DNA of 64,000 bases from a candidate division Zixibacteria bacterium HGW-Zixibacteria-1 (GTDB lineage: Bacteria > Zixibacteria > MSB-5A5 > GN15 > PGXB01): positions 1-64,000 of the forward strand of contig PGXB01000012.1 of assembly GCA_002838945.1 (NCBI GenBank). The letters are read 5' to 3'. Numbering within the stretch: position 1 is the stretch's first letter; every line of letters begins with the position of its first letter. Below, one piece after another: positions 1 through 64,000 of this stretch. A program made the position numbers and the translations under genes. The notes under the pieces are model-generated. The model saw only the letters and a program-made list of their open reading frames with translations, had not been told where the DNA came from and made no database searches.

Positions 1-436
1 ACCAAAAGAACAAAACCGTTGGTTATACCAGTGTCAAGAATACAACAAGTGTTTCATATGTTCTGAGACATACTGTCTCGGATCTCATGATACTGTACAT
101 TCAATACGCCCCTACAATGGCGTCTGCGGCCGGAATTAGCATTAAAGTAATGCGGTTTTTGTGTGTGGGACGGTTTTATATCGTTTTTCTCGGCGGGTTA
201 CAAACCCGCCGCTACATATTGTGGCGATTCCCCAGGTCTCTGACATCATTTTTCCATTGCCAATTTTTCTAAAGAATCTATCTTTCATAAGTGGATTAAC
301 ACATCATTGAATGACTCCACGGCGAAAATTTACGATGATAGACATGGGATTAATTGTAGGTCGGTGTTCCGAGCGCATGAGCGCCAGCGAATAAGCGAGT
401 AACCCGACTTACTCGAATTGGACTACTTTTACCATA
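1..436. other. Non-coding accessory stretch, no convincing gene
   Basis: I see no supported gene here. A 61-codon open frame at 87-272 has no recognisable start context or protein-like composition. The stretch contains a strong hairpin (191-211) and a GC-rich segment near 360-410 just upstream of an AT-rich lipoprotein gene. It reads as an intergenic repeat zone rather than a decayed gene, but the left edge cuts it, so a gene end further left cannot be excluded. Confidence 0.5.
191..211. repeat. Perfect hairpin, 9-bp stem, GC-rich
   Basis: Positions 191-199 pair perfectly with 203-211 around a 3-nt loop (stem core GGCGGGTT/AACCCGCC). It is followed by a mixed sequence, not a T-run, so it is not a classic terminator. 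It resembles REP-type intergenic hairpins and lies in the same accessory zone as the larger inverted repeats at 1388-1590. Confidence 0.6.
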
Positions 437-1384
437 ATGCAAGCTTTTATCATATACATTAAGAATTCAGTAAATGTAATGTCATTTATTATTATTCTAA
501 CAGCATGTAATGCCAAAATTGGAATAGATGACACAATACTATTATATGATGTTTCCTATGATGGAGAGTATGGTATTATAAAATATGTTCATATAGAGGG
601 GGATGGATCCGATGGAAAACCGGTTCTTGTTGAAGAAAAATATTATCTTGTTGATCAGCTTAATCCCAGCGAAATGAAATGGCGAGTGCTCGATAGCCTG
701 CCTAGTGGAAGCCTTAACCCATCACTTTCTGGATTAAACGGAGTTGTTTTTATTAGACATGATTCCGCGAAGGCGGAGATTATTTACAAGGAAATTGAAT
801 CAACCAATTTGACTACCACTCTGTTGAGTGGCAATTATCCCGATTTGATGTATTTTGACATTATCAGGACGTATGCTGTTCTCTATGACTCCGTCGACAC
901 CCTACTTTTTCTGGATCAAGGTCGGAGTAGTTTATTAATCAAATTAGCAGCCGAAAACAATTATGAAGTGTTAAGGAATTTTGGACAAGGCGGTGATATT
1001 TATTTGACGCCCGATTACTGCGAAATCATTATGGCCGGCTATTCCGTTGATCCGTATGGTTCGATACCTTCGAAAATACTTGTTTATGATATTGAAATTG
1101 ATTCGCTTTGGACTTTTTATAAATCACCTAATATTATATCAAATCCCCAAAGAATGAGTCAAGGCGACAAGATATATTATTTGGAAAAGGAGTACAAGAC
1201 TGGTGCCGCAAATATCTTCCGTCGAGATAATAGTGGCAATGTGGAACAGGTTACGACTTATATTTATCCATATAATGTTGAGTCTTTCTTTTTGACGAGT
1301 TGTTCGCTGGTCTGTGATATAAGCAAGCAGATAGACACAAATCGCTTCGAAACATTTTATGAAAATATAGGTCTGAAAAAGTAA
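437..1384 (+). CDS. Predicted lipoprotein, possible beta-propeller
   Basis: A 315-residue protein I do not recognise by family. The N-terminus has one Lys (K9), a hydrophobic stretch and a lipobox ending LTAC, so it is probably an exported lipoprotein. The ATG at 437 is preferred over the internal ATG at 479 because only the longer form has a positively charged n-region. The body is rich in Tyr, Asp and Ser with repeated short strands; segments such as GDKIYYLEKE and NIFRRDNSGN look like TolB or WD40-like propeller blades, which is inference from pattern only. The gene is AT-rich (sample lines 28-40% GC against over 55% in nearby genes) and sits between hairpin elements, suggesting acquired accessory DNA. 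It has no operon partner. Confidence 0.6.
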   Translation: MQAFIIYIKNSVNVMSFIIILTACNAKIGIDDTILLYDVSYDGEYGIIKYVHIEGDGSDGKPVLVEEKYYLVDQLNPSEMKWRVLDSLPSGSLNPSLSGLNGVVFIRHDSAKAEIIYKEIESTNLTTTLLSGNYPDLMYFDIIRTYAVLYDSVDTLLFLDQGRSSLLIKLAAENNYEVLRNFGQGGDIYLTPDYCEIIMAGYSVDPYGSIPSKILVYDIEIDSLWTFYKSPNIISNPQRMSQGDKIYYLEKEYKTGAANIFRRDNSGNVEQVTTYIYPYNVESFFLTSCSLVCDISKQIDTNRFETFYENIGLKK

Positions 1385-1387
1385 TAG

Positions 1388-1590
1388 TAGGGCTGGCGTG
1401 GCCCCGGAGCTTTGCTCCGGGTTTCAGAGAATGCAGCTTTTATCGATGAGATGGCGATGGTTGAGTAGGCGGGCGCGAAACGGGATATATGAATTTCCGC
1501 TTAGGATTGATTCAATTGAATATGATGTCAGGAGAATCATTGAGCATATTTAGAAACCCGGAGCGGAGCTCCGGGCCACACCTGGCCTAA
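1388..1590. repeat. MITE- or REP-like element with hairpin-bearing inverted ends
   Basis: The ends are inverted copies of each other. The left arm (1388-1425) and the reverse complement of the right arm (1553-1590) share GTGGCCC, GGAGCT and GCTCCGGGTTTC in the same order. Each arm is itself a hairpin around CCGGAGC/GCTCCGG. The roughly 125-bp centre has no gene. The form suggests a non-autonomous mobile element or a bacterial interspersed mosaic element. No target-site duplication is obvious and no transposase is in the window. Confidence 0.55.
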
Positions 1591-1598
1591 GAAAGACG

Positions 1599-1655
1599 GG
1601 CAGATGTGGACATCTGCCGCGCACTAGAGTTCGAACCCACAGCCCGCCAAGGCGG
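1599..1655. repeat. Two further short hairpins
   Basis: GGCAGATGT (1599-1607) pairs perfectly with ACATCTGCC (1610-1618) around GG. CCGCC (1644-1648) pairs with GGCGG (1651-1655) around AA. Neither has a T-run on either strand, so they are probably part of the same repeat zone. They could slow transcription beyond the convergent aminotransferase gene ending at 1684. Confidence 0.5.
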
Positions 1656-1683
1656 ATGAGGCACCCTCAATTAGGCTTGCTAT

Positions 1684-2514
1684 TTAACTAATGAACTCCC
1701 AAAGCCTGGCTTTCATTTTATTTGTGATTAGGCCAGCTTTGTAAGTGAATTTCTTATCGGCTGTTATCGAGATTACCGGAAGGATTAGTTTAAGTGATGA
1801 GGTGACGAAGATTTCATCACTTTTAAGAAAATCGGCCAGTTTAATATCCTTTATTTTGATCGGGATTTTGTCGGTTTTGGCCAGCTCGATAATATGCTTG
1901 CGAGTCATGCCCTCAAGGCACCCGGCGGTCAGCGGGGTGGTAAACAGAACGCCATCCTTGACCCAGAACAGGTTGGCCGACGTGGCCTCGGCCACGTTGC
2001 CTTTGCGGTTGAGAAGGATACCGTCATCGAAACTCTCCGAATAGGCCCGTTTCCGTGAAGTCATCTCAATGATAAACGAAAGAGTTTTGACATTGCGGAA
2101 GGGGGAATGCTGATCGACGCGAAACGGGGAGACAGTCAGGCGGAAAGGTTGAGTGGGGATTTCATATTCGGTGACGATGACAATAATCCGCGGATCGGTT
2201 CGCTTACCGGCCCAGAAGGCGGAATCGCCGGCGGTAACGGTCACCCTCACTTTTTTGACAGGGGCGCTGTTTTTCAGATTGGCGGCGTTGATCCATTGGC
2301 GGATCTTGTCGCGGGTGACCGGCAGGTTGATGCCGATCAGGGCGGCCCCTTTTTCGAGCCGGTCGAGGTGATCATCAAGGAAAATCACTTTGTCGCCGAT
2401 AGCCAGCAGGGTTTCAAACAGGCCGTCGGCATAAAAAAGCGAGTTGTCGAAAACCGAGATTTTGGCCCGGCTGTTCGGAACCGCTTTACCGTTGATGGAA
2501 CAATTGATTTTCAT
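1684..2514 (-). CDS. Class IV PLP-dependent aminotransferase
   Basis: A 276-residue fold-type IV PLP enzyme, the family of branched-chain aminotransferase (IlvE), D-amino acid aminotransferase and aminodeoxychorismate lyase (PabC). Diagnostic features are the N-terminal FDNSLFYADGLFET block, the likely PLP lysine K143 in NVKTLS, and E176 in the GNVAEATSANLFW block that binds the pyridine nitrogen. Length fits the family. The exact substrate cannot be settled: the size fits PabC or DAT better than IlvE, which is usually over 300 residues. No folate or branched-chain genes are adjacent. It is transcribed divergently from the DUF401 gene. Confidence 0.85.
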   Translation of the reverse strand: MKINCSINGKAVPNSRAKISVFDNSLFYADGLFETLLAIGDKVIFLDDHLDRLEKGAALIGINLPVTRDKIRQWINAANLKNSAPVKKVRVTVTAGDSAFWAGKRTDPRIIVIVTEYEIPTQPFRLTVSPFRVDQHSPFRNVKTLSFIIEMTSRKRAYSESFDDGILLNRKGNVAEATSANLFWVKDGVLFTTPLTAGCLEGMTRKHIIELAKTDKIPIKIKDIKLADFLKSDEIFVTSSLKLILPVISITADKKFTYKAGLITNKMKARLWEFIS

Positions 2515-2577
2515 GGAAGGTTAATATAAGGATTAAAATTATTTTCGACAATGGAGAATATATCGCGCTGCATTTTG

Positions 2578-2605
2578 TTGACAGAAACGGCGCAAACGGT
2601 ATATT
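2578..2605 (+). promoter_or_regulatory. Sigma-70-type promoter, likely leaderless
   Basis: Perfect -35 TTGACA at 2578-2583, 16-bp spacer, -10 TATATT at 2600-2605. Initiation about 7 nt downstream falls near 2612, only about 3 nt before the ATG at 2615. No Shine-Dalgarno sequence is visible before the start, so the mRNA may be leaderless. Confidence 0.6.
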
Positions 2606-2614
2606 GGCCAGCCT

Positions 2615-3841
2615 ATGATGGAATTTGTGAAGCTGCTGATTATTTTTGTCGGCATAGTTATCGGGCTGCGAAAAAAGATTTTCGTGGGATATTTACTGTT
2701 CGGGGCGGGAATCCTGACGGCCATTTTATTCAGGGCCGATTTCTGGCCGATGATTGATACCTATAAGCATCTTATACTGTCGAAATTTTTCTGGCGGCTG
2801 TATGCTATTATCATTCTGATTACCTTTCTGGGGCGGATACTCAAGGAGATCGGTTATCTCGATAAGCTGGTCAGCGCCGGGGAGGGGTTATATGGAGGGG
2901 CACGGACCGCATCGGCGGTGCTTCCGGCGATGATCGGATTGATGCCGATGCCGGGCGGGGCGCTTCTTTCGGCCCCGCTGGTGGGGCGGTTTTTGACCGA
3001 TTCGAAATATTCGCCGGAGTTCAAGACGGTGGTCAATTACTGGCCGCGGCACGTGATGGAGTTTTGCTGGCCGATATATCCGGGGTTGGTGTTATCAGCG
3101 GCGCTGGCAACGGTTCCAATCGGAACCATTTCGCTGCTTCAGATGCCGATGACTTTTATCATGATCCCGATCGGCATCCTCTTTTTTATTCGCAAAATCG
3201 ATGTCAATAATAAGGGAAATGGTCAGTTGTTCAGGCCGATAGGGCTGATAATTTTGCGAATCTGGCCGATTCTGCTGGCCATTATTATCTATGCCGCAAC
3301 TGGACTGGAACTGCTCTGGTGTGTTCTGATTTCGATTATTTTGCTGATGGGCGTCGAGAGACCACCATGGAAAGTCATCAAAGATACCGGGAAAGAGGCT
3401 TTTTCGCCCCGGCTGGTTGTTCTGGTGTTCGGGGTGCTGTCTTTTCAGGCCATGCTGGAGCTGACCGGCGCGGTGGGCTCGATTCCCAAATTGACCACTG
3501 AGCTGGGGTTTCCGGCTGAACTGGTGATTATTATGGTCTCTTTCATATCGGGGCTTTTGACCGGTATTTTGTTTGCGCTGGTGGGGCTGGCCTATCCGCT
3601 TCTGGCCGGCTATCTTTATCAGCCCGATGTAAATCTGGCCAATATATTTCTGGCTTTCATATCCGGTTATGTCGGGATGATATTCTCGCCGACTCATTTT
3701 TGCCTTATTTTGACCAATGAGCATTACCGGTCGAATTTGGGCCAGGTTTACCGGATTCTGACCGGCCCGCTATTGCTGCTTTTTCTGGCCGGATTTGTCT
3801 TGTATTTGCTCGGGTACCCCTGGAATTTATTTTCCGGCTAA
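2615..3841 (+). CDS. DUF401 family integral membrane protein
   Basis: A 408-residue polytopic membrane protein with about ten hydrophobic segments. The segment GLMPMPGGALLSAPLV followed by a conserved NYWPRH stretch and FCWPIYPG is characteristic of DUF401, which is thought to be related to ion-transporter-type permeases; no substrate is established. The start is ATGATG at 2615/2618, immediately downstream of the promoter above, so either Met could be used. Upstream is the divergent aminotransferase; downstream is an ECF sigma gene with its own 100-bp upstream region. A role in carboxylate or ion transport is inference. Confidence 0.8.
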   Translation: MMEFVKLLIIFVGIVIGLRKKIFVGYLLFGAGILTAILFRADFWPMIDTYKHLILSKFFWRLYAIIILITFLGRILKEIGYLDKLVSAGEGLYGGARTASAVLPAMIGLMPMPGGALLSAPLVGRFLTDSKYSPEFKTVVNYWPRHVMEFCWPIYPGLVLSAALATVPIGTISLLQMPMTFIMIPIGILFFIRKIDVNNKGNGQLFRPIGLIILRIWPILLAIIIYAATGLELLWCVLISIILLMGVERPPWKVIKDTGKEAFSPRLVVLVFGVLSFQAMLELTGAVGSIPKLTTELGFPAELVIIMVSFISGLLTGILFALVGLAYPLLAGYLYQPDVNLANIFLAFISGYVGMIFSPTHFCLILTNEHYRSNLGQVYRILTGPLLLLFLAGFVLYLLGYPWNLFSG

Positions 3842-3942
3842 AGAAATATGTTGACTTTCAATAATTTAGAGATTTTTTCGTATTTATTCATGGAACTTTT
3901 AATTATGCCGAATGTAATATTAGAAAAGACAGGTGAATCGTA

Positions 3943-4545
3943 ATGGCAAAAGAATCTGAAAAGCAGATAGATTACGACCTGATGGAAAGGATTCAGGGCG
4001 GGGACATGGTGGCGTTTAGCACGCTGGTGGATCGTTATAAGGATAGACTGATGAATATAATTGTAAGAATGCTGCACAGTACCGAAGAGGCGGAAGACAT
4101 CGTTCAGGAGACCTTCTGCCGGGTATACCAGCATCGGGAATCCTTCGATTTTCGCCACTGTTTTTCGACCTGGATTTACACCATAGCTCTTAATCTGGCG
4201 CGAAACGAGCTGAGAAAAAGGAAACGGTTCAAATTTACGGATATTTTTGATATGCAGGGGAAGGAGATGGAGATTGCAGTGGAGATGGAGATTCCATCCA
4301 ATTTACCCAAGGCAATCGAAACCGCCCTTGAGAATATACCTGAGAAATATCGGATGGCCTTTGTGTTAAGGGATATGCAGGAGCTTCCCTATGAGGAAGT
4401 GGCCAAAATTATGAATATCCCGCTCGGGACGGTTAAATCGCGAGTTAACCGTGCGAGAGCGATGCTTCGAGAGAAATTGAGACCTAGAATGGAGGAATAC
4501 AATGCGTTGTCGAAAGGTACGCTCCTTCCTGTCAGCTTATTGTAA
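3943..4545 (+). CDS. ECF-type RNA polymerase sigma factor
   Basis: A 200-residue sigma-70 family protein of the extracytoplasmic function class. Region 2 covers about residues 25-95 (the stretch around EEAEDIVQETFCRVYQ is the core-binding and -10 recognition segment), and region 4 covers about 125-180, with the helix-turn-helix around LPYEEVAKIMNIPLGTVKSR. Regions 1 and 3 are missing, as expected. The last 44 bases overlap the downstream anti-sigma gene, so the two are translationally coupled and probably form a switch responding to an envelope signal. The last 15 or so residues lie beyond region 4 and may exist only because of the overlap. Confidence 0.93.
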   Translation: MAKESEKQIDYDLMERIQGGDMVAFSTLVDRYKDRLMNIIVRMLHSTEEAEDIVQETFCRVYQHRESFDFRHCFSTWIYTIALNLARNELRKRKRFKFTDIFDMQGKEMEIAVEMEIPSNLPKAIETALENIPEKYRMAFVLRDMQELPYEEVAKIMNIPLGTVKSRVNRARAMLREKLRPRMEEYNALSKGTLLPVSLL

Positions 4546-5191
4546 TAATGAGCTGCCGGAAAAGCGACAGGCTTCTGTCAGGGAGCATCTTGGACGATGC
4601 GATGACTGTCGTCGCGAAGAAGCTGTTTTTCGCGAGCTGAAAGGGTCTGTTGATACATTGCCGAAATATCGGGTAACAGATGATTTCAACACCGGGCTTT
4701 TAAACCGGGTCGCGCAGGAACGGTTTAAGGAGACCAGAACCAAGGCTTATTTCCCGCGAAGGGCCCCGATTTTGGGCTGGGGAAGACTGGTTCCGGCGAT
4801 GGCCACAGCCTGCCTGGTCTTGGCTTTTGTATTTTCAGGCGGTCTGGGAATTCTGGACAAGCATGATCAGCAGCCGACGTTTGCCAACCAGGACCAGGGC
4901 GGTCAGTATCTGGATGATCGGTATAAGGAAGTTCAGCCGGCAGACGATCATGTTTTGACCAAACACAGCTTGTCCAACTGGGCTTTCCAAAAACAGATGG
5001 CCAAGGCCAATCGGATTCGCAATTTGATGAATCAACTGGCCAACCAGAATAGTTTTGGAAACACGGCTCAGCTTGCCGGAAGCAGCTATTATGGTAATCG
5101 TCCACTGATGGTGCGTCTGCCGTTTGACAGACGGACAGTCAACGGCACTTATACTGCCCAGAGTGTATTGACGGCAGAGGAGGCCCAATAA
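4502..5191 (+). CDS. Anti-sigma factor with zinc-finger (ZAS-like) domain
   Basis: A 229-residue membrane protein, the likely cognate inhibitor of the upstream sigma factor. The N-terminus has the zf-HC2/ZAS pattern: Cys residues at 3 and 14, then His-x3-Cys-x2-Cys in HLGRCDDC at about residues 29-36. A basic stretch precedes one transmembrane helix at about 97-117, followed by a roughly 110-residue polar C-terminal region that would lie in the periplasm and carries many Gln and Asn. GGAGG about 7 nt before the ATG at 4502 supports this start inside the sigma gene. Family knowledge says such proteins bind sigma in the cytoplasm until a redox or envelope signal; the signal here is unknown. Confidence 0.85.
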   Translation: MRCRKVRSFLSAYCNNELPEKRQASVREHLGRCDDCRREEAVFRELKGSVDTLPKYRVTDDFNTGLLNRVAQERFKETRTKAYFPRRAPILGWGRLVPAMATACLVLAFVFSGGLGILDKHDQQPTFANQDQGGQYLDDRYKEVQPADDHVLTKHSLSNWAFQKQMAKANRIRNLMNQLANQNSFGNTAQLAGSSYYGNRPLMVRLPFDRRTVNGTYTAQSVLTAEEAQ

Positions 5192-5226
5192 TCCCAAGAG
5201 TTCTTTAATGGTTTTCTTGTACTTCC

Positions 5227-5264
5227 AGCCGGGATAATATTGCTCCTTTTATCCCGGCTTTTTT
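5227..5264 (+). terminator. Rho-independent terminator after anti-sigma gene
   Basis: An 11-bp perfect stem (5227-5237 with 5249-5259, core AGCCGGGATAA) with an 11-nt loop is followed by a T-run to 5264. It closes the sigma/anti-sigma operon. Confidence 0.9.
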
Positions 5265-5344
5265 ATGCCCGGGCCGGACCATAATCGGGAAAAAACATAA
5301 ACAGGAACAAGCTGAGTTTTATGGCATTTTGATATCAAAAAGAT

Positions 5345-5350
5345 TATAAT
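5345..5350 (+). promoter_or_regulatory. TATAAT -10 box close to the start codon
   Basis: A consensus -10 TATAAT ends 8 nt before the ATG at 5358. No Shine-Dalgarno sequence lies between them, and the -35 region is poor. Initiation would fall at or next to the start codon, giving a leaderless mRNA for the CMD/TamB/Omp85 operon. Confidence 0.4.
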
Positions 5351-5357
5351 TAGCCAC

Positions 5358-6038
5358 ATGTTGAGTACGGAAAAACAAAAGGATTTTTTGAGTTCTCTGG
5401 CCGGCATCAGGGATGACGGCCGGGTGCGGCTGATTTCGATACTATCGGCCGCCATTGCGGTCAGTTCGGAAGAATTCACGGAAAGAATTATCGGTTATCT
5501 GAAGAACATGGAATTCAGCCGTGAAGCCATTTATGAAACGATTCTTCAGAGTTACTTATTCCTGGGTTTCCCGCGGATGATCGAAGCGGCGTTGGTCTAT
5601 AACAATATTTATGGGGATATCAAAAAAGAATCCCGGGTCGAAAAAATATCGGGAAATGAAGCGGAAAAGTGGTTTCAGGATGGTATAAATTTATGCCGGA
5701 AGGTTTACGGGAAAAATTTCGAAAAGCTGGAGAAGAGATTCCTGGCGGTTTCGCCGGAGATGTTTCGCTGGATGGTATTGGAAGGGTACGGAAAGGTGCT
5801 GTCGCGGCCGGGCCTGAGCCAGATCGAGCGGGAATTAGCCGAAGTTGCGGCGCTGATTGTCGATATCAGGGAACGGCAGTTGATTTCTCATGTGCTGGGC
5901 AGCCTTAATGTCGGGGCCACGATGGACCTGATTAAAAGGGTCAATGAAGACATAAGACCAATTGCCGGCGATGAGGCATATAACATGGCCGCGGGAGTGA
6001 TCAGCGGGATCGAGCAAAAAAATGAAACTGAGATATAG
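5358..6038 (+). CDS. Carboxymuconolactone decarboxylase-like tandem-domain protein
   Basis: A 226-residue all-helical protein with two CMD/AhpD-like halves. In the first, the segment around REAIYETILQSYLFLGFPRM matches the CMD pattern of an E-x-I-L-Q helix followed by G-x-P-R. The second covers about residues 130-215, around SQIERELAEVAAL. The protein has a single cysteine, so the CxxC redox pair of AhpD-type peroxidase partners is missing and a peroxidatic role is unlikely. It overlaps tamB by 17 bases, placing it in an operon with outer-membrane assembly genes; the link is unexplained. The start follows a TATAAT box closely. Confidence 0.7.
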   Translation: MLSTEKQKDFLSSLAGIRDDGRVRLISILSAAIAVSSEEFTERIIGYLKNMEFSREAIYETILQSYLFLGFPRMIEAALVYNNIYGDIKKESRVEKISGNEAEKWFQDGINLCRKVYGKNFEKLEKRFLAVSPEMFRWMVLEGYGKVLSRPGLSQIERELAEVAALIVDIRERQLISHVLGSLNVGATMDLIKRVNEDIRPIAGDEAYNMAAGVISGIEQKNETEI

Positions 6039-9000
6039 AATATTATTATCGATTCCAATCACGGCATTGGTATTTATCGTCACGTTCTACCTGGCGGTAT
6101 TTCAGTTTAACTTAATCGAGTACATGGCCAATCGGGAGCTGGCCAATCGTATCGGAGACAATCTTCCGATGCGGGTGCATATCGGTGAAATTTCTGGAGA
6201 TTATATATCACGGCTTTATTTGAAGGATATCTGGGTTATTTATGAGGACAGCCTGACGACGTACACGATGGCGCATATTCCGGAGTTATTCGCGCAGTAT
6301 TCCGTGAGGCAATTCTGGATGGGACATATCGAATTCAAGAAGATCTATATCGATTCGGCCGAATTTACCCTGAGACAATCACCGGATAAAAAATGGCTGA
6401 TACCGCGGCTGCTGAAAGCGTCCCAGCAGAAGAAGGATATGTTCGATTTTAACGTTAATGATGTCGGCCTGAATAACCTGAAATTGAATCTCATAAGAGC
6501 GGATGACAGTTTGACCTTCAGCAATATAATCCTCAAAGCGTCGATTGCAGGAAGCCAGAAAACTTATTCGGCCCAGATACAGGGACTTAATTTCCGCTCA
6601 TCCGATTCGCGTTTCAATTTGCTGTCGGCCGACGGAAGCATCACATTAACCGGCGATCAACTTATGTTCCAGGATGTCCAGATAAGAACCGACTCATCGG
6701 ATGTTACCCTGGGGGGCATGATTGTCATCGATAAAAGGCTGCAAACCGAATTTGAATTGAATGCGAGGAAGCTAAATATAAGGGAGCTTTCGCAGTTTAT
6801 CAAAGCCAATCTGGACGGCAATGTCACGGCCAGCGGCAAAATGCATTACAGCGATGGCAGTATCGATGGTGCAATATCCTTATCGGGGACATTCATGAAT
6901 CGCTATTTCGACTCACTTTTCGGGACCTTCACTTTCGCCGAAAATCGGCTCCATTTCGATACCCTGGAAGGTGTTGTGCTGAACGGCTGTGCCATCACCG
7001 GGAAGGGCAATATTGATTTTTCGGTCAAACCCGAAAAGTACGATCTCCTGGCCACGATCGACGGTTTCAATCTCAATAATCTGGTCTTCGACTCATACCG
7101 GTCAAATCTAAGTGGAGACCTGAATCTCAGCGGGCGGGGTTTCACCAGCCGGGATATGGTGCTCGATATTGTCGTCAACCTGGACGAGTCCTGGTTCGAT
7201 GAGTACCATGCCTACAAAGTAATCGGCGATATGATCATCACGACCGACAGCCTCAACCTGAGGGACAAGTTTGCCGTCAAGTACCACGACAATACATTTA
7301 TAGCGGAAGGCAAACTTGATTATACCGGCCCGGTGTCACTGACCGGCACTGCCAGCTTTAAAGACTTATCCGCTTTCAACGGCCAGACCTTCATAGAAGA
7401 AATGGGCGGAAGGGGAGATGCGGCATTCGATGTCTCCGGCGAGCTGAATAATCCCGATATCAGGGGTTTCTTCAAATCGGATTCGGTCTGGATCTATGGA
7501 ATACATTCATCGGAGGCCATTATCGATTTTGACATCACCCACTTCTTATATGATCGGGATGGATATGTAAATACTCATCTGTTCCGGGGGGCAGCTTATG
7601 ATGTTCCGTATGACACTATTTTTCTGCAAATGCATCTTGATTCCCAGTACGTTTTCATCGACAGTTCCGAATTATGTAATGAGTACGCCAACCTGGGCGG
7701 ATATGGGACACTGGACTACCTGTCCTACCCGCAACTGCTGACCATCGATGATGTCGCCGTTACCCTGATGGGGTTGCCGTTGCGCAATGACGGCTATGTC
7801 CTGATAGATATCGATTCGACCGGCTATGATATCAAGAATTGCCGGCTGGTGCGACCGGTCGGATATATTGACGGCAAAGGGCGCATCAATTATGACGAGA
7901 GCATGGATTTCAAGCTTTCGGGAGCAGGGATTCAGATAGAACCATGGGTCAAACTTATCAACAAGGAATATGGACTCAGGGGATCGATCTCGGGCGAACT
8001 TGATTTGGCCGGAACGTTTCTGGAGCCCGAGCTTAAATTTACGGGCGGCATCGACACGCTGACCTATCAGGATCTCTGGCTCGGTGATCTTTGCCTGTGT
8101 TTTGACTACAAAGATGAATTGATCGATATCGATTCGATCGCATTGAGGAGCGAAAAAGGGTACTATAAGGCCGAAGGCGTCTATCCGATTAATCTTGCCT
8201 TCACCGAAATCGACGATCGCTTTCCCGACCGGGATCAGGACATCCGCATTCAGGCCTACGACCAGGAACTTAACCTGGTCAGCCGGATTATTTATGAGGT
8301 TGAAAGATTTGCCGGGACCTTTAATGCCGATTTCAGGTTGACGGGAACTCCCCGCACCCCTCATATAGATGGAACCGCCACGATCAGGAACGGTGTCCTG
8401 AAACCATATGATCTGGTGGATTCTCTTCAAAATCTTTACGCCGATATCAAGATGGTCAATCAGACCATTTTTATTGACAGCGTTTCCGGAATTTGCACCA
8501 ATGGCAAAAAGAGCGGGACAGTCAATGCCCACGGAGAGGTAATTATAAAATCGATCGATGCCTTCGATTACAATGTTAATGTCTCGGCGCGGGATTTCCC
8601 GGTCAAATATGAGCTTGGCGATATCGAGGCACTGGCGGAAACGGCCGATTTTAAGATTCTGGGAGTGACGCCGCCCATCGTTTACGGCGATATCAAAACC
8701 AGATCGGTCGCTTACCGCGAAAATTTTGCCGAAGAGGACGAGGGGTGGATTTTATTATCGGCGCTTGAAGGGGAAAACACCTGGGATTTAAATATCAACC
8801 TCGAGGCGGTTTCGAACCTGTGGATCAAGAACGCTGACATCGATGCCGAGTTCGGGGGCAATCTGAATCTGATTCGCGAAAACGGGATTTATCGTTTTAT
8901 CGGATCGATGGAGATTCTGCGCGGCAATGGATTTCTGGCGGGCCGCACTTTCAGAGTCGAGCCGGGCGGACTGATCAGTTACGAGGATATCGAATACCCC

Positions 9001-9531
9001 AATCCTATGCTTGATATTTATGCCACGACCAAAATCAGGGGCATGGCCCCGGATCAATCGGGCGAGGCCTCGACAACAACCGACCTGGAGCTGCGCATTC
9101 ATGTCACGGGTACGCTCGACGAGCCGAATATTGCCACGGCGGAAGGATCCCAGTTCAGTACGGAGGAACTGCTGACGCTTCTGGTGCTCGATGATAACCA
9201 GCAGAACCCGGATGTCGGGTCGGTTTCATCGACCGCTTTCGGTTTTATGTCATCCCAATTCGGCCGCATCGGCGCCAAAACTCTCGGTGTGGAGACGTTC
9301 GAAATTGACCCGGTTTATGGCGACAAAGTAACGCCGCTCGGCACAAAACTGACGCTGGGTGCTTATGCCCTCCCGAATCTTTACATTTACGGCAGTCAAT
9401 ATCTGTCAGATAATCCGGGGTTGATCGGCGCCGGATTTGAGTACCGATTGAAAAGATTCCTGCTGCTCGAAGGGCGCGGGGATGAGGGTGATCTTTATCA
9501 ACTGTTTTTGAATTTTTACTGGGATTATTGA
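6022..9531 (+). CDS. tamB: TamB-like (DUF490) inner-membrane translocation and assembly protein
   Basis: A 1169-residue AsmA/TamB superfamily protein. An N-terminal membrane anchor at about residues 8-28 is followed by a long periplasmic region of alternating beta strands, expected to form a lipid-conducting beta-taco, and the C-terminal TamB/DUF490 domain at about 870-1169 (around EELLTLLVLDD and the strand-rich end). Established work on TamB links it to outer-membrane protein assembly and, for the wider family, to phospholipid transport between membranes. The next gene is an Omp85 protein starting 2 nt downstream, the usual TamA partner arrangement. The ATG at 6022 lies inside the upstream gene, indicating coupled translation. 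Confidence 0.88.
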   Translation: MKLRYRILLSIPITALVFIVTFYLAVFQFNLIEYMANRELANRIGDNLPMRVHIGEISGDYISRLYLKDIWVIYEDSLTTYTMAHIPELFAQYSVRQFWMGHIEFKKIYIDSAEFTLRQSPDKKWLIPRLLKASQQKKDMFDFNVNDVGLNNLKLNLIRADDSLTFSNIILKASIAGSQKTYSAQIQGLNFRSSDSRFNLLSADGSITLTGDQLMFQDVQIRTDSSDVTLGGMIVIDKRLQTEFELNARKLNIRELSQFIKANLDGNVTASGKMHYSDGSIDGAISLSGTFMNRYFDSLFGTFTFAENRLHFDTLEGVVLNGCAITGKGNIDFSVKPEKYDLLATIDGFNLNNLVFDSYRSNLSGDLNLSGRGFTSRDMVLDIVVNLDESWFDEYHAYKVIGDMIITTDSLNLRDKFAVKYHDNTFIAEGKLDYTGPVSLTGTASFKDLSAFNGQTFIEEMGGRGDAAFDVSGELNNPDIRGFFKSDSVWIYGIHSSEAIIDFDITHFLYDRDGYVNTHLFRGAAYDVPYDTIFLQMHLDSQYVFIDSSELCNEYANLGGYGTLDYLSYPQLLTIDDVAVTLMGLPLRNDGYVLIDIDSTGYDIKNCRLVRPVGYIDGKGRINYDESMDFKLSGAGIQIEPWVKLINKEYGLRGSISGELDLAGTFLEPELKFTGGIDTLTYQDLWLGDLCLCFDYKDELIDIDSIALRSEKGYYKAEGVYPINLAFTEIDDRFPDRDQDIRIQAYDQELNLVSRIIYEVERFAGTFNADFRLTGTPRTPHIDGTATIRNGVLKPYDLVDSLQNLYADIKMVNQTIFIDSVSGICTNGKKSGTVNAHGEVIIKSIDAFDYNVNVSARDFPVKYELGDIEALAETADFKILGVTPPIVYGDIKTRSVAYRENFAEEDEGWILLSALEGENTWDLNINLEAVSNLWIKNADIDAEFGGNLNLIRENGIYRFIGSMEILRGNGFLAGRTFRVEPGGLISYEDIEYPNPMLDIYATTKIRGMAPDQSGEASTTTDLELRIHVTGTLDEPNIATAEGSQFSTEELLTLLVLDDNQQNPDVGSVSSTAFGFMSSQFGRIGAKTLGVETFEIDPVYGDKVTPLGTKLTLGAYALPNLYIYGSQYLSDNPGLIGAGFEYRLKRFLLLEGRGDEGDLYQLFLNFYWDY

Positions 9532-9532
9532 T

Positions 9533-11452
9533 TTGAAAACGATTTGCAGACTGATTTTCTTCGGCGTCCTGGTGCTGTTCTGTTCTGCGGCCAGGGCGCA
9601 ATACACCGATGAGCAAATGTTGAATCGATGGCTCAGCAAGAAGCCGGTTATTGATTCCATTACCATAAAAATGGATGGTGACAGCCCCTTTACTCATAAG
9701 AAGATTCGGAGCGTTCTTTACTCTTACAAATCCGACATTCCACTGCTGAACCTGCTTAGTGCTATCAGAGGGGACAGGCGGCGGCGTGTCCAGCGAGAGA
9801 CCATCATGCGCGACACGGCCGAAGTCAAATATCTTTTTCTATCGGCCGGATTCCTGGGAGTGCAGGTAAGGGAAAATTTCGAGCCGATTCTTCCGGACTC
9901 CAATGCCCTTGTCAGAATAAATGTCGAAACCGGGCGAAGATTCTATTATGATACCGTTCTGGTCGACGGCAGATATGAGCCGCGGCTCAATGGCGATATT
10001 ATAAAATTGACCAGACCTTTCAGGAAGGAAAAGCCGGTCGATCCTTTTAAACTCAAGCAGGCCGAGTATGATATGAAATCGGTCCTGGCCAATAACGGTT
10101 ATCCGTATGCCTCTGTCATATATAGTATTGATACCACCGAAGAAAATAACGAGGCGGTCATTAATTTTAATATCGACTCTGATTCACTGGTGCATTTCGG
10201 CGATGTCAGAATAGTCGGTGTCGATAAATTTGATACATCTCTGGTGGAACGCGAATTGACTTTCCGGAAAGGTGATCAATACCGCCGCAAGGATATTATC
10301 AAGTCGCAGAAACGCCTGCTTGAAACCGGCTATTACTTTACCCTGAGGTTGAACAGCACTGTCCAGGACACATCAGCCATGCAGGAGCGGCTGAATCCGG
10401 ATTTCCTGCTCACTTTGCGCGAGAAGAGAGCCCAGCACATTTCGGTCAAGACCGGTGCGGCCCAGGATTCCCTGAAGGATTTGATCTGGTCGTTTTCGGG
10501 AGCATGGAGCAAGCGAAACTTTCTCCAATCACGCTATCTTGAACTAAGCGCCCGGTCATCGTTCGTAATATTCACCGAGTGGCGGTTGAATGAGCACAGC
10601 TATCGCGCTCGTATTACCGAGCCGTGGTTTCTGGGGCTGCGCATGCCGCTGACGCTGACGGCGCAGGTGGAGCCGGGGGTAAGGTCACTGGTTCAGCCCT
10701 ATCGCAAGCAGACCTGGTATGTCTCGGTGACAACCACCTGGAACGTTACCGAGAAATTGAAACTGCTGACCGGGCTTCAGTATGAGAAGGTCAACATTTA
10801 CGGGGTGAGCAAAGAGGCCGAATTGCAGATCAAGCAGGAAGAGGGAATAAAGGTTCGGCGGAAATTTTACGTCAATCTTGTCCGCGATTCCCGAAACAAT
10901 CTTTTTGTGCCGTCACAGGGCTCGGTGACCGGGCTGCGGTTCGAGTATATCGGGGGATTTCTGGGCGGCGATGATTCGTTTTATCAACTGGAGTCAAGCT
11001 GGTCGCGGTATCGAAGGATTTGGCCGGGATGGATATCCGCCACCCGCTTCAAGGCCGGCTTTCTTCAGGAGATGAAGGATTCTCCCTCGGTACCGACCGA
11101 TGACCGCTATTATATCGGCGGCGCCAACACGATCAGGGGATTTGCCGAAAACGAGCTGGGGCCGCGATCGGCGGCAGGGAATTTCAGCGGCGCCGACATT
11201 ATTGTCATTTTTAACCAGGAGTTGCGTTATCCAATTATCGGCAAACTCTGGGGATCGTTATTCACTGACATCGGCAACGGCTACATAAATCGTGATGACA
11301 TAAAGTTCAAAAATCTGGCTCTTTCATACGGTCTCGGCATTCAGTTTGTGTCCCCGGCCGGCCCGATTCGTCTCGATTATGCGCGGCACATCAGATCGGA
11401 GGGGATCGAGCCGGGGGATAAGGTTCACTTTACGATTCTTTACGCTTTCTAG
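9533..11452 (+). CDS. Omp85 family outer-membrane protein (TamA/BamA type)
   Basis: A 639-residue outer-membrane beta-barrel insertase-like protein. A signal peptide (about residues 1-23, ending ARAQ) is followed by POTRA-like domains to about residue 300 and a C-terminal 16-strand barrel region matching the bacterial surface antigen family. The barrel end has the typical YYIGGANTIRGF block and ends in Phe. The start is TTG at 9533, one base after the tamB stop, so translation is probably coupled. Adjacency to tamB favours a TamA role; a BamA role is less likely because bamA usually lies near lpx or skp-type genes, none of which are here. Confidence 0.87.
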   Translation: MKTICRLIFFGVLVLFCSAARAQYTDEQMLNRWLSKKPVIDSITIKMDGDSPFTHKKIRSVLYSYKSDIPLLNLLSAIRGDRRRRVQRETIMRDTAEVKYLFLSAGFLGVQVRENFEPILPDSNALVRINVETGRRFYYDTVLVDGRYEPRLNGDIIKLTRPFRKEKPVDPFKLKQAEYDMKSVLANNGYPYASVIYSIDTTEENNEAVINFNIDSDSLVHFGDVRIVGVDKFDTSLVERELTFRKGDQYRRKDIIKSQKRLLETGYYFTLRLNSTVQDTSAMQERLNPDFLLTLREKRAQHISVKTGAAQDSLKDLIWSFSGAWSKRNFLQSRYLELSARSSFVIFTEWRLNEHSYRARITEPWFLGLRMPLTLTAQVEPGVRSLVQPYRKQTWYVSVTTTWNVTEKLKLLTGLQYEKVNIYGVSKEAELQIKQEEGIKVRRKFYVNLVRDSRNNLFVPSQGSVTGLRFEYIGGFLGGDDSFYQLESSWSRYRRIWPGWISATRFKAGFLQEMKDSPSVPTDDRYYIGGANTIRGFAENELGPRSAAGNFSGADIIVIFNQELRYPIIGKLWGSLFTDIGNGYINRDDIKFKNLALSYGLGIQFVSPAGPIRLDYARHIRSEGIEPGDKVHFTILYAF

Positions 11453-11496
11453 GCCGCGTGCCGTATATACCTGATGATGTATGCGATAGGCCGATA

Positions 11497-11524
11497 TTGA
11501 CAAAATGGCGACAATTTATATATT
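11497..11524 (+). promoter_or_regulatory. Sigma-70-type promoter of the cysteine desulfurase gene
   Basis: -35 TTGACA at 11497-11502, 16-bp spacer, -10 TATATT at 11519-11524. Initiation near 11531 would leave a leader of about 30 nt containing AAGGA at 11552-11556, 7 nt before the TTG start. Confidence 0.6.
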
Positions 11525-11563
11525 ATTTTCTAAATATAGTAATTTGGGTATAAGGATAGATCA

Positions 11564-12736
11564 TTGAAGCAAATATATCTCGATAACAACAGCACGACGC
11601 CCCTGGATGAACGAGTTCTGGAAGCGATGCTTCCATATCTCAAAGACAAATACGGCAATGCCAGTTCGGTTCATAATTTCGGGCGGGAGGCCAAAACCGC
11701 CATCGAAGAGGCGCGGGAGAAAATCGCCGGTCTTCTTGGCGCAGACCCGGCGGAAATCTATTACACTTCGGGCGGGACCGAATCCGATAATCTGGCGGTG
11801 ATCGGCACGGCCTTTTATAATGAAAAGAAAAAGAAGCATGTCATCACCTCCCGAATCGAGCATCATGCGGTTCTAGAGGCGGTCAAGTTTCTGGAGAAGC
11901 GCGGATTCGGCGCCGATTATATCGACACCGACAATGCCGGCATCGTTTCGGCCGACGAATTGAAAGAAAAGATGACGGAGCAGACCTCGATAGTATCCAT
12001 TATGCATGCCAACAATGAGGTCGGGACCATTCAGGATATCCCGAGACTGGCCGAGATCGCCAAATCGAAGGGGGCGGTATTTCACACCGATGCGGTGCAG
12101 TCAGCGGGCAAAATAAAAGTTAATGTCGAGGACCTGAATGTTGACATGTTATCGATGACAGCGCACAAGATGTACGGCCCGAAGGGTACCGGAATATTAT
12201 ACATCCGCAAGGGATTCAAACTGACGCCGCTGTTTTACGGCGGGCATCATGAGAAGAAACGCCGTCCGGGAACCGAAAATGTGGCCGGCATCGTCGGATT
12301 TGCCAGGGCCCTGGAACTGGCCGAAAGCCGCCGCGAGAATGACCATAAGAAATGGACGGAGCTGGCTGAGTTGCTGATTGACGGGGTGCAGTCAAAAATA
12401 TCGGATGTATCCCTGAACGGCCCCAGAGATGAGAGAAGGATTCCATCGACGGTGAATCTGTCATTCAAGGCGGTCGAGGGGGAATCGATAATTCTTTCGC
12501 TGGATATGAAAGGGATCGCGGTTTCATCCGGTTCGGCCTGCACGTCCGGTTCACTGGAAGCATCGCATGTTCTGACGGCCATGAATGTCCCGGTCGATCT
12601 GGCCCAGAGTTCGATACGGTTCTCGATGGGTCGTTTTACCACCCGGGATGATATTGAATATACGATTTCGGTTTTGCCGGAGATTATCGAGAGGTTGCGA
12701 GCGATGTCTCCGCTTTACAACCAATCGAAGCAATAG
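11564..12736 (+). CDS. Cysteine desulfurase (NifS/IscS family)
   Basis: A 390-residue PLP enzyme that removes sulfur from cysteine as an enzyme-bound persulfide. Visible signatures are DNNSTTPLD at the N-terminus, the TSGGTESDN block, the PLP lysine K202 in TAHKMYGPKG and the active-site loop cysteine C326 in SSGSACTSGS. The long-loop form is the IscS/NifS type, not SufS. The start is TTG at 11564 with AAGGA 7 nt upstream. No IscU scaffold follows; mnmA comes 56 nt later. This pairing resembles the Bacillus YrvO-MnmA arrangement, so the likely job is sulfur supply for tRNA thiolation. An additional role in Fe-S cluster supply is possible. Confidence 0.93.
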   Translation: MKQIYLDNNSTTPLDERVLEAMLPYLKDKYGNASSVHNFGREAKTAIEEAREKIAGLLGADPAEIYYTSGGTESDNLAVIGTAFYNEKKKKHVITSRIEHHAVLEAVKFLEKRGFGADYIDTDNAGIVSADELKEKMTEQTSIVSIMHANNEVGTIQDIPRLAEIAKSKGAVFHTDAVQSAGKIKVNVEDLNVDMLSMTAHKMYGPKGTGILYIRKGFKLTPLFYGGHHEKKRRPGTENVAGIVGFARALELAESRRENDHKKWTELAELLIDGVQSKISDVSLNGPRDERRIPSTVNLSFKAVEGESIILSLDMKGIAVSSGSACTSGSLEASHVLTAMNVPVDLAQSSIRFSMGRFTTRDDIEYTISVLPEIIERLRAMSPLYNQSKQ

Positions 12737-12759
12737 AGTGACATTAATCGGAAAATCAG

Positions 12760-12785
12760 GGGCCGGTTTTCCGGCCCTTATTTAT
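12760..12785 (+). terminator. Weak intrinsic terminator or attenuating hairpin before mnmA
   Basis: GGGCCGG (12760-12766) pairs with CCGGCCC (12771-12777) around TTTT, followed by a T/A-rich tail. It ends just before the mnmA start, so it may only partly terminate, setting the ratio between the desulfurase and MnmA. Confidence 0.5.
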
Positions 12786-12792
12786 TGAAAAT

Positions 12793-13893
12793 ATGACCGG
12801 TAAAGTTTTAGTGGCAGTTTCGGGCGGGGTCGATTCATCGACCGCCATGATGCTTTTGAAAGAAGAGGGGTACGACGTTGTCGCCGCCCACATGAAGCTG
12901 TGGGATTATGGCGAAGTCGGCGGGGAGAGCCGCCGCGACGGCCGCTGCTGCAGCCTTGAATCGATAAACGACCTGCGGTCAATCTGCACGGCCCGAGGCA
13001 TCCCCTTTTATGTTCTCAATTTTGTCGATCGTTTTCGGGAGATTGTGATTGGCAACTTTGTTTCCGAGTACCGGGCCGGGAGAACGCCCAACCCGTGCAT
13101 CTTGTGCAACACGCATCTGAAATGGGAGGGGCTTCTTAATAAGGCGCTGCAACTGGGATGCGATTACATTGCCACGGGACATTATGCCCAGGTCGTGTTC
13201 GATAAAGAATATTCAAGATATGTCATTAAGCGGGGCGTCGATGATTCCCGCGACCAGTCATATGCGCTCTGGGGACTGACACAGGCGGCGCTGGCACGAA
13301 CATTGTTCCCGCTGGGAAAGTACCGCAAGAGCGAAGTGCGAGAGATGGCGGCACGGCTGGACCTGAAAAACGCCGCGGCGCCCGAGTCACAGGATATATG
13401 TTTTGTCGCCGACAATAATTATCATCGGTTCCTGAAGGAGTGGGAGGAAAAGGAAGGGAGAGGTTTCATACCGGGAAAGATTATCAAGTCAAACGGCGAT
13501 GTGGTCGGCGAACATCAGGGCATCGCTTTTTACACGGTCGGTCAGCGGCGCGGAATGGGCATCTCGCATCCGACCCCGCTGTATGTCAAAAAAATCGATC
13601 CGGCCGCCAATACGGTTATCGTGGGTGACGATCAGGAATTATTCTCGGATACAATGACGGTCTCAAATATCAACTGGGTCGCGCTGGATAACCCGGGTCA
13701 GCCGTTCGAGGGGCAAATCAAGATCAGATATCTGCATAATCCGGCGGCGGGGAGTATAAATCCTCTTGAAAACGGCACGGCGGATGTCAAGTTTTCTCAA
13801 GCTCAGCGGGCAGTCACGCCGGGGCAGTCGGCCGTTTTCTATGATGGTGATGTGGTGCTTGGCGGCGGGCTTATCAATAGTTCAAAAAAATAG
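12793..13893 (+). CDS. mnmA: tRNA-specific 2-thiouridylase MnmA
   Basis: A 366-residue ATP-dependent enzyme that thiolates U34 of tRNA-Lys, -Glu and -Gln. The N-terminal PP-loop motif SGGVDSS lies at residues 10-16. The catalytic pair is C102 in NPCILCN and the second cysteine in PESQDICF at about residue 200, which together relay the persulfide sulfur. A C-terminal beta-barrel domain follows. Length matches the family. It lies just downstream of a cysteine desulfurase, its likely direct sulfur donor. No clear ribosome binding site is visible before ATG 12793. Confidence 0.96.
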   Translation: MTGKVLVAVSGGVDSSTAMMLLKEEGYDVVAAHMKLWDYGEVGGESRRDGRCCSLESINDLRSICTARGIPFYVLNFVDRFREIVIGNFVSEYRAGRTPNPCILCNTHLKWEGLLNKALQLGCDYIATGHYAQVVFDKEYSRYVIKRGVDDSRDQSYALWGLTQAALARTLFPLGKYRKSEVREMAARLDLKNAAAPESQDICFVADNNYHRFLKEWEEKEGRGFIPGKIIKSNGDVVGEHQGIAFYTVGQRRGMGISHPTPLYVKKIDPAANTVIVGDDQELFSDTMTVSNINWVALDNPGQPFEGQIKIRYLHNPAAGSINPLENGTADVKFSQAQRAVTPGQSAVFYDGDVVLGGGLINSSKK

Positions 13894-13962
13894 TTGAACT
13901 TCAGAGTATAATTTGTAAGTTTAAGCCGGACTATTGTATTCTTAATCAAGGAGAGAAGAATT

Positions 13963-14643
13963 ATGCTGAAAGCTACATTTCTCGGTCATAGTTGTGTTAT
14001 GGCCACGGATGGAAAAAATAGTATTATCATCGATCCTTTTCTGACCGGCAATCCCCAGGCAAATATGAAGGCCGAAAATGTAAAGGTCGGCTGGGTGCTG
14101 GTCACCCACGGCCACAGCGACCACCTCGGCGATGCCGTACCGATAGCCAAAGCCAACGACGCGACTATTATCGCCCCCAATGAACTGGCGGTTTATGTTT
14201 CCAAACAGGGCGCCAAAGCGCACAATATGCACATCGGCGGCGCCTACAATTTTCCGTTCGGAAGAGTCAAATTGACCATTGCACACCATGGATCAGGGGC
14301 CGGCGACGGCCTGGAATACACCGGAAACCCGTGCGGTTTCCTGATAACGATGGGCGGCAAGACGATGTATCACCCGGGCGACACGGGACTGTTTTACGAT
14401 ATGAAGCTGATCGGCGAAATGAATAAGATCGATCTGGCTTTTCTCCCGATCGGCGACAATTTCACCATGGGGGTCGATGACGCAGTCAAGGCGGTTGAAT
14501 TTCTTAAGCCGAAAAAAGTGGTCCCGATTCACTATAAGACATGGGAAGTGATCGATACCGAGCCGACCGAGTTTGCCGAAAAGCTCAAAGGCTCAAAAAC
14601 CGAGGTTGTTATTATTAAACCGGGTGAGTCGGTCGAAGCTTAA
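13963..14643 (+). CDS. UPF0173 metallo-beta-lactamase-fold hydrolase
   Basis: A 226-residue metal-dependent hydrolase of the UPF0173 (YtkL) family. The metal-binding HGHSDHLGD motif lies at about residues 47-55, with further ligands in the AHHGSG and HPGDTG segments. A strong AAGGAG sits 7 nt before the ATG. The reaction is not established for this family. It is probably monocistronic; the next gene is 83 nt away. It has no functional tie to its neighbours that I can see. Confidence 0.9.
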   Translation: MLKATFLGHSCVMATDGKNSIIIDPFLTGNPQANMKAENVKVGWVLVTHGHSDHLGDAVPIAKANDATIIAPNELAVYVSKQGAKAHNMHIGGAYNFPFGRVKLTIAHHGSGAGDGLEYTGNPCGFLITMGGKTMYHPGDTGLFYDMKLIGEMNKIDLAFLPIGDNFTMGVDDAVKAVEFLKPKKVVPIHYKTWEVIDTEPTEFAEKLKGSKTEVVIIKPGESVEA

Positions 14644-14726
14644 CTTGTATAATAGATAGGATATTTAAATTTCAGGGAGGGTCGGCAGGAAGCTGTCCGC
14701 ATCCATAAAATTGAGGTAATACTTTA

Positions 14727-17171
14727 ATGAAACGCCTTAAGAAAATAATTCTCTGGGTGATAATAATCGGGATTATTATCGTTATTTTAGGCGCCGCCGG
14801 AGTGGCGCTGTTTTTCCCGAAGGAAAAGGTCAAGGCCATGGCCATCGAAAAGATTTCGACGGCACTTGACCGTGAAGTAACTATTGAGGGTATCTCGGTG
14901 TCTTTCTGGGGCGGCATTGGGGCTTATCTGGAAAACATCAAGATTGCCAATCCGGAAGCGTTTGAAGAAAAATACTTCCTGGATGCCAAAGCGCTGGATG
15001 TGAAGCTTCAATTCTGGCCGCTTCTCAAGAGACGGGTTCTGGTTGACCGGCTGATTCTGGTTGAGCCGCAAATAGCCCTGCGAAAACTCGAGAACGGCGT
15101 GACCAATTATAAGTTCGGTGTAGTCGATTCGCTGGCGCCGCAGGCGGTTAAAGAAAAATTGCCCGAGGAATCCAAGCTGGCGGTCTCGGCGGTTTCATTT
15201 GAAAATCTGGCCATAAAGGACGGTCGGATAAGCTATGTCGATGATTCTTCGAAAATGAAAATTATCGCCGCCGGATTCAAGCTTGACTCGAAAGTCGAGA
15301 CGCCCCAGCCGGGTGTATTTCAATCTTCGGGAGAAATCAATATCGGCTCGCTGGCGGTAGCGATGGATACAGTGACTTACCCCGAGATGGCGGTAAAATT
15401 CAATTATAATACCACCTTCAATCAAAATGAAGACCGGATTGTGTTAAGTGACACAAAAATTGAAGTCAATGATGTTGCCCTGGCGGTTCAGGCGGAGATA
15501 CCCAATTTCAGCCAATTGACCAAAGCCGACTTAAAGATTAAATCCGATAAGACAAAAATATCGAGCCTGATGGGGTTACTGCCGGATGACTATAAAGCAA
15601 TGCTTGAAGGATACACAATTGAAGGCGATCTGGTCCTCGATGCCGACATAAACTACGACGAAAAAAGCATAGACACACTGGCCTATTCCGGGAACATGGC
15701 TTTGTCGGATGTAGCCGTGACCATGAGCAAATATCCGGGTAATTTATTGATTAAGAGCGGCAAGGCCGGATTCAGGAAGGATTATGCCGAAATTGATCTC
15801 GAGAATGCTTCATTTGAAAATAATCCTTTTAAGCTTTCCTGCAAGGTTAATGGTTTTGACAAGCCGGTGGTGGCGGGCGTTGTCAGCGGCAAGGTCGATC
15901 TGGCCACAGTGAATGGCTATCTTCCCAAGACGGGCAATCCCAAGGTCGCGGGAAATATGTCATTCGATATGAAATTCAGCGGCCCGGTTGGTAAATTGGC
16001 CGAGATGAAATTGGCCGGTGATTTGAATCTCGAGAAAGTCTCTTATTCGGCTGAGACACTTCCCGAACCGATCGAGTCGATGAATCTGAAGGCAAAGATA
16101 GATAACCGCAATGTCATCATCAATAATCTGGACGTAAAATTCCCGTCTTCGGATCTATCAATGAAAGGCACCCTGGCGGATGCTTTCCCGTATTTTATTC
16201 CGGGAAGCGGTGAAGGCGCCAAAAAGCCGTTCTTGACTTTTGAGATGTCATCCCGGCGATTCAATACCGACAAACTGTTCCCGGAGGTTGTCCCGGGCGA
16301 GGGGCAGAATCTTGCCGACCTGCCTCTTGATTCGCTTCCGCCAATTATTCTGCCCGATATTGACGGCAAAGGGACGGCCAAATTCGATACCCTGATATAC
16401 ACGAATGTAGAGTTTACCAACATAACCAGTGATGTGACCATAAAAGATCGCGTCATTCATGCCAACAACGCCAATGGGAATGTCTATACGGGAAAGGTTA
16501 AGGGAGAGGCGGCAATCGACCTGAATGATTTCGAGAAACCGGTTTACAGCGGCAATTATGACGCCTCGCAGATCGAGGTTAATGACTTCCTCAGCCGCTT
16601 TACCAAGTTCGGCGGCCATCTGTTCGGCAAGGTTAACATGAAGGGTGATTTTAATGCCTCGGGCTGGGAGCCGGAAGATTTGATAAAAACATTGACGCTT
16701 GACGGCTCGGCGCTTTTTAATGAAGCCAAGCTGGTCAATTTCGATGTTATTCAGAAGATGGCTCAGAGTTTTAATTTCAGCTCGGTCAAAGAGGAGACGA
16801 TAAGGGATCTGGCCAGTTCCTTCAAAGTCCGTGACGGGCGGGTAATTTTCGATGCTTTAAAGTTCTTCAACAATATGGGGGACTGGAATATAACCGGTTC
16901 GGTCGGTTTCGACGGCAGCCTTGATTACAGCGGCGATGTTCTTCTGACAGAGAGCATGAGCAGTGAGCTGATGGCCAAATCCGACCTGGTTTCGGGCATC
17001 GCCGGCCTACTGAAAGATAAGAAGAGCGGCCGGGTTAAAGTGGGCTTCAAGCTGGGCGGGACCTATGCCGATCCCAAGCCGATGCTTGATTTAAGCCCAG
17101 CCAAAGAGCAGCTTGAGGACAAACTTAAGAATAAAGTGGGCGATGCTCTCAAGGGATTGCTTGGAAAGTAA
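14727..17171 (+). CDS. AsmA family protein
   Basis: An 814-residue AsmA-like protein. One N-terminal transmembrane helix (about residues 7-29) is followed by the AsmA N-terminal pattern (KEKVKAMAIEKISTALDREVTI) and a long periplasmic beta-rich region; the last 200 residues match the AsmA C-terminal domain (around KVNMKGDFNASGW). The family forms lipid-transfer bridges between the inner and outer membranes and is related to TamB. It is a second, separate member in this window (the other starts at 6022). GAGG precedes the ATG. A role in outer-membrane lipid balance is inferred from the family. Confidence 0.85.
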   Translation: MKRLKKIILWVIIIGIIIVILGAAGVALFFPKEKVKAMAIEKISTALDREVTIEGISVSFWGGIGAYLENIKIANPEAFEEKYFLDAKALDVKLQFWPLLKRRVLVDRLILVEPQIALRKLENGVTNYKFGVVDSLAPQAVKEKLPEESKLAVSAVSFENLAIKDGRISYVDDSSKMKIIAAGFKLDSKVETPQPGVFQSSGEINIGSLAVAMDTVTYPEMAVKFNYNTTFNQNEDRIVLSDTKIEVNDVALAVQAEIPNFSQLTKADLKIKSDKTKISSLMGLLPDDYKAMLEGYTIEGDLVLDADINYDEKSIDTLAYSGNMALSDVAVTMSKYPGNLLIKSGKAGFRKDYAEIDLENASFENNPFKLSCKVNGFDKPVVAGVVSGKVDLATVNGYLPKTGNPKVAGNMSFDMKFSGPVGKLAEMKLAGDLNLEKVSYSAETLPEPIESMNLKAKIDNRNVIINNLDVKFPSSDLSMKGTLADAFPYFIPGSGEGAKKPFLTFEMSSRRFNTDKLFPEVVPGEGQNLADLPLDSLPPIILPDIDGKGTAKFDTLIYTNVEFTNITSDVTIKDRVIHANNANGNVYTGKVKGEAAIDLNDFEKPVYSGNYDASQIEVNDFLSRFTKFGGHLFGKVNMKGDFNASGWEPEDLIKTLTLDGSALFNEAKLVNFDVIQKMAQSFNFSSVKEETIRDLASSFKVRDGRVIFDALKFFNNMGDWNITGSVGFDGSLDYSGDVLLTESMSSELMAKSDLVSGIAGLLKDKKSGRVKVGFKLGGTYADPKPMLDLSPAKEQLEDKLKNKVGDALKGLLGK

Positions 17172-17218
17172 CAATATAATCAATCGCCGGATATTGCCGA
17201 TACGTATTAATAATCGTT

Positions 17219-17791
17219 ATGATTTTTAAGACTATATTGGAAGATATCAGGGCGATTTATCGCAATGACCCGGCGGCAAAAAACATCGAGTTTTTGCTGT
17301 ATCCGGGGTTTCATGCCATATTCGTGCATCGCTTTGTTCATCCATTATATAAACTGGGCATACCCTTTATCCCGCGGTTGATATCACAGATTTCAAGGAT
17401 GTTTTCCGGTGTGGAGATTCATCCGGGCGCCCGGATCGGCAAGGGATTCTTTATCGATCACGGGGCCGGAATCGTTATCGGTGAAACCGCCGAAATCGGC
17501 GAGAACTGCGTCATCTTTCACAATGTTACGCTCGGCGGAACGGGGCATCATTCCGGTAAAAGGCATCCGACTATCGGCAATAATGTGCTGATCGGTACCG
17601 GGGCGATTATACTGGGGCCGTTGACAATCGGGAATAATGTCCGAATCGGCGCCAATACGTTTCTGTACATGGTTGATATCCCAGATAACTGCACGGTGGT
17701 TGGGACACCGGGGCATATTACCCGGATGAACGATCAGGCGGTGAGTATCAAGCCAAAGCGAACGCGCTATCCGGTTGAAGAAGTAATATAG
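17219..17791 (+). CDS. cysE: Serine O-acetyltransferase
   Basis: A 190-residue short-form serine acetyltransferase making O-acetylserine for cysteine synthesis. A helical N-terminal part (about 1-65) is followed by the left-handed hexapeptide-repeat domain, with conserved [17 protein letters not shown] and HNVTLGGTG motifs; the His in DHGAG and a second His in the HNVTLGG segment fit the active site. It lacks the long N-terminus of the E. coli enzyme (273 residues) and resembles the Bacillus type. No cysK is adjacent. A terminator follows at 17803. Confidence 0.93.
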
Positions 17792-17802
17792 AATTGAAAA
17801 AG

Positions 17803-17825
17803 CCGCCGCCAGGGCGGTTTTTTTT
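17803..17825 (+). terminator. Intrinsic terminator after cysE
   Basis: CCGCC (17803-17807) pairs with GGCGG (17813-17817), followed by a run of eight T (17818-17825). The stem is short but GC-only. Confidence 0.75.
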
Positions 17826-17891
17826 GGGCAAAAGACTGACTAAAATCTTAATGGCGTCCGGTTTGCGGGAATCCCTAAATAATCTTTTTAA

Positions 17892-17919
17892 TTGACAATT
17901 ATTTCTAAAGAGCTATCTT
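17892..17919 (+). promoter_or_regulatory. Candidate promoter of proS
   Basis: -35 TTGACA at 17892-17897, 16-bp spacer, -10 TATCTT at 17914-17919. Initiation near 17926 leaves a 35-nt leader with a GAAGAGG ribosome binding site before ATG 17961. An in-frame TTG within the -35 box would lengthen the protein by 23 residues, which the promoter position argues against. Confidence 0.45.
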
Positions 17920-17960
17920 CTTCAGTTAACTTTTTTCCTGAGTATTTAGAAGAGGTTACC

Positions 17961-19682
17961 ATGCGCTGGACGCAAACATATATACCGACTTTAAGAGAGA
18001 TTCCATCGGACGCGGAATTGATCTCGCATCAGTTTATGCTGCGAGGGGGCTTTATCCGTAAGCTGGCCGCTGGAGTTTACATATATCTTCCACTGATGCA
18101 ACGAGTTATAGAAAAATTCTCGAAAATCGTGCGGGAAGAAATGAACAAGGCGGGCGCCATCGAAATAACGATGCCGGTTTTGCACCCGGCCGAAGTCTGG
18201 CTGGATTCCGGTCGTTATAATACGGTCGGCAAGGAGCAGATGCGGCTCAAGGACCGCCACGAGCATGAGATGGTGCTTGGCGGGACCCATGAAGAGGTCG
18301 TAACGACGCTTCTGCGCGGAGAACTGAAAAGCTACCGGCAACTGCCCATTAATCTATATCAGATACAGGTCAAGTTTCGTGATGAGATCCGGCCGCGGTT
18401 CGGGCTGATGCGCGGGCGCGAATTTATTATGAAGGACGCCTATACTTTTGACACCGATGAAGAGTCGTTTATGGTGGCGTACCAGAAAATGGTCGATGCT
18501 TATTTTGCAATTTTCAAGCGGGCCGGCCTGGATACCAAGAAAGTCGAGTCCGACACCGGCGCCATGGGCGGCAAAGCGGCGCATGAGTTTATGCTGATTG
18601 TCGATACCGATGGGGGCGAGGAAACGATTCTTTTCTGCGACAAATGCGAGTATGCCGCCAATGTCGAAAAAGCGGCTTTCCGCGAGGCTAATCCGGTCAA
18701 ACCGGATAAGGATATGCTTAAGACAGAGGAAGTCGATACGCCGAATTCCTCGACGATCGAGGAAGTGACCGCTTTTCTTAAGGTTGATGCCAAAAGACTG
18801 GTCAAAACGCTTATCTATCTGGCCGACGACAAGCCGGTGGCGGCGCTGATTCGCGGCGACCGCGAGCTTAATCTGATCAAACTGAAAAACCAGTTGGGCG
18901 CGGTAGAACTGGAAATCGCCCCGGCGGCGGTGGTTGAAAATGTAACCAAATGCCCGGTCGGTTATGCCGGCCCGTTAGGCCTGATGAAAGAGGTTCCGAT
19001 TATTGTGGACAATGAAGTCACCAGATTGAAGAATTTCATTGTCGGCGCCAATAAAAAAGAGACGCATATTTTGAATGTCAACCTGGGGCGGGATTTCAAG
19101 GCCACGGCAACGGCCGACATAATCAACGCTGTCGAGGGCGAGCTATGTCCTCTCTGCGAGGGGCATCTGACGGCCCGTAAGGGTATCGAGGTGGGAAACA
19201 CCTTTATGCTGGGAACCAAGTATTCCGAGTCGATGGGCGCCCGGTTCAGCGACGCCGACGGCAATGAAAAGCCGTTTATTATGGGCTCCTATGGCATTGG
19301 AATAACCCGAACGCCGCAGGCGGCGGTAGAGCGCTACCATGATGAAAAAGGCATAATCTGGCCGAAAAATATAGCGCCGTATCTGGTTGAAATTATCCCG
19401 TTAAACTATGAGAAGGAAGATCATAAGGAAGCGGCGGAACAAATTTATGCTGAACTGGTTAATAGTAATATCGACTGCTTGCTGGACGACAGGCCGGAAC
19501 GAGCTGGTGTCAAATTCAACGATGCCGATCTGGTTGGAATTCCACTGAGAATAATTATCGGAGACCGGGCCCTGAAGCAGGGGAAGGTTGAGTTAAAGAG
19601 CCGCGGCAGCGATGAGGTTATAATGGCCGATTTGAAAGATGTTTTGTCGGCCGTAAGGGAATACTTGGAGCGTATAAACTAG
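17961..19682 (+). CDS. proS: Proline--tRNA ligase
   Basis: A 573-residue class II aminoacyl-tRNA synthetase of the bacterial ProS type. The catalytic core motifs are present: motif 2 around FRDEIRPRFGLMRGREFIMKD and motif 3 around GSYGIGITR. The editing insertion (YbaK-like) spans about residues 225-395, and the anticodon-binding domain is the last 110 residues. The start was set at ATG 17961 (MRWTQTYIPT), which has a ribosome binding site and matches the family N-terminus. It probably has its own promoter and precedes the rimP-nusA operon. Confidence 0.96.
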   Translation: MRWTQTYIPTLREIPSDAELISHQFMLRGGFIRKLAAGVYIYLPLMQRVIEKFSKIVREEMNKAGAIEITMPVLHPAEVWLDSGRYNTVGKEQMRLKDRHEHEMVLGGTHEEVVTTLLRGELKSYRQLPINLYQIQVKFRDEIRPRFGLMRGREFIMKDAYTFDTDEESFMVAYQKMVDAYFAIFKRAGLDTKKVESDTGAMGGKAAHEFMLIVDTDGGEETILFCDKCEYAANVEKAAFREANPVKPDKDMLKTEEVDTPNSSTIEEVTAFLKVDAKRLVKTLIYLADDKPVAALIRGDRELNLIKLKNQLGAVELEIAPAAVVENVTKCPVGYAGPLGLMKEVPIIVDNEVTRLKNFIVGANKKETHILNVNLGRDFKATATADIINAVEGELCPLCEGHLTARKGIEVGNTFMLGTKYSESMGARFSDADGNEKPFIMGSYGIGITRTPQAAVERYHDEKGIIWPKNIAPYLVEIIPLNYEKEDHKEAAEQIYAELVNSNIDCLLDDRPERAGVKFNDADLVGIPLRIIIGDRALKQGKVELKSRGSDEVIMADLKDVLSAVREYLERIN

Positions 19683-19774
19683 AATAAATAATTTGCTTTA
19701 GGATAGTGAATTTGTTATCATATTAGGTTACGCAGTCATTTTTTTATAATGATTGAGACCGGCGGGAAAACCGG

Positions 19775-20215
19775 ATGTTGCTGAAGAGAAAAATAGAGGA
19801 ATTAATCACACCGGTGATTGCAGAAGAAGGATTCGAACTGGTGGAGTTGAAGCTGGCGCGCTATAAGCGAAGCAGCCGCCTGCAGCTTTATGTGGATTCC
19901 AATAATGGAGTTACCATTGACGACTGCGCCCGCATTTCGCGGGCGGTGGACCCGGTTCTCGAAAGCAACGACATTTTCACGTATGCATATACGGTCGAGG
20001 TTTCTTCGCCGGGCCTGGATCGGCCGCTGACGACGGCACGCGATTTCAGGAGAAGAATCGGCGAGCGGGTGATGGTATATTTTAACGATTCCGGGCTGCT
20101 TCCCCAGGAGGGGGAACTGGTTGACGCCGATGATAGTCATATCGAGCTTCAGAAGGATGACAATCGAAGCCGCTATGACCTGATTAATATTAGAATGGGA
20201 AAAGTTATATTTTGA
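19775..20215 (+). CDS. rimP: Ribosome maturation factor RimP
   Basis: A 146-residue RimP, needed for maturation of the 30S subunit. The N-terminal domain includes the EGFELVELKLAR segment, and the central DDCARISRAVDPVLE and YTVEVSSPGLDRPL blocks are strongly conserved. It is the first gene of the classic rimP-nusA-infB order, 14 nt before nusA. A TATAAT sequence at 19745-19750 could be a -10 element, but I found no matching -35. Confidence 0.94.
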   Translation: MLLKRKIEELITPVIAEEGFELVELKLARYKRSSRLQLYVDSNNGVTIDDCARISRAVDPVLESNDIFTYAYTVEVSSPGLDRPLTTARDFRRRIGERVMVYFNDSGLLPQEGELVDADDSHIELQKDDNRSRYDLINIRMGKVIF

Positions 20216-20229
20216 CGGAGATAAATTAG

Positions 20230-21645
20230 ATGGCCTATCACATAGTTGAAGCATTGGCACTGATTGCTCGCGAGAAGAATATTGATTTGGATACGGTTAT
20301 ATCCAAGGTCGAGGAATCGCTGCTGGCGGCGGCCAAGAAAAGATACCCCGATGCCGAGAATCTATCATTCAAGCTTAATCGCCAGTCAGGTGAAATAACC
20401 ATGATAGCGGTAAAAAAGGTGGTTGACAAGGTCGCCAATAATTTGACGGAGATTTCGCTGACGGATGCCAAGGATATGGACGAAGATGCCGAACTGGACG
20501 ACGATATGGAAGTTTTCCTGGAAGTGGATGAAGAATTCGGCCGAAATGCCATAGCTACGGCCAAGCAGGTCCTGATCCAGAAGGTTCGTGAGGCTGAAAG
20601 AGATAAAATTTACGACGAGTATATTACACGTGTCGGGCAGCTGGTTTCCGGGACGGTTCAGCAGATCGACAAGGGAAATCTGATAATAAACCTTGGCAAG
20701 GCCGAAGCAATTTTGCCCATCAAGGAACAGATTCCGCGCGAAAAGTATCGCCAGGGCGACCGTATTCGGGCCTTTATTCTGGATGTACAAAAATCTGTCG
20801 CCGGACCGCAGGTTATTTTATCGCGGGTTACCAATGATTTGTTACGCTGCCTGTTTGAACTGGAGGTTCCTGAAATTTTCGAGCGCGTTATCGAAATCAG
20901 GGCCATCGCCCGCGAACCCGGGGAGCGCTCCAAGGTAGCCGTTTACTCGGCCGATGAGCGAATCGATCCGGTCGGCGCCTGTGTCGGTATCAAGGGTGTC
21001 AGGGTTCAGTCCATTGTCAGGGAATTGAATAACGAACGTATCGACATTATACCTTTCAGTGCCAATCCTGAAGTATTTGTCACGCGTGCTCTGGCGCCGG
21101 CCAAGGTGGTCCAGATCGACACTTTCGATAATGAGCAGGCAATGACGGTGGCGGTCGAAGATGACAAATTATCGCTGGCCATCGGAAAGGCCGGCCAGAA
21201 TGCACGTCTGGCATCCAAGCTGACCGGCTGGAAAATAAATATTATGTCCGAAACCGACTACAACGAGATGAAGAAGCGCGAAGCCGAGGAGATGGTTCCG
21301 GTCGGCAATCTGGAAGGAATCGGCACCAAAATACAGGAAAAGCTGGTTGATGCGGACATAAATACGGTGCAACAGTTGGCTAAGGCCAATATCGTTCAAC
21401 TGACCAGAATCGAGGGTATCGGTCAGAAGACGGCCGAAAACCTGATCGATGGGGCCAAAGCCTTCATGAAGGATATTGAAGCCAAACGCGCGGAAGCGAA
21501 GAAGCAGGCCAATGAGGCCAGGAAAGCCGAGGCTGAACAAGAAGCTGCTGACGCCAAGGCCGCCGAGCAGGTCGACAGTGAGGACAAGGATGAGGATACC
21601 GACCAGGATGGGGACACTGTCATCGAAGAAATAAAAGATAATTAG
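20230..21645 (+). CDS. nusA: Transcription termination/antitermination factor NusA
   Basis: A 471-residue NusA that binds RNA polymerase and nascent RNA. Domains in order: the N-terminal polymerase-binding domain (about 1-130), S1 (about 138-205, GQLVSGTVQQIDKGNL), two KH domains (about 210-350, including GACVGIKGVRVQ and AIGKAGQNARLA), then a helix-hairpin-helix segment with two GIG turns (about 360-415). The last 50 residues are an Ala/Glu/Asp-rich tail. The tail is unlike the E. coli acidic repeats but occupies the same place. It is cotranscribed with rimP and infB. Confidence 0.96.
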   Translation: MAYHIVEALALIAREKNIDLDTVISKVEESLLAAAKKRYPDAENLSFKLNRQSGEITMIAVKKVVDKVANNLTEISLTDAKDMDEDAELDDDMEVFLEVDEEFGRNAIATAKQVLIQKVREAERDKIYDEYITRVGQLVSGTVQQIDKGNLIINLGKAEAILPIKEQIPREKYRQGDRIRAFILDVQKSVAGPQVILSRVTNDLLRCLFELEVPEIFERVIEIRAIAREPGERSKVAVYSADERIDPVGACVGIKGVRVQSIVRELNNERIDIIPFSANPEVFVTRALAPAKVVQIDTFDNEQAMTVAVEDDKLSLAIGKAGQNARLASKLTGWKINIMSETDYNEMKKREAEEMVPVGNLEGIGTKIQEKLVDADINTVQQLAKANIVQLTRIEGIGQKTAENLIDGAKAFMKDIEAKRAEAKKQANEARKAEAEQEAADAKAAEQVDSEDKDEDTDQDGDTVIEEIKDN

Positions 21646-21661
21646 GTCAGGAGGGACGCAG

Positions 21662-23875
21662 ATGGCAAAAAAGAGATTATACGAGGTTGCAAAAGAGTAC
21701 AAGGTGTCGTCGAATGCCCTTCTGACAATTCTTCAGGGATTGGGCTTTCAGCCGAAATCACATATGTCGGTTGCCACCGATGAAATGCTGGCCGCGATTA
21801 GAAGGAAATTCGACATAGAAAAAGCGGCCGCCAAAAAAGATATCGAGCAGAAAAAGAGGCCGAAAATACCTCCCAAGATAGAGAAGAAGCCCGGCGGGGC
21901 CACTTTCGATGAAAGACTGGCCAAGCTTTCCAGCGCCCTCAAGAAACACGACAAAAGCAAAAAGAAGAAATTCGACAAGAGGAAAAAGAGCAAAGAGGCC
22001 CGTCGCGTGGACCGCAAAGCGGTTGTCAAAAGTTTTCGTGCCACGATGGCCTCGATGGGTACCGGTAAAAGATCCAAGAAATACAAGAAGCGCGGAAAAG
22101 GACTCGATCGCGACTTCATTTCTGACGAAAACATGATTGAGGTCAACGAGTTTATGACCGTGGCGGAACTGGCCAATGCCATGGATAAAAAGCCGGCCGA
22201 AGTAATCGCCACCTGCTTAAAGCTGGGAATGATGGCTTCCATCAACCAGCGGCTCGATCTGGATACCATCGAAACACTGGCTCTGGAGTTTGGTTTCCAT
22301 ATTAAAGAGAAGGAAGAGATCGGCGTTGAGGCCCGGGAAGAAGAGCAGGAAGGGCAGCTTGAATCAAGAGCGCCGGTGGTTACCGTTATGGGTCATGTTG
22401 ACCACGGTAAGACGTCGCTGCTTGATTACATTCGTAAAACGGAAGTCGCCGCGCAGGAAGCCGGGGCGATCACCCAGCATATCGGCGCTTATGAAGTTTC
22501 CGGACCGACCAATAAGATAGTTTTTATCGATACCCCTGGTCATGAGGCCTTTACGGCCATGAGGGCCTGCGGGGCGCAGATTACCGATATCGTCGTTCTC
22601 GTGGTTGCCGCTGATGACGCCGTGATGCCGCAGACGGTTGAGGCTATCGATCATGCCCGTGCCGCCGGTGTTCCAATCGTGGTAGCCATTAACAAGATCG
22701 ATAAACCGACGGCCAATCCCGATATGATCCGCCAGCAGCTGGCGAAGCATAACCTGATGCCGGAAGAATGGGGCGGCAAGAATATTATGGTCGAGGTTTC
22801 GGCCAAGACGGGACAGGGCATCGAGACCCTGCTCGAGATGATTGAGCTTCAGGCCGGATTGCTCGATTTGAAAGCCGACCCGTATATCCGCGGCCAGGGT
22901 ATTGTCGTCGAAGCGAATCTGGAAAAAGGGCGCGGTCCCATAAGCACCATCATCATTCAGACGGGTCACATAGAAGTGGGCGACCCGATCGTGGCCGGAA
23001 GTTACTACGGCCATGTCAGGGTAATGCTTAACGATCGCGACAAAAAGCTGCGTATCGCCGGACCGGCCACGCCTGTCCGTATAACCGGCCTTGGCGGCGT
23101 TCCGCAGGCGGGCGACAGCATCATTGTCGTAAGCGACGATCAAGAGGCCCGCGAGATCGCCCAGAAGCGCACCCAGTTGCGCCGGGAACACGAGATCCGC
23201 CGCGGTTTTGGACGAGCGACACTCGACAAAATCTATGAGCAGATCAAGGATGGTCAGATAAAGGAACTGCGCCTGGTTATCAAGGCCGATGTCGATGGTT
23301 CCGCCGAAGTGCTCGCGGAGACCCTGGGCAAAATCGCGACCGACGAAGTGCGGACGGTTATTATCCACAAAGGTGTCGGCGCCATCAATGAATCCGATGT
23401 CCTTCTGGCCGCAGCCTCAAACGCGATTATTATCGGATTTAATGTCTCACCCGACGGTCGAGCCAGAGACGCTGCCTCCCGGGAAAAGGTTGAGATTAAA
23501 CAATACAGTATCATTTACGATGTCGAAGGCGATATCAGAAAAGCGCTGGAGGGAATGCTGGCGCCGGATATCAGCGAGGAATTTGTCGGGGTTGCCGAGG
23601 TTCGGCAGATATTCAGAGTGCCCAAAGTGGGCGTAATCGCCGGGTGTATTGTCAAAGAGGGCGCCATTCACCGGACCGATAAAGTTCATATAGTTCGAGA
23701 CGGGCGCAAAGTATATACCGGGCACCTCAGTTCGCTGAAGCGGTTCAAGGATGATGTCCGCGAGGTCACCAACGGCTATGAGTGCGGAATCGGCGTCGAA
23801 AATTACCATGACCTTAAGGTCGGCGATGCCATTGAAGTTTATAAACTGGTCGAAACGGCAAGAAAACTGATTTAG
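21662..23875 (+). CDS. infB: Translation initiation factor IF-2
   Basis: A 737-residue initiation GTPase that delivers fMet-tRNA to the 30S subunit. An IF2_N domain (about 1-50) is followed by a very basic Lys-rich linker (about 60-148), a second IF2_N-like domain (about 162-213), and the G domain with GHVDHGKT (244-251), DTPGHEAF and NKID. Domains II, III and IV follow. The start is fixed by AGGAGGG about 8 nt before ATG 21662. It is shorter in the N-terminal region than the E. coli long form. Confidence 0.97.
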
Positions 23876-23888
23876 AGACGGGTGCAGG

Positions 23889-24170
23889 TTGGTTGTTGGT
23901 ACAATTGTAGTTGATCTGAATCTTCCCGGAGTAAACTCATTAAAAGAAAAAAGAAGGAGGCTTAAACCGCTTTTGGCAAAATTGCAGAGCCGGTTTAATG
24001 TTTCCGTGGCGGAAGTCGGTATGAACGACATTCACAGAAGCGCCCAGGTGGGCGTGGCACTGGTCAGCAACAGCAAGGTGTTTGTGGATCAGGTCATATC
24101 GAGCATCGTCGGGACGATCGCATCAACACCCGAGATTAATATGGTCGATTACCGAGTGGAGATTTTGTAG
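23889..24170 (+). CDS. ylxP: YlxP/DUF503 family protein
   Basis: A 93-residue DUF503 protein, usually found between infB and rbfA in this operon type. Conserved features are the LNLPGVNSLKEKRRRLKPL segment and a V-A-E-V-x-x-N/D-x-H-R-S-A motif near the middle. Family work in Bacillus points to a ribosome-associated role, but the function is not settled. The start is TTG at 23889 (a weak ribosome binding site precedes it), giving MVVGTIVVDL; no better ATG is available. Confidence 0.88.
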   Translation: MVVGTIVVDLNLPGVNSLKEKRRRLKPLLAKLQSRFNVSVAEVGMNDIHRSAQVGVALVSNSKVFVDQVISSIVGTIASTPEINMVDYRVEIL

Positions 24171-24178
24171 GTGAAAGC

Positions 24179-24553
24179 ATGAAGCAGTTCAAGAGATCGG
24201 AAAGAATTCGCAGTCAGATGTTAAGGGATATTCAATTGCTCCTCGAGCACGATACCGCCGCCCATCTCGACTCCCTGGTAACATTCACCGATGTCGAAAT
24301 TACCAAGGATTTGCGGTTCGCAAAAATCTTTTATTCCGTCCTCGGTGATGAAAAATCGAAGAGTAAAACGTCGGCCTACCTGGATAAAATCAGGAACCGC
24401 GTTCAGGCTCAATTGGGGCGGTTGTTGAATATCAAATATATGCCCGAGATCTCCTTCCAGTTCGACCCGTCGATTGAACATGGGATGAAAATAGAAAAGT
24501 TGTTCGATGAAATAGCTGATAAGAGAAATGATAAAGACGAAGAAAATACATAA
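24179..24553 (+). CDS. rbfA: Ribosome-binding factor A
   Basis: A 124-residue KH-like ribosome assembly factor for late 16S rRNA maturation. The FKRSERIRSQMLRDI start and the VTFTDVEITKDLRFAKIFYS segment are typical. The last 26 bases overlap nrnA, so translation is coupled. Its position after infB and ylxP is the standard order. Confidence 0.95.
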   Translation: MKQFKRSERIRSQMLRDIQLLLEHDTAAHLDSLVTFTDVEITKDLRFAKIFYSVLGDEKSKSKTSAYLDKIRNRVQAQLGRLLNIKYMPEISFQFDPSIEHGMKIEKLFDEIADKRNDKDEENT

Positions 24554-25517
24554 AGAAATAGAAACCCTGATTACCGGTGCCGGAACCATCCTGATTTCAT
24601 CGCACGTGGATCCGGACGGCGACTCGCTTGGCTCTCAGTTGGCTCTAAGAAGATATCTTGTCAGCCTGGGCAAAAAGGTGTGGATCGTCAATCATGGATC
24701 GATACCGAGCAAGTATATGTTTCTTCCCGACATCGACCGGATCGTTCGGATCGATAATTTCAAATCGGAGGACAGATTCGACCTGGCCATTATCCTGGAG
24801 TGTCCCGATCCTGGCAGAACCGGGGATGTGAAACACCTTATTGGCGCCAATATGCCGATGATAAATATCGATCATCATCCCGATAACAGCGGCTATGGTA
24901 AAATAGCCCATCTCGACAGCGGGGCTTCCGCCGTCGCGGAAATGCTGACCGAGTATTTTCTTGAGGTCGGTTATAAGATCGATGACCCGGCGGCGACACA
25001 GCTGTACACCGCCATCATCACCGACACCGGGCGCTTTCGGTTCAGTTCCACCACCAGGAAAACCATGGAGGTTGCCGGGAGGTTGATCGAACTGGGCGCC
25101 GATCCTCGTTACATAAGCGACAACATTTATTATTCTTTCAGCGAATCGACCATGCGCCTGATCGGAAAAGTATTCTCGAAGTTTGAGCTTTTTGACAATG
25201 GTAAAATTTGCCTGATGGCACTTGATAACGACATGATGCGGCTGAACGATTTCAATTCGGCCGACACCGAGGGCATGGCCGAATATACTCTTTTCGGAAG
25301 AGGCGTCATTGTCGGCGGCCTGCTCAAGGAAATGGGGGAGGGGTCGACAAAAATATCGCTCCGGTCGCGTAACAGTATTAATGTGGGCGAGGTGGCGCAC
25401 CGATACGGCGGAGGCGGGCACAATAATGCCGCGGGATTTCAAATCGATCTGCCGCTTAAGGCGGCACAGGAGAAAATCCTGAAGGATTTAAGGGAGATTG
25501 TCAATGGTACAGTATAA
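24528..25517 (+). CDS. nrnA: DHH/DHHA1 phosphoesterase (NrnA-like oligoribonuclease/pAp phosphatase)
   Basis: A 329-residue manganese-dependent phosphoesterase that degrades nano-RNA and, in known members, 3'-phosphoadenosine 5'-phosphate. The DHH domain has HVDPDGD (residues 26-32) and a later IDHHPD; the C-terminal DHHA1 domain has the GGGGHNNAAGF motif. The start at 24528 lies inside rbfA. The position between rbfA and truB is common in this operon and fits RNA turnover alongside pnp downstream. Confidence 0.93.
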   Translation: MIKTKKIHKEIETLITGAGTILISSHVDPDGDSLGSQLALRRYLVSLGKKVWIVNHGSIPSKYMFLPDIDRIVRIDNFKSEDRFDLAIILECPDPGRTGDVKHLIGANMPMINIDHHPDNSGYGKIAHLDSGASAVAEMLTEYFLEVGYKIDDPAATQLYTAIITDTGRFRFSSTTRKTMEVAGRLIELGADPRYISDNIYYSFSESTMRLIGKVFSKFELFDNGKICLMALDNDMMRLNDFNSADTEGMAEYTLFGRGVIVGGLLKEMGEGSTKISLRSRNSINVGEVAHRYGGGGHNNAAGFQIDLPLKAAQEKILKDLREIVNGTV

Positions 25518-26442
25518 CGGCATTCTTCTCTGTGAAAAACCGTACGGTGTTACCAGCCATAAGGTCATCCACGAATTAAGGCAGATAACCGATCAGAAAA
25601 AGATCGGACATACCGGAACGCTCGATCCGCGGGCAACCGGCCTGCTGGTACTCTGCCTTGGACGGGCCACCAAAATATCGCAGTTCCTGGGCAATCTCGA
25701 CAAATCATATGATGCCGTGATCAGGCTGGGGCGGCGTTCATCGACCTATGACACCGAAGGTTTGGACATGGATGTGGAGCCGAATCCGGTACCCGACCTG
25801 ACCGAAGCCGAGATCATCGAGCTGCTCGGGCAGTTCAAAGGCAAAATTACTCAAATAGTGCCGCCATATTCGGCGGTTAAAGTCGACGGCAGAAGATTGT
25901 ATGATCTGGCCCGGAAAGGCAAAGAAGTCGAGTTACCTGAAAAGGAAGTCGAAATAAAAGATATCAAGCTTGTCAGGATGGAGCTTCCCGACCTGCATAT
26001 ATCGGTCGATTGTTCCAAGGGTACTTATATCCGGACACTGGCCGACGATATCGGGAATAAAATCGGGTGCGGCGCGCATCTGGCTTCACTTGTCCGAACC
26101 AGGGTCGGACAGTACAGTCTGAAGGATGCCATGACACTGGGCCAGGCAAAGCATTATCGTGACGCCGGAGTCCTGAATAAATATATAAAGCCGATTGAAT
26201 CGGTTCTGCCTTTTCCCTGGCTGAAAGTTCACGAGGAATTCAGTCCGTTTATTCTGACCGGACGCACTCCCCGAATGAAGGATATCACTGAGGTCGGGGG
26301 ACGGTTCGAAATCGACGAACTGATATCTTTGAAGGACCATAATAATAAAATAGTCGCTGTGGGTCGTGCCGAGGTGAATTCCAATTTATTCAGAGAAGGG
26401 GCCGACCATAACTTACTTAGATATGTCAGGGTGTTGAATTGA
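25504..26442 (+). CDS. truB: tRNA pseudouridine(55) synthase TruB
   Basis: A 312-residue pseudouridine synthase acting on U55 of the tRNA T-loop. The catalytic aspartate D41 lies in GTLDPRATGLL; YSAVKVDG and GTYIRTLADDIG are further conserved blocks. I chose ATG 25504 rather than the in-frame TTG 25498 because MVQYNGILL matches the family start. It overlaps nrnA by 14 bases and ribF by 4. Confidence 0.95.
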   Translation: MVQYNGILLCEKPYGVTSHKVIHELRQITDQKKIGHTGTLDPRATGLLVLCLGRATKISQFLGNLDKSYDAVIRLGRRSSTYDTEGLDMDVEPNPVPDLTEAEIIELLGQFKGKITQIVPPYSAVKVDGRRLYDLARKGKEVELPEKEVEIKDIKLVRMELPDLHISVDCSKGTYIRTLADDIGNKIGCGAHLASLVRTRVGQYSLKDAMTLGQAKHYRDAGVLNKYIKPIESVLPFPWLKVHEEFSPFILTGRTPRMKDITEVGGRFEIDELISLKDHNNKIVAVGRAEVNSNLFREGADHNLLRYVRVLN

Positions 26443-27368
26443 GTCTTGAACTGATTAGAGGTATCGAAAATTTCGAGGGCTTTGACGGCCGGACAGTGGC
26501 CACGATCGGGACCTTTGACGGGCTGCACCTGGGTCATCAGGCCATTTTGCATCAATTGAAGACGGCCGCCGAGCGGAAACAGGGGCGTGCCCTGGCCATT
26601 ACTTTCGAACCTCATCCCCGGGTCCTGGTAACGCCCGATTCGCCGCCGTTGCTATTAACCTGCTTGAATGAAAAAGCACGCCTGTTCGAAAATTATCTCG
26701 ACGGTACCCTTCTGATTCTCAATTTTACGCGCGAGCTGATGAATTTAACCGCCGAAGAATTCACCAGAACTTATCTGGTGGAACGGATAAATCTGGCCAA
26801 GCTTATTGTCGGCTATGACCATGCTTTCGGTAAAGGACGTTCCGGTACGATCAATGACCTGATGAATCTCAGCCGAAAATACTCATTCGAGTTGGAAATA
26901 GTCGATCCGGTCATTGTCAACGGCCGTCCGATATCATCCACCCGGATACGACACCTGCTGGCTGAGAATAATCTTCCTCGTGCAATCGAATTTCTGGGGC
27001 ATCCGTATCCCTTGAGCGGCAAGGTTATCGGTGGTATCGGACTGGGCAAGAAGATCGGCTTTCCCACGGCCAATATCGAATACAGCCAGCGCAAACTTTT
27101 ACCGACAGACGGTGTTTACTCCTGCTCGGTCGAATTAAAGGAAAACAAATATGACGGGATGATGTTTATCGGCAAGAATCACTTCAATCCGGCCGAGGCA
27201 AAATCGGTGGAAATCAATATCTTCGATTTCGATGAAAATATTTACGGTGCCGAGTTGTTCTGCTACCCGGAGGTATATATCCGGGAAAATCGCAAATACC
27301 CCAATACCGATGCTCTCGTCGAGCAGATTAAGCTGGACAAGAAAAAAATTCTAATGACGAAGAAATAG
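26439..27368 (+). CDS. ribF: Bifunctional riboflavin kinase/FAD synthetase
   Basis: A 309-residue enzyme that makes FMN and FAD. The N-terminal FAD synthetase half has GTFDGLHLGHQAIL (an HxGH nucleotidyltransferase motif) and the ISSTRIRHLL block; the C-terminal flavokinase half has GLGKKIGFPTANIEY. The start is TTG at 26439, overlapping the truB stop by 4 bases. The truB-ribF-rpsO order is widespread in bacteria. Confidence 0.95.
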   Translation: MSLELIRGIENFEGFDGRTVATIGTFDGLHLGHQAILHQLKTAAERKQGRALAITFEPHPRVLVTPDSPPLLLTCLNEKARLFENYLDGTLLILNFTRELMNLTAEEFTRTYLVERINLAKLIVGYDHAFGKGRSGTINDLMNLSRKYSFELEIVDPVIVNGRPISSTRIRHLLAENNLPRAIEFLGHPYPLSGKVIGGIGLGKKIGFPTANIEYSQRKLLPTDGVYSCSVELKENKYDGMMFIGKNHFNPAEAKSVEINIFDFDENIYGAELFCYPEVYIRENRKYPNTDALVEQIKLDKKKILMTKK

Positions 27369-27382
27369 AGGAGAATTAATCA

Positions 27383-27652
27383 ATGGCTATCACCAAAGAA
27401 CAAAAAGAGGATATTATTGCACGGTACAGGCTGCACGACAAAGATACCGGGTCGCCTGAAGTGCAAATAGCCATCCTGTCGGAGGACATTACGGCCCTGA
27501 CAGAGCATTTGAAAATGCACAACAAGGACTTTCACAGCCGCAGAGGGTTGTTGAAAAAAGTCGGACAGCGCAGACGGCTGCTCGATTACTTAAAAGATCG
27601 TGATATTGAAAGTTATCGTCATTTGATCGATCAGCTAAACATCAGACGATAA
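27383..27652 (+). CDS. rpsO: Small ribosomal subunit protein uS15
   Basis: An 89-residue S15 of standard length. It binds the central domain of 16S rRNA. The [16 protein letters not shown] and [20 protein letters not shown] blocks are diagnostic. GAGGAG precedes the ATG by about 8 nt. It is next to pnp, as in many bacteria. S15 autoregulation is known in E. coli, but I see no clear pseudoknot here. Confidence 0.97.
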
Positions 27653-27667
27653 CGCAGGAGCTTTTTT

Positions 27668-29761
27668 ATGGAACAACGAGTTGAACTGGAAATAGGCGGC
27701 AAAACACTAAGCATCGAGACAGGAAAGGTCGCCAAACAGGCAAACGGAGCCGTTATGGTACGGCTGGCGGATACGGTCATTCTGTCGGCGGTGGTCAGCG
27801 GCGATGATCCGAACGACGGCCGCGATTTTTTCCCACTTACGATCGATTATCGTGAGAAAACATATGCAGCCGGAAAAATTCCCGGGGGCTTTTTCAAGCG
27901 TGAGGGAAGACCGTCCGAGAAAGAAATCCTTTCAATGAGGATTATCGACCGGCCGATCAGACCGCTTTTCCCCGAGGGGTTCGTCAATGAAGTGCAATGC
28001 CATAATATTGTACTATCCGCCGACCAGGAAAATGACGCTGATATTTTGTGTCTTATCGGGACTTCGGCCGCATTGACCATATCCGACATTCCTTTTGTCA
28101 AGACCATCGCCGGAGTAAGGATCGGACGCATTGACGGCCGGCTGATTATCAACCCGACCTTCAAGGAACTCGAGGAATCGGATATCAATATTACCGTCGC
28201 CGGATCCGCCGGATCGATCACCATGGTCGAAGGGGGCGGCCGTGAGATATCCGAAGCGGAAATGATCGAGGCGTTGGCTTTCGGTCATGAGCATATCAAA
28301 ATGATCGTGGCTAAAATCGAGGAATTACGCGGGCTGGCCGGCAAACCGAAGATAGAGTTTGCACCGAAAACGGTTGATGAAGGCTTGAAGAATAAAATCA
28401 CCGAAATGGCCAACGCGAAATTGAATGAATACAACAGGATTGCCGACAAGGACGAACGCCGGAACCTGAAGCACAAACTGAATGATGAAATCAAGGAGGC
28501 CCTGGCGGAAGAGTTTCCGGAGATGGAAGGGACCATCGGGAACATCATTCACGATCTGGATGCTTCCATCATGCGTGAGATGATCATCAAAGAAGGACGC
28601 CGCATTGACGGCCGCGGCCCCGATGAGGTGCGTCCAATCACCTGCGAGGTCGGCGTCCTGCCGCGAACGCACGGTTCGGCGCTGTTCACACGCGGCCAGA
28701 CCCAGGCGCTGGTGACACTGACTCTCGGCACCAAGATCGACGAGCAGCGCATTGACGACCTTGAGGGCGAATCAACCAAGAGCTACATGCTGCATTATAA
28801 CTTCCCGTCATTTTCGGTAGGTGAAGTGCGTCCGATTCGCGGCGTCAGCCGCCGGGAAGTCGGGCATGGTGCTCTTGCCGAGCGGGCTCTCCAGCCGATT
28901 ATTCCGGTCGAGGGGAAATTCCCTTACACGATTCGCATCGTTTCCGATATCCTCGAATCGAACGGCTCATCCTCGATGGCCTCGGTTTGCGGCGGATCGC
29001 TGGCCCTTATGGACGGCGGCGTGCCGACCAAAACAGCGGTGGCCGGCGTGGCCATGGGACTGATCAAAGATGATGACAAAGTCATCATTCTGACCGACAT
29101 CCTCGGCGATGAGGATCATTTCGGCGACATGGACTTCAAGGTAACCGGCACCGACAAAGGTATCACCGCATTTCAGATGGATATCAAGATCACCGGTATC
29201 GACCTCAATTTGATGGCCCAGGCGATGGAGAAGGCCCGGCAGGGAAGACTTCACATTCTGGGCAAGATGAATGAGGTCATCAGCAAGAATCGGGACAACC
29301 TGTCGTCCTATGCACCCAGAATCCTAACCATCAAGATTCCGGTCGAGAAGATCGGTGAGGTTATTGGACCGGGCGGCAAGATGATCAGGTCGATCGTCGA
29401 GGCTACCGGCGCCAAGATCGATATCGAAGATGATGGTACCGTCATGATAGCTTCGGTCGATGCTGCGGCCGGTGAAAAGGCGAAGGAAATGATTGAATCG
29501 CTGACCGAAGAGGCCGAGGTCAACAAGGTCTATATGGGCACGGTCAGGCGCATAACCAATTTCGGCGCCTTCATCGAAATTCTTCCCGGAACGGACGGCT
29601 TGCTTCACATTTCGGAAATCGATGTCGGGCACGTGGCCCGTGTGGAAGACTTCTTCAGACTCGGCGACCAGGTCGAGGTGAAAGTCATCGCTATCGATCC
29701 GGAAGGAAAAATCCGCTTGTCGCGCAAAGCACTCCTGAAAGACGGGGCGCGTTCCAAGTAG
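27668..29761 (+). CDS. pnp: Polyribonucleotide nucleotidyltransferase (PNPase)
   Basis: A 697-residue phosphorolytic 3'-5' exoribonuclease. Two RNase PH domains (about 1-220 and 300-545) are joined by a helical segment; the second carries the FPSFSVGEVRPIRG and ITDILGDEDHFGDMDFKV-type blocks with catalytic acidic residues. A KH domain (about 550-610, GPGGKMIR) and an S1 domain (about 620-690, MGTVRRITNFGAFIEI) follow. AGGAG about 10 nt upstream supports ATG 27668. It is in the operon with rpsO and the M16 peptidase gene. Confidence 0.97.
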   Translation: MEQRVELEIGGKTLSIETGKVAKQANGAVMVRLADTVILSAVVSGDDPNDGRDFFPLTIDYREKTYAAGKIPGGFFKREGRPSEKEILSMRIIDRPIRPLFPEGFVNEVQCHNIVLSADQENDADILCLIGTSAALTISDIPFVKTIAGVRIGRIDGRLIINPTFKELEESDINITVAGSAGSITMVEGGGREISEAEMIEALAFGHEHIKMIVAKIEELRGLAGKPKIEFAPKTVDEGLKNKITEMANAKLNEYNRIADKDERRNLKHKLNDEIKEALAEEFPEMEGTIGNIIHDLDASIMREMIIKEGRRIDGRGPDEVRPITCEVGVLPRTHGSALFTRGQTQALVTLTLGTKIDEQRIDDLEGESTKSYMLHYNFPSFSVGEVRPIRGVSRREVGHGALAERALQPIIPVEGKFPYTIRIVSDILESNGSSSMASVCGGSLALMDGGVPTKTAVAGVAMGLIKDDDKVIILTDILGDEDHFGDMDFKVTGTDKGITAFQMDIKITGIDLNLMAQAMEKARQGRLHILGKMNEVISKNRDNLSSYAPRILTIKIPVEKIGEVIGPGGKMIRSIVEATGAKIDIEDDGTVMIASVDAAAGEKAKEMIESLTEEAEVNKVYMGTVRRITNFGAFIEILPGTDGLLHISEIDVGHVARVEDFFRLGDQVEVKVIAIDPEGKIRLSRKALLKDGARSK

Positions 29762-29779
29762 CGGGCAGCCGGTCATAGA

Positions 29780-31060
29780 ATGACGATAAAACAGAATAGT
29801 GTTTATAATAAGACAATCCTCGACAGCGGGTTGAGGATTGTCACCGAAAAAATTCCAGGTGTCCGGTCGACGGCGATCGGCATCTGGATTGATGTCGGTT
29901 CGCGAGATGAAACCAGTGATAAGAACGGGATCACGCATTTTATCGAGCATATGCTTTTCAAGGGAACCCGTTCCCGCAGCGCACAGGCTATTGCGTTATC
30001 TCTGGAAGCGCTCGGCGGTTCGCTGAACGCATACACATCCCGCGAGCAGACCTGTTTTCATGCCCTGGTCCTCGATAAGCATCTTGATCTGGCCGTGGAT
30101 GTTCTCTCTGATATTCTCATGAATTCGACGATTACTTCTCTCAATATCAAACGGGAGAAATCGGTCGTCGCCGAGGAAATTCGCGAAGTTAATGAGACGC
30201 CGTCGGACCGGATCCATGAACTCTTTTCGGATCATTTCTGGCGGGGTCAGCCGCTGGGCTGGCCGATTATGGGAACGGAAGAAAATGTTTTGACTTTCAG
30301 CCGCCCGGTTATTCGAAAATACATGAATGATAATTATCTGGCGGGACGGATTGTCATTGCTGCCGCCGGGAACATATTGCATCAAAAGCTGGTCGGCCTC
30401 GTCAATGAAAAACTTCATTTTCCGCCGGGCAATGATTCTCATTGCCTGCCGGCGAAATATCCCGAGGGATTCTCGTCGCAATTCGTAAAAAACGGTTCCA
30501 CCCAGACGCATATTTGTGTCGGCTTTCCGGGTGTCGATTATTCGGCTCCGCAAAGGCTGCCGATGCTGGCCCTGAATAATTATCTCGGCGGCGGGATGTC
30601 ATCGGTGCTTTTCCAGAAGATCCGGGAAGATCGCGGAATGGCCTATACGGTTTTTACGTTTCCGGATTTTTACCGGGATTGCGGCGTTTTCGGAGCGTAT
30701 CTGGCCACCGACCGCAAGCACCTGCATGAAGCGGTCGAGACGATGCTCAAAGAGTTTCGAAAGGTGAAGAGATCGCGTCTGCCGAATGAAAAAATCGAGA
30801 TGATTAAAGATCAGCTAAAGGGCGGCCTGATTCTTGGGATGGAATCGACATCAAGCCGGATGAATCGGCTGGGTCGGCAGGAGACCGTGACGGGTCGATA
30901 TATTCCGATAAAAGAAGCTTTGCGGGCAATCAATAAGCTGACGGCGAATAATATCATTGAAGCCGCGCGGAAAATTCTTGTTCCGGATAATATAGCGGTG
31001 ACAGCTCTCGGTTCGGCCAGTGAAAAAGATCTCAGCAAAGTGGATTGGTCGCTTCTTTAA
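29780..31060 (+). CDS. M16 family zinc peptidase (processing peptidase-like)
   Basis: A 426-residue M16 metallopeptidase. The inverted zinc motif HFIEH is at residues 53-57, and the distal glutamate lies in the EEIREVNETPSD region near 130. The second, inactive-type M16 domain covers about 190-420, with YLGGGMSSVLFQKIRE. It matches the YmxG/PqqL-like peptidases often found directly after pnp in Firmicutes and others. No signal peptide is visible, so it is probably cytoplasmic. The substrate is unknown. Confidence 0.92.
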   Translation: MTIKQNSVYNKTILDSGLRIVTEKIPGVRSTAIGIWIDVGSRDETSDKNGITHFIEHMLFKGTRSRSAQAIALSLEALGGSLNAYTSREQTCFHALVLDKHLDLAVDVLSDILMNSTITSLNIKREKSVVAEEIREVNETPSDRIHELFSDHFWRGQPLGWPIMGTEENVLTFSRPVIRKYMNDNYLAGRIVIAAAGNILHQKLVGLVNEKLHFPPGNDSHCLPAKYPEGFSSQFVKNGSTQTHICVGFPGVDYSAPQRLPMLALNNYLGGGMSSVLFQKIREDRGMAYTVFTFPDFYRDCGVFGAYLATDRKHLHEAVETMLKEFRKVKRSRLPNEKIEMIKDQLKGGLILGMESTSSRMNRLGRQETVTGRYIPIKEALRAINKLTANNIIEAARKILVPDNIAVTALGSASEKDLSKVDWSLL

Positions 31061-31085
31061 AATCTGAATTTAACACCTCAGTGAA

Positions 31086-31859
31086 ATGGCAATCCTGACC
31101 TTTCATCACACCGACAGCAGGCGGCACTTCGGTCTTAACAACTATCATCCAAAGCGATTGCGAAAAGTTCTTAAAGACCTGCTTGAAGCGGGCTTCCAGT
31201 TTTTCACCCTGGATAAGTATCTGAGCCTTCCCGCAAACAGAAAGAAGGTCTGCCTGACCTTCGACGACGGATATGAATCATTCCACGAGCATGCCTTTCC
31301 GATATTAAGGGAACTGAATCTGACCGGGGTTGTTTTTATTCCGGCCAGATATATAGGTAAAAGAGCTGATTGGGACTATACCGGAAATATCCTCAAAACG
31401 ATGCACCTGAATGAGGCACAGATCGCCGAAATCGCCGAATTTGGAATCGAAATCGGCTCGCACGGGAATTCGCATATTGATTTGACGGCCCTGTCCGAAA
31501 GAGGTCTAAGGGTCGAATTGGAGCACTCAAAAAGAAGACTTGAAGATTTAACCGGGGGAGAGGTTAAATATATCAGCTACCCCTTCGGGCGCTTCAATCG
31601 AAATGTAGAGCTATGGGCCGCAAAGTCCGGCTATAAGAATGGCTTTTCACTGTCATACTTCAGGAAAAGCCAATACGACTTTACCGTTCCCAGATATGCT
31701 GTCTATACCACCGACACCTTGTTTTCGACAGTAGCCAAAATTGAGGGCGGCCCCCTTGGCCTGGTGGAGAAAATTAAGGGGGCGACACTGAATGCCTATG
31801 CCGCCGGAACCATATTGCTTAACAGGATTCGTTCGCGGAATATCAATCCGCAGGTCTAA
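31086..31859 (+). CDS. Polysaccharide deacetylase (NodB domain)
   Basis: A 257-residue carbohydrate esterase family 4 protein. The metal-binding TFDDGY motif is at about residues 58-63 and the HGNSH (H-x3-H) motif at about 125-129. The protein starts MAILTFHHTD, with no signal peptide, so it acts in the cytoplasm or at the inner face. It follows the M16 gene by 25 nt and probably belongs to the pnp transcript. The likely role is deacetylation of a cell-envelope polysaccharide precursor; the substrate cannot be read from the sequence. Confidence 0.88.
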   Translation: MAILTFHHTDSRRHFGLNNYHPKRLRKVLKDLLEAGFQFFTLDKYLSLPANRKKVCLTFDDGYESFHEHAFPILRELNLTGVVFIPARYIGKRADWDYTGNILKTMHLNEAQIAEIAEFGIEIGSHGNSHIDLTALSERGLRVELEHSKRRLEDLTGGEVKYISYPFGRFNRNVELWAAKSGYKNGFSLSYFRKSQYDFTVPRYAVYTTDTLFSTVAKIEGGPLGLVEKIKGATLNAYAAGTILLNRIRSRNINPQV

Positions 31860-31886
31860 TATATTTACCACTATGTCCGAAAATTC

Positions 31887-31915
31887 TTGATATATGTATT
31901 TATTTTGCATAAATT
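31887..31915 (+). promoter_or_regulatory. Candidate promoter of leuS
   Basis: -35 TTGATA at 31887-31892, 17-bp spacer, -10 TAAATT at 31910-31915. Initiation near 31922 leaves a leader of about 35 nt before ATG 31957. Confidence 0.5.
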
Positions 31916-31956
31916 CGTGTTTTTGATTCTGGAAAAAGTGAAAGGCTAAGGCCGTT

Positions 31957-34449
31957 ATGGAAAATGTGGAAAAGAAAATGTTAAAGTATAACTTTAAGGA
32001 AATAGAGTCGAAGTGGCAGAAGGTCTGGGATGAGCAGCAGTTGTACAAGGCTCCGGATCATCCTCGCGGCGAAAAATATTACATGCTGGTCATGTTCGCT
32101 TATCCGTCGGGCGATATTCACATGGGACATTTCCGTAACTACATCCTGGGCGATGCCACTGCCCGCTTTCAAATGATGAAGGGCAAAGACATGCTGCATC
32201 CTTTCGGTTGGGATGCTTTCGGCCTGCCGGCGGAGCGGGCGGCGATCCAGCGCGGGCTTCATCCGGCTGAATGGACCTATAAAAATATCGAAACCTCGCG
32301 CAAGACCCTCCAGACAACCGGCATTTCATTTGACTGGTCTCGCGAAGTGACATCCTGCAGTCCCGATTATTACAAATGGACGCAATGGATGTTTGTTCAG
32401 CTATTCAAAAAGGGGCTGGCCTATCAGAAAAAGGGCTGGGTCAACTGGTGTCCTGAGGATAAAACGGTGCTGGCCAATGAGCAGGTGGTTGACGGCAAGT
32501 GCGAAAGATGCGATACGCAGGTCGAAAAAAAGGAATTGACCCAGTGGTATTTCCGGATCACCGACTATGCCGATCGGCTGATCGACGGCCTGGACACGCT
32601 TCCCGGCTGGCCGGAAAATGTCAAAATGATGCAGAAAGACTGGATCGGGCGGTCATACGGCCTCGAAGTGGATTTCATAATAAAGGAAACCGGCGAAAAG
32701 ATGCCGATTTTCACCACCCGCCCGGACACTATCTATGGCGTAACTTTTATGGCTATTGCTCCCGAATCGCCGCTGGTGGAAAAGCTGAATCTTAAAGGCG
32801 AATATAAGGAAAAAGTCGAACAGTATAAAAAAGAAGTGCTGATGCGTTCGGAAATCGATCGGGCCGCCGCCGTCGGCGAGAAAGATGGTGTTTTCACCGG
32901 AAAATATGCCATCAACCCCTTCAACGGTGAAGAAATCGAGCTCTGGGTGGCCGATTATGTCCTGGCCGGCTATGGTACCGGCGCGGTGATGGCGGTCCCG
33001 GCCCATGACAGCCGTGATTTCCTGTTCGCGAAAAAGTATAAAATCCCGATAAAGGTGGTCATTCACCCCGATGCCAAAACGACATTGAAGGTCGATGAGA
33101 TGGATGATGCTTATACCGAATATGGCGTTATGGTCAACTCGGCGCATTTTGACGGGCTGGCGGGGGAAGAGGCGATCCGCGGTGTCGGTAATTATGCCGA
33201 GGAAAAAGGCATCGGCCGCAAGAAAGTCAATTACAAACTGCGCGACTGGCTGATTTCGCGTCAGCGTTACTGGGGCGCGCCCATACCGATTATTCATTGC
33301 CCGAAATGCGGGACCGTCGCAGTTCCAGAGAAGGATTTGCCGGTGCTTTTGCCCGAGGTTGAGAATTATATTCCCAAGGGGCGTTCGCCGCTGGCCGATG
33401 TGCCCGAATATATGCATGTAAAATGTCCCGATTGCGGGGGAGAGGCGCAGCGCGATCCGGATACGATGGACACGTTCGTCTGCTCGTCCTGGTATTATTT
33501 GCGTTATGCCGATCCGCACAACGAGCAAAAGCCGTTCGACAACGGCAAACTCGATCCCTGGATGCCGATCGACAAATATATCGGCGGAATCACCCACGCC
33601 ACCGGGCACCTGATTTATTTCCGGTTTTTTCAGAAATTCCTGAAGGATATCGGCTGGGTCAAGGATGAAGAACCGGCGGTAATTTTGTTCAACCTGGGGA
33701 TGGTGATGGATGCCAAGGGCGAAGTGATGTCGAAGTCGAGAGGCAATGTCGTCTCCCCGATCGGTCTCATGGATCAGCGGGGTATTGATATTTCGCGGCT
33801 GGGGATGTATTTCACAGCGCCATCGGAGAAAGAAGTTCTCTGGTCGGATGATGTTCTGGTGGGAATCGAGAAATTTGTCAGGAATCGATTTTTCCCGATG
33901 ACCGGCCAGTATCGCGGCAGCCATCCGGACTTAAAGTCTTACTTTAAGCTGTCCGATTTGAGCGATTACGAGAAGAATACTTATATAAAGTTAAATCAAA
34001 CCGTCAAAAGAGTCTCTGAAGATATTGACCGACTGCAATTTAACACCGCCATTGCGGCCCTGATGGAGCTGGAACATGACTATAAGCCGGACCAGATCAA
34101 AAGTGATACTCTAAATGACTATATAATATTGAAGGCGATTCAACTGATTGCGCCGCTGGCGCCGCATCTGGCCGAAGAAATGTGGCAGCTGTGCGGCAAT
34201 GAACTTTCGGTATTCCGGTCGGCCTGGCCGGATTACGACCCTGATGCGGTCAAATTCGACACGGTCACGATTGCCATCCAGGTCAACGGTAAGCTTCGCT
34301 CGGACATGGAGATGCTTCGCGACATGGCGCAGGATGAAGTTATTAGTGCCGCTCTCAAGGATACCAGGGTAAAGGCATACACCGACGGAAAAGAGATTAT
34401 AAAGAAGATCTATATACCGAACCGCCTGGTAAACATAGTTATCAAATAA
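31957..34449 (+). CDS. leuS: Leucine--tRNA ligase
   Basis: An 830-residue class Ia synthetase. The HIGH-type motif is HMGH at residues 55-58. The CP1 editing domain contains TTRPDTIYG and GTGAVMAVPAHDSRD; a zinc-type CPKCG knuckle and a second CPDCGG segment lie at about 449-497. The KMSKS loop reads VMSKSRGN, with Val replacing the first Lys. The anticodon-binding domain and a C-terminal domain complete it. It probably has its own promoter after the deacetylase gene. An internal Met (MLKYNF, residue 8) is an alternative start. Confidence 0.96.
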   Translation: MENVEKKMLKYNFKEIESKWQKVWDEQQLYKAPDHPRGEKYYMLVMFAYPSGDIHMGHFRNYILGDATARFQMMKGKDMLHPFGWDAFGLPAERAAIQRGLHPAEWTYKNIETSRKTLQTTGISFDWSREVTSCSPDYYKWTQWMFVQLFKKGLAYQKKGWVNWCPEDKTVLANEQVVDGKCERCDTQVEKKELTQWYFRITDYADRLIDGLDTLPGWPENVKMMQKDWIGRSYGLEVDFIIKETGEKMPIFTTRPDTIYGVTFMAIAPESPLVEKLNLKGEYKEKVEQYKKEVLMRSEIDRAAAVGEKDGVFTGKYAINPFNGEEIELWVADYVLAGYGTGAVMAVPAHDSRDFLFAKKYKIPIKVVIHPDAKTTLKVDEMDDAYTEYGVMVNSAHFDGLAGEEAIRGVGNYAEEKGIGRKKVNYKLRDWLISRQRYWGAPIPIIHCPKCGTVAVPEKDLPVLLPEVENYIPKGRSPLADVPEYMHVKCPDCGGEAQRDPDTMDTFVCSSWYYLRYADPHNEQKPFDNGKLDPWMPIDKYIGGITHATGHLIYFRFFQKFLKDIGWVKDEEPAVILFNLGMVMDAKGEVMSKSRGNVVSPIGLMDQRGIDISRLGMYFTAPSEKEVLWSDDVLVGIEKFVRNRFFPMTGQYRGSHPDLKSYFKLSDLSDYEKNTYIKLNQTVKRVSEDIDRLQFNTAIAALMELEHDYKPDQIKSDTLNDYIILKAIQLIAPLAPHLAEEMWQLCGNELSVFRSAWPDYDPDAVKFDTVTIAIQVNGKLRSDMEMLRDMAQDEVISAALKDTRVKAYTDGKEIIKKIYIPNRLVNIVIK

Positions 34450-34472
34450 GATATAATGTCTAAATTCAGGTG

Positions 34473-34495
34473 GGCCTTCTCAGAAAGGCCTATTT
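34473..34495 (+). terminator. Weak terminator after leuS
   Basis: GGCCTT (34473-34478) pairs with AAGGCC (34485-34490) around a 6-nt loop, followed by a T-rich but interrupted tail. Confidence 0.45.
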
Positions 34496-34602
34496 GCTTG
34501 ATTGTATAAGTTAACATAATATATCTTTTGAGACACCATATTATAACCAAACGCGCATTCATAACCTACTCCTCTCAAATAAGACCGGCGGGTTATTAAT
34601 TG

Positions 34603-35172
34603 TTAGAATGAATAACTAAAGATCAGATTTATGCCATGCTTTTGAGGGCTGTAATTGGCGTTGATATCCACTGAGGTCCGAAATAAATCGCTTAGCTTGA
34701 TAGGCTCATAGCCATTTATAAATGATCCGACTATAGCCCCGGCGAGACCGCCGCCACAAGCAAAGATCACAATTGTCTTTGTGTCCGGGTCGGTTCGTTC
34801 CTTTACCGATCTCGATCCAATAAAAGTGTAAGTGTAGTCATTTTTGATTTCTTTTTCATATATATATCCAACCAGCGCCCCCACCGGAAGGCCGAATAGA
34901 AAGCCATAAGACTTGGGCACGGCCCGGTTCTTTTTCCATATATAGGCTTTCTCAATTTCCTTGGCCGCGAATCGCCTTTCCTCCCAGCCCAATAGGGTGA
35001 TCGATTTACTATCGATAAGCAGCAGATCTCCCATATAATCTTGACCGCCGGAAACGACAATTTTAAGTTTATCTCCTTTTTTCAGGCTTAAAGCCATGGC
35101 GGATGTTGCCAGACAGCCAATAATTGAAGCAATCACTATAATCTTCAAGGAAATTAGATTTATTTTCCCCAT
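34603..35172 (-). CDS. Exported or membrane protein with glycine zippers
   Basis: A 189-residue protein I do not recognise. A signal peptide is followed by a polar region of SH3-like strands (LKKGDKLKIVVSGGQDYMGDLL), similar to the short barrel region in some uncharacterised Bacteroidota proteins. Two Gly-rich hydrophobic segments follow (FGLPVGALVGYIY and GGGLAGAIVGSFI), and the C-terminus ends in a strand closed by Phe, as outer-membrane proteins often do. I set the start at the Met at 35172 because it gives a normal signal peptide; an in-frame ATG at 35226 adds 18 residues. A promoter lies at 35269-35295. Confidence 0.55.
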   Translation of the reverse strand: MGKINLISLKIIVIASIIGCLATSAMALSLKKGDKLKIVVSGGQDYMGDLLLIDSKSITLLGWEERRFAAKEIEKAYIWKKNRAVPKSYGFLFGLPVGALVGYIYEKEIKNDYTYTFIGSRSVKERTDPDTKTIVIFACGGGLAGAIVGSFINGYEPIKLSDLFRTSVDINANYSPQKHGINLIFSYSF

Positions 35173-35268
35173 GTAGAGCCTAAAACCTATCTCATTGACC
35201 TTGTTTAATGGGTTTAATGGCGTCATTTAAAAAACTGAAAACTAAATTTACCGCCAGATATTTGGAAT

Positions 35269-35295
35269 ATTATATAATTAGGAGGGATTTGTCAA
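35269..35295 (-). promoter_or_regulatory. Promoter on the minus strand
   Basis: Read on the minus strand: -35 TTGACA (35295-35290), 15-bp spacer, -10 TATAAT (35274-35269). It would drive the glycine-zipper protein gene separately from the carboxypeptidase gene upstream. Confidence 0.55.
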
Positions 35296-35315
35296 GAAAT
35301 GTAATGGGGCGAACA

Positions 35316-36248
35316 TCATCCCGCTTTTTTGAAGGCGTAATTGGCCAGCTTGCGGGCCTCGCGGAAGCGGGTCTGGGGACCCGGAGCGCCCAGGACGACC
35401 ACTGTAATTTCGCGGCCGAGGCCGTCCTCAAGAATTGTGGTCAGGCAATAGTCGGATTCCAGAATAAAGCCGGTTTTCCCCGCTTTGACCTTGTATTTGG
35501 AGAAAATCATTTTGTTGGTGTTAACGAGTTTCTTGGTATTTTTGCGATTGACCGGCTTGAAGACATATTTTTTAAGACTGGTAATGCGGCCGATTTCAGG
35601 GTAAAGCGTCCGGGCGGTGTTGATCAGGCGGGCGCAATCGGCGGCGGTAGCGCAGTTCTTTTCATCAAGTCCGGTCGGCTCGCACATGCGAGTATTTTTA
35701 AGACCGATATCATCGGCCTTGTCATTCATCATTTCCGCAAATTTCTCAAGATCGCCGGCAATGGTGCGGGCCAGAGCCCGAGCGGCGCGATTGTCGGATT
35801 GAAGCAGGGCCGAATGCAGGAGATCTTTGGCCCTGACCTTATCCCCCACTCTGAAAAGCGACCGGGCCGAGCGCGTGGCATCTTCCTTGGTGATGGTGAT
35901 CACGGTGTCGGGGTCATAATGATCAAGGACCACCATGGCGGTCAGCAGCTTCGAAATCGAGGCCACCGGCCGAACATCATCGGCATTATAGCAGTACAGC
36001 ACTTCGCCCGTTTTATTATTGACGGCTATGGCCGATTTCAAATTGAGATGGAGAGCCCGCGAGATATTGCTGTCGGGCAATTCGAAATCGAAAAGATCTT
36101 TTTCTGCAGGTTTTTGTCCTGACGAAAGCGTTTTCGATTCCGACTCGGTCAGGATAACATTCTGGAATATTAGAAATAAAGCCAGAACTCCTATAACGGA
36201 AAGTAATATAACTCTATTTCTCGCTTTTCGATCTTTTTGTGTCATCAA
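35316..36248 (-). CDS. D-alanyl-D-alanine carboxypeptidase (S11 family)
   Basis: A 310-residue penicillin-binding-protein-like serine peptidase of family S11. An N-terminal membrane anchor (about 12-30) precedes the catalytic domain with SxxK (S97-K100, SISK), SDN (151-153) and KTG (258-260). The C-terminal PBP5-type domain is missing, so it resembles PBP7/DacD-like short forms. It trims peptidoglycan peptides in the periplasm. It overlaps the ABC permease gene upstream by 4 bases, which suggests coordinated expression with the exporter. Confidence 0.9.
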   Translation of the reverse strand: MMTQKDRKARNRVILLSVIGVLALFLIFQNVILTESESKTLSSGQKPAEKDLFDFELPDSNISRALHLNLKSAIAVNNKTGEVLYCYNADDVRPVASISKLLTAMVVLDHYDPDTVITITKEDATRSARSLFRVGDKVRAKDLLHSALLQSDNRAARALARTIAGDLEKFAEMMNDKADDIGLKNTRMCEPTGLDEKNCATAADCARLINTARTLYPEIGRITSLKKYVFKPVNRKNTKKLVNTNKMIFSKYKVKAGKTGFILESDYCLTTILEDGLGREITVVVLGAPGPQTRFREARKLANYAFKKAG

Positions 36249-37543
36249 TACTTAATCCATCTTATTATTTCCGGTAAAGTCGGCCGTTTGCCATACATCA
36301 AAATGCCGACTCTGAATATTTTCGCGGCCACCCAGATCGCGGCCAATATCGTCAATATTGTAATAACCATGCCCAGGAATGACTGCATGATAATCGGATT
36401 GGCAAGGCTGAAACCGGTCGGGCTGATAATATTCAGCCGGACCAGCATCATGGTCGGTGTCAGGAACGGAATCAAAGACAGGATAACGGCGAGCGTGGAT
36501 TCCGGCTCCTGTACGATATACATGGATAAAATAATCGGCAGCATGACGGTCATGGTAATGGGAAAGACGAAACCCTGAGCTTCTTTTTCCGAATTAACGA
36601 TGGAACCGATCAGGGCGAACAGGGTCGAATACAACAGATATCCCAAAATCAGATAGATCACAAAAAAGAATATCAGGACCGGATTGAACAGAACATCGGA
36701 AATTTCGGCGCTGATGCTTAAATCTCCCCGGAAAAAGTAAATTCCCATACCGATGACCATCCAGATCGCCACCTGGGTCAGGCTGGCCATGCCCAGGCCG
36801 ATTATTTTGCCGGCCATCAGCTGGAATGATGTCACCGAGGACACCATAACTTCCACGATGCGCGAATTCTTTTCCTCAATCACCGACCGCATCAATATCT
36901 GGCCATACCCGACCACGGTACCAAAAATGATCATGACAAAAACGATTCCGGCCAGATAGATTATCTCAAAATTGCGTTGTTTTTCACCTGGCGCCATCTG
37001 AGTGAATTCGGTTCGATGCGTCAGACTCAGAACCGAATCAATGCCCAGATTGATCTCGGTGTTGGCCAGACGCGCCTCGGTAAGGACCCTGGTAATGGTC
37101 CAGTCGAACCGATCGGCAGTGCGGAAACTGAAGGATTTCGCGACGACGATGCAGGAGTCATTTTCGACAATGCCATCGAACAGGACCAGATAACTTTTAA
37201 TCTTGTTGGACTCGAGAGCGGTATCGAGCTGGGCCCGAACAGCGGCATATTTGGCGGAATCGGAAGCATCGATATTGTATATTTCCCCAACCTCATAGGT
37301 CAGGCTGCTGTCATCCAACTTGTATCTTTCCAATTTCTCCGCGAACTTCTCCCCGACCTTGCGGCCGTCAAGATCGATAATAGCCATGTTCATGGAGGTT
37401 GCCGGTTTTTTATTTGCCAGAAGGGCCGGCAGAACGGTTATGCCTATCATAAAAACAGGCAGAAGGATGATGCCGATCAAAAATGATTTCTTTTTGACGA
37501 CCTGGGCGTATTCACGACTGATAATAACCCACAGCTTATTCAT
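36245..37543 (-). CDS. ABC-2 type transporter permease
   Basis: A 432-residue ABC-2 family permease of the NatB type. One N-terminal helix (about 20-42) is followed by a large extracytoplasmic loop (about 45-185) and five to six further helices from about 190 to 415. It overlaps the ATPase gene by 8 bases and the carboxypeptidase gene by 4. Such exporters move sodium, drugs or lipids; the substrate is not visible. Confidence 0.9.
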   Translation of the reverse strand: MNKLWVIISREYAQVVKKKSFLIGIILLPVFMIGITVLPALLANKKPATSMNMAIIDLDGRKVGEKFAEKLERYKLDDSSLTYEVGEIYNIDASDSAKYAAVRAQLDTALESNKIKSYLVLFDGIVENDSCIVVAKSFSFRTADRFDWTITRVLTEARLANTEINLGIDSVLSLTHRTEFTQMAPGEKQRNFEIIYLAGIVFVMIIFGTVVGYGQILMRSVIEEKNSRIVEVMVSSVTSFQLMAGKIIGLGMASLTQVAIWMVIGMGIYFFRGDLSISAEISDVLFNPVLIFFFVIYLILGYLLYSTLFALIGSIVNSEKEAQGFVFPITMTVMLPIILSMYIVQEPESTLAVILSLIPFLTPTMMLVRLNIISPTGFSLANPIIMQSFLGMVITILTILAAIWVAAKIFRVGILMYGKRPTLPEIIRWIKY

Positions 37544-38474
37544 TAGTCACCCCTCCCCCCGGCTTAAGTTCCTCGGGATTGACTTTGGCAACCGAGATAA
37601 AAATATTATAAAGCGACGGTTCAACGATCTCGAAGCGCTTGACATATACTTTTTCCGACAGCCGCCTTAAAATCAACTGGGTATCGGCCTTGTCGCCCAG
37701 CTTAAGTTCGATATAATTATTAAACTCGGTGATCGAATCGACGCCGGGGATTTCTCTGGCAAAGGCACCGTCACCTTCGATATCGACCTGAATACTGTCG
37801 GTGCCAAAGCGCGCTTTGACATCGGTCAGGCTGCCGTCCAGGACCTTCTTTCCCCGGTTTATCAGGCAAATAAAGTCGCATAGTTTCTCGGCCTGCTCCA
37901 TAACGTGTGTCGAAAACAAAATGGTAGTGCCGCGCCGTTTTTCCTCAAGCAAGATGTCCTTTATAAGCTCGATGTTGATCGGATCGAGTCCCGAAAACAA
38001 TTCGTCGAGAATAATCAGTTTCGGCTTGTGGATCATGGTGGTGACGAATTGAAGTTTCTGCTGCATACCTTTGGAGAGTTCCTCGACATTTCGCAAGCGG
38101 TATTCATGCAGTGACATTCGTTTCAACCAGGGATCGATTTCGGGCAAAATGTTTTTCCGGCTGACGCCCTTGAGTTCGCCAAAAAAAACAATAACCTCTT
38201 CCAGCTTCATTTTCTTATAAAGACCGCGTTCTTCCGGCAGATAACCGACATAATTCTTGAAGTCACTGCCCGGTTTCTTGCCGTCGATCAGGATATTACC
38301 GGAATCGGGCGCAATGATATCCATAATCATGCGAATGGTTGTCGTTTTGCCGGCCCCATTGGGGCCGATAATGCCGTAAATCGCGCCCTTAGGCACGGTC
38401 AAGCTCAGATTGTCAACCGCGACCTTGCCTTCATAGGCCTTGCGGATATTCTGTATTTCAAGATACTTTTCCAT
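37536..38474 (-). CDS. ABC transporter ATP-binding protein
   Basis: A 312-residue ABC ATPase. Walker A is GPNGAGKTT (about 37-45), the signature is LSKGMQQK and Walker B is LIILDELFSGLD. The last 80 residues are an extra C-terminal domain typical of NatA-type partners of ABC-2 permeases. It is the first gene of a three-gene operon with the permease and the carboxypeptidase. A TTGACC/TATTAA-like promoter may lie just upstream, but it is not convincing. Confidence 0.93.
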   Translation of the reverse strand: MEKYLEIQNIRKAYEGKVAVDNLSLTVPKGAIYGIIGPNGAGKTTTIRMIMDIIAPDSGNILIDGKKPGSDFKNYVGYLPEERGLYKKMKLEEVIVFFGELKGVSRKNILPEIDPWLKRMSLHEYRLRNVEELSKGMQQKLQFVTTMIHKPKLIILDELFSGLDPINIELIKDILLEEKRRGTTILFSTHVMEQAEKLCDFICLINRGKKVLDGSLTDVKARFGTDSIQVDIEGDGAFAREIPGVDSITEFNNYIELKLGDKADTQLILRRLSEKVYVKRFEIVEPSLYNIFISVAKVNPEELKPGGGVTNE

Positions 38475-38528
38475 AACATCCTATAAACTTTCCAATTAAT
38501 AAATTTGCTTTGCCAGGTCAACAAAAAA

Positions 38529-39296
38529 CTACACTTCAAGCATTTGCATCATTTCTCGGGCATTTTTAACGGCTTGGCCAAGGTGGCAATTGTTGAAAAA
38601 AATGTACAGTTTTTTGAATTTGTCCTCACGTTTTTTGATTTTTTCTTTCCATTGCTCGAGTTCTTCTTTGGTATAATCATAATCGTAGCGTAGCGAGCCG
38701 CCCCGCCACCAGTGTTCGCTGTTGCGGCCGTGAAGCCTGATGTAGGCGGTCTCGGTGGTATTGAATAAATCGGGCGCCAGAAGCCCGGAAAGCGGAGGCT
38801 CATCGACCGCGACATAGCCGATACGGTCGCTTTTCAGGTTGTCGTACATGGTCCGGTTGACCCAGCTATTATGGCGGAATTCGACAAAGAGATTATGTTT
38901 CTCAAGCAGTTCCCGACAATATTTCAAATAATCCAGATTGGCCTGGTTGAATTTGAAGGAATATGGAAACTGCGCCAGGATGCCTTTGAGTTTGCCCGCC
39001 TCGATCATCGGTTTCAGGCATTCATCAAAGGCCTTCACGGCGGGTTCGATATTTTTTCTTTTATGGGTCAGTATATCCGGGGTCTTGACAATAAACTCGA
39101 AATCGGCCGGCGATTTCTTCTCGATATTGGCCATCACCGCCGGATGCGGAATGTGATAGTAGGTGGAATTAATCTCAACTGTCCTGAAGTGCTGAATATA
39201 ATAATCAAACATCTTTCCCTTTTGAATATCGGTCGGGTAAAATGTTCCTTTCCAGTCATCAAAGCTGTAGCCGGATGTTCCGATTTTTATGTCCAT
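38529..39296 (-). CDS. DUF72 family protein
   Basis: A 255-residue DUF72 (YecE-like) protein with a TIM-barrel-like fold. The N-terminus MDIKIGTSGYSFDDWKGTFYP and the AQFPYSFKFN, VEFRHNSWVN and LHGRNSEHWW blocks are conserved in the family. The enzymatic role is unknown. It follows the zinc-ribbon gene by 58 nt and may be read through from the membrane cluster. Confidence 0.9.
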   Translation of the reverse strand: MDIKIGTSGYSFDDWKGTFYPTDIQKGKMFDYYIQHFRTVEINSTYYHIPHPAVMANIEKKSPADFEFIVKTPDILTHKRKNIEPAVKAFDECLKPMIEAGKLKGILAQFPYSFKFNQANLDYLKYCRELLEKHNLFVEFRHNSWVNRTMYDNLKSDRIGYVAVDEPPLSGLLAPDLFNTTETAYIRLHGRNSEHWWRGGSLRYDYDYTKEELEQWKEKIKKREDKFKKLYIFFNNCHLGQAVKNAREMMQMLEV

Positions 39297-39354
39297 ATAT
39301 TTCTATTTCCGATTTGATATACCGATATACGCATAAAATATTCGACAGCTGCAA

Positions 39355-39477
39355 TCACTTCTTTTCCTTGATTTCCTGAAAACGGACCTTGCCGCATTTG
39401 GGGCAGATCCATTTCCGTCTCTTATGATAGGAGCGTTTCTGCTCAATCATCTTAGTCCGGCACCGGGGACAGGTCAT
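39355..39477 (-). CDS. 40-residue zinc-ribbon protein
   Basis: A very small protein, MTCPRC then a basic helix-like stretch and CPKCGKVRF, ending in Lys. Two CxxC pairs (C3-C6 and C25-C28) form a zinc ribbon. The start codon overlaps the stop of the six-TM gene upstream in an ATGA arrangement, so it is translationally coupled and almost certainly real. It has 11 Lys or Arg residues in 40, which fits RNA, DNA or membrane-face contact. It is the last gene of the five-gene cluster; its function is unknown. Confidence 0.75.
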   Translation of the reverse strand: MTCPRCRTKMIEQKRSYHKRRKWICPKCGKVRFQEIKEKK

Positions 39478-40085
39478 TTTATCAGGTGGAGAAAATCGGT
39501 TAAAAGAAAATCGACACGACCGATGAAGGTGGACATTCTCGACATGACGGTATATCCGAAAGTCGCCCCGAAGAAAATCATCAGGAAATATGTCCCCAGT
39601 TTGGCCGTCTTGCCCATAAAACCTTCATGCTCGCGGCTGAAATAAAAATAAGCCAGGGTCGAAATGATACCAAGAGCGACCACAAGGGCCTCGATGTTAA
39701 AGGACCCGTTTTCCATAAGGGGCATAACCGAAGCCGACATCTGCTTCAGGGTTCGGGCATAGAGCATGGCAGGAATGGCCACGCCCGCGCCGGCACCGAT
39801 CATAAGCGCAATGGGAATGCGCGACATCCAGGCGGTCTGTTTCGAGAAGCGGCTGAACATCATCAGGCCCAGAATCAAGGGAATTATCAGGATCAATCTT
39901 CCGTCGGAAAAAAGCGGAACGAGCAGCAGGTCAATTATGGTTGTCTGCCAGAAAATGACGAGGGCATAACCGATCGAGAGGCCGATCAGCCATGATTCCG
40001 CCGTTTTATAAACAGGATTATCTTTATATAAGAATGAAAATATCGCGAGAGTGAGAAGCCCTGCCACCAGCGTCCCGATGTCCAT
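39474..40085 (-). CDS. Six-transmembrane protein (cluster gene 4)
   Basis: A 203-residue protein with six predicted helices, no known family that I recognise. I placed the start at 40085 (MDIGTLVAG), immediately after the stop of the upstream gene; an upstream extension in the same frame would read through the other gene and is Arg/Ser-rich, unlike a real N-terminus. It is similar in size and layout to the six-TM protein at 40899-41516, which suggests a pair of membrane subunits in one complex. Confidence 0.8.
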   Translation of the reverse strand: MDIGTLVAGLLTLAIFSFLYKDNPVYKTAESWLIGLSIGYALVIFWQTTIIDLLLVPLFSDGRLILIIPLILGLMMFSRFSKQTAWMSRIPIALMIGAGAGVAIPAMLYARTLKQMSASVMPLMENGSFNIEALVVALGIISTLAYFYFSREHEGFMGKTAKLGTYFLMIFFGATFGYTVMSRMSTFIGRVDFLLTDFLHLIK

Positions 40086-40086
40086 T

Positions 40087-40902
40087 TTATGCCCCTCCCC
40101 TCTTGCGGCGGCCCCTGAAATAAACGACATTCCCGATAACAACCAGGACAATAATGTAGAGATGCGCCGCCGACTGCGCCAGCATGCCGCGCGTTCCGCC
40201 GCCCCGCTGATCGAGCAGATTTTCATATTCGGCCGCGCCACGCAGACCGCCGACAACGGCATAGAGTTGTTCCGATGAGAGATACGGATCATAAGATGTG
40301 ATCATGGCCGCCGTCAACCCGGCCATAACCGCCTGATTATAACGCGCCCCGGCATATTCCACCCACTGCACCGTACGATCGCCGTCGGCAATGGAAACGA
40401 TCATCGCAATTTTATCATATTTATCTACATTGTTCATGAGCGGCAGAGTATCGACAGCATTGCCCAGGTAATCCTCGGGGAAGACGCGTTTGATCGATTC
40501 GCCCATGCCGAGTATGGCCGAAATATATTGCGGTTTGAAGCCGAGAAAGACATAATCGCGGCCGTACACTTTGCCGTATTCTCCGGCTGTTTTATTCATA
40601 AGATTATAACCTATGGCGGTGCCTTCCGCGAATAATGACAGACCAACGATCTTTATATTATTTTTAAATGCATGACGCAGGAGCGCCAGGGCGATGGGTT
40701 GAATTTCCGGAAGCGACGAGGCTTCATGATCGAAGGAAAAGATGACAATCGAGGATTCCGGCAGTGTCTCTATATATTCATAAGCTTTTAGGGTCGCCGG
40801 AGACGGGACCGTTTTGAATCTGACCGTGACCAGATAGGCGGCGATTACGACAATGGCCAGTCCCGAAAATATGATCCATCTGGTGCGCAGTCGTTCCATC
40901 AT
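40087..40902 (-). CDS. Doubly anchored protein with alpha/beta domain (cluster gene 3)
   Basis: A 271-residue protein with helices at about 9-27 and 246-263 and a soluble domain between. The domain starts with a strand (SIVIFSFDHEA), followed by helix and strand alternation (NIKIVGLSLF, then YVFLGFKPQY), which looks Rossmann-like. The C-terminus after the last helix is basic (RGRRKRGG), placing it in the cytoplasm, so the domain is extracytoplasmic. It overlaps its upstream neighbour by 4 bases. I do not recognise a named family; related uncharacterised proteins in other phyla seem likely. Confidence 0.75.
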   Translation of the reverse strand: MMERLRTRWIIFSGLAIVVIAAYLVTVRFKTVPSPATLKAYEYIETLPESSIVIFSFDHEASSLPEIQPIALALLRHAFKNNIKIVGLSLFAEGTAIGYNLMNKTAGEYGKVYGRDYVFLGFKPQYISAILGMGESIKRVFPEDYLGNAVDTLPLMNNVDKYDKIAMIVSIADGDRTVQWVEYAGARYNQAVMAGLTAAMITSYDPYLSSEQLYAVVGGLRGAAEYENLLDQRGGGTRGMLAQSAAHLYIIVLVVIGNVVYFRGRRKRGGA

Positions 40903-41516
40903 TCACCCCTCAGATAGGTTCTCTCGATTCCAAGAATGACGCGCAACGCGGTCGTCATCGATCCAAGGCCGATACCGATCAGGATTGCGCGCCGGGCGGC
41001 CATCGACGGATAGCTCTGTATCCAGAATGTCACTTTGGGAAATGATTCCGAAATCATTTCGGCTATAGGAATGCGGCCAAGTAATACAATCAGGGCGGTC
41101 AGGAGCAGGATGGTAGCTGAGACCGTTCGGGCGCGGAAACCACGGTAGGATGCCGAGGCAACAAAGAAGGCCAGCAGCGAGAAGACAGTCGCCTGCATCG
41201 GGGCCAGCATGTTCTCGAAGGACCACAGGAACGGTGAACCGATTTTCGTGCCCCCGATAACGGCCAGGATCGGCATAAGGACCAAGCCAATAAGGCCGAT
41301 TGTTTTGTATGGCGATTCTTTTCCGCGACTGATGCTTTTCAGGCTGTTTTTGACAAAGGCCCCGACGCCCACAAACAAGGTAAAGGCAAAGATAATCTGC
41401 CACCATTCGAGGATATTGGTGTTGACCGACCGGGCCAGCGAATGTGACGAAAAATACTGGGCAAACATGATAACGCCGAAAACCAGGCAGACGATGAGTG
41501 GAATCTTGCTGCGCAT
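40899..41516 (-). CDS. Six-transmembrane protein (cluster gene 2)
   Basis: A 205-residue protein with six predicted helices. The start at 41516 (MRSKIPLIVC) overlaps the stop of the DUF6754-like gene in an ATGA arrangement; an in-frame start 14 codons upstream is less likely. No catalytic motif is visible. With the similar six-TM protein of gene 4 it probably forms the membrane core of the cluster's complex. Confidence 0.8.
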   Translation of the reverse strand: MRSKIPLIVCLVFGVIMFAQYFSSHSLARSVNTNILEWWQIIFAFTLFVGVGAFVKNSLKSISRGKESPYKTIGLIGLVLMPILAVIGGTKIGSPFLWSFENMLAPMQATVFSLLAFFVASASYRGFRARTVSATILLLTALIVLLGRIPIAEMISESFPKVTFWIQSYPSMAARRAILIGIGLGSMTTALRVILGIERTYLRGE

Positions 41517-42376
41517 CAGAACACCCACCAGGTTGATGACGGGTCGATGGTGGCCCAAATCATCGCTACTATTATAAATAGTGCAATCAGAATTTTTATT
41601 ATATCCTGTGCCTTGACTGATGATAAAATGGATTCATTCCCCGACAGATAGCCGGAGGCGGCAAATAATTCCTCGCCGATTAACGTGTAATCGCAGGCGA
41701 CGATGAAAAAGGCCAACTGAATGGTCGAGTCGGTTCCGGCGATCTGGATCGAACCGATGGCATTGCCGGTTTCGGCCAGGATCAGCGATTCGGCTTCGAA
41801 TGTCCCCAGGAGAAAAACCGAAGCCGGTTTTTCACGGCTGATGATACCATCCACCGCCGCGGCATAGCCGAATTGCGATGATGAAATATAGAAGATGTCT
41901 TCGGCCCTGTAACGATCCGGATGTCCGACCTTGATGCAGGCTTCTTTAACCACTTCCTGTGCCACCGCCATAATAACCGGGTCGTGGGTCGGATATATTA
42001 TCCGTGTGTCATATTCGGCGGTTTTGGTGGCTACCGATGAAAGAATATTCATCGAAGCGATGGTTGTCGGTCTCTGAATATCCCCACCCCACCCGGGTGT
42101 ATATAATATCGGGGAACCCATTTCGGTGGCCCGGCCAACCGCCTCATCGACCGCTTTCAAACCGGGGATTTCGCGAATTTTGAATTTTCTGCCGGATTTG
42201 ACCGACCATATGGCATAAAGCACTATTAAAAGCGAAAGAATCGAAAAAATAAGGGTGGAAAGGGTATTCGGATTCAGCCAGTCGCCGGTTTCGGCAATTT
42301 CGTTCGATGCCAGGGCTGGTCCGGCGAAGGCAATTATAACGGTTAAATATGATAAAATCCTTGAAAAATCGCGCAT
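41516..42376 (-). CDS. DUF6754-like membrane protein (cluster gene 1)
   Basis: A 286-residue protein. A cleavable or anchoring N-terminal hydrophobic segment (about 5-23, ending ALAS) is followed by a helix at about 40-62, then a conserved soluble domain (about 72-245) and a C-terminal helix (about 260-278). The domain begins GLKAVDEAVGRATEMG and GSPILYTPG, which I associate with the uncharacterised DUF6754 family; this assignment is from memory and moderate. The domain alternates strands and helices and has no obvious catalytic triad. It is the first gene of the tight cluster and is divergent from the sugar ABC importer. Confidence 0.7.
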   Translation of the reverse strand: MRDFSRILSYLTVIIAFAGPALASNEIAETGDWLNPNTLSTLIFSILSLLIVLYAIWSVKSGRKFKIREIPGLKAVDEAVGRATEMGSPILYTPGWGGDIQRPTTIASMNILSSVATKTAEYDTRIIYPTHDPVIMAVAQEVVKEACIKVGHPDRYRAEDIFYISSSQFGYAAAVDGIISREKPASVFLLGTFEAESLILAETGNAIGSIQIAGTDSTIQLAFFIVACDYTLIGEELFAASGYLSGNESILSSVKAQDIIKILIALFIIVAMIWATIDPSSTWWVF

Positions 42377-42424
42377 ATTCTGAGTAAATGATTATCTCAA
42401 TTCGAAATCAACAAAAAGTTTAGC

Positions 42425-42451
42425 TTGACATCAGTGTCCTCTGATTATATT
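42425..42451 (+). promoter_or_regulatory. Promoter of the sugar ABC operon, likely leaderless
   Basis: -35 TTGACA at 42425-42430, 15-bp spacer, -10 TATATT at 42446-42451. The ATG at 42461 lies 10 nt after the -10 box, exactly as in the DUF401 gene, and no Shine-Dalgarno sequence is present. Confidence 0.55.
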
Positions 42452-42460
42452 CTCGATCTT

Positions 42461-43699
42461 ATGAAAAAACATATCATCTTATCAGCCATATTATTGCTGG
42501 CGGCCGCTCTGCTATATTGCTCAGGTGACCGGCAGCAGGTGGGCCAGGTCACCCTTGAATGGTGGCAATTCTGGACCGATCCGGCTATTAAGCCGACAAT
42601 CGAGAAAATTGCGGCCGATTATGAAGCGGCCAATCCGAATGTAAAAATCAACCTGACCGATCTTACCTGGGCCGATGGCCATGAAAAAATCGTCATCGCT
42701 TTTTCGTCAGGAACCGCTCCCGATATAATCGAACTCGGGTCGGATTGGGTGGCGGAATTCTCGTCAGCCGGGCAATTGGCCGACATAACCGAAGATGTCA
42801 TTAAGGATACCGCCAATTTCCTGGGATGGTCGGCGGGTATATGGAAAGATCGGATTTATGCCCGACCCTGGATTCTGGGAACAAGGATCTTGTTCATTAA
42901 TCGGGATTTACTGCGCAAGGCCGGTTTGGGCGAGAATTATGTTCCGATCAACTGGGATCAATTGAAAGAAGTTTGTTATAAGATTGACTCGCTGGGTAAG
43001 GATATTTATGGTTTTGGCTCCAATGCGGCGGAGAAGCATCGTCTATACAAGAAATTCCTGCCGTTTTTCTGGGCGGCCGACGGGCGTATTGTCAGTCTTG
43101 ATGGAAAATATTCGGTCTTCGCCAGTGATAAAGCCTACCGCGCGCTCAAGTTTTACAAGGAATTGAGTGACAGTTGTTCGATGGTGGACACGCAGCGCCG
43201 GCTCGAGGATGCTTTTCTGGAAGGTAAAATAGGTGTAATAATTTCCGGCGACTGGCTTCTCAAGAGAATAAAGAATGAAAATATTCAGCTTGATTTTGTG
43301 ACGACGCTGATTCCCGGCCCGAAATATCCGGGTAAATCATTCGCCGGCGGCGAATATCTGGCCGTGAGCGCCGGCTCTGCAAATAAAACGGAAGCGGCTC
43401 GATTTATGGAATTTATCACCAATAAGGACAATCAACTGCTTTTCTGCAAAGCCAATTACTCGACCAATCCATCCAGCAAGGCGGCCACGACCGATACGTT
43501 TTTTACTTCGGATGTGAATTTGCAGACTTTTGTTAAGCAGATGAATATGTCGGAAATGGTGCCGGCTACGCCTCAGTGGGTGTATGTTGAGGACATAATT
43601 GAAAGAATGTTGGAAGATGTCTTGTTTAATGATGCCCCGGTCGCCGAGTCGCTTTATGAGGCCAATCATAAAATCAAAGAATTGATTTTCAAGGAATGA
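42461..43699 (+). CDS. Sugar ABC transporter substrate-binding lipoprotein
   Basis: A 412-residue family 1 extracellular solute-binding protein. A lipoprotein signal ends in LLYC at about residue 20. The mature part starts with the EWWQFWTDP strand and has the FSSGTAPDIIELGSDW and SFAGGEYLAVSAGS segments typical of the MalE/UgpB type. I chose ATG 42461 because it gives a normal signal peptide; an earlier TTG lies inside the -35 box. It overlaps the first permease gene by 4 bases. The ligand is probably an oligosaccharide or glycerol phosphodiester, which is inference. Confidence 0.92.
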   Translation: MKKHIILSAILLLAAALLYCSGDRQQVGQVTLEWWQFWTDPAIKPTIEKIAADYEAANPNVKINLTDLTWADGHEKIVIAFSSGTAPDIIELGSDWVAEFSSAGQLADITEDVIKDTANFLGWSAGIWKDRIYARPWILGTRILFINRDLLRKAGLGENYVPINWDQLKEVCYKIDSLGKDIYGFGSNAAEKHRLYKKFLPFFWAADGRIVSLDGKYSVFASDKAYRALKFYKELSDSCSMVDTQRRLEDAFLEGKIGVIISGDWLLKRIKNENIQLDFVTTLIPGPKYPGKSFAGGEYLAVSAGSANKTEAARFMEFITNKDNQLLFCKANYSTNPSSKAATTDTFFTSDVNLQTFVKQMNMSEMVPATPQWVYVEDIIERMLEDVLFNDAPVAESLYEANHKIKELIFKE

Positions 43700-44559
43700 A
43701 AAAACGCCAGTTTGCCGGATATTTGTTTGCCTCGCCATGGGTAATAACATTTCTGGTATTCTGGCTCTTTCCCCTGCTTTTTTCCTTATATCTTGGCTTT
43801 ACCGATTACAAATTACTTAAACCGACCTACAACTGGGTCGGTTTTGGTAATTTTGCCGCCCTCTTTTCGGATCAGGAATTTCTGACGGCACTGAAGAATA
43901 CCTTTATTTTTGTTGTCGGGACAATTCCATTTACAACGGTTATAGCGCTTACGTTTGCCCTCTTATTAAATAAAAACTTCCCTGGCCGGACGTTGTTCCG
44001 TTCTGCCTATTTTATGCCATCGATAACTTCAATGGTGGTCATTGCGTTGATATTTACCAATCTTTATTCCCGGGGCGGCTACATTTTTATGCTGGCCGAT
44101 ATGATCGGACTGTCGCCGCCCGAAAACGGGTTCCTGCTGTCGAACCGAACCGCTCTGTATGCGGTTATGGCCATGGATGTCTGGATGTCGGTGGGCTATT
44201 ATATGCTATTGTTTCTGGCCGGGTTAAAGTCAATACCTGAAGAACTATATGAGGCGGCCGAAGTTGCCGGAGCAGACGCCGCCAGGAAATTTTTCTCAAT
44301 AACCCTGCCCCTTCTCAAACCGGTCATGTTATTTATAATCGTTATCAATACCATCAAATCATTTCAGGTCTTTGTCGAGATTTTTGTCATGACCAAGGGA
44401 CGATATGGCAGCTCGACGGCGGTTTATTTCATTTATGACACAGGATTGAGCCGGTTCGAATTCGGATATGCATCGGCAGCCGCATATATCCTGTTTCTGA
44501 TTATTGCGGTGTTCTCATTGGCCCAGTTCGGCCTGTTGAAGCAACGGGGGATGCAATGA
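43696..44559 (+). CDS. Sugar ABC transporter permease (MalF/UgpA type)
   Basis: A 287-residue binding-protein-dependent permease with six helices. The EAA loop, which docks the ATPase, is present as EELYEAAEVAGADAARKFFSI... at about residues 180-210. It overlaps both neighbours by 4 bases. Confidence 0.93.
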   Translation: MKKRQFAGYLFASPWVITFLVFWLFPLLFSLYLGFTDYKLLKPTYNWVGFGNFAALFSDQEFLTALKNTFIFVVGTIPFTTVIALTFALLLNKNFPGRTLFRSAYFMPSITSMVVIALIFTNLYSRGGYIFMLADMIGLSPPENGFLLSNRTALYAVMAMDVWMSVGYYMLLFLAGLKSIPEELYEAAEVAGADAARKFFSITLPLLKPVMLFIIVINTIKSFQVFVEIFVMTKGRYGSSTAVYFIYDTGLSRFEFGYASAAAYILFLIIAVFSLAQFGLLKQRGMQ

Positions 44560-45359
44560 AAATAATCAAATATATCGCTCTCAGCCTGATTCTGTTGGTC
44601 ATGGTGTTTCCACTGCTGTGGATGTTTCGCGTTTCCCTTATGCCGGCCACTTCAGGGCTTGGTTTCGGCAATTTTTTGTCTTCATCGTTTACCATGTTAA
44701 TATATTATGATATTATCACTTCCGGCAATATGTTAAAGTATTTCGTTAACTCATCTATCGTGGGAGCGGCAGTTACGGCGGGAAATATATTGTTCTGTTT
44801 TATGGTCGGATATGCGCTTTCGAGGTATCGTTTTATCGGGCGGAGTTTCTGGTTTTATTCGGTTATTTTCGTTCTGATGATACCGGTTCATATAATGATA
44901 ATTCCATTATACTTATTGATTTTTAGGCTGGGACTTTACGACACTTATGCCGCCCTGATTCTGCCCTTTCTGGTCAATCCGATCGGGATATTCCTGGTCA
45001 AGCAATATATTGATACATTGCCCTCGTCAATGGAGGAAGCGGCCCGGATTGACGGCGCCGGGGAGTTCCGGATACTTTTCCGGGTGGTCATGCCGTTATG
45101 CAAGCCGGCCCTGGCTGTGCTGGCTATCCAGGTATTCTTGACCAATTGGAATTCTTTCCTCTTCCCTTTTATCCTGACCAGCTCCGAATCGGTCAGAACC
45201 CTACCGGTCGGGCTGGCGCTTTACCAGGGGCATCAGGCAATCGACTGGCCGCATCTTATGGCCGGATCATCGCTGGCGGTCATACCGGTTTTGGTTATTT
45301 TCCTTTTATTTCAGAGGCATATCATATCCGGGATAACTTCCGGCGCGATAAAACAGTAG
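44556..45359 (+). CDS. Sugar ABC transporter permease (MalG/UgpE type)
   Basis: A 267-residue second permease with six helices and an EAA loop (SSMEEAARIDGAGEFRIL) at about residues 155-172. With the preceding two genes it makes a CUT1-type importer. No ATPase gene follows, so the system must use an ATPase encoded elsewhere, as the shared MsmX-type ATPase does in Bacillus. Confidence 0.93.
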   Translation: MKIIKYIALSLILLVMVFPLLWMFRVSLMPATSGLGFGNFLSSSFTMLIYYDIITSGNMLKYFVNSSIVGAAVTAGNILFCFMVGYALSRYRFIGRSFWFYSVIFVLMIPVHIMIIPLYLLIFRLGLYDTYAALILPFLVNPIGIFLVKQYIDTLPSSMEEAARIDGAGEFRILFRVVMPLCKPALAVLAIQVFLTNWNSFLFPFILTSSESVRTLPVGLALYQGHQAIDWPHLMAGSSLAVIPVLVIFLLFQRHIISGITSGAIKQ

Positions 45360-45381
45360 GGGCCAAAATTGTTTTTTTACC

Positions 45382-45410
45382 TTGACAATAAGGGCATTTA
45401 GGGTTATATC
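45382..45410 (+). promoter_or_regulatory. Promoter of the OmpA-like lipoprotein gene
   Basis: -35 TTGACA at 45382-45387, 17-bp spacer, -10 TATATC at 45405-45410. The leader of about 40 nt contains AGGGAAAGGA before ATG 45460. Confidence 0.65.
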
Positions 45411-45459
45411 TTTGGGCAAAATTGAACTCAGGGTTAATTTTTAGGGAAAGGAATAACAG

Positions 45460-46053
45460 ATGAAGATGAAAATGATGCTTCTGTTCACATTCATAGCCCT
45501 GATGCTGATTGCAGGATGCGCCAGCAAAGGCTATGTCGATGAACAGATCGCAGCGATGCAGGCCAAGGTCGATGCCGATGTTAATTCGGTTAAGGCAAAG
45601 ACCGACATGAATGCCGAAGAAATCACCAAAGTCAAGGCGATGCAGGCTGAAGTTTCAAAGAAAGCCGACATGGCTCTCAATGAAGCCAAAGGCTTCGAAA
45701 ATTATCAAGTGATCTGGGAAGGTGTTGTCAATTTTGATTTCGACAACTTTGATCTGACCCAGATGGCCAAGGATAATCTTTCCGGTCTTGGACAGAAGAT
45801 GGGTGACTATCCGCGTTCACTTCTTGAAGTTGCCGGCCACACCGACAAATCAGGTTCGGCCAGCTATAATATGACCCTCGGTATGAAGAGAGGCGAAGCG
45901 GTAAAGCAGTACCTTGCCGATCAGTATGGCGTTGCGCTTTATCGCATGTTCTCAGTCTCATATGGCGAAGCAAAACCGGTGGCGATGCCGGATCAGAAGA
46001 ATGCTGCTTCGCAGAATCGCCGCGTTGTCCTGAAACTCTGGGGCAAATTGTAA
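45460..46053 (+). CDS. OmpA-family (Pal-like) lipoprotein
   Basis: A 197-residue peptidoglycan-associated lipoprotein. The lipobox LIAGC ends at C20. A heptad-rich, Ala/Lys coiled coil (about 25-78) separates the lipid anchor from the OmpA C-terminal domain (about 85-197), which has GHTDKSGS and the LGMKRGEAVKQYL peptidoglycan-binding helix. It tethers the outer membrane to the cell wall. It has its own promoter and a strong terminator; no TolAB genes are near, so a Lpp-like structural role is equally likely. Confidence 0.9.
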   Translation: MKMKMMLLFTFIALMLIAGCASKGYVDEQIAAMQAKVDADVNSVKAKTDMNAEEITKVKAMQAEVSKKADMALNEAKGFENYQVIWEGVVNFDFDNFDLTQMAKDNLSGLGQKMGDYPRSLLEVAGHTDKSGSASYNMTLGMKRGEAVKQYLADQYGVALYRMFSVSYGEAKPVAMPDQKNAASQNRRVVLKLWGKL

Positions 46054-46077
46054 TCTTCTCGGGAGAATGATTTTTGA

Positions 46078-46108
46078 AACGGGGTGAGAAATCACCCCGT
46101 TTTTTTTA
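46078..46108 (+). terminator. Strong rho-independent terminator
   Basis: A 10-bp stem (46078-46087 with 46092-46101, core ACGGGGTGA) with a GAAA tetraloop is followed by a run of T. It closes the OmpA-like gene and sits just before the end of the convergent gene at 46126. Confidence 0.92.
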
Positions 46109-46125
46109 TGTCCAGACAGCATCAA

Positions 46126-48330
46126 TCAACCTACATCAGTTCTACCACCCTCGGCGGCGGTATCAACAGGTTTTTTGACGACCAACCGATTAATTAATTT
46201 ATAAATACCAAGGCCGATAAATCTGGCTGCCGCCATGTCAATCAGGGTAAAAAAGAGAAAAAACAGTAAGCCGTAGAAGATAGATTTAATATGCGTATTG
46301 TTCAAAGGCAGGGTAAGCATCGTAAATAACACTATCAAAATAATTGGTGCCGTATAGACAATGGTCGCAAGCGATATCCACTTAATCGCGGAGTGTTTGC
46401 TCGGGATTAACATGGCCGCCGTGGCGGCCGCAAGGCCCAGGCCAATAACACATGGCCAAATAATTGAGCCGCCGCGACAAAACAGGTAAAAAGACAAAAT
46501 AACAATCGCCAATCCGGCACCCGAGAGCAGGGCAATCAGATATTCGTGGAATTTCTTTCTATCCTGTGAATAAAGAACGGCCGCCAGGACCAGTATGCTT
46601 AATATAAATACCACATATTCTCCATCGCCCATAGTCATCATATTATCCAGGAATATATACCACCCCATTATGGGTATAAGCATAAAGTGTTTTATCGCGA
46701 CATCAAACGGCATATTCCTATACAGAATCAATTCACCGTTTCCTCCCGGCCAGTCCATCATGACCGTTTGTTTTCCGAAAGCAGGCAATGAGGTTATATT
46801 ATTGCCGCCGCCGATATAACCGGTCATAAACATCTCGTCATTTTTTCCATCCTGATGCAGCCTGGCACAGGCGATTGTCATGGTATCCGGCAGTCTTAAA
46901 AGAATTGAACTCTCGAAAGTAATTTCTTCCTGCCTGACCGAGGCATACGCCTTATTATCATCCAAATGAATGGCGTATTCCCATATCTCATTATCCAACT
47001 GATGGAAGGTGGGTTCACCTATCAATATGGACCGAGGCCAGTCGGCGTCGGCATCCATCCGCGCGGCATTTTGAAGGCGAACATGTTCGGATATGGGAAA
47101 ATCAGGCGTGCAAAAAGCAAAAGCTTTCTCCACCAGAGCTACTCCGCCCACTTCCATCGAACCGATATAAGCCACAGCCCCGGCCTCAACCGACCGGAGG
47201 GCAATACTGGCATTGACACCTGCACCGGTTATATCACCGGTAAGGCAGGCTTCGGCGGCAAAAACAAATGGCGGCAAATCGGGAATCCGACCACCATTGG
47301 GCCACCCCTCTCCTATCATGGCAAAACCCGACGGCCCGCCATGTTCGCAAAGCGCCAGATATGAGGCGTTTTTCAAAGCCGTTCGAACTTTAGAGCAGGT
47401 GAAATCGGTCCCGCCCAAGGCGGTCTCGAAATATCCGGCGGCCATCTGAGAATCGCTGGATATCATTTCCTGAGCCGCCATGACCAGATGCGTTTTCCAG
47501 TCGCCTGACATGGCGGAATATGAATAAGCGCGAGCTGTCAGTAAAGATACATCCCGGGCACTCAGCCCCGTCAGAATACCGACACCGACATCATAGACCT
47601 TTGATACTTCCGTGAACCGACAGGCTCCATACAATTCCCTGACCTTTTCCTTTTTCACTGTTCCGGGTTTTGTCACCCAGGCCAGATATTTTGGCTGAAA
47701 CTGAGCTATTTTTTCAAAGTCATCGAGTATCGGGCAATCATGATGAGCCGCGACTTCGGCAGCCAGAAATGAATAATCATCATCATTGATGATTACCGCC
47801 ATCGATTTATTTCGGGCGAGATTGTTGTAGTAATCCAGCGCCGACTCGATGTTTTCAAGCCTGATGACCTCGCCGTGGAAATTTGCATTGGAATCACCGA
47901 CTATTACGGCGAATTTTCTTCCGGCTTTTTTGGGAAGAGTGTCATTATTGAAGTAAAGCGGTATTTTCAGATGAGCCGCAATGACCGAGGCAATCACCGC
48001 AAGTCTCATATTATCCGGGCAGATAACCAGAGAATCCATTCCGGCATAGATGCCTGATATAGTCAGATCAGGCGCCTTGAAATTATATTTTCGGAATTCC
48101 CCTTCATATAACTCCATAAACTTCGCAATCGACGAGGATTCCTGCTTTTCCTCATTAAAAAGCAACGGGATGTAACTATTATCATTACATACCGGGACCA
48201 GTTTAAGGAATTCATGCCAATCCGCCGCGATGCATATCGGGCATCTCCCCGCGTCCGCATCGACGCTGGAACATGCTAATGATACGATCAACAAGACCGG
48301 GACAAGCGACCTGAACAAGAATGAATACAT
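46126..48330 (-). CDS. Membrane lipoprotein with C25/caspase-like domain
   Basis: A 734-residue protein. The start at 48330 is supported by GGAGGG 3 nt before the ATG and gives a lipoprotein signal with Cys at about residue 20 (SLAC). The extracytoplasmic part (about 25-545) contains an ALCEHGG segment (H330) and an AAEACLTGD segment (C362), 32 residues apart. This His-Gly and Ala-Cys pair fits clan CD cysteine peptidases such as gingipain (family C25), where the spacing is about 33. The last 190 residues contain about five to six transmembrane helices. It is the fourth minus-strand gene after tyrS. A peptidase activity is inference; a non-catalytic relative is possible. Confidence 0.65.
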   Translation of the reverse strand: MYSFLFRSLVPVLLIVSLACSSVDADAGRCPICIAADWHEFLKLVPVCNDNSYIPLLFNEEKQESSSIAKFMELYEGEFRKYNFKAPDLTISGIYAGMDSLVICPDNMRLAVIASVIAAHLKIPLYFNNDTLPKKAGRKFAVIVGDSNANFHGEVIRLENIESALDYYNNLARNKSMAVIINDDDYSFLAAEVAAHHDCPILDDFEKIAQFQPKYLAWVTKPGTVKKEKVRELYGACRFTEVSKVYDVGVGILTGLSARDVSLLTARAYSYSAMSGDWKTHLVMAAQEMISSDSQMAAGYFETALGGTDFTCSKVRTALKNASYLALCEHGGPSGFAMIGEGWPNGGRIPDLPPFVFAAEACLTGDITGAGVNASIALRSVEAGAVAYIGSMEVGGVALVEKAFAFCTPDFPISEHVRLQNAARMDADADWPRSILIGEPTFHQLDNEIWEYAIHLDDNKAYASVRQEEITFESSILLRLPDTMTIACARLHQDGKNDEMFMTGYIGGGNNITSLPAFGKQTVMMDWPGGNGELILYRNMPFDVAIKHFMLIPIMGWYIFLDNMMTMGDGEYVVFILSILVLAAVLYSQDRKKFHEYLIALLSGAGLAIVILSFYLFCRGGSIIWPCVIGLGLAAATAAMLIPSKHSAIKWISLATIVYTAPIILIVLFTMLTLPLNNTHIKSIFYGLLFFLFFTLIDMAAARFIGLGIYKLINRLVVKKPVDTAAEGGRTDVG

Positions 48331-48470
48331 AATCCCTCCGACATGATAATTTTTGATGCTCATTCTGTGGGTCTGTCCATGATGGGAGCAATAATAATCA
48401 AATTTGCAATAATATAATCGCGAAGTCAATAGATTATTTGCGGAATCAAGAAAATGTAATGAAAGGCGGT

Positions 48471-50171
48471 TCAGTCTATTTTGAAATTAATGCCGGAAGT
48501 CTCGAACCGGGCACGGACGCGGACCGTATCGGGATAGAGAGCCGATGTTTCGGCCGGCTCAAACGGATAAAGTTTTCCATAATCCTGAATTTTGTTCTCA
48601 TTGCGATCAAGAAAGGCTTTGAGCAGATATTTGCCGGGCGGAAGCTCGACATTGAAAGTTTTGTCAGGAAGGGGTTGCGACAGTATTTCCAAACCCTTTT
48701 CCGTCATAAAAGTAATATGGACGATCCCGGATGAATCGATGTCGGGGCCGATGGTTATGGCCCCGGAGGCCGAACCGAGCGAATCTTTGTCATAGGTCGT
48801 GAATTTATAATTCATAATGGAGTCACCCATCCTGTTGCCGGATAAGTCATAAAAAAGCGATTCGGCAACCATGATGTCATAAACTTTACCCCAGTCGATT
48901 CCGGAGGCATAAAGCTCGAGTGTAAAATAATCCGGCCAGATGAATTTGGTACCGACACGATTGCTGTCGGCATCCATAATCATGATCGCATTTTCGGAAA
49001 TTTTATTTATGTCGATAGGTTCGGAAAACCATATTTTTATCAGGCTGTCCGACGGATAAAATATTTTCCTGGTATGCGTGATTTCCTCGATGGCCGGAGG
49101 CGTCTTATCGGCCTCATATGCGATGGTCAGTTCGCCGCTCGTGATGAAGGGCATGGAATCAGACGCCTGGCCAAACAGGGAAGCATCCATCACCAGTGAA
49201 TATTTGCCTTCCGGAAGCGAGTCAAAGAAGAAATCATATATCTGTTCCGAAGTCCCCGGCCTCTCCTTGAGCGCGTCAGGAATAATTATGGAATCGATCA
49301 CACCTATAGGCTCGAGATATATCTTGTTCAGATTATCTCTTACAATATTGCTTTCGACTTTCCTTGATAAGCGCACTTTAACCAGCCGGTCGCCGGTCAG
49401 GCCGGCCGAAATTATCGAAACCGTCGAGGTATCTTCCTGAATGATATTGAAATCAATGGTCGGCGCCGTCGTGCCGGAAATTCGGCAGACTCTGTCAGGC
49501 AATCCAAACGGTTCGGCGGGGTAGTCAAAAAGATGATTTTTGTTTTTATCCATAAAGGCCATGACAAAATACTGCCCGTCGGGAAGAAACTCAAGCGCGT
49601 ACTCCCCTGTTTTTCCGGATTGCGTGATATAGGGAGGGTACAGAGAATCAAAGCTGGTGGAAGTATCCGGTTCGGTCATATCGAACAGCGCCGCCATCGC
49701 CCCTGCAGCCGGTTTGCCGCCGGCCCGGACTGTTCCGGATACTTTTCCCTGGCTGATTTGAGCGCCGGTACTGAAAGCAAAGCTAAAGGAATTTTCCATT
49801 TTATTACGGCGCAAATCGGCGATATCGGACCCGGCATTGACGACATACGTGGTACTATCGGCAAAGGAATCGGGCAGAATAATATTCAGGGTGCTTTTGT
49901 TCCACTTGTACTTTACTTCGCCCGGCATACGCGGCGAAATAATTATAGCATTTTCGACCGATTTCTTATCGATGGATTCGGAGAACTCGAGTGAAATATT
50001 ATTATCGCGGGCAACGGTGACGGCATTGCCGGCCGGCAAAGTGCCGGCCACGGACGGGGCAGTCTTATCTTCGGGGCCGCCCGGCGGCGCGGCCACCTTG
50101 GCGCACGCAAACAACATTACAAATGAAATCAGACCGATCAATTCAAATGCGGTCCATCGCCTGTCGCTCAT
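48471..50171 (-). CDS. Ig-like domain lipoprotein
   Basis: A 566-residue lipoprotein with lipobox LFAC at about residue 23 followed by PPGGPEDKTAPS, a pattern common in FCB bacteria. At least two SbsA/Big_5-type Ig-like domains follow (about 35-135 and 355-460), each with an FSEPID-like or FSESID motif, plus a CarboxypepD-like segment near 150-240 and another near the C-terminus. It probably lies on the cell surface or in the periplasm. It overlaps the TPR gene by 4 bases. Confidence 0.8.
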   Translation of the reverse strand: MSDRRWTAFELIGLISFVMLFACAKVAAPPGGPEDKTAPSVAGTLPAGNAVTVARDNNISLEFSESIDKKSVENAIIISPRMPGEVKYKWNKSTLNIILPDSFADSTTYVVNAGSDIADLRRNKMENSFSFAFSTGAQISQGKVSGTVRAGGKPAAGAMAALFDMTEPDTSTSFDSLYPPYITQSGKTGEYALEFLPDGQYFVMAFMDKNKNHLFDYPAEPFGLPDRVCRISGTTAPTIDFNIIQEDTSTVSIISAGLTGDRLVKVRLSRKVESNIVRDNLNKIYLEPIGVIDSIIIPDALKERPGTSEQIYDFFFDSLPEGKYSLVMDASLFGQASDSMPFITSGELTIAYEADKTPPAIEEITHTRKIFYPSDSLIKIWFSEPIDINKISENAIMIMDADSNRVGTKFIWPDYFTLELYASGIDWGKVYDIMVAESLFYDLSGNRMGDSIMNYKFTTYDKDSLGSASGAITIGPDIDSSGIVHITFMTEKGLEILSQPLPDKTFNVELPPGKYLLKAFLDRNENKIQDYGKLYPFEPAETSALYPDTVRVRARFETSGINFKID

Positions 50172-51775
50172 TTTCTGAGCTTCTCCACCAAAGATTCATT
50201 GTCCGGATTAAGCTCCAGTGCTTTTTTCCAGTAAATGTGGGCATTTTCCATATCGCCCAGGGCCGCGTAGGCATCGCCGAGATGCTCGGTGACAACCGGA
50301 TCATTCGCTTCCAGTTGATATGCCCGCAGCAATGTATTAAGAGCTTTTTTGTATTCGCCCATTTTGTACAGCACCCAGCCATAGCTGTCGATAAAGGCGC
50401 CGTTGTCCGGCGAAATTTCCAGGGCGCGTTCAATCAGACCGCGGGCGTACTTCAGCCTGACACCTTTCTCGGCAAGCATAAAGCCCAGATAATTCAGGGC
50501 CTGACTATGGTTGGGAATAAGATCGATTATTTTCTCGAAGGTCGTCACCGCCTCGTCAAAGCGGCCGTTTTGCTCAAGAGTAGCACCCAGATTGAACATT
50601 ATTCGCACGGAATCATCGACATTGGTGACATACTTGAGACCGGTATTATATGCGGCCACTTCGAGCTCGACCGAATCTTCAAGCCGATAGACATAACCCA
50701 GATTCAGCCACCCGTCCACCACCGAATCGGCCATCACCGTCAGTTGCATGAAATGAGACTTGGCCTGCTCGAGATCACGATAGAACAGCGCGATTCTCCC
50801 GGCATAATAATGATTGACCAAATTATTATCACCGCGCTCGATAAGGGCGGTGAATATCGAATCGGAGGTTTGCAGGCTGTCGACATCGAAATACATCATG
50901 GCCAACCGCCGCGCAATAAAATCATCATTGGGCATCACCGAGAGGATCCGGCGCGCCGTTTCGATCGCTTTAAAATATTCATCGCCGGCGACGTACATAT
51001 CAAGCAGGCGGCCTTGAAGGCGCATATCTTCAGGCGCCAATGTTATGACGGATTCCAGGATCTCTTTGGCCGCCGGCATATCTCCCCTGTTTTCATAAAT
51101 CGCCGACAGACCCAGATATGATTGCAAATTTTCTTTTGAGGCGTCAAGACTCAGGGAATATTTATAATTCTCTTCGGCCTTATCGATATCGCCTTTCTGA
51201 ATGTACATATTGCCCAATTGTTGAAAAACCAGAGGGGTCGGATTAATCCGGGCGATATTTTCAAAGCCCCAGATGGTGGAATCGATGTTGCCGGCCTCAC
51301 GATAGTAATTGGAGATTTGATAATAAGCCTGGGCATTGCCGGAATCGAGTTCAACCACTTTATAATAGGCGACCATGGCGGAATCGCGATTCCCCAGTGC
51401 CCGGTGACAATTGGCCAGTAAATACCAGGCGCGCAAATCGCGATACTTCAGTTTCTTCGCTTCAAAGAGGGCATTTTCGAAGTCGCGCAGATTGAAATAG
51501 GAATTGGCATAGGCATAACGTATCTCATCAGAGCCGGGATAATATTTTAGTGCCTTGGCGTATTGCTCGTTGGCCAGATAAAATTCCCCCATCATATCAA
51601 GAATCGAACCGGTGGAATAGTAATCATAGGCCCGCAGGTTGATCGTTTCCTTGGGCGGACCGGCAGCAGGCTTGATCGGCCGTTCCATGATACCGGGAAC
51701 GGACTTGGCTCCGCCGCACCCCAGCGCGCCAATCAATAAGAATGCGATTATTGGAATGGAAATCAATATTCTCAT
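50168..51775 (-). CDS. Tetratricopeptide-repeat lipoprotein
   Basis: A 535-residue lipoprotein (lipobox LGALGC, about residue 20) made almost wholly of TPR units of about 34 residues (roughly 13), with typical A-x-x-x-Y-x-x-A-L patterns. TPR proteins mediate protein interactions, here in the periplasm or at the outer membrane. It is cotranscribed with the Ig-like lipoprotein gene and lies 43 nt after tyrS. Confidence 0.88.
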   Translation of the reverse strand: MRILISIPIIAFLLIGALGCGGAKSVPGIMERPIKPAAGPPKETINLRAYDYYSTGSILDMMGEFYLANEQYAKALKYYPGSDEIRYAYANSYFNLRDFENALFEAKKLKYRDLRAWYLLANCHRALGNRDSAMVAYYKVVELDSGNAQAYYQISNYYREAGNIDSTIWGFENIARINPTPLVFQQLGNMYIQKGDIDKAEENYKYSLSLDASKENLQSYLGLSAIYENRGDMPAAKEILESVITLAPEDMRLQGRLLDMYVAGDEYFKAIETARRILSVMPNDDFIARRLAMMYFDVDSLQTSDSIFTALIERGDNNLVNHYYAGRIALFYRDLEQAKSHFMQLTVMADSVVDGWLNLGYVYRLEDSVELEVAAYNTGLKYVTNVDDSVRIMFNLGATLEQNGRFDEAVTTFEKIIDLIPNHSQALNYLGFMLAEKGVRLKYARGLIERALEISPDNGAFIDSYGWVLYKMGEYKKALNTLLRAYQLEANDPVVTEHLGDAYAALGDMENAHIYWKKALELNPDNESLVEKLRK

Positions 51776-51817
51776 ATTATTTATAATCTTCCGGCAGGCG
51801 GTTTGGTTCCAGATAAT

Positions 51818-53035
51818 TCATCCGACACGCAATTTAATGAAGCGTCGCTTGCCCGCCTTAATCAGCATACCGTCCTGAGGCGTAATTTCCAGATTGTCAT
51901 CGGTTATTTTTTCGTTATTGAGGCTGACGCCTCCGCCTTTGATAAGCCGGCGCGCTTCGCCGTTCGAAGCGGCCATTCCGGCATCGGTCAAAATTTTGAC
52001 TATCCAGATTTTGGGACCCAGCCCGCTGCAGTCAAACTCCGGGACCTCATCGGGAAGCTGTTTGTGGCGAAACATGCGGATGAATTCATCGCGCGCGGCA
52101 ACCGCGTCATTGTGCGAATGGTACATCTCCACGATAGTTTCGCCCAGTTTCATTTTTATATCACGAGGATTGACCGATTCATCCCTGAGACTGTTCCTTA
52201 TCTGCTCCAGTTCCTCGGCCGAAACATCGGTAACAAGTTCAAAGTATGAATAAATCAGATTATCGGGAATCGACATTACCTTACCGAATATTTCATTGGG
52301 CGGTTCATCAATTCCGATATAGTTGCCCAGCGATTTGGACATTCGATTATGACCATCCACTCCGACCAGAACCGGCATGGTCAGGATTAATTGCGGCTCC
52401 AGGCCATAATCCTGCTGAATTTCCCGTCCGGTCAAAAGATTGAATTTCTGTTCGGTGGCGCCGATTTCGACATCGGCCTTAATAGCCACCGAGTCATAAG
52501 CCTGCATCAGCGGGTAAAACAACTCATGTATCGAGATCGGATTATTGGCCTTGAAACGTTTATCGAAATCATCCCGTTCGAGGATTCGGGCGACGGTAAA
52601 GCGGGAAGCCAGTCCCAATATTTCCTGGAAACTCATCTTCTTGAACCATTCACCGTTGAAGTGAATTTCGGTTTTTGATTTATCCAGAATTTTGAAAAAT
52701 TGCTTCTGATATGTCTCGGCGTTGGCCATGATTTGTTCATAACTCAACTGCGGCCGGGTGGCGGAGCGGCCCGACGGATCCCCGACAAGCCCGGTATAAT
52801 CACCGATGATCAGCACAATCTTATGGCCCAGCTGCTGAAACTGCTTCAGTTTTCGAATACCGACGGTATGACCGAGATGGATATCGGGGGCGGTGGGATC
52901 GAATCCCTGTTTGACCCGAAGCGGTTTGTTATCGTCGATTGATTTTTTAAGGCGGGTTTTAAACTCATCACCGGGGAGTATTTCGACGGCACCTCTGGAA
53001 ATTATTTCAAATTGTCGATCAAATTCAGTTTGCAT
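51818..53035 (-). CDS. tyrS: Tyrosine--tRNA ligase
   Basis: A 405-residue class Ic synthetase. The HIGH-type motif is HLGHTVG in the GFDPTAPDIHLGH block, the KMSKS-type motif is RMSKSLGN, and an S4 RNA-binding domain occupies the last 65 residues. The size and the GDYTGLVGDPSGR segment fit the TyrZ-like subtype. It is the first gene of a minus-strand group continuing with the TPR and Ig-like lipoproteins. Confidence 0.95.
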   Translation of the reverse strand: MQTEFDRQFEIISRGAVEILPGDEFKTRLKKSIDDNKPLRVKQGFDPTAPDIHLGHTVGIRKLKQFQQLGHKIVLIIGDYTGLVGDPSGRSATRPQLSYEQIMANAETYQKQFFKILDKSKTEIHFNGEWFKKMSFQEILGLASRFTVARILERDDFDKRFKANNPISIHELFYPLMQAYDSVAIKADVEIGATEQKFNLLTGREIQQDYGLEPQLILTMPVLVGVDGHNRMSKSLGNYIGIDEPPNEIFGKVMSIPDNLIYSYFELVTDVSAEELEQIRNSLRDESVNPRDIKMKLGETIVEMYHSHNDAVAARDEFIRMFRHKQLPDEVPEFDCSGLGPKIWIVKILTDAGMAASNGEARRLIKGGGVSLNNEKITDDNLEITPQDGMLIKAGKRRFIKLRVG

Positions 53036-53221
53036 AAAATATTCTTTTTCCCAATATTATCGGTTTTGTTTCCACATAGTTAAGGCATTTGTTTTCAGCC
53101 TCTTACGACAATAATTAAAACCCTGTCAAAAGGCAAGGTTTAATATTTATGATGCAAATAATTGCTTTCAATGTATAAGCTTATACGAAAAACGGTTGAA
53201 AATGGACCGGCTTCTTTTTAC

Positions 53222-53253
53222 TTGACTTGAATGGTCAAAAAGCCGATTTATAA
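53222..53253 (+). promoter_or_regulatory. Candidate promoter of the PBP1A gene
   Basis: TTGACT at 53222-53227 and TTATAA at 53248-53253, spaced more widely than ideal (20 bp). The -10-like box ends 6 nt before ATG 53259. An AAGGG lies too near the ATG to act as a normal ribosome binding site. Confidence 0.35.
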
Positions 53254-53258
53254 GGGTT

Positions 53259-55421
53259 ATGGAAAATACGAACAAAAAACAGAGCACCATGATGGGCAGA
53301 ACCAAAAGGTCACTTTTGATTCTGGGGGGGCTGCTTTTTGTGCTGTTTGTCATTATTATTTTCAGGACCTATCAAATCTACCAAAAGGATCTACCATCAT
53401 TTGAGATGCTTCATAATATCGAACCGGCTTTGAAAACCAAAGTCTATGCCGCCGATGGCACTTTACTCCAGGAATATTTTAATGAAAATCGAGTTTTGAC
53501 TACATATAATCAGATTCCACCCCAGATGATCGAAATGCTTATGGCGGTGGAGGATCGAAGGTTCATGAGCCACTGGGGTATGCACCCTAAGCGCATTATC
53601 AAGGCGCTCGTCGTGGACATTATCAAATGGGATATCGCCGAGGGCGCCTCGACAATAACCCAGCAACTGGCCCGGATGTTGTTTCTGAACCGCCGGGAGA
53701 CGATAGAAAGAAAAATAAAAGAGGCCCTGACGGCAGTAAAATTGGAGAGAACATATTCCAAGCAGGAAATTCTCCAGATGTACCTGAACCAGTATTATTT
53801 CGGGCGGCGGGCGTATGGAATTGCGGCCGCGGCCAGAACATATTTCAATAAAAGTGTCGGTGAGTTGACGGTAACCGATTGCGCCCTTCTGGTCGGCCTG
53901 CTAAAAGCTCCGGGACGATATTCCGTTAAAATATTCGAGGATCCTGAGTTTGCCACCAGAATCCGCAACCAGTCCCTGTATCTGTATTATGACTGTGGTA
54001 AGATGACCCGCGAAGAGTATGATTCGTTGAAAAGCCTTCCTATGGAGCTTAACCCTCCCGTGGAAGAATCGGGCCGGGCGCCTTATTTCACAGAGGAAAT
54101 CAGGAAATATTTGCTGGACAAATACGGCGAACGTGCCCTCTATTCGGGAGGATTGACAGTAATAACCACTCTCGACTGGGAACTGCAGCAGGTTACGGAT
54201 GAAGCCGTCAGGGAGCGGGCTGACTCGATCCAGTCGCGAATCGAGAGGACTTATAGTCTCACCAATCCTACTTATGCCTATGCCCTTCCGGATACATTGG
54301 ACAGCCTGGGCGATTCGGTTCGGGTGTACAAGCAAATTCAGGCGGCGGCGGTTTCTATCGAAAATGACAATGGAAATGTTTTGGCCATGGTGGGGGGCAG
54401 ATCATTTGAAACCACGAAATTCAACCGGGCGGTTCAATCGGAACTCCAGCCCGGCTCGGCCTTCAAGCCATTTGTATATACGGCGGCGATGGATAATGGA
54501 TACCATCCCAGTGATATTTTCTATGACAACTCCATAAAACTGGAGATACCGGGCACCCACGAATGGCGACCACACAATTTTGATGATAAATTTATGGGTG
54601 AGATGACACTTCGGGACGGTTTAAGACTGTCGCGCAATCTGGTGGCAATAAAGCTCCTTTTGAAAATCAAACCGGAGCAGGCGATATTTTATGCCCACAA
54701 AATGGGCATCACTTCGAATCTTAAGCCGGTAGCGTCACTGGCCATGGGAACCGAAGGAGTTCGTTTGATCGAACTTGTTTCGGCCTATACCGTATTTCCC
54801 AACAGTGGCATTAAGGTGCCTTATAAAATGATTCAGAAGATTATTGACCGCTACGGCAATGTCATCGAGGATAATACGGTCGTGCAAAAGGAGGAGGTCC
54901 TTTCGGCGCGGACGGCCTATATAATGGTCAACATGATGCAGTCGGTGATGGAACCGGGCGGCACCGGCCAGGCGACCAGGTGGCGCGGCTTTACGCGTCC
55001 CGCCGGCGGCAAGACCGGAACATCCGACAACTTTGCCGATAACTGGTTTGTCGGGTACACGCCGCAGATCACATCGGGCGTCTGGGTCGGTTTTGATGAG
55101 AAGATATCAATCGGCAAGAACCAGACCGGATCGACCAATGCTCTGCCGGTCTGGACCAAGATGATGATTGCCGCCCATAATAATTTGCCGATTATGGACT
55201 TTCAGATTCCGGATGGAATAGAATTTGTGGATATCTGCCTGGAATCGGGTAAACTTGCCAACGATTGCTGTAATAATATCAGGAATGAAGTTTACCAGGT
55301 CGAAAATGTGCCGCAGGAACTCTGCCCGCTTCATCCCTGTTCCGGTCTGCGCCTGTCCCCCGGGTCCAAAAAGGATAATTATATCGATCCGGGCGACACC
55401 ACCGATGTTTATCATTTCTAG
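53259..55421 (+). CDS. Class A penicillin-binding protein (PBP1A type)
   Basis: A 720-residue bifunctional peptidoglycan synthase. A short cytoplasmic tail and one helix (about 17-36) are followed by the glycosyltransferase 51 domain, with catalytic E98 in AVEDRRF and the GASTITQQLARMLFL block. The transpeptidase domain has SxxK in GSAFKPF (about residue 400), SRN in LRLSRN, and KTGT in GGKTGTS at about 584-588. A C-terminal tail of about 60 residues contains several Cys. It is transcribed alone; a tRNA gene follows. Confidence 0.95.
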   Translation: MENTNKKQSTMMGRTKRSLLILGGLLFVLFVIIIFRTYQIYQKDLPSFEMLHNIEPALKTKVYAADGTLLQEYFNENRVLTTYNQIPPQMIEMLMAVEDRRFMSHWGMHPKRIIKALVVDIIKWDIAEGASTITQQLARMLFLNRRETIERKIKEALTAVKLERTYSKQEILQMYLNQYYFGRRAYGIAAAARTYFNKSVGELTVTDCALLVGLLKAPGRYSVKIFEDPEFATRIRNQSLYLYYDCGKMTREEYDSLKSLPMELNPPVEESGRAPYFTEEIRKYLLDKYGERALYSGGLTVITTLDWELQQVTDEAVRERADSIQSRIERTYSLTNPTYAYALPDTLDSLGDSVRVYKQIQAAAVSIENDNGNVLAMVGGRSFETTKFNRAVQSELQPGSAFKPFVYTAAMDNGYHPSDIFYDNSIKLEIPGTHEWRPHNFDDKFMGEMTLRDGLRLSRNLVAIKLLLKIKPEQAIFYAHKMGITSNLKPVASLAMGTEGVRLIELVSAYTVFPNSGIKVPYKMIQKIIDRYGNVIEDNTVVQKEEVLSARTAYIMVNMMQSVMEPGGTGQATRWRGFTRPAGGKTGTSDNFADNWFVGYTPQITSGVWVGFDEKISIGKNQTGSTNALPVWTKMMIAAHNNLPIMDFQIPDGIEFVDICLESGKLANDCCNNIRNEVYQVENVPQELCPLHPCSGLRLSPGSKKDNYIDPGDTTDVYHF

Positions 55422-55457
55422 GGCCACACCTTCCGTGATTTCAGTTCAAAATTATTC

Positions 55458-55485
55458 TTGACAGTCAAGGCGTGATGGCTATATT
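55458..55485 (+). promoter_or_regulatory. Promoter of tRNA-Leu
   Basis: -35 TTGACA at 55458-55463, 16-bp spacer, -10 TATATT at 55480-55485. The mature tRNA begins 12 nt after the -10 box. The same -35, spacer and -10 occur before the DUF401 and cysteine desulfurase genes. Confidence 0.7.
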
Positions 55486-55496
55486 TGGTCGTTGAT

Positions 55497-55580
55497 GCCG
55501 GAGTGGTGAAACTGGTAGACGCAGGGGACTCAAAATCCCCCGGTGGTAACACTGTGTCGGTTCAAGTCCGACCTCCGGCA
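55497..55580 (+). tRNA. tRNA-Leu, anticodon CAA
   Basis: An 84-nt class II tRNA. The acceptor stem pairs GCCGGAG (55497-55503) with CTCCGGC (55573-55579), with discriminator A at 55580. The anticodon loop CTCAAAA reads CAA between GGGGA and TCCCC. A long variable arm (CGGTGGTAACACTG) and the T-loop TTCAAGT are present. The 3' CCA is not encoded and must be added by the nucleotidyltransferase. Confidence 0.95.
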
Positions 55581-55652
55581 TTTTAATGCATTGCGCCACA
55601 GATAGATAGCCGAGACATTGCGATTAGCTTGCCCATATCCATTAGATAAGAC

Positions 55653-55682
55653 AAAAAAGGGACAGACAACACTGCCTGTCCC
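55653..55682 (-). terminator. Terminator of the giant gene on the minus strand
   Basis: Read on the minus strand, GGGACAG (55682-55676) pairs with CTGTCCC (55665-55659) and is followed by six T. On the plus strand the tail is only partly T-rich, so it may also weakly stop tRNA transcripts. Confidence 0.8.
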
Positions 55683-55703
55683 TCTTCTCATTAAGCGGAA
55701 CCT

Positions 55704-58700
55704 CTACTTCAATATCATCATCTTCTTTGTTTTGATAGAATCTCCTGCTTGCATGCGATAGAAATAAATACCAGTAGAGACCTGCTTGCCATCGGAATCA
55801 GTGCCATCCCATTCGATTCGATAATAGCCGGCAGACGATGGCTCATCGATCAGCTTTTTAACCTTCTGGCCAAGGATATTGAATACCTCTATCTTAACAT
55901 GTGACTGCTCCGGTAGACTGTACTCAATTACAGTTATCGGATTAAATGGATTAGGATAATTCTGTGACAGCCTAAATGTTTCAGGCAAAATATCCTTAAT
56001 CTCATAGGCTATTTTATCGGCATTGAGAACCAGAGGACTTCGCACGGTAGCCAGGGCCGCATCAGCCTCATACGAGACTTTTTCCGCGATATCATAAACA
56101 GCGCCGGCGTCAGGTACGAAAGCCTGAAAGTCCACTGTTTCACCGGCAACATTGTTACTATGGATCATGATGAAAGCCAAGTAACGATCAAGACCTGCGA
56201 GGTACACCGGCCGGGTCATTCCACGGCATTGACCATCGACAAAGGCCCCTATTAAGGTATTCGCATCCCGACATTCAGCATCCACAACATTCAATATGGC
56301 AGTCAACGTCATATTATATTGATAGTCGCTGCGGTCAATGGACCAGCCCGGCAAGGCCTCCTCCGATATCATGACTCCGTTCGCATTTTGCTCGGAATTC
56401 GCGGCCAATAATGGAGCCGGAGTGCCGCCGAAGCCGGGGTATATGAATCCGTCCTTTAACCTGCTGCCGTTAGCGAGGTATAGTTTGTATCCTCTATCAG
56501 GTTCCATAAAATCGAGATCACCGTACCAGGAGATTGTGTTACCGGATTTGAAACATTGAGAGAAGGCTGTTTGGCTTTTGACCATATCTCCGTTGGCCGC
56601 GATGGAATTCAAACCCTGTAAAGCAGTAGCAATGCTTAAGACCGTGTCGGGGAGATAACTCACCCAGTTCCAACCATCGGCTACAGGAATCGGAGTGGTC
56701 AGAGGATCGACAATCGAACCTTCCTGGAAAATAGTTCCCGGCTCAGACAACTTGGCCATATATCCTGAGACATTATCGAGCAACTGCAGAGTTCCGACCC
56801 AGCCCATATCAGGATCGAACTCGGCAAAAGCGGTTTGTGATTTGATAATATCTCCGGTGGCCGGTGTCAGATATGACAGGACGCCATTGACACTCATATC
56901 AATGGCCTGCACATGGGTCGAGAACCAGTTCCATCCACGGGTCAGCGGGATCACCTGCACCGTATCGGGCAGGACATCGGTAGCCGAAAGCGTCACAGGG
57001 TAACCCGGACTGCCGACGCGGCCGTCGGTTACGAAGGCAAAGCGCTCGAGGGTGCTATTGAACAACTTGCAATTGTCGTCATCCCAGACCTGAAAACGCA
57101 TCGTCTCGCCGCTGGAGCGATTACTGTATACAGTCAGGAAAGCCATGTACGATCCCATGATCTGCTCAAGATTGGCCACACCGCGAAGCTGATTACCCAC
57201 GAAGGCCGCTATCCTGTCTTCGGGATCAGCAGAGAGCGTGCCATCAATATCGACCTGAGCGACGATGGTCATCGTATGCTCGTACATGCGCCGATCAAAG
57301 GCCCAGACCGGCTCATGACAAGACACTGTCAGAAGGATGTTGAGATAGGTAATGCCCGTAGCGCATGAAGCCGTGACTTCATGCTCGTAGCTTCCAAGAC
57401 CAATGTCTTCCTGGATGGTGAAGCTGATTGTCTGCTTTCCACCGGGCGGAAGCATATCCGATGCATATACAATTTCCGTTATCCACGACGGCAGGTTCGT
57501 GATTTCGAAAACCACGGCCGAGTCGCCGCCATTCACCAGCCCGGCGGTGATAATTCCGGGATCGCGAAACGCGACATCACAGATAAGATATTCCTGCCGC
57601 CATGTGAAGACGCTTTGTTTTACAAGAAACGCCCATGTTTCGGCTGCTTCCATCGGGTTGTTCGCTTTATCGCGAACACCTCTGACAGTCGCCTCGAGCA
57701 CCCGGTCCTCAAGATCGGCCGCAGTAACACTATCAGGGTCGGGTGTGATGATTATACTTTTTCCGCTGCAGACAATATCAACGGGGATAGTACCGCCGGT
57801 ATTCGGCCCGTCAAGGTACACAAGAGTTATACTATCGGTCAGAACCGAGCGGCAGTCAATCGGTTCGTTGAAAGTGATACCTATATCTTCGCCGAGCGAG
57901 AGTATGTTGTCGGCCGGTTGAGGTTTGCCGAACACCAACGGCGCGTGGCGGTCAATGGTGCCGGTCGAAATACTCGAGAACCCCCGGCCGCCGTTGTTAT
58001 CACCGTTACAATCGGTGAAAGCGCGCAGTTCGTAAACACCGTCGGCCAGCGTGTCATCAGGGAACCAGTCAATGTCCGTCTGTACTCCTCCGAGGGAATC
58101 GGCCCAGACATCGACCCATTCCGACGGGCCTTCCGGCCCGGTTCCCAGACGGCGGTACTGGACACCGACATAATGAACGGCCACGGAATCGCTGATTTCG
58201 AGCTCGTAGTTGGTCAACCACATTTTAAGCGATTTGGCGGAATCCTCGTTGGCTTTGTTGAACACCCAGCCGGGTTCCGGGCGCATCAGCCTGATGTCAC
58301 TGCAGGGAGCATAGAAAGAAACATCGAAATACAGGGTATCGGCATGATTCAGCGGTCCCCCCGTTCTACGCTGCCAGATATCCCATTCGCATTGCGGATA
58401 AACCATGACCGCCAGGCTGTCATAGTAATACCGTGTCGGGCCACGCCCGACCGTCATCGTGATCTGCTGCGAATTATTCGACGGATCGCCATTAACATAG
58501 TAAGTTAATCCCTCGTAAAGCCAGACACCGTTGGCGCTGATGACTGCACCGCCCGGATTCGACGTGGAGACTTCACGCAGGACATAAATCCGGGTATCCT
58601 CGGTCGGGCTCAGGTTGGCCAGAGTCAGGTTGATAACGGCAACCTCGTCCGGCTGAATATTCTTGAGATCTTCTTCCGGCGTGTCCATGTAAAGCTGTGG

Positions 58701-61700
58701 TTTATCGCGGTACATCATCCTCGGTTCGCCGGTTTCAAGATCGGGCCACGGCTCCCAGGGGCAGGAGCTGACTCCGGCCAGAACATCAAAGACCGGCCCG
58801 GCGTAATTTGCATCCGCCTTGATATCCACCGTGTAATGATCACCGATATTGTTATCGCCGAGTACGTACCCCACCGCCTGCGAGGTAGATGCCACAGTCT
58901 CGTCATAATCTGTTACGTACTCATAATTCACGTGCACGGGGAAACTGCAAGCTATCCCACCATGACTTGTCTTAATCCCAAATCCAAGAAAATCAGTTTT
59001 GGCGTCAAAAGTAAATGTTTGTATCCGGGTGTAAGATTTAGTGGTCATAGAATCAAGATAGTAAGAATAATCTGCCCCAGCGCTGAATGAGCGGTTTTCA
59101 AGATATTTGGCATTAATTTTAAGGGAATCATTTTCAGCTAATATATCTTGCCAAAAATCTCGATCTATCACAAAAATCCAACTGGAGTCTGAATGAAGAG
59201 TCTCCCCATCGGGACCCACAAGTGGATCAGGAGGATAAAGCGAATCAAAATAATCGATTTTGGTGCTGAAATTGGGAATAAGAACATCTTCAATATATTG
59301 ATGCGTGTAAGAGTAAATTGTCTCAATTGATTCCGGCTCAAAGCCGAATGCAGTTCTTCGATTGACTAAACAATTTTCATAATCGACTTCGACAACGCCC
59401 ACGCTGGAAAAAATATAATTAGACCCCATCCCGATAAAGACATCGCCGCCTTCACCAACAAAGAGTTCATCGGCACTGGTAGAAAATCTTTTTCTCATAG
59501 TAGTCGTCAGATCGGTCCTGTTTTCCGTATTCGTCATACCGCCGAGCATAAATTCTGTAGTAGTCTGTGATGTAAAGTCATAATCTTCAATTAATCCGGC
59601 TCCAAAACCAACAAAAGTTTTTATTCGGACTCCAGTATAGGTCTCTATTTTCAAGCCTGTTTCACCACTTATTTCATCCATGTTATATTGGATATTCCTT
59701 CGTATTGTGCTATTGCTATCAAGAAAGGAATATGAATAATCGCCGGGCGGGTCGCGAAGAATATATATCGGCATTTGAGCGGTGCCGGTAATGAAATCGG
59801 CGCCCTCCGGCGCCACGTGACCGGTCACCAGGACCCACTCGGTCGCCGTTATCGGCTGTCGGCCCGGGACATAGACCGTGGCACGGAGCGCTTTCTGGAA
59901 AGAGCGGTCATTGCCCTGCTGGTCAACCCGCCCGACCACAAGGCTCGGGGTGCAGGCGAAGGTGGTGTAAGTCGCTTCACCGTTGACAACTTCAAGCTCT
60001 ATGAGGCTGTCCTCGATATCAAAAATCTCGTCGTAGATTCTGATGGTGCCGCTGTCCAGCGGGCAGTAACTGGGATTGCCCATGACATCGTTTCCATAAA
60101 ATTCATTGACCTCGATCGTGAGATCGATCACTGTCAACTGTGGGATCACCGGCAGGGCTTCCGGGAGGATTCTGCCTTCGAAAGCGAGCTGGCAATCCGA
60201 TTCCCAGCTCTCCAGGCCCTTGATGGTCACCTGGAGCGGCGCCCGGTAAACGAAGTTCAGTGATTCATCGACATCAGCCAGGTTGATTTCGCGGGTTCCC
60301 AGAGCGGTGAAGAAATTAACGACATCGGAACCTATCAAACCTGCGGGAATCGTGCTTTCATCCACATTTGCCCTGACCATGTATTTCTGCGGTGGGAGAA
60401 TGATGCTGTATGCGGAATCCGTGGTCAGCGTGGTATCCAGGCAGTTGTTTTCACTGCGGATACGAATGGTTACGACGCCGACATACCGGCCGCATCCGCC
60501 GCCCACATTGCCGGCAAGAGTGCGCGTGGTTAAATCGGTAAAGTTGATACCGGAGGTATTATCCTCAAACAGCTGCGTGATGGAGACAGGGGCAATGGTA
60601 TGCTTATCAATAAACGGTTCGATCTTATGCACATCATTATTCACCGACACCGAGAACTTGCCATTCTTGTCTGTCGCGCCCCTGAACTCACCATCGACGC
60701 GAATCTCGGCATTGGGTACCGGGCAACCCGTTCCGGCAAATTTGATTGTGCCCGAAACGGTGAAGGCGGTGGTCTCGATGAAGTTGAGCTGGTTTTCGAC
60801 CGGATGTTCACCGCTTAACGTAATTTTCTTGAACGCCGGCGTGAACTGCCGTTGTCCCAGAAACGGCCGGACTTCGAACGAAGTTTCATCGGTGCTATTA
60901 CTGGCGTAGCGTATCTTTTCGACGACGTAATTGCCTTCCATATCAGTCGGCGTGCTTATAATCAGAGGAGGTGTGTCTTCGGTCCAGTAAACGCCGTTCT
61001 CGATAACTCCATAGAGGTTTCCCCCGGATTCATCGGAAATTACGGTCCCGCCGCCCTCATCCAGCGGCCAGTAGCCGATCAACCCAGGTTCGTCGCCGGT
61101 CAGCAGGCGGTGCATCGTTGCCTTTATCTGCGATTCAGTGCGGGCACAATTCCAGATACGGATTTCATCGAGTTGACCCTTGAATTGAGTGGAACCAAGC
61201 TTTATATCATATTCATTGGCGGTATTCCCCAATTCAGTGTAATTGGCGCTCGCCGCGGGGAACGAGTCGATATACAGCCTGATTTCGTCATTGTCGGCAT
61301 CATGAACGCAGGCAAAGTGATGCCATTTATCATCATTCAGGTCACTCTGCTCACTGGTGACAGTGATAATATTTCCATCACCAATATCAAATCTAAGCCG
61401 ACCCAGGGCCTGTCTTAATCGGAAAGGAAACTGCTGGGTAGTTCCTTTGGTCAATATCCACCTGTAGTCATTTTCCGAATACCTGATCCATCCTTCAATC
61501 GTATAACTGGTCGTGCCGCCGAACTTCAGGGTTCCATCGTGATCGGGAATACGGACATGCCCGGCCACCCCGTCAAAAAGGAGAGAGCGGTTCGGCTGGG
61601 GAGTGAGAGCGACCGAAACCTCCTCGACACCGGCTCCGGCCATGGTCGAAATATTGCCGGTAATATTACCGTTGGGCGGGCGGCATCCGAAATCGCAGAG

Positions 61701-64000
61701 TCGCTCAGTCGTATTGTTGGGAAGAATTGCTTCCACACAGTATTCATAGGCCCGACCAGGAAGAGCCCCAAAGTCCTCCCAGACCACGATATCCGCAGCA
61801 ACTTCACCTTGATATTCGCCATCACGGTAGATCATGAATTTTGTTTCGTTTGACCACAGATCATGCCATGTTACCCGGACCCGGCTGTTGGGGGTACCGT
61901 CGGTGGCATTGACCGTTGACGACAATATATAGACTGCGCCGGCGGTAGTAATACTATCAGCGTGGTAATCATCATATGGAGCTCCAATAATGGCCGCGTC
62001 ACCGCTGATTCCGACAGAAGAGCCAAAGCGACCCCCATAATCAAGATTAACCGTTCGGAGCCAATTCCAGGCATAGGCATTTGCACGGTCATAAATAAAG
62101 GCCGAGCCTTTTTCACCATTAAAATATGGTCTGCCAACAATGATTTTGTCCCCGCTGATTCCGACAGAAGAGCCATGCTGTGAACCTGACCACCCGCTTA
62201 GTCGTGTCACCTCAGTCCACCCGGTATCACTGCGCTGATAAACATAGACCGTTCCCGCGTTTACTCCACTTGTATTGTCAGCATGGGGTGCGCCGACAAC
62301 GGCTATATCACCGCTGATTGCCACGGAACTTCCCAGACGGTCATTTGCCTGGCCATCACTGGCCAGCAGTTTATTTATCTGTAACCACTTTCCGTTTGCG
62401 CCGCGTTCAAAAATGTAAGCCGAGCCCGACAGAGTACCCTTATCGTCATCATCGGGCGACCCGACAATGGCATAGTCGCCGCTTATGGCCACTCGATATC
62501 CGAAATAATCTTCTGGTGCGCCATCAGCAGCCAGAAGTTTATTTATCTGCGACCAATTGCCATTTGCGTCGCGTTCAAAAACGTAGGCCGCACCGGCATC
62601 AAGACCATTTTCATCATCAAAATTGGCCCCGACGATGGCATAATCGCCGCTTATGGCCACCGATTTTCCAAAATGACTACCACTATTGTCATCGGTGGGC
62701 AGCAGTTTATTTTTCTGTAACCACTTTCCGTCGGCGGCGCGTTCAAAAATGTAAGCCGAACCCAAATATAAAGCGTTAGCACCATGATTAAATGGCGACC
62801 CCACAATAGCATATTTGCCGCTAATTGAAACGGATAATCCAAAAACATCACCGCTTGCGATGTCACTGGCCATAAGCTTTTGCTTTTGAGTCCAACTTCC
62901 ATCGGCTCCACGCTCCAAAATATAAGCTGAGCCGGTGGAATCAATATTCACCGGAGACCCGACAATGGCATAGTTGCCGCTAACGGCGACGGACGCGCCA
63001 AATTTATCTCCTGCTTCAGGGTCGGAGGCATAGAGTGTGATATCCAGATCGGTGGTGTCGCTCCTGCGGATATATTCCGGGTACTCACCCGCATCACACA
63101 CAGATTCCGAGCTGCTGCCTATTTTCAGTACCTGTAATCCGGAAGCATAATCAGCCACGTAGGCATAATCACCGCTTGCGACGGTGCCGCGGGCTGATCC
63201 TGGCGTGTTATAACTTCCGGCCAACCGGGGATTTTCCGGATCACTTATGTCGATTACCTGAAGCCCGGAATTACCATCCGCCGCATAGGCATAATCACCA
63301 AATAAGGTAACGCCAAAAGCTTTTCCAGGTGTATCATAACTGCCTATACGGACCGGATTATTCGGGTCACTGATGTCAATTACCAGCAAACCTGAAATGT
63401 CGACAGCCAAACAGGCATAGTTGCCGGTAATGGCGATGTCACGGCAAGTGTCTGGTGTAATATAACTTCCTGCGAAGGTTGGGTTATTGGGATCACTGAT
63501 ATCAATAACTTGAAGACTGGTTTCATCTGCAATATACGCAAAGTCACCATTAATGGCGACCTGACGCGCTTGTCCGGGTGTGTCATAACGTGCCACCTCG
63601 CTTAGATTTGCCGTATCACTAACATTTATTACCCAAAGTCCGCCCCGATAATCAGCGACATAAGCAAAGTCGCCTTTCAAGGCTACCCCGAAGGCATGAT
63701 TGGGTGTGGTGATGTGCCCTGCAAAGCCGGGGTTCGCCGGATTGCTGATATTAAAGATATTAAGGCCGTAGCCGTAGTTGGCCACGTAGGCATATTTGCC
63801 ACGGATGGCAATGTCCATAGCCCTCGCTGAAAGCGAGTATGTTTTCACTAAATCGGGATTTTGCGGGTCAGAAATGTCCACCACAAAGAAGGCTCCATCA
63901 TAAGCTGAGGCACCAAAATCCGTCACATAGGCATAGTCGCCTTTCACGGCGGCCGCTATGGCGGCATAACCATCCAAATCACAACTTCCCTCAAAGATGG
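55704..64000 (-). CDS. Giant secreted multi-domain protein with T9SS-type sorting domain (partial)
   Basis: At least 2,765 residues; the frame stays open to the right edge, so the N-terminus is missing. The TTG at 63977 is not the true start because the upstream residues continue the repeat pattern. Numbered from there: seven LVIVD-type propeller repeats (about 1-290), seven FG-GAP-type repeats (about 315-690), a fibronectin III-like segment (about 693-765), a LamG/concanavalin domain (about 797-1000), carboxypeptidase regulatory-like segments, Ig-like regions and two GWNWFS/GWNWVS repeats. It ends in a sorting domain with the YPNPFNP motif and the final strand pattern of TIGR04183-like and FlgD-Ig domains. 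The likely job is surface adhesion or an extracellular structure. It is monocistronic as far as can be seen. Confidence 0.88.
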   Translation of the reverse strand, partial: IFEGSCDLDGYAAIAAAVKGDYAYVTDFGASAYDGAFFVVDISDPQNPDLVKTYSLSARAMDIAIRGKYAYVANYGYGLNIFNISNPANPGFAGHITTPNHAFGVALKGDFAYVADYRGGLWVINVSDTANLSEVARYDTPGQARQVAINGDFAYIADETSLQVIDISDPNNPTFAGSYITPDTCRDIAITGNYACLAVDISGLLVIDISDPNNPVRIGSYDTPGKAFGVTLFGDYAYAADGNSGLQVIDISDPENPRLAGSYNTPGSARGTVASGDYAYVADYASGLQVLKIGSSSESVCDAGEYPEYIRRSDTTDLDITLYASDPEAGDKFGASVAVSGNYAIVGSPVNIDSTGSAYILERGADGSWTQKQKLMASDIASGDVFGLSVSISGKYAIVGSPFNHGANALYLGSAYIFERAADGKWLQKNKLLPTDDNSGSHFGKSVAISGDYAIVGANFDDENGLDAGAAYVFERDANGNWSQINKLLAADGAPEDYFGYRVAISGDYAIVGSPDDDDKGTLSGSAYIFERGANGKWLQINKLLASDGQANDRLGSSVAISGDIAVVGAPHADNTSGVNAGTVYVYQRSDTGWTEVTRLSGWSGSQHGSSVGISGDKIIVGRPYFNGEKGSAFIYDRANAYAWNWLRTVNLDYGGRFGSSVGISGDAAIIGAPYDDYHADSITTAGAVYILSSTVNATDGTPNSRVRVTWHDLWSNETKFMIYRDGEYQGEVAADIVVWEDFGALPGRAYEYCVEAILPNNTTERLCDFGCRPPNGNITGNISTMAGAGVEEVSVALTPQPNRSLLFDGVAGHVRIPDHDGTLKFGGTTSYTIEGWIRYSENDYRWILTKGTTQQFPFRLRQALGRLRFDIGDGNIITVTSEQSDLNDDKWHHFACVHDADNDEIRLYIDSFPAASANYTELGNTANEYDIKLGSTQFKGQLDEIRIWNCARTESQIKATMHRLLTGDEPGLIGYWPLDEGGGTVISDESGGNLYGVIENGVYWTEDTPPLIISTPTDMEGNYVVEKIRYASNSTDETSFEVRPFLGQRQFTPAFKKITLSGEHPVENQLNFIETTAFTVSGTIKFAGTGCPVPNAEIRVDGEFRGATDKNGKFSVSVNNDVHKIEPFIDKHTIAPVSITQLFEDNTSGINFTDLTTRTLAGNVGGGCGRYVGVVTIRIRSENNCLDTTLTTDSAYSIILPPQKYMVRANVDESTIPAGLIGSDVVNFFTALGTREINLADVDESLNFVYRAPLQVTIKGLESWESDCQLAFEGRILPEALPVIPQLTVIDLTIEVNEFYGNDVMGNPSYCPLDSGTIRIYDEIFDIEDSLIELEVVNGEATYTTFACTPSLVVGRVDQQGNDRSFQKALRATVYVPGRQPITATEWVLVTGHVAPEGADFITGTAQMPIYILRDPPGDYSYSFLDSNSTIRRNIQYNMDEISGETGLKIETYTGVRIKTFVGFGAGLIEDYDFTSQTTTEFMLGGMTNTENRTDLTTTMRKRFSTSADELFVGEGGDVFIGMGSNYIFSSVGVVEVDYENCLVNRRTAFGFEPESIETIYSYTHQYIEDVLIPNFSTKIDYFDSLYPPDPLVGPDGETLHSDSSWIFVIDRDFWQDILAENDSLKINAKYLENRSFSAGADYSYYLDSMTTKSYTRIQTFTFDAKTDFLGFGIKTSHGGIACSFPVHVNYEYVTDYDETVASTSQAVGYVLGDNNIGDHYTVDIKADANYAGPVFDVLAGVSSCPWEPWPDLETGEPRMMYRDKPQLYMDTPEEDLKNIQPDEVAVINLTLANLSPTEDTRIYVLREVSTSNPGGAVISANGVWLYEGLTYYVNGDPSNNSQQITMTVGRGPTRYYYDSLAVMVYPQCEWDIWQRRTGGPLNHADTLYFDVSFYAPCSDIRLMRPEPGWVFNKANEDSAKSLKMWLTNYELEISDSVAVHYVGVQYRRLGTGPEGPSEWVDVWADSLGGVQTDIDWFPDDTLADGVYELRAFTDCNGDNNGGRGFSSISTGTIDRHAPLVFGKPQPADNILSLGEDIGITFNEPIDCRSVLTDSITLVYLDGPNTGGTIPVDIVCSGKSIIITPDPDSVTAADLEDRVLEATVRGVRDKANNPMEAAETWAFLVKQSVFTWRQEYLICDVAFRDPGIITAGLVNGGDSAVVFEITNLPSWITEIVYASDMLPPGGKQTISFTIQEDIGLGSYEHEVTASCATGITYLNILLTVSCHEPVWAFDRRMYEHTMTIVAQVDIDGTLSADPEDRIAAFVGNQLRGVANLEQIMGSYMAFLTVYSNRSSGETMRFQVWDDDNCKLFNSTLERFAFVTDGRVGSPGYPVTLSATDVLPDTVQVIPLTRGWNWFSTHVQAIDMSVNGVLSYLTPATGDIIKSQTAFAEFDPDMGWVGTLQLLDNVSGYMAKLSEPGTIFQEGSIVDPLTTPIPVADGWNWVSYLPDTVLSIATALQGLNSIAANGDMVKSQTAFSQCFKSGNTISWYGDLDFMEPDRGYKLYLANGSRLKDGFIYPGFGGTPAPLLAANSEQNANGVMISEEALPGWSIDRSDYQYNMTLTAILNVVDAECRDANTLIGAFVDGQCRGMTRPVYLAGLDRYLAFIMIHSNNVAGETVDFQAFVPDAGAVYDIAEKVSYEADAALATVRSPLVLNADKIAYEIKDILPETFRLSQNYPNPFNPITVIEYSLPEQSHVKIEVFNILGQKVKKLIDEPSSAGYYRIEWDGTDSDGKQVSTGIYFYRMQAGDSIKTKKMMILK
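61907..63032 (-). repeat. Tandem FG-GAP-coding repeats
   Basis: Seven repeats of about 160-180 bp encode FG-GAP-like blades with the core SGDYAIVGSP. Adjacent units share long near-identical DNA stretches (for example around 62360-62420 and 62530-62590), which indicates recent duplication. Confidence 0.8.
63119..64000 (-). repeat. Tandem LVIVD-coding repeats
   Basis: Seven repeats of about 125-130 bp encode LVIVD blades of the form GDYAYVAD...GLQVIDISDP.NP. The array runs to the window edge, so more units may lie outside. Confidence 0.8.

Follow-up and report, generated by a model that had tools for sequence, protein, structure and literature searches.

Introduction

What do five small genes, packed almost without spacing on one strand of a Zixibacteria contig and mostly coding for membrane proteins, encode, and do their products act together? 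The window examined here is the whole stretch of 64,000 nucleotides that was analysed. Within it, the sequence and the list of open reading frames place five tightly packed reading frames, A to E, on the minus strand at positions 39355-42376 (Table 1). A sequence-only reading of this DNA had described a tight five-gene membrane cluster and had proposed that it encodes one system with paired subunits; all five reading frames are indeed present. It also described the genes as joined by ATGA overlaps or a 1-nt gap. This holds for B/C and D/E, which share the 4 nt ATGA, and for C/D, which are separated by 1 nt (TAAaATG), but the A/B junction is TGATG, a 1-nt overlap, and not ATGA. For D, the start giving the 203-residue product was chosen, the longer 272-aa start of the reading-frame list being unnecessary. 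A promoter and terminator scan was uninformative.

Table 1. Features of the cluster, in positions of the window (TM, transmembrane segment; aa, amino acids).
Feature	Position	Strand	Description
Gene A	41516-42376	-	286 aa; signal-peptide-like N-terminus, TM aa 39-57, DUF6754 alpha/beta domain, TM aa 259-277
DUF6754 match inside A	41540-42286	-	aa 31-279; Pfam profile 3-250 of 257
Gene B	40899-41516	-	205 aa; six-TM, predicted N-in/C-in
Gene C	40087-40902	-	271 aa; TM, alpha/beta domain, TM; domain probably extracytoplasmic
Rossmann-like alpha/beta domain of C	40171-40815	-	about aa 30-244; AlphaFold/DSSP
Gene D	39474-40085	-	203 aa; six-TM, predicted orientation opposite to B
Gene E	39355-39477	-	40 aa, CxxC..CxxC zinc-ribbon; add-on of window-type cassette

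Protein families of the cluster

The profile searches that had been suggested as a check gave a divided answer. A is a full-length member of the Pfam family PF20539 (E=2.1e-103; score 345.4 bits, cut-off 27), so that the name DUF6754 given in the sequence-only reading was correct. B, C and D, in contrast, have no family above cut-off in Pfam or NCBIfam, the best NCBIfam match of C being PRK04164 with 22 bits against a cut-off of 318. In Pfam, DUF6754 is known as one domain of unknown function; the cassette around it, its partners and its distribution are added by the present analysis. Among the open papers searched, none was found that names DUF6754, PF20539 or PF13941, and open-literature searches on GlmL, the LOG fold and Zixibacteria gave no paper on the system. 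Its novelty is provisional, as it refers to the open literature only.

Conservation and inheritance of the cassette

An intact A-B-C-D cassette was found 122 times, in Zixibacteria, WOR-3, Planctomycetota, Omnitrophota and one "Deltaproteobacteria" record (organism names are the depositors' record labels). In the set of 80 related loci, A is succeeded by B everywhere apart from one case, cut off by the contig end. C and D come next, in that order, at every locus whose contig reaches far enough, with the exception of L073 and L075, which have A-B without C-D nearby. The loci of WOR-3, Planctomycetota and Omnitrophota keep the same order and often carry two or three tandem ABCD units. The host genome itself has five DUF6754 genes or cassettes, namely that of the window, one on contig C19 and three in tandem on contig C27. 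The gene order is invariant across phyla, as the sequence-only reading had expected of a system, and the genes neither lie mostly apart in other genomes nor match unrelated known families. In a tree, the window-type A groups apart from the widespread A types.

A homologue of E stands directly after D in 45 of the 60 window-type loci with enough downstream sequence. Together with the order of the 122 cassettes, this argues that the cluster is not a product of chance. The two CxxC motifs read from the sequence are present, and the family consensus MxCPRCKxxMKExKRSFHKQRKWVCPKCGxVRFQ, with the conserved core CPRCK..M.E.KRSFHKQRKWVCPKCG.VRFQ, occurs in about 50 of the 80 related loci. E was rejected as a core subunit, being found only with the window-type cassette. 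The five-gene system first proposed is thus replaced by a core of A, B, C and D, to which E would add a lineage-specific soluble accessory or regulator.

The four core subunits also share their history. Their pairwise distances correlate at 0.88-0.92 over the 122 intact cassettes, and in 70 of 75 tests with tandem Zixibacteria cassettes all four pick the same nearest cassette of another genome, which indicates that each cassette is passed on as a whole. For genome groups further apart, the four subunits agree in 109 of 248 cases, against 11.6 expected under independent choice. A second cassette type with a tandem duplication of A (A-A-B-C-D) was observed at L101:9617-13479 in genome G008, and coordinates point to similar close A-A pairs in G014 and G004 as well.

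Distribution

Nearly all of the nearest relatives found in the genome collection are Candidatus Zixiibacteriota records; loci labelled Ignavibacterium and Calditrichaeota fall among the Zixibacteria and may be misbinned. DUF6754 is present in all 60 Zixibacteria relatives (up to six copies each) and in 140 of 147 genomes of the WOR-3 phylum (up to seven copies), and absent from 14 well-known control genomes. It is patchy in the Planctomycetota phylum (75/294) and rare in the sets around the Omnitrophota genome (2/14) and around the genome titled Deltaproteobacteria (1/297). No copy of A was found on plasmids. The retention of this marker gene in the first two phyla, genomes of 1-2 Mb included, and its multiple copies point to a gene unit that is probably central to the envelope biology of these phyla.

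A and C are kept together with great regularity. In the 294 Planctomycetota genomes, 75 have both, none has A alone, one has C alone and 218 have neither (Fisher p=4e-70, a descriptive value since co-occurrence p-values here are uncorrected for the kinship of the genomes). The joint presence extends to genomes in which C lies megabases from A, with C(D) at one locus and A at a distant one beside the genes for MutL and X375, the two partners described next.

Partners encoded outside the cluster

The system extends beyond the cluster to an ASKHA protein of the GlmL/MutL family, here called MutL, and to a conserved 375-residue family, X375. MutL is a clear member of PF13941 (for a Planctomycetota member, E=6e-128 and 427.8 bits, the cut-off being 27; 2.7e-130 for the host-genome copy, G000:C3). 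Against the GlmL equivalog model NF040745, it scores 242.9 bits, under the cut-off of 475. In the same 294 Planctomycetota, A and MutL occur together in 69 genomes, A only in 6, MutL only in 11 and neither in 208; for A and X375 the corresponding counts are 67, 8, 2 and 217. The carriers of A without MutL (6/75) or without X375 (8/75) are possibly incomplete assemblies, and some MutL-only genomes (G277, G374) hold shorter copies resembling ordinary GlmL. MutL and X375 lie upstream of A in Planctomycetota, Omnitrophota and one WOR-3 genome, and beside some of the triple cassettes of Zixibacteria; in the host genome they stand together on contig C3, beside tol-pal-like genes.

X375 shows a weak biotinyl/lipoyl-like, barrel-sandwich-like match and reaches the cut-off of no family in Pfam or NCBIfam. 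B, C, D and X375 are all without a family in the libraries searched, although the marker gene of the unit is so widely kept. From the locus L170:10694-11821 and the alignment, X375 starts with MxHAYTPGL and its C-terminal part is weakly KOW-like. A further, small family, S149 (106-150 residues, no Pfam family), often lies ahead of, or overlapping with, the MutL-like gene in Planctomycetota and WOR-3 (L173:10465-10836, L174:9065-9385). Sequence searches of the PDB with A, with profiles of A, C and X375, and with MutL returned nothing significant. An anti-phage defence system was considered and rejected, as A-D, X375 and MutL match no PADLOC model; E gives weak zinc-ribbon matches only.

Co-occurrence in this way defines a concrete set of six components that is open to expression and testing, and it suggests that part of the GlmL/MutL family acts outside cobalamin-dependent mutases. 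Some of the Planctomycetota carriers may be culturable, in which case genetics could be feasible.

Structure and membrane topology

Hydropathy averaged over the family alignments gives 2, 6, 2 and 6 TM segments for A, B, C and D of the window, which bears out the two six-TM proteins of nearly equal length seen in the sequence. AlphaFold models of A (pLDDT 81.5) and C (pLDDT 93.1) likewise agree with the earlier description of one alpha/beta domain between TM segments in each; by DSSP, both consist of a TM segment, alternating alpha/beta elements in the same order, and a second TM segment. In Foldseek searches of the PDB, nothing fell below 1e-3 for either protein. A has weak Rossmann/LOG-like matches, the best being 6y01 (E=4.1e-3, TMt 0.50-0.54), and a weak match to the RCK domain of MthK at about 0.02. 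The matches of C to GPCR-fusion and GT-B structures were rejected, as they reflect TM helices or a generic alpha/beta fold (TM about 0.3). HHalign, with narrow, broad and domain-only profiles, detected no homology between A and C or between B and D. Given this result and the weak Foldseek matches, the likeness of A and C is one of fold class. It follows that the idea of one system with paired subunits is supported as to the system, by gene order, A/C co-occurrence, co-inheritance and the shared order of elements, while the subunits pair by fold and orientation and not by detectable sequence homology.

As to orientation, the loop 58-258 of A is richer in K/R near the membrane in all 159 members, a charge bias that places the domain of A in the cytoplasm. 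B has six hydrophobic segments and an N-in bias in 149 of 149 members, and D an N-out bias in 90 of the 108 members that show one; B and D are accordingly predicted to be oppositely oriented. The domain of C is probably outside: its family alignment shows K/R-dense tails at both ends, and the domain is free of cysteine in 59 of 139 members against 0 of 159 for A, although K/R counts are nearly equal per sequence and the orientation is only weakly determined. In some Planctomycetota, the TM3-TM4 loop of B is enlarged by an in-frame insertion of more than 300 residues (L180:7764-9596, L178:10521-12323); this loop would be external under the predicted topology.

A working model and its alternatives

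The best explanation of the whole is an ABCD complex of two opposed halves working with the MutL-like protein and X375, a proposal that we consider evenly balanced between right and wrong. Its direct support comes from the gene unit, the order, the co-inheritance, the co-occurrence and the predicted folds; the charge bias of A, B and D, the position of MutL and X375 genes beside A or ABCD in four lineages and the insertion in the predicted outer loop of B also speak for it. Against it stand the lack of detectable homology between A and C or B and D, the uninformative fold matches, the weakly determined orientation of C, the few A carriers without MutL or X375, the lineage-dependent neighbours and the loci L073 and L075. 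Its parts differ in strength. A to D very probably form one physical inner-membrane complex, and the opposed orientation of the halves is reasonably likely. Powering or gating by MutL could equally be true or false, and the chance of transport, rather than sensing or enzymology, falls slightly short of even. The role in transport, secretion or sensing suggested from the sequence is likewise an inference. In one half, A with its cytoplasmic Rossmann-like domain would join B (six TM, N-in); in the other, C, whose Rossmann-like domain is probably outside, would join D (six TM, N-out). Of the two partners, both encoded elsewhere in the host genome, the GlmL/MutL-family ASKHA protein would probably act as the ATPase, and X375, soluble and barrel-sandwich-like, as an adaptor. 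The binding or hydrolysis of ATP by MutL would be relayed through X375 to the cytoplasmic domain of A and would drive or gate a change in the B/D membrane core; a substrate or signal would then pass between cytoplasm and periplasm, C being the domain that receives it outside. It is the location of domains on opposite faces, together with an ASKHA partner, that suggests such ATP-dependent driving or gating. The several paralogous copies per genome may specialise the complex, for example via the variable extracytoplasmic N-terminal part of A. More tentatively, it is conceivable that we are dealing with an undescribed envelope machine of at least six components (ABCD, X375 and the GlmL-like ASKHA protein), with a core of two opposed Rossmann-plus-six-TM halves. 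It would occur in all or nearly all Zixibacteria and WOR-3 and in roughly one in four Planctomycetota, and an ASKHA ATPase, not a P-loop ATPase, would do the powering or gating.

The same parts could also form a complex that senses a ligand or signals. In it, the Rossmann-like domains of A and, outside, of C would bind a nucleotide or metabolite and gate a channel or signal via B and D, like the RCK domains of ion channels, with the MutL-like protein in a regulatory role. The weak resemblance of A to LOG-like and MthK RCK domains agrees with this, as do the several paralogous cassettes per genome, the neighbour genes that differ by cassette type, and the Fn3-like extension of A on the extracytoplasmic side, which varies among paralogous cassettes (one at E=0.007). 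However, the fold matches stay above E=1e-3, no effector or histidine-kinase-like partner is consistently linked, and near-universal core status in two phyla exceeds what is expected of an accessory sensor; we regard this possibility as unlikely. GlmL is thought to reactivate cobalamin-dependent mutases, and its NCBIfam naming reflects this accessory role. ABCD might by analogy be a membrane enzyme or maturation complex, the client of a GlmL-like reactivating chaperone, and both the PF13941 membership of the partner and the invariant polar residues of A, which include Cys228, Glu202, Glu235 and Glu236, are in keeping with it. The failure of the partner to reach the GlmL equivalog cut-off and the absence of cobalamin-binding families among A-D in the Pfam and NCBIfam searches make it rather improbable. 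Finally, operons can hold proteins that do not interact, and the physical association of A to D is itself deduced, so that the cluster might be a conserved operon of co-regulated envelope proteins without a single complex; the maintenance of A and C together even when unlinked, and the duplication and co-inheritance of paralogous cassettes as units, speak against it, and we consider it very improbable.

Comparison with known systems and gene neighbourhoods

The proposed complex of opposed halves has partial counterparts among known systems. Its MutL partner shares PF13941 with GlmL/MutL proteins (NF040745, TIGR01319), but has about 600-640 aa instead of about 460, and its gene neighbours are X375 and DUF6754, not a mutase. 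RnfA/RnfE and NqrD/NqrE form pairs of six-TM subunits, each about 200 aa long, that are oriented oppositely. B and D resemble them in size, TM number and opposite predicted orientation, whereas the cassette has no iron-sulfur or flavin subunit; membership of B and D in these systems was rejected, since no Rnf-Nqr family matched at E<=1 in Pfam or NCBIfam. The resemblance of A to LOG/Moco-carrier and RCK-type Rossmann domains is a weak one of fold, without a significant match or sequence similarity to any PDB chain. With regard to Tol-Pal/ExbBD, two Zixibacteria genomes have tolQ/tolR/tolB-like/pal-like genes next to MutL-X375, and a third has similar genes beside a triple ABCD locus, but A to D match none of these families and the linkage is not general.

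Cassette neighbours vary by lineage (sugar ABC transporter, nucleotidyltransferase, Tol-Pal, PEP synthase), for which reason the context names no substrate. Attempts to read a substrate from the neighbours were set aside, as the contexts are lineage-specific and a large part of the synteny around window-type loci seems to stem from vertical inheritance. Upstream of A in the window (42425-45359), divergent sugar ABC transporter genes for a solute-binding protein and two permease-like proteins are conserved in most window-type loci, a link that may reflect no more than inherited gene order. In the second cassette type, a sugar-1-phosphate nucleotidyltransferase-like gene directly follows D at five Zixibacteria loci (L098:5130-6278). 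In WOR-3, three small genes directly follow D (L151:12423-14513, L158:12365-14439), the first DUF4388-like and the next Roadblock/LC7-like by eye.
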